This document shows positions 1 through 8,915 of a DNA stretch of 8,915 nucleotides, in pieces; positions within the stretch are counted from its first letter, which is position 1, and every line of letters begins with the position of its first letter. The stretch covers positions 1-8,915 of the forward strand of contig JACOVN010000062.1 in NCBI GenBank assembly GCA_016177315.1. Reading direction: 5' to 3'. Made by a program: the position numbers and the translations under genes. The notes below the pieces were generated by a model. The model did no database searches, was not told the origin of the DNA, and saw only the letters and a list, made by a program, of their open reading frames with translations. This DNA comes from Candidatus Woesearchaeota archaeon (GTDB lineage: Archaea > Nanobdellota > Nanobdellia > Woesearchaeales > UBA12501).

Positions 1-29
1 CCTTTCACATTCCCAATGGGCTTTAAGCC
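1..29 (-). repeat. Left copy of the rtcB 3'-end direct repeat
   Basis: Bases 1-29 match 1219-1247 at 27 of 29 positions, differing at 15 and 24. On the minus strand both copies encode the RtcB C-terminus [10 protein letters not shown]. At 1219-1247 this is the real end of rtcB. Here nothing of RtcB precedes it except the end of the HEPN gene, whose stop codon (29-31) overlaps the repeat by one base in a different frame. The window edge cuts the repeat, so its full length and the rtcB stop codon cannot be seen. It looks like a boundary repeat left by insertion or recombination. Confidence 0.8.
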
Positions 30-571
30 TATCCCATCACTTCCCTAGGAACAGAAACCCCTTGTTCAGAAAACACCAGTTCCTCGCATTGGGTAATGCA
101 ACGCTTACACACTTCCATCATGGCATCATACTTTTGCATTATCTCTACGCTGCGAACAGAAGAACCGTAGCGTGCTTTTTCCCGCTCATCCACATCCGTG
201 GTTTCCTCTTTTTCTCTATATACCATAATCCTATCAATAAATTCGTCATTATATTCTATGAGCCTTTCCTTCTTTACATATCGCAAAAACAAAGCGGTGC
301 ATTTTTGACTTCTGCTTTCCACACCGAATTTTGCAAGAATCGCAAGGGCACAATAATACATTGTATAAAACCATTCCTCCGGAATTTTGTAATCTAATCT
401 CTTTTGCTTGTAGAGCTCACAGATTTCCAGATTTGTCTTTGCTTTTTGTATATGCGCTTCAGCTTTTTTCTGATCAATTCCGACAAAGAGCAGGCCTTTA
501 TGCTTGCTACCTTTATCTTCGTCTCGCTTCGCGCTTACGAAACATTCCCTTACTTTTGATGATACATTCAT
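29..571 (-). CDS. HEPN-domain protein, putative toxin of an MNT-HEPN pair
   Basis: A 180-residue, mostly helical protein. The segment around residues 66-97, with YYCALAILAKFGVESRSQKC, resembles the core helices of the UPF0332-type HEPN family, which reads roughly YYAM..AA.ALL...G...KSH. EREKARYG near residue 130 resembles the later REKADYG-like motif. The classical HEPN ribonuclease motif R-x4-6-H is not visible, and the usual SH is SQKC here, so catalytic activity is uncertain. The ATG overlaps the stop of the upstream nucleotidyltransferase gene as ATGA, implying coupled translation. In known MNT-HEPN systems the nucleotidyltransferase neutralises the HEPN protein, in the characterised case by AMPylation. 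The stop codon abuts the duplicated rtcB tail, so the last few residues may have been changed by the rearrangement. Confidence 0.7.
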   Translation of the reverse strand: MNVSSKVRECFVSAKRDEDKGSKHKGLLFVGIDQKKAEAHIQKAKTNLEICELYKQKRLDYKIPEEWFYTMYYCALAILAKFGVESRSQKCTALFLRYVKKERLIEYNDEFIDRIMVYREKEETTDVDEREKARYGSSVRSVEIMQKYDAMMEVCKRCITQCEELVFSEQGVSVPREVMG

Positions 572-1170
572 TTCCCGTGCATTCCTTTCATAAAGGCAAC
601 AAAGTTTTCCTGCCCGAATAACACAATCCCTTTCTTAATAGCATCTATAAAAGCTTTATTGGCGTTTTTCAGTTCTTGCCTGAATTCTGATGTCGTGAAG
701 CTCATAGCATGAATCTTCTTAGCCTGTGTTTTTTGAACGATGTCTAATGCTTTCTGGATTTTCACAAATCTGTTCTTCTTGGCAACATTGATAATATCTA
801 CATCATTTGCTTGCTGAGGAGCATAGAGAATACTTCCGAACAAAATAGTAAAATCAACTTCCTTTTCTAATGCTGCGAGATTTGTTCCCCACCTTCTCTG
901 CTTAACTGCTTCTTCGGTGAGATACAGTGCAAGTGTTTTCTCAACCAAGATATTCTCCCAGTTTATGCTTGTGGTATATGTGCTCGTTTTTCCTGAACCG
1001 ACCGTCTCTAAATAAAGGTATCCCTTTTTTTCCAATTTCCTCAGCACTTTCCACATCCCAACCCTACTCAGGTCCAGCTCCTTTGCCAAAGAAGTGATAG
1101 TATGCGTACGAGAAAAGTCCTTACACAAAAGCAGCACTACCCGTTTCTCCGTGGCATCTTCTGTTACCAT
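568..1170 (-). CDS. MNT-type nucleotidyltransferase with N-terminal winged HTH, putative antitoxin
   Basis: A 200-residue protein with two parts. Residues about 5-70 form a winged helix-turn-helix, with LAKELDLSRVGMWKVLRKLE as recognition region and KGYLYLETVGSGKTSTY as wing. Residues about 95-195 are a minimal nucleotidyltransferase: FGS at 111-113 followed by D123-V-D125 gives the GS...DxD metal-binding signature of the pol-beta superfamily. It is followed by the HEPN gene in a 4-nt overlapping operon, the usual MNT-HEPN arrangement, where MNT is the antitoxin. The fused DNA-binding domain suggests that it also represses its own promoter. A palindrome lies between the TATA box and the start codon. 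The ATG at 1170 is supported by the TATA box about 33 nt upstream. Confidence 0.75.
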   Translation of the reverse strand: MVTEDATEKRVVLLLCKDFSRTHTITSLAKELDLSRVGMWKVLRKLEKKGYLYLETVGSGKTSTYTTSINWENILVEKTLALYLTEEAVKQRRWGTNLAALEKEVDFTILFGSILYAPQQANDVDIINVAKKNRFVKIQKALDIVQKTQAKKIHAMSFTTSEFRQELKNANKAFIDAIKKGIVLFGQENFVAFMKGMHGK

Positions 1171-1210
1171 GATGTTACTAGTTGTTAACTATTAGTTAAT
1201 ATATAAAGTT
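1171..1210 (-). promoter_or_regulatory. Promoter and palindromic operator of the MNT-HEPN operon
   Basis: On the minus strand a TATA-like box TTTATATA lies at 1207-1200, about 33 nt before the ATG at 1170, which predicts a very short leader. Immediately downstream, 1185-1199 is a perfect palindrome, TTAACTA-T-TAGTTAA, with a shorter one (ACTAGT, 1177-1182) beside it. Placed between TATA and start codon, this would suit a repressor site. The winged-HTH nucleotidyltransferase encoded downstream is the obvious candidate ligand. This is inference from position and symmetry. Confidence 0.55.
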
Positions 1211-1214
1211 TTCG

Positions 1215-2699
1215 CTACCCTTTCACATTCCCTATGGGCTTCAAGCCAACGACAGGCTTAGATAACCCAGCCTTATCAATAGCTTCAACAACCTCAGAAA
1301 TATTCTTGTACGCAAAGCCTGCCTCTTCTGCCAAGCCGGACATGGAAACTGCCCTGACATAAATGCCTCTTTTTTCCATTTCCTGCTGCAGTTTTTCCCC
1401 TCTGACTGCATGCTTCGCTTTTGTCCTTGACATGGTCCTGCCAGAGCCATGAGCTGTAGAGCCAAAGGTTTCTTCCATTGCTTGTTCTGTGCCAACCAGC
1501 AGATAGCTGCCTGTCTCCATACTCCCTCCTAAAATAACAGGCTGTCCTGTCTTCTGGAACAGTGGGGCTAATTCCTCATGTCCTGGAGGGAAACTTCTGG
1601 TTGAGCCTTTGCGATGCACAAGAACTTCCTTTTTCTTTCCATCGATCTTGTGCTCTTCTTTCTTCGCAATATTGTGCGCAACATCGTAGATTAAGTGCAT
1701 CTCCATCTCCTCCGGAGTTTTTGCAAACACCTTTTGGAATCCTTCCCTGATTCTGTGCAGAATCACCTGCCTATTTGCAAATGCCATATTCGCTGCACAC
1801 GCCATCGCAGCATAGTAATCCTGTCCTTCCTTGCTCTGGTAGGGAGCGCAGGCCAATTCTCTGTCGAGAACCTGGATGCCATACTTCGGCATGACCTGGT
1901 TAAAAATCTTCAAATAGTCTGTGCCAATCTGATGGCCAAAGCCCCTTGAGCCGCAGTGTACCATGACAACAATCTGCTCTGGAAAAATCCCAAACTGCTT
2001 TGCAATCTCCTTATTGATGATGTTTCGCTCCTTCACTACTTGAATTTCCAAGTAATGATTGCCGGAACCTAATGTTCCTATCTGATCCATGCCTCGCTGC
2101 CTTGCCTTATCGCTTACTTTCTCTGGATTTGCACCTTTAATCATACCATATTCCTCTATCCGTTCGATATCTTCCTTCCAACCATAGCCGTGCTCAACAC
2201 ACCACTTTGCTCCCTTTGTCATGACCTCGTCAAACTCTGCCTTGCTCACTTTCACAAATCCCTTACAGCCCACTCCTGCAGGTACAAGCTTGAACATGGT
2301 ATCCACTAAGAGTTTGAGTTTTGGCTTGACGTCATCGTAGGTCAGATTGGTCGTTACAAGCCGCATGCCGCAGTTGATCATTCGTCATAAGTCGTATTAA
2401 CTTATGAAATCGAATCCAATGCCGCCTGGGCTTATAACGCCAGTTTCCAGATCAAATGCCGCAACTCCCCCAATGGGGAATCCATAGCCCCAGTGGCCAT
2501 CAGGCATACAATAGGAATACTTTTGAATGCCCGGCAATGTTGCAACATTTGTTACCTGATTGAAAACGCCTTCATCCATCTCTTGGACGAGTTTCTCTGT
2601 GCCAAAGATTCGTGCAGGGACTCTCATGCCTGCTTTAAAAGAGACAGGCAATTCCCATACATACTCCCCCACTTGCTTCAGCTGTGCTGGCGGTGCCAT
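1215..2699 (-). CDS. rtcB: RNA-splicing ligase RtcB, coding sequence interrupted by a 30-nt BHB intron
   Basis: RtcB joins RNA 2',3'-cyclic phosphate or 3'-phosphate ends to 5'-OH ends using GTP and Mn2+, and is the archaeal tRNA-splicing ligase. Exon 1 is 2699-2409 (97 codons, ending GGIGFD). Exon 2 is 2378-1215 (387 codons, starting INCGMRL). Joined, they give 484 residues, close to the roughly 481 of Pyrococcus horikoshii RtcB. Visible active-site residues in spliced numbering are D97 and C100 (DINC), GNH H205, HCGSRG H238, DVAHN H332, the guanylylated-His motif TAHGSGR at H407, and the C-terminal VKG lysine. Unspliced, translation would add F-I-S and stop at TAA 2399-2397, before the Cys. 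An ATG at 2381-2379 opens the second half but lies within the intron, so I do not take it as the start. The start at 2699 is supported by a TATA box 26 nt upstream. Confidence 0.93.
1219..1247 (-). repeat. Right copy of the 29-bp direct repeat, the true 3' end of rtcB
   Basis: This copy lies inside rtcB and encodes its last residues, [10 protein letters not shown], ending just before the stop codon at 1215-1217. It matches bases 1-29 at 27 of 29 positions. The two copies are in the same orientation and bracket the MNT-HEPN operon, so the bracketed unit is about 1.2 kb. Confidence 0.8.
2379..2408 (-). other. Predicted 30-nt archaeal pre-mRNA intron with a canonical BHB (rtcB)
   Basis: On the minus strand the rtcB frame reads GGA TTC GAT, then 30 extra bases with in-frame TAA and TGA stops, then ATC AAC TGC. 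Removing exactly 2408-2379 restores G-F-D-I-N-C. The RNA folds as follows. The outer exon helix pairs 2422-2415 with 2377-2370 (6 of 8 pairs). The central 4-bp helix is UUCG (2414-2411) with CGAA (2384-2381). The two 3-nt bulges are AU/U (2410-2408) and UG/A (2380-2378). The inner helix UCAUAAGU (2407-2400) pairs with ACUUAUGA (2392-2385), and the loop is 7 nt (2399-2393). Archaeal splicing endonuclease cuts after the second base of each bulge, which falls exactly on the two junctions that restore the protein. Confidence 0.9.
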
Positions 2700-2720
2700 G
2701 CTGCAGCAGAAAAAGGGATG

Positions 2721-2730
2721 GTTTAAAAGG
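2721..2730 (-). promoter_or_regulatory. TATA box of rtcB, leaderless transcript
   Basis: The minus strand reads CCTTTTAAAC, with the TATA core centred near 2725. This is about 26 nt before the ATG at 2699, the usual archaeal TATA-to-start-site distance, so the rtcB mRNA probably begins at or within a base or two of its start codon. No Shine-Dalgarno sequence is visible. rtcB is therefore transcribed separately from the large gene upstream. Confidence 0.6.
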
Positions 2731-2798
2731 TTTATGCTCCTCTCAATTAGTTTCCTTTCCTTCTTCAGAAGCGCCTAAATAGAGACACTACACTTTTA

Positions 2799-4721
2799 TC
2801 AAGGACCGCCTGTGCAGCACTGCTGGGTAAGGGAAGGACACTGCCCAGAAGCAGGGAATGCCTCTGGCGGGCAGCCTCCTTCTGCACAGAATTCTCCGGC
2901 TGCCTCATCACAGGGGTTTTCTATGCTCAGCTCAGAGAATGTGCAATCAGACAGGCAGAAGCCAGATTGTGGCCCTTCGACAGGAGCAGCAGGATCGCAT
3001 TCCTCTCCCTCCTCAACAATTCCATTGCCGCAGACCGGGCATGGGGCATCGCACGCATCGCCGATGCCATTATTATTGCAGTCAGCCTGGTCTGAATTTG
3101 CAACACAGGGACAGTTATCACTCTGGTCAGGCACCCCATCTTTGTCCACATCATCATTTGGAGGCACACAAGCAGTTGTGCAGCCTGTTGTGCCGGCATC
3201 GTTCCAGCCATCCGGCGTATCGCATTGGTTGTTGTCGCCCGTAATGGGACCGGCCGGTTCCTCGACAAAGAAATCACCATTCTCGCAGCTATTGCCGTTG
3301 TAGCAGACCTGGTTATCCCGTATGTCTGTATTGCTCCATCGAATGAGATGGATGCCATATTCTTCATTGTTGGTGATGGTATTCTTCGCTATTACATTGT
3401 CTTGGCTATCTCCCAGCAGAAGATTATCTGCCAGTATGCCCTCTGTATTGCCTTGTATGATATTATCTGTGATGGTACTGAATCGGAGCGTCTTCCTAGC
3501 GATCAGCCTCATACCTCTCTCATGATTTTGGATGGTGTTCTGGAAGACTTGCGTGTTTTCCGTATTAGTTAGTATGATACCATCGCTTGCGGGAGCACCC
3601 GGACCCATAATGGTGTTTTGATACACCTTGATGTTTTTAGATGGTGGGGTGGATGTCTTAGCCAAGGCAAAAGAAATACCTTGGTAATTTCCGATAAGCG
3701 TGTTTTCATATATTTCACCATTGACGAGGTTACCTATTCCGAAGGATCTTACGTCTCCCTCTATCCCTATGCCTTTGCCATTCTCACGAATGACGTTGTT
3801 TCTGATAATGGTTGGGTTTGGTCCTCCAGCAATGAATGTCATAATACCATTACTGTTATCCTCTACAAGATTGTTGTAGATTTCATTTCCTCCTTTCTCA
3901 CCGCTTCCTTCATAACTCGAAATAGTTATGCCATGCCACTGTTTTCTGACAGTATTCTGATACACTTTGTTGAAATTGCCGTTGATACAAATACCGCAGG
4001 TCCCAGTATCCTCTACAGTGTTAGCGTAAATATTATTGTTTTCTCCACCGGTGGTAATGCCATATGCAAATGTATCCGTCATGGCAATCACATTATCATG
4101 GATCATGGAATTGCTGACTCCCCAGAGTTGCATCGCTCCGGCTGTTCCTCTGGACGTTGCTCTGACTGTGTTGCCATAAATCTGGTTGTTGCTACTTGGT
4201 TCAAGCATGTAGATGCCAAGATCGTAGCCTTCAATGACACAGTTTCTAATAATAATATTGTCAGAGAGGGCATTTTTCTGGCTGGCATGGATGCCAATGT
4301 GTATGGGCACATCATTCGTCCCAGTCAATGTATGTCCCTGGCAATCCACAATCCTGTTGCTCTTGCACACATCGATGCCCATAGGGAAGTTATAATCCTG
4401 CGTAAGGATGAAATCCTTGTCTCGCACATCACAGCCATCTACTGGATTGTCTGCACATTCAGGGTCAGTATCCTGGCAGAGTTCGGAAGAGCCTCCGTGT
4501 CCAAACACGATGGGTTCGGGCTGAGGTATCCCCGCCTCTATACCGAAGGTATCACCTTCTCCGCCCAAAGCTGTCTGGAAGGCCTGCCCGCCAATGTTCC
4601 TTGCAGGAAATGTTCCTCTAACACTAAAGAACCCGGTGACTACCACTATCAAAGCGATGGCCAGAACTCCATACCATGCAGCCCTCTTTTCGTCCATTGG
4701 TTTCCTCAGGAGCTTTGTCAT
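2799..4721 (-). CDS. Membrane-anchored beta-helix surface protein with thrombospondin-3-like and Cys-rich C-terminal modules
   Basis: A 640-residue protein. Residues 17-34 are a single hydrophobic segment after a basic N-terminus, either a signal anchor or a signal peptide. Residues about 100-480 contain many NxI..N.I..N..GI units typical of right-handed parallel beta-helix (PbH1/NosD-like) repeats. Residues 523-558, with DVDKDGVPDQSDNC and NNNGIGDACD, are calcium-binding thrombospondin type-3-like repeats. Residues 563-576 (CGNGIVEEGEECDP) match the DUF4215-like Cys-rich motif. The last 38 residues form a six-Cys tail that is also found as an orphan fragment at 5355-5462. It most likely acts outside the cell in binding polysaccharide or other cells; no catalytic residues are identifiable. 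The start is ambiguous: ATG 4721, or ATG 4697 (MDEKRAAWYG), which is about 29 nt from an ATTTAAAA box at 4722-4729 and would be leaderless. Confidence 0.8.
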   Translation of the reverse strand: MTKLLRKPMDEKRAAWYGVLAIALIVVVTGFFSVRGTFPARNIGGQAFQTALGGEGDTFGIEAGIPQPEPIVFGHGGSSELCQDTDPECADNPVDGCDVRDKDFILTQDYNFPMGIDVCKSNRIVDCQGHTLTGTNDVPIHIGIHASQKNALSDNIIIRNCVIEGYDLGIYMLEPSSNNQIYGNTVRATSRGTAGAMQLWGVSNSMIHDNVIAMTDTFAYGITTGGENNNIYANTVEDTGTCGICINGNFNKVYQNTVRKQWHGITISSYEGSGEKGGNEIYNNLVEDNSNGIMTFIAGGPNPTIIRNNVIRENGKGIGIEGDVRSFGIGNLVNGEIYENTLIGNYQGISFALAKTSTPPSKNIKVYQNTIMGPGAPASDGIILTNTENTQVFQNTIQNHERGMRLIARKTLRFSTITDNIIQGNTEGILADNLLLGDSQDNVIAKNTITNNEEYGIHLIRWSNTDIRDNQVCYNGNSCENGDFFVEEPAGPITGDNNQCDTPDGWNDAGTTGCTTACVPPNDDVDKDGVPDQSDNCPCVANSDQADCNNNGIGDACDAPCPVCGNGIVEEGEECDPAAPVEGPQSGFCLSDCTFSELSIENPCDEAAGEFCAEGGCPPEAFPASGQCPSLTQQCCTGGP

Positions 4722-4794
4722 TTTTAAATGTTTTCTTTCAAGGTCACCACTTCTGGACGGAAAATATTTAAAGGAGCACTGCTATTACTGCATT
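4722..4794. promoter_or_regulatory. Divergent promoter region with a shared TATA-like element
   Basis: The plus strand reads AAAATATTTAAAGG at 4761-4774. Its TATA core is centred near 4768, about 27 nt before the antitoxin ATG at 4795, predicting a leaderless antitoxin mRNA. Read on the minus strand the same bases give CCTTTAAATATTTT, about 46 nt from ATG 4721 of the surface protein, predicting a leader of about 20 nt. A second minus-strand box, ATTTAAAA (4729-4722), fits the alternative start at 4697. No clear Shine-Dalgarno sequence is seen before 4721. Confidence 0.5.
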
Positions 4795-4932
4795 ATGGCA
4801 CCAGAAACTGTGACAATTCCGAAGAAGGAATACGAGGAAATGAAGAAGCAGGCAGCGGTAGATCAAGAACTCCTGCAGGACATTGCACGGGGTATCAAGG
4901 ACATTCTCGAAGGAAAGGTGAAGGAAATTTAG
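4795..4932 (+). CDS. RelB-like small antitoxin
   Basis: A 45-residue, highly charged protein. It opens with VTIPKKEYEEMKKQAAVDQE and ends in a helical DIARGIKDILEGKVKEI. This resembles small archaeal antitoxins that pair with RelE-family toxins: a short TIPKxEYE start, then a helix ending in an ED/KDI..G+ pattern. Such proteins wrap round the toxin and block its ribosome-dependent mRNA cleavage. A TATA box centred near 4768 supports the ATG. The next gene, a RelE-like protein, lies on the opposite strand and the two stop codons overlap (TAG 4930-4932, TAA 4931-4929). That orientation is unusual, because antitoxin and toxin normally share one operon. Family assignment is by recognition of the sequence pattern, with moderate certainty. 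Confidence 0.65.
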   Translation: MAPETVTIPKKEYEEMKKQAAVDQELLQDIARGIKDILEGKVKEI

Positions 4933-5243
4933 AGCTTCTGTATGAGCTTTTCTATAGTTTCATGATATACATCCAGACTTGCCTTGATCATGTCAATCGC
5001 TTGCTGCTGAAGTTTCTTGTCCACAATCGTAATGAGGAAGACTGCTGCATGTTCCTCATAGACTAAGAATAAAACTCGTTTGTCCCCAAACTTCTTTTCC
5101 CGAAGGAATGCATAGGTAAGCGGCTTGCTTGCATAGGGATCTTGCTTCAGCTTCTGTTCGAAGCGTTCCACCTCTCTCTGTTGCTGTTTGTCGAGCTTCC
5201 ATAGCTTCTTCTCATACCATTCTGACCGGAAGACACGGTACAT
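4929..5243 (-). CDS. RelE/ParE-superfamily toxin
   Basis: A 104-residue protein from ATG 5243. MYRVFRSEWYEKKLWKLDK, then LTYAFLREKKFGDKRVLFLV and a late VDKKLQQQAID, fit the archaeal RelE fold: two N-terminal helices, then an antiparallel sheet with a basic R..R pattern. RelE proteins cleave mRNA in the ribosomal A site. A TTG codon at 5258 could extend the frame by five residues. I prefer the ATG because a TATA box TTTTATAA (5272-5265) is centred about 26 nt upstream, giving a leaderless message. It is convergent with the RelB-like gene, with a 4-nt 3' overlap, so the two transcripts would be antisense to each other wherever they run past their stops. Confidence 0.7.
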   Translation of the reverse strand: MYRVFRSEWYEKKLWKLDKQQQREVERFEQKLKQDPYASKPLTYAFLREKKFGDKRVLFLVYEEHAAVFLITIVDKKLQQQAIDMIKASLDVYHETIEKLIQKL

Positions 5244-5264
5244 GCAACGTGAAGACAAGTACTC

Positions 5265-5272
5265 TTATAAAA
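5265..5272 (-). promoter_or_regulatory. TATA box of the RelE-like toxin gene
   Basis: TTTTATAA on the minus strand is centred about 26 nt before ATG 5243. It decides the start codon in favour of ATG 5243 over TTG 5258, and shows that the toxin has its own promoter rather than depending on the antitoxin's. Confidence 0.55.
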
Positions 5273-5354
5273 GTTTTCTGCCTTTCCACAGTTGTTTCCT
5301 CTCCCTCTTCAGAAAGGAATTCCCAAGTAAAAGATACAGAGTTTCTTTGTCAAG

Positions 5355-5462
5355 CTACACGCAGCACTCTTGCGTAACAGAAGGACATGCTCCAGGAGTT
5401 GGAGAAGCTCCAAGTGGACAGCCTCCTTCTACACAGAAGTCGCCAAGGTCCTCGCAGGGTGC
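5355..5462 (-). pseudogene. Orphan C-terminal fragment of a paralogue of the beta-helix surface protein
   Basis: On the minus strand this reads APCEDLGDFCVEGGCPLGAS, then PTPGACPSVTQECCV and a stop (5357-5355). It aligns with the last residues of the protein at 2799-4721 (NPCDEAAGEFCAEGGCPPEA onward). All six cysteines and about 60% of residues are shared. At DNA level, 5419-5438 and 2872-2891 match at 19 of 20 bases. The rest of that paralogue (beta-helix, thrombospondin repeats) is absent; the upstream bases are AT-rich intergenic sequence and the TATA box of the plus-strand operon. The frame is open back to an ATG at 5516, giving 53 codons, so a small Cys-rich peptide cannot be excluded. 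A decayed gene remnant is simpler. Confidence 0.75.
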
Positions 5463-5512
5463 GCATCTTATTAATAAATTTTTTGCCTTCCACCCCCGCC
5501 CCTTTCTGCGAA

Positions 5513-5558
5513 ACATTTAAATACTTCCTCCCAAGAAAGGAAGGAAAGAGGTGAGTAC
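5513..5558 (+). promoter_or_regulatory. Promoter and Shine-Dalgarno of the four-gene surface operon
   Basis: A TATA core ATTTAAATA (5515-5523) preceded by GAAAC predicts a start site near 5545. The short leader carries GAGGTGA (5548-5554), a strong anti-16S match ending 4 nt before ATG 5559. This is one of the few genes here with a clear leader and Shine-Dalgarno sequence. Confidence 0.6.
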
Positions 5559-5765
5559 ATGAATCAAAGTATAACCTTTCTCTTCGTACTTGGCATGAGC
5601 ACACTCCTCTTTACTTTTCTCTTCCTGCAGTTCTTTGCTCCAACAACAACGGCAGATGTACCGCAGCAATCCCACACTGGCATTTCGAATGTTGGAACTG
5701 TTGGAGCAGTCGTGCAGGGCAATTCCGGTCAGGTGCTCTTGCAGGTTAGGAATGAAAATGGGTGA
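5559..5765 (+). CDS. Small membrane-anchored protein, first gene of the surface operon
   Basis: A 68-residue protein of unrecognised family. Residues 5-27 (ITFLFVLGMSTLLFTFLFLQ and following) form one hydrophobic helix. The remainder is short, polar and Gly/Gln/Val-rich, ending QVLLQVRNENG. No archaeal class III (pilin) signal with a K/R-G cleavage site before the helix is visible, so a pilin assignment is not supported. The ATG at 5559 is set by the Shine-Dalgarno sequence at 5548-5554. The stop codon (5763-5765) lies inside the Shine-Dalgarno of the next gene, which suggests translational coupling. It may be a small accessory subunit of whatever the larger downstream proteins build. Confidence 0.65.
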   Translation: MNQSITFLFVLGMSTLLFTFLFLQFFAPTTTADVPQQSHTGISNVGTVGAVVQGNSGQVLLQVRNENG

Positions 5766-5770
5766 TCCAC

Positions 5771-6394
5771 ATGGATGAAAACATGTCCACGAAACACTTC
5801 ATTGTTTTGGCTGTCATTTTTGGAGCGATTTTTGCCATCGCAACAGGCTTCCTGTTCTCCTTTTTTTCCTTCCCGCAGAAGGCAGCAACAGGCCTTGGCT
5901 CGGGACAGGTTGATGTTACGGTGGGAACAGAATTGGGTATTGAAGTGGTGCCTCCCTACAATGTGATCAATTTTGGTACTCTGGATAGGGGTCAAACCCA
6001 AAACACCTTGCCGCCCGGCACTGTATTGCCGTTCCTCATCCGAAACATGGGCAATGTCATGGCGGATGTGGAAGTTTGTGCAAATCAGGATCTATGGTCA
6101 GGAGCTGCAAAAGTTCCTTCTGACTATCAATTTTCTGTAGCAAATGCAGATCCAAGAGTGACGATGGACAACTGTATGAGCTTCGGATGCTTCGATGTGG
6201 GAAATTCGCAAATGACGCAGGCAAATATGCCCATCCCCTGCCCTGCTGGGATGAAGGCAGTCAATAATCTGAACTGGGAAGACAACAAGGATGAAGCGAT
6301 TGTGCACATCTACTTACATGTTCCTGTGGACGAACCAGCAGGAACGAAATCCTCTACTGTTACCTTCACGGGAGTGAGCAGCGATACCTACTAA
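5771..6394 (+). CDS. Membrane-anchored beta-rich surface protein
   Basis: A 207-residue protein of unrecognised family. Residues about 8-32 (HFIVLAVIFGAIFAIATGFL onward) are a signal anchor. The rest, with alternating hydrophobic stretches such as VDVTVGTELGIEVV, a LPFLIRNMGNVMADVEVC segment and a late SSTVTFTGVS, suggests an extracellular beta-sandwich. Four cysteines (CANQ, NCMSFGC, IPCP) could form disulfides. The start is chosen as ATG 5771 because GGTGATCC at 5761-5768, an almost complete complement of the 16S 3' end, precedes it. A GTG at 5762 would add three residues but would overlap this site. It sits 5 nt after the preceding stop and 2 nt before the next ATG, so it belongs to one operon. 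Confidence 0.75.
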   Translation: MDENMSTKHFIVLAVIFGAIFAIATGFLFSFFSFPQKAATGLGSGQVDVTVGTELGIEVVPPYNVINFGTLDRGQTQNTLPPGTVLPFLIRNMGNVMADVEVCANQDLWSGAAKVPSDYQFSVANADPRVTMDNCMSFGCFDVGNSQMTQANMPIPCPAGMKAVNNLNWEDNKDEAIVHIYLHVPVDEPAGTKSSTVTFTGVSSDTY

Positions 6395-6396
6395 CC

Positions 6397-7386
6397 ATGA
6401 GGCAGAAATTTTTCCTCTCTCTCATTTTCCTTGTGATTTTGAGTATCCCAGCCACTGCATTTCTGATTAGCCCGGCAAAAATAGAGTTAACGTTCGAGCC
6501 CAATGCAGTGCAGACCATTCCCTTGCAGATTGTGAATAATGCATTAACGGTACAAACCTTGGAGGTAAGCATCCAGGATTATTTGTTGCAGGCAGAGAGC
6601 TTGAAGCAGCAGCTCCGACAGGCGATTACTGTTGATCAAACTGCAGTGACCTTCCAGGCAGGAGAAGCAGAGAAAAGCGTTACTGTGCAGATTCGGTTCC
6701 CTGCCATGCTGAGCTCTGCAGGAACCCATGAAGTGAGAGTTGCGGTGACAGAAGCAGCAACACAAGGTCATGTTGGCTCTCGCGCTTCCAATGTTTTGAG
6801 AATCCTCATTACCGTACCGCAGCAGTATGCAATGCAGCAAGGTGCACAGCAGCCAATATCTGTACCAGCCCCACAACCCACTCCAACACCAGTGCAACCA
6901 ATGCCTCTTCCCTCAGAGTCAATGCCAGAAGAGGAACCGATGGAATTTGCTGCAGTTCCAGAAGAGCCAGAAGGGGGCAGCATTGTCCCTATCCTCCTGT
7001 TCTTTCTCCTCCTTATCCTGGTAGGAGCAGGCACCTACTTTGCTCCTCTGCTCTTGACAGAGTTGCGAAATAAAGTTGTGGCGATGAGCTTCTTTGTGCA
7101 ATCGGTAAGGAGAGGCCAGATTGGAAAAATTCTTGTTCTCTTGGATAACAAAGCCCATCTCCCTGCACAGCAGGTTACTATAGAAATCCTCATCCGGAAC
7201 AGCAAAAGGGCCGTTGTACACGCCATTCGCCCAGCGCCTTTTACCATCTCTCCCCTTTCCAGGCATCGCTCAGAGTACAACTGGGAAACCTCTTATTTTC
7301 CACCAGATAACTATATCTTTGAACTTGCTGTCCATTATCATAAAGAACGGTTGGATATGGTTACTTATGCGCAAGTTTACCCATAA
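6397..7386 (+). CDS. Surface protein with two beta-sandwich-like domains separated by a Pro-rich linker and a membrane helix
   Basis: A 329-residue protein. Residues 1-22 are a signal peptide ending PATA. Residues about 24-140 look like an Ig/chaperone-like beta domain (ISPAKIELTFEPNAVQTIPL, then VTFQAGEAEKSVTVQIRFP), of the kind seen in gram-positive WxL-interacting and fimbrial-chaperone-like proteins. Residues 150-193 are rich in Pro, Gln and Glu. Residues 195-218 are a transmembrane helix (IVPILLFFLLLILVGAGTYF). Residues 225-329 form a second beta-rich domain preceded by basic residues. With a cleaved signal peptide, the last domain would be cytoplasmic, so the protein would span the membrane with a domain on each side. 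The family is not recognised with certainty. The start follows the previous stop by 2 nt and lacks a good Shine-Dalgarno, so coupling is likely. Confidence 0.75.
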   Translation: MRQKFFLSLIFLVILSIPATAFLISPAKIELTFEPNAVQTIPLQIVNNALTVQTLEVSIQDYLLQAESLKQQLRQAITVDQTAVTFQAGEAEKSVTVQIRFPAMLSSAGTHEVRVAVTEAATQGHVGSRASNVLRILITVPQQYAMQQGAQQPISVPAPQPTPTPVQPMPLPSESMPEEEPMEFAAVPEEPEGGSIVPILLFFLLLILVGAGTYFAPLLLTELRNKVVAMSFFVQSVRRGQIGKILVLLDNKAHLPAQQVTIEILIRNSKRAVVHAIRPAPFTISPLSRHRSEYNWETSYFPPDNYIFELAVHYHKERLDMVTYAQVYP

Positions 7387-7783
7387 ACTGGCATCAGCAT
7401 TCATCATCATCCTTGTTTTTATCATTGTGCTCTACTTCCTTCAGTTCAAGCTGCAAGGAGCAGAACAGCAGCATGTTTTGCCCATCCAATTTACAGTGGA
7501 TAACTACATCGGTTTGGGAGAAACACAAGAAGAGGACCTTTTCTTCGGCACTGTTCCGCCAGGAGCGAAGGGAAAAAGAACTATTTTCCTGGAGAACAAA
7601 GCACAGGAGCCAAGAGTTGTGCATCTTGCAGTTGAAGGAGCGTTTGCCTCGTGGATGGAATTTTCTGAGAACGATATCTCTCTCAAGCCAGGCGAGGAAA
7701 GAACCGTGCAGGTTACGCTGCAGGTGCCGAGCGATGCGGAGAAGAGGGAATACCAAGGAATGCTACTGATACAATATCGGTAG
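7367..7783 (+). CDS. Membrane-anchored single Ig-like domain protein
   Basis: A 138-residue protein. Residues 7-25 (KLASAFIIILVFIIVLYFLQ region) are a signal anchor. The rest is one beta domain with the pattern GTVPPGAKGKRTIFLENKAQ, then LKPGEERTVQVTLQVPSDAE and ending YQGMLLIQYR. This resembles NEW3/CARDB-like or DUF11-like extracellular Ig folds, in which a membrane or cell-wall protein is stacked on others. The start is ATG 7367, which overlaps the previous gene by 20 bp. A longer frame upstream (to 7214) lies wholly within the preceding gene and would put a basic stretch before the anchor, so I reject it. It is the last gene of the operon and stops at 7781-7783. Confidence 0.75.
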   Translation: MRKFTHKLASAFIIILVFIIVLYFLQFKLQGAEQQHVLPIQFTVDNYIGLGETQEEDLFFGTVPPGAKGKRTIFLENKAQEPRVVHLAVEGAFASWMEFSENDISLKPGEERTVQVTLQVPSDAEKREYQGMLLIQYR

Positions 7784-7786
7784 ATA

Positions 7787-7797
7787 CTTTTTTAAAT
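7787..7797 (+). promoter_or_regulatory. TATA box of folC
   Basis: CTTTTTTAAAT just after the stop of the preceding gene is centred about 26 nt before ATG 7819, predicting a leaderless folC mRNA. The T-run may also help to end transcription of the surface operon. That second role is a guess. Confidence 0.55.
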
Positions 7798-7818
7798 CTC
7801 CATCCTTTTTTCTTTGGT

Positions 7819-8915
7819 ATGAACTATCGCCAAGCCTTGCAGTATCTCTACAGCATAGACCAAATTAAATTAGGCCTCTCTCGCATGAAAAAGCTGTTGA
7901 AACAATTAGGCAATCCAGAGCAGGGTTTGCAGTATATCCACGTTGCAGGAACCGACGGCAAAGGCTCTGCCTGCGCGATGCTGGAAAGCATTTTGCTGCA
8001 TGCTGGCTATTCTGTGGGAAAGTATATCTCTCCCCATCTGAAGGATTTCACAGAGAGAATTACTATCAATAAAAGAGAAATTTCCAGGAAAGATGTTGTC
8101 AGGCTATTGCAGAAAATCATTCCTCTGCAAAACGATGCAACCTATTTTGAAATTGTTACAGCGATGGCATTCCTCTATTTTCAGGAGAAGAAGCCTGACA
8201 TTGTTATTTTGGAAGTTGGATTAGGGGGAAGATTGGACGCAACCAATGTTGTTACTCCGCTTGTCTCTGTTATCACGAATATTTCTCTTGAGCATACGGA
8301 ATATCTCGGCAACACGATTAAAAAAATTGCTAGGGAAAAGGCAGGGATTATTAAGCAACAGGTTCCTATCGTCACTGCAAATAGGGGGGAGGCTTTAGCA
8401 GTCATTCATTCTATTGCGAAAAAAAGGAAAGCATCCTATATTGCCGTGAGAAAGAAATACCAAGGAAAAATTGGTTTGCGAGGAGCATTCCAGAAAGAAA
8501 ATGCAGCACTAGCGTATGCTGTTGCTAAAGTATTGAAAAAGAAATATCATTTTTCTCTCACAGAAAGCCAGATTAAAGCAGGCATTGCCCAAGCAAAATG
8601 GCCAGGAAGAATGGATTTGCGAGGGAATGTTCTGTTTGACTGTGCACATACAGAAGCAGGATTTAAAGCATTGAGCAAGGAATTGAATAAATTACAATAT
8701 AGAAAACTCATTCTTGTTCTCAGCTTATTGAGCGATAAACGCATCCATGCGATGCTACCACAGCTCATTCCATTCACAGATGCTGTTATTGTTACTAAAT
8801 CAAAGAATGAAAGAGCAGGAGAACCGAAAGAAATAGCCAGTATTATCCAAAGAAAATTTAAGAAACCCGTAAAAATGTTTCATTCCTCTAAGAAAGCATT
8901 GCAGTATGCGAAGAC
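7819..8915 (+). CDS. folC: Folylpolyglutamate/dihydrofolate synthase-like Mur ligase (FolC), 3' end outside the window
   Basis: The frame is open for 365 codons to the window end. FolC adds glutamate to folates, and in bifunctional forms to dihydropteroate, using ATP. Visible motifs in order: P-loop HVAGTDGKGS (41-50), GKYISPHLKDFTERITIN (67-84), EVGLGGRLDATN (132-143), ISLEHTEYLG then KAGIIK (155-179), and WPGRMDL with FDCAHTEAG (261-281). These match the family's HVAGTNGKGS, YTSPHL..F.ERI, E.GLGGRLDATN, LDH and DGAHNP positions. Differences are TDG for TNG, LEH for LDH and DCAHTEAG for DGAHNP.G. Catalysis or substrate choice could therefore differ from standard FolC, and another member of the Mur-ligase family is the alternative. 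ATG 7819 is set by the TATA box. Confidence 0.85.
   Translation, partial: MNYRQALQYLYSIDQIKLGLSRMKKLLKQLGNPEQGLQYIHVAGTDGKGSACAMLESILLHAGYSVGKYISPHLKDFTERITINKREISRKDVVRLLQKIIPLQNDATYFEIVTAMAFLYFQEKKPDIVILEVGLGGRLDATNVVTPLVSVITNISLEHTEYLGNTIKKIAREKAGIIKQQVPIVTANRGEALAVIHSIAKKRKASYIAVRKKYQGKIGLRGAFQKENAALAYAVAKVLKKKYHFSLTESQIKAGIAQAKWPGRMDLRGNVLFDCAHTEAGFKALSKELNKLQYRKLILVLSLLSDKRIHAMLPQLIPFTDAVIVTKSKNERAGEPKEIASIIQRKFKKPVKMFHSSKKALQYAK

Follow-up and report, generated by a model that had tools for sequence, protein, structure and literature searches.

The rtcB locus and its insert

The window, that is, the whole stretch of 8,915 nucleotides analysed here, is a contig of a Candidatus Woesearchaeota genome (G000) that comprises 908,737 bases in 167 contigs and is 79% complete. 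It carries on its minus strand (2699 to 1215) a gene for the RNA ligase RtcB, the single match to this protein in the 79% complete assembly. The gene is interrupted between D97 and I98 by a 30-nt insert (2379-2408) with in-frame TAA and TGA codons, so that an unspliced message cannot yield the protein. Removal of the 30 nt leads to an uninterrupted RtcB of 484 amino acids with its GFDINCG motif restored, and no further stop breaks the gene in the window. A spliced protein alignment blind to splice signals located the 30-nt insert at GFD^INC, and no alternative placement gave an equal DNA or protein outcome. An intein at this site is excluded, as the insert is only 30 nt long, with two stops and no open frame.

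Since the alignment of exon 2 starts at residue 96 of the P. horikoshii RtcB, the insertion point corresponds to the junction of residues 95 and 96 of that protein. The insert separates the metal ligands Asp95 and Cys98; in the P. horikoshii enzyme, one Mn ion is bound by Asp95, Cys98, and His203, and the other by Cys98, His234, and His329 (PMC10630183). In the protein database, the top match of the joined RtcB was a 388-aa product identical to exon 2 (80% of the query covered), and the identity of the others among the best 120 of 7,615 matches did not exceed 76%; therefore, there was no uninterrupted close copy among these best 120. The insert ends with an ATG, which gene callers would give as the start of exon 2 (1215-2381, 388 aa), and a 388-aa product of this type exists in the protein database.

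Table 1 Positions of the rtcB exons, the predicted intron, and its pairing elements in the window.
Feature	Positions	Strand	Remarks
rtcB exon 1, 97 codons, M1 to D97	2409..2699	-	Pfam RtcB, residues 48-97 on profile 1-48
Predicted BHB intron, 30 nt, in-frame TAA and TGA	2379..2408	-	protein alignment, fold
rtcB exon 2, I98 to stop	1215..2378	-	Pfam RtcB profile 50-426; P. horikoshii RtcB alignment
Outer exon helix, 5' strand GCATTGGA	2415..2422	-	6 of 8 pairs with 2370-2377
Central helix, 5' strand TTCG, exon 1	2411..2414	-	
5' bulge ATT; predicted cut 2409/2408	2408..2410	-	
Inner helix, 5' arm TCATAAGTT	2399..2407	-	
Inner helix, 3' arm GACTTATGA	2385..2393	-	5-nt loop at 2394-2398
Central helix, 3' strand CGAA, intron	2381..2384	-	
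3' bulge TGA; predicted cut 2379/2378	2378..2380	-	
Outer exon helix, 3' strand TCAACTGC	2370..2377	-	

Neither a tRNA (ARAGORN) nor an Rfam match at gathering score was found in the window. A 29-bp direct repeat (93%) of the rtcB 3' end, at 1-29 and 1219-1247, flanks a two-gene module made up of 568-1170 (PADLOC PDC-M05A, with traces of HTH and nucleotidyltransferase domains) and 29-571 (no family). The arrangement looks like an insertion of this module at the end of rtcB in which the tail of the gene was duplicated; the second copy is cut off by the contig boundary. In addition, an 84-nt piece (2814-2897) of the 3' end of a NosD/beta-helix gene (2799-4721) recurs at 5361-5444 with 71% identity, like a decayed duplicate.

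A bulge-helix-bulge fold at both junctions

The insert and its flanks form a canonical bulge-helix-bulge (BHB) in which the standard cuts, after base 2 of each bulge, excise exactly the 30 nt. The central helix TTCG/CGAA consists of 4/4 Watson-Crick pairs and is bordered by 3-nt bulges on opposite strands; it is continued on one side by nine inner-helix pairs, eight of them Watson-Crick and one a G-U pair, and on the other by an outer exon helix with 6 of 8 pairs. The initial annotation, which had read the insert as a BHB intron in the rtcB mRNA, is supported by these sequence data. Its position between D97 and I98 and its in-frame stops were borne out by the spliced protein alignment and by translation, and we reproduced the 4-bp central helix (UUCG/CGAA, bulges AUU and UGA), the outer pairing, the cuts restoring GFDINCG, and the agreement to the base of two lines of evidence, fold and restored protein. 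The inner helix was also found, with nine pairs in place of the 8 bp claimed.

The predicted RNA fold of a 70-nt stretch had an energy of -20.8 kcal/mol (z -3.36), a value as low being reached by 0 of 200 shuffles. When the letters of the insert were shuffled with the exons fixed, a 4/4 central helix arose in 6,814 of 300,000 trials, and together with an inner helix of at least 8 pairs in a single one of the 300,000. A scan of both strands of the whole window with insert lengths of 20-40 retrieved only 4 of 368,130 placements in which all central pairs were Watson-Crick and the inner helix had at least 7 pairs, namely the insert itself and, in three registers, a single long hairpin at 2866-2868. 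This hairpin, on the minus strand inside the NosD-like gene, shows BHB-like pairing and interrupts no frame.

Inserts in rtcB of other Nanoarchaeia

RtcB was matched in 314 of the 352 genomes of the window's order. Among 378 genomes drawn evenly from the class, some of them from the order, 357 had a match. Within the order, 66 and 80 genomes, taken up for matches with internal stops, split matches, or lower-scoring ones, were re-searched and DNA was retrieved, with 80 of the 108 single-match genomes covered; order genomes in the first listing were judged by stops alone, a procedure that could miss stop-free inserts. Outside the order, 76 genomes with split or lower-scoring matches were re-searched and the corresponding stretches retrieved. 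All insert frequencies given here are thus lower bounds. Placement relied on protein-to-DNA alignment, with inserts allowed in any phase and blind to splice signals. Before counting, we dropped inserts shorter than 20 or longer than 45 nt as well as G269, G072, G073, G067, G314, and the second copy of G047, whose calls resembled insertions in the protein, poor alignments, or a stretch of N; a possible 18-nt rtcB insert in G201 and a 10-nt cbf5 call in G543 were doubtful and also excluded. The aligned rtcB genes of G276, G317, G347, G049, G586, G422, G192, G143, G298, and G299 had no short insert.

The single case of the initial annotation is not isolated: counting it, at least 66 rtcB inserts of 23-33 nt are present in no fewer than 52 Nanoarchaeia genomes, 35 of which belong to the order and 17 lie outside it. 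Two inserts occurred in the same genome in 14 of the 52, for example in JACPJQ010000004.1 (Candidatus Woesearchaeota, G114). Read through from exon 1, 62 of the 66 lead to a stop, and only 19 have a length that is a multiple of 3. A comparison with related genomes, proposed together with the initial annotation, thus argues in its favour: the inserts are not conserved as protein (47 of the 66 lengths are not multiples of 3), and at the window's site and at neighbouring ones the relatives keep the BHB fold with changed stems.

The fold coincides with the cuts defined by the protein. For the 43 inserts with unambiguous placement, the central helix was 4/4 at the protein-defined cuts in 35, and in 0-2 when both cuts were shifted together by -6 to +6; shifting the 3' cut alone by +1 left 10 of 43, and all other one-sided shifts none, counts that are not probabilities because related genomes are not independent samples. 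After a fold-guided choice among equivalent placements, four of the 66 being set by the fold and not by the protein, central pairing was 4/4 in 52 inserts and reached 3/4 or better in 65, while four or more inner-helix pairs were present in 61; fewer than four central pairs remained in 14, one of which has only two. Two protein placements failed the fold, the second insert of G105, which we re-placed by hand, and the first of G129, re-placed by the fold-guided step.

A ribosome that skips the insert, as in the translational bypass of phage T4 gene 60, would make RNA splicing dispensable, and the stop near the start of the insert together with a stem-loop would fit such a process. However, none of the 66 inserts has a last in-frame triplet identical to the take-off codon, and the BHB geometry with 3-nt bulges is kept at both junctions, so we consider bypass extremely improbable.

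Grouped by position and phase, the 66 inserts make up eight classes, spread over ~31 codons around the metal-binding motif. The most populated is the Tyr of HxGY (30 inserts), followed by GH^W (13, with 3 more in the Trp codon following it), the Tyr of GGxGY (8), and FD^IN, the class of the window (7). The Ile after FD^IN holds 2, the Asp codon and the Asn codon 1 each, and the remaining one is the G105 insert mis-placed by the alignment, whose hand placement fits the Ile class. A ninth class consists of a near-identical 12-nt insert with a TAA at the Ile of GGI-GFD in G226, G108, G113, and G496, with a 4/4 central helix and outer pairs and without inner helix; such 12-nt inserts in GGI-GFDINC lie at loci L073, L096, L097, and L236.

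This diversity bears on the alternative that rtcB is split into two proteins, one of 97 residues and another translated from the ATG at the end of the insert. In favour of this, the ATG that ends the insert in the window is in frame with exon 2, and the 388-residue database product is identical to exon 2. Nevertheless, the same ATG lies within the 3' bulge and helix required by the BHB, the division would fall between the metal ligands Asp95 and Cys98, and inserts at other sites have other phases. We regard a split gene as highly unlikely and retain the intron reading.

Selection, turnover, and shared targets

The exons of interrupted rtcB genes are under purifying selection: of nine pairs of such genes, eight gave dN/dS values of 0.036-0.064 and one was saturated. 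An assembly error or a decaying gene, which the fragmentation and 79% completeness of G000 might suggest, is contradicted by this constraint, by the conserved pattern of such inserts in 52 genomes, and by the lack of any other stop in the rtcB of the window; its probability appears negligible. The fold is kept by compensating changes among relatives: at the five sites with at least 3 inserts each, the first six inner positions were paired in 83-94% of cases with their own stem arms vs 62-78% with arms swapped between inserts, the values for the 7 inserts at the window's site being 83% and 62%.

Empty sites in sister species are precise. In 11 sister pairs, 14 of 14 junctions line up, and the 21 nt shown to either side are not shifted; gaps are present in 4 of the 14 empty-site alignments of 90 nt. 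A quick maximum-likelihood tree of 123 RtcB proteins (47 carriers and 76 intact) requires at least 24 changes of the intron-free state, 19 of them forced by well-supported branches. Carriers G105, G527, G496, G587, and G246 and the intact loci L247 and L274, where the motif was not found by script, are outside this tree; four spliced rows kept one stop (X in the tree), three of which revealed the 12-nt inserts. Because the introns come and go between sister species, their gain or loss seems to be precise and possibly RNA-mediated.

The window's site shows a sequence preference, TTCGAY being present in 7 of 7 carriers vs 6 of 41 intact genes, which may reflect either target choice or constraint. 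Likely inteins interrupt the GFDIN^C motif at this site in other genomes. In 25 genomes of the order re-search, rtcB has open frames of 913-1038 aa, and the Intein_splicing domain was detected in 4 of 4 proteins tested. Likely inteins at GFDIN^C include those of L070, L072, L227, and L236, and they occur together with BHB-type inserts in G527, where an additional 30-nt insert lies beside the intein, and in G496.

Other genes and the splicing machinery

We searched three other protein families in 80 genomes (34 carriers, 46 not), matching RpoB in 73, SecY in 77, and EndA in 73, and saw no such insert in any of them. SecY and EndA rows contained no stops, and the three one-stop RpoB matches showed no length change (G111) or lay at contig ends (G159 and G164). 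Split matches (RpoB in G130, G159, G169, and G302, EndA in G171 and G284, SecY in G206) partly span contigs. By contrast, in a set of 80 genomes made up of 52 carriers and 28 others, Cbf5 was matched in 69; we retrieved five suspicious cases, two of them without such an insert (G543 and G383) and three (G279, G510, and G554; loci L282, L284, and L285) with inserts of 18-21 nt and 4/4 central helices. These are located in the codon of the catalytic GTLD aspartate, in phase 1, and match the crenarchaeal cbf5 intron in codon and phase (PMC2738675); the one in G279 has almost no inner helix. Having been found by the same method, they provide a positive control and show that rtcB is not the sole host.

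The genome of the window encodes an EndA fragment (E 1.5e-12) at the start of contig C42, where it is cut by the contig end. Since 8 of its 11 tRNA matches are 84-124 nt long, these genes probably contain introns; BHB-like cuts sought in the 8 longest gave a mixed picture, three of these having no inner-helix pairs. The EndA of carrier G203 had 3iey as best PDB match, whose second chain, NEQ261, is the Nanoarchaeum equitans enzyme. Four carriers (G205, G279, G129, and G206) had no EndA match, perhaps through genome incompleteness.

Relation to known introns and splicing systems

The closest parallel is the crenarchaeal cbf5 intron (Watanabe 2002; Yokobori 2009, PMC2738675), which shares with the rtcB inserts the BHB at the junctions, the stops or frame loss if unspliced, the location in the active-site codon region of an RNA-maturation enzyme, and the lineage-specific presence. 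RtcB inserts differ by their gene and phylum, by their eight to nine positions vs one and their frequent occurrence as two per gene, and by a host gene whose own product would carry out the final ligation. Splicing has been shown at the RNA level for cbf5; for rtcB it is predicted from sequence. Introns of archaeal tRNAs, which EndA excises before RtcB ligates the exons, have the same 3-nt bulges and 4-bp central helix, and the 12-nt rtcB form without inner helix resembles their relaxed bulge-helix-loop type (PMC6379350), but the rtcB exons code for protein.

In the XBP1/HAC1 system, mRNA is spliced by IRE1 and a tRNA ligase, which is RtcB in animals. XBP1 is similar in its short mRNA intron (26 nt), spliceosome-free removal, and joining by RtcB (PMC10630183); however, these messages are cut by IRE1 at two stem-loops and not by EndA at a BHB, and they do not encode the ligase. 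RtcB inteins interrupt the same motif, GFDIN^C, but are in-frame protein inserts with an Intein_splicing domain that are removed from the protein. Finally, the HVO_1309 substrate is also an mRNA cut by EndA, although in its 5'-UTR, without interruption of the coding frame (PMC7714728). That 2020 study names the cbf5 mRNA as the only further BHB intron reported in archaea until then and adds this 5'-UTR case of its own, in line with the initial statement that few archaeal genes, such as cbf5, have introns of this kind. The initial annotation also gave no case in rtcB as known; likewise, searches of the open-licence PMC literature, which exclude preprints, listed no paper on an intron in rtcB.

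A ligase probably needed for its own making

By its sequence and by analogy, the insert is very probably an archaeal pre-mRNA intron of the BHB type, likely cut by EndA, with the exons joined by RtcB, so that the ligase would be needed for its own making. EndA would cut the rtcB pre-mRNA at both bulges and RtcB would then join the two exons, steps that are likely from what is known of archaeal tRNA and cbf5 splicing. An unspliced rtcB would be without one part or the other of its active site, so that in carriers the production of RtcB would call for RtcB itself, and, because dozens of relatives carry similar inserts, this dependence is likely across these cells. It would also entail a positive feedback in which low RtcB leads to less RtcB being made, such that enough ligase must be inherited; this consequence is less certain than cleavage and ligation.

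The role of the loop can be seen in two ways. We give an even chance to the idea that mRNA introns settle by preference in rtcB throughout the Nanoarchaeia and that a self-closing loop, opened and closed repeatedly at the active-site codons of this gene, controls its own supply. Slightly better than even are the prospects of the idea that the introns are real and rtcB is merely where they persist, with a dependence on RtcB devoid of regulatory role: like inteins, introns would sit on codons where imprecise loss kills the gene. Their turnover on the tree, the inteins at the same GFDIN^C motif, and the TTCGAY of the window-site carriers, which resembles a target preference, all agree with simple persistence. 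Against it, the genes hit, RtcB and (in three genomes) Cbf5, both act in RNA maturation, while RpoB, SecY, and EndA (three families only) are not hit; moreover, the dependence exists regardless if RtcB is the sole ligase. Turnover and the target shared with inteins speak for a loop that is merely tolerated, the two RNA-maturation hosts for a possible use as a control.

In practical terms, gene finders working on these archaea can present RtcB, and Cbf5 in some of the genomes, as a broken or truncated gene. With respect to their biology, rtcB joins cbf5 as a second coding gene with predicted BHB introns, of which it has many, and it encodes the enzyme that would finish their splicing. With sister species that differ in these introns, it offers a test bed for intron gain and loss in archaea; it could likewise serve to study self-dependent gene expression and the reasons why introns and inteins settle on active-site codons.
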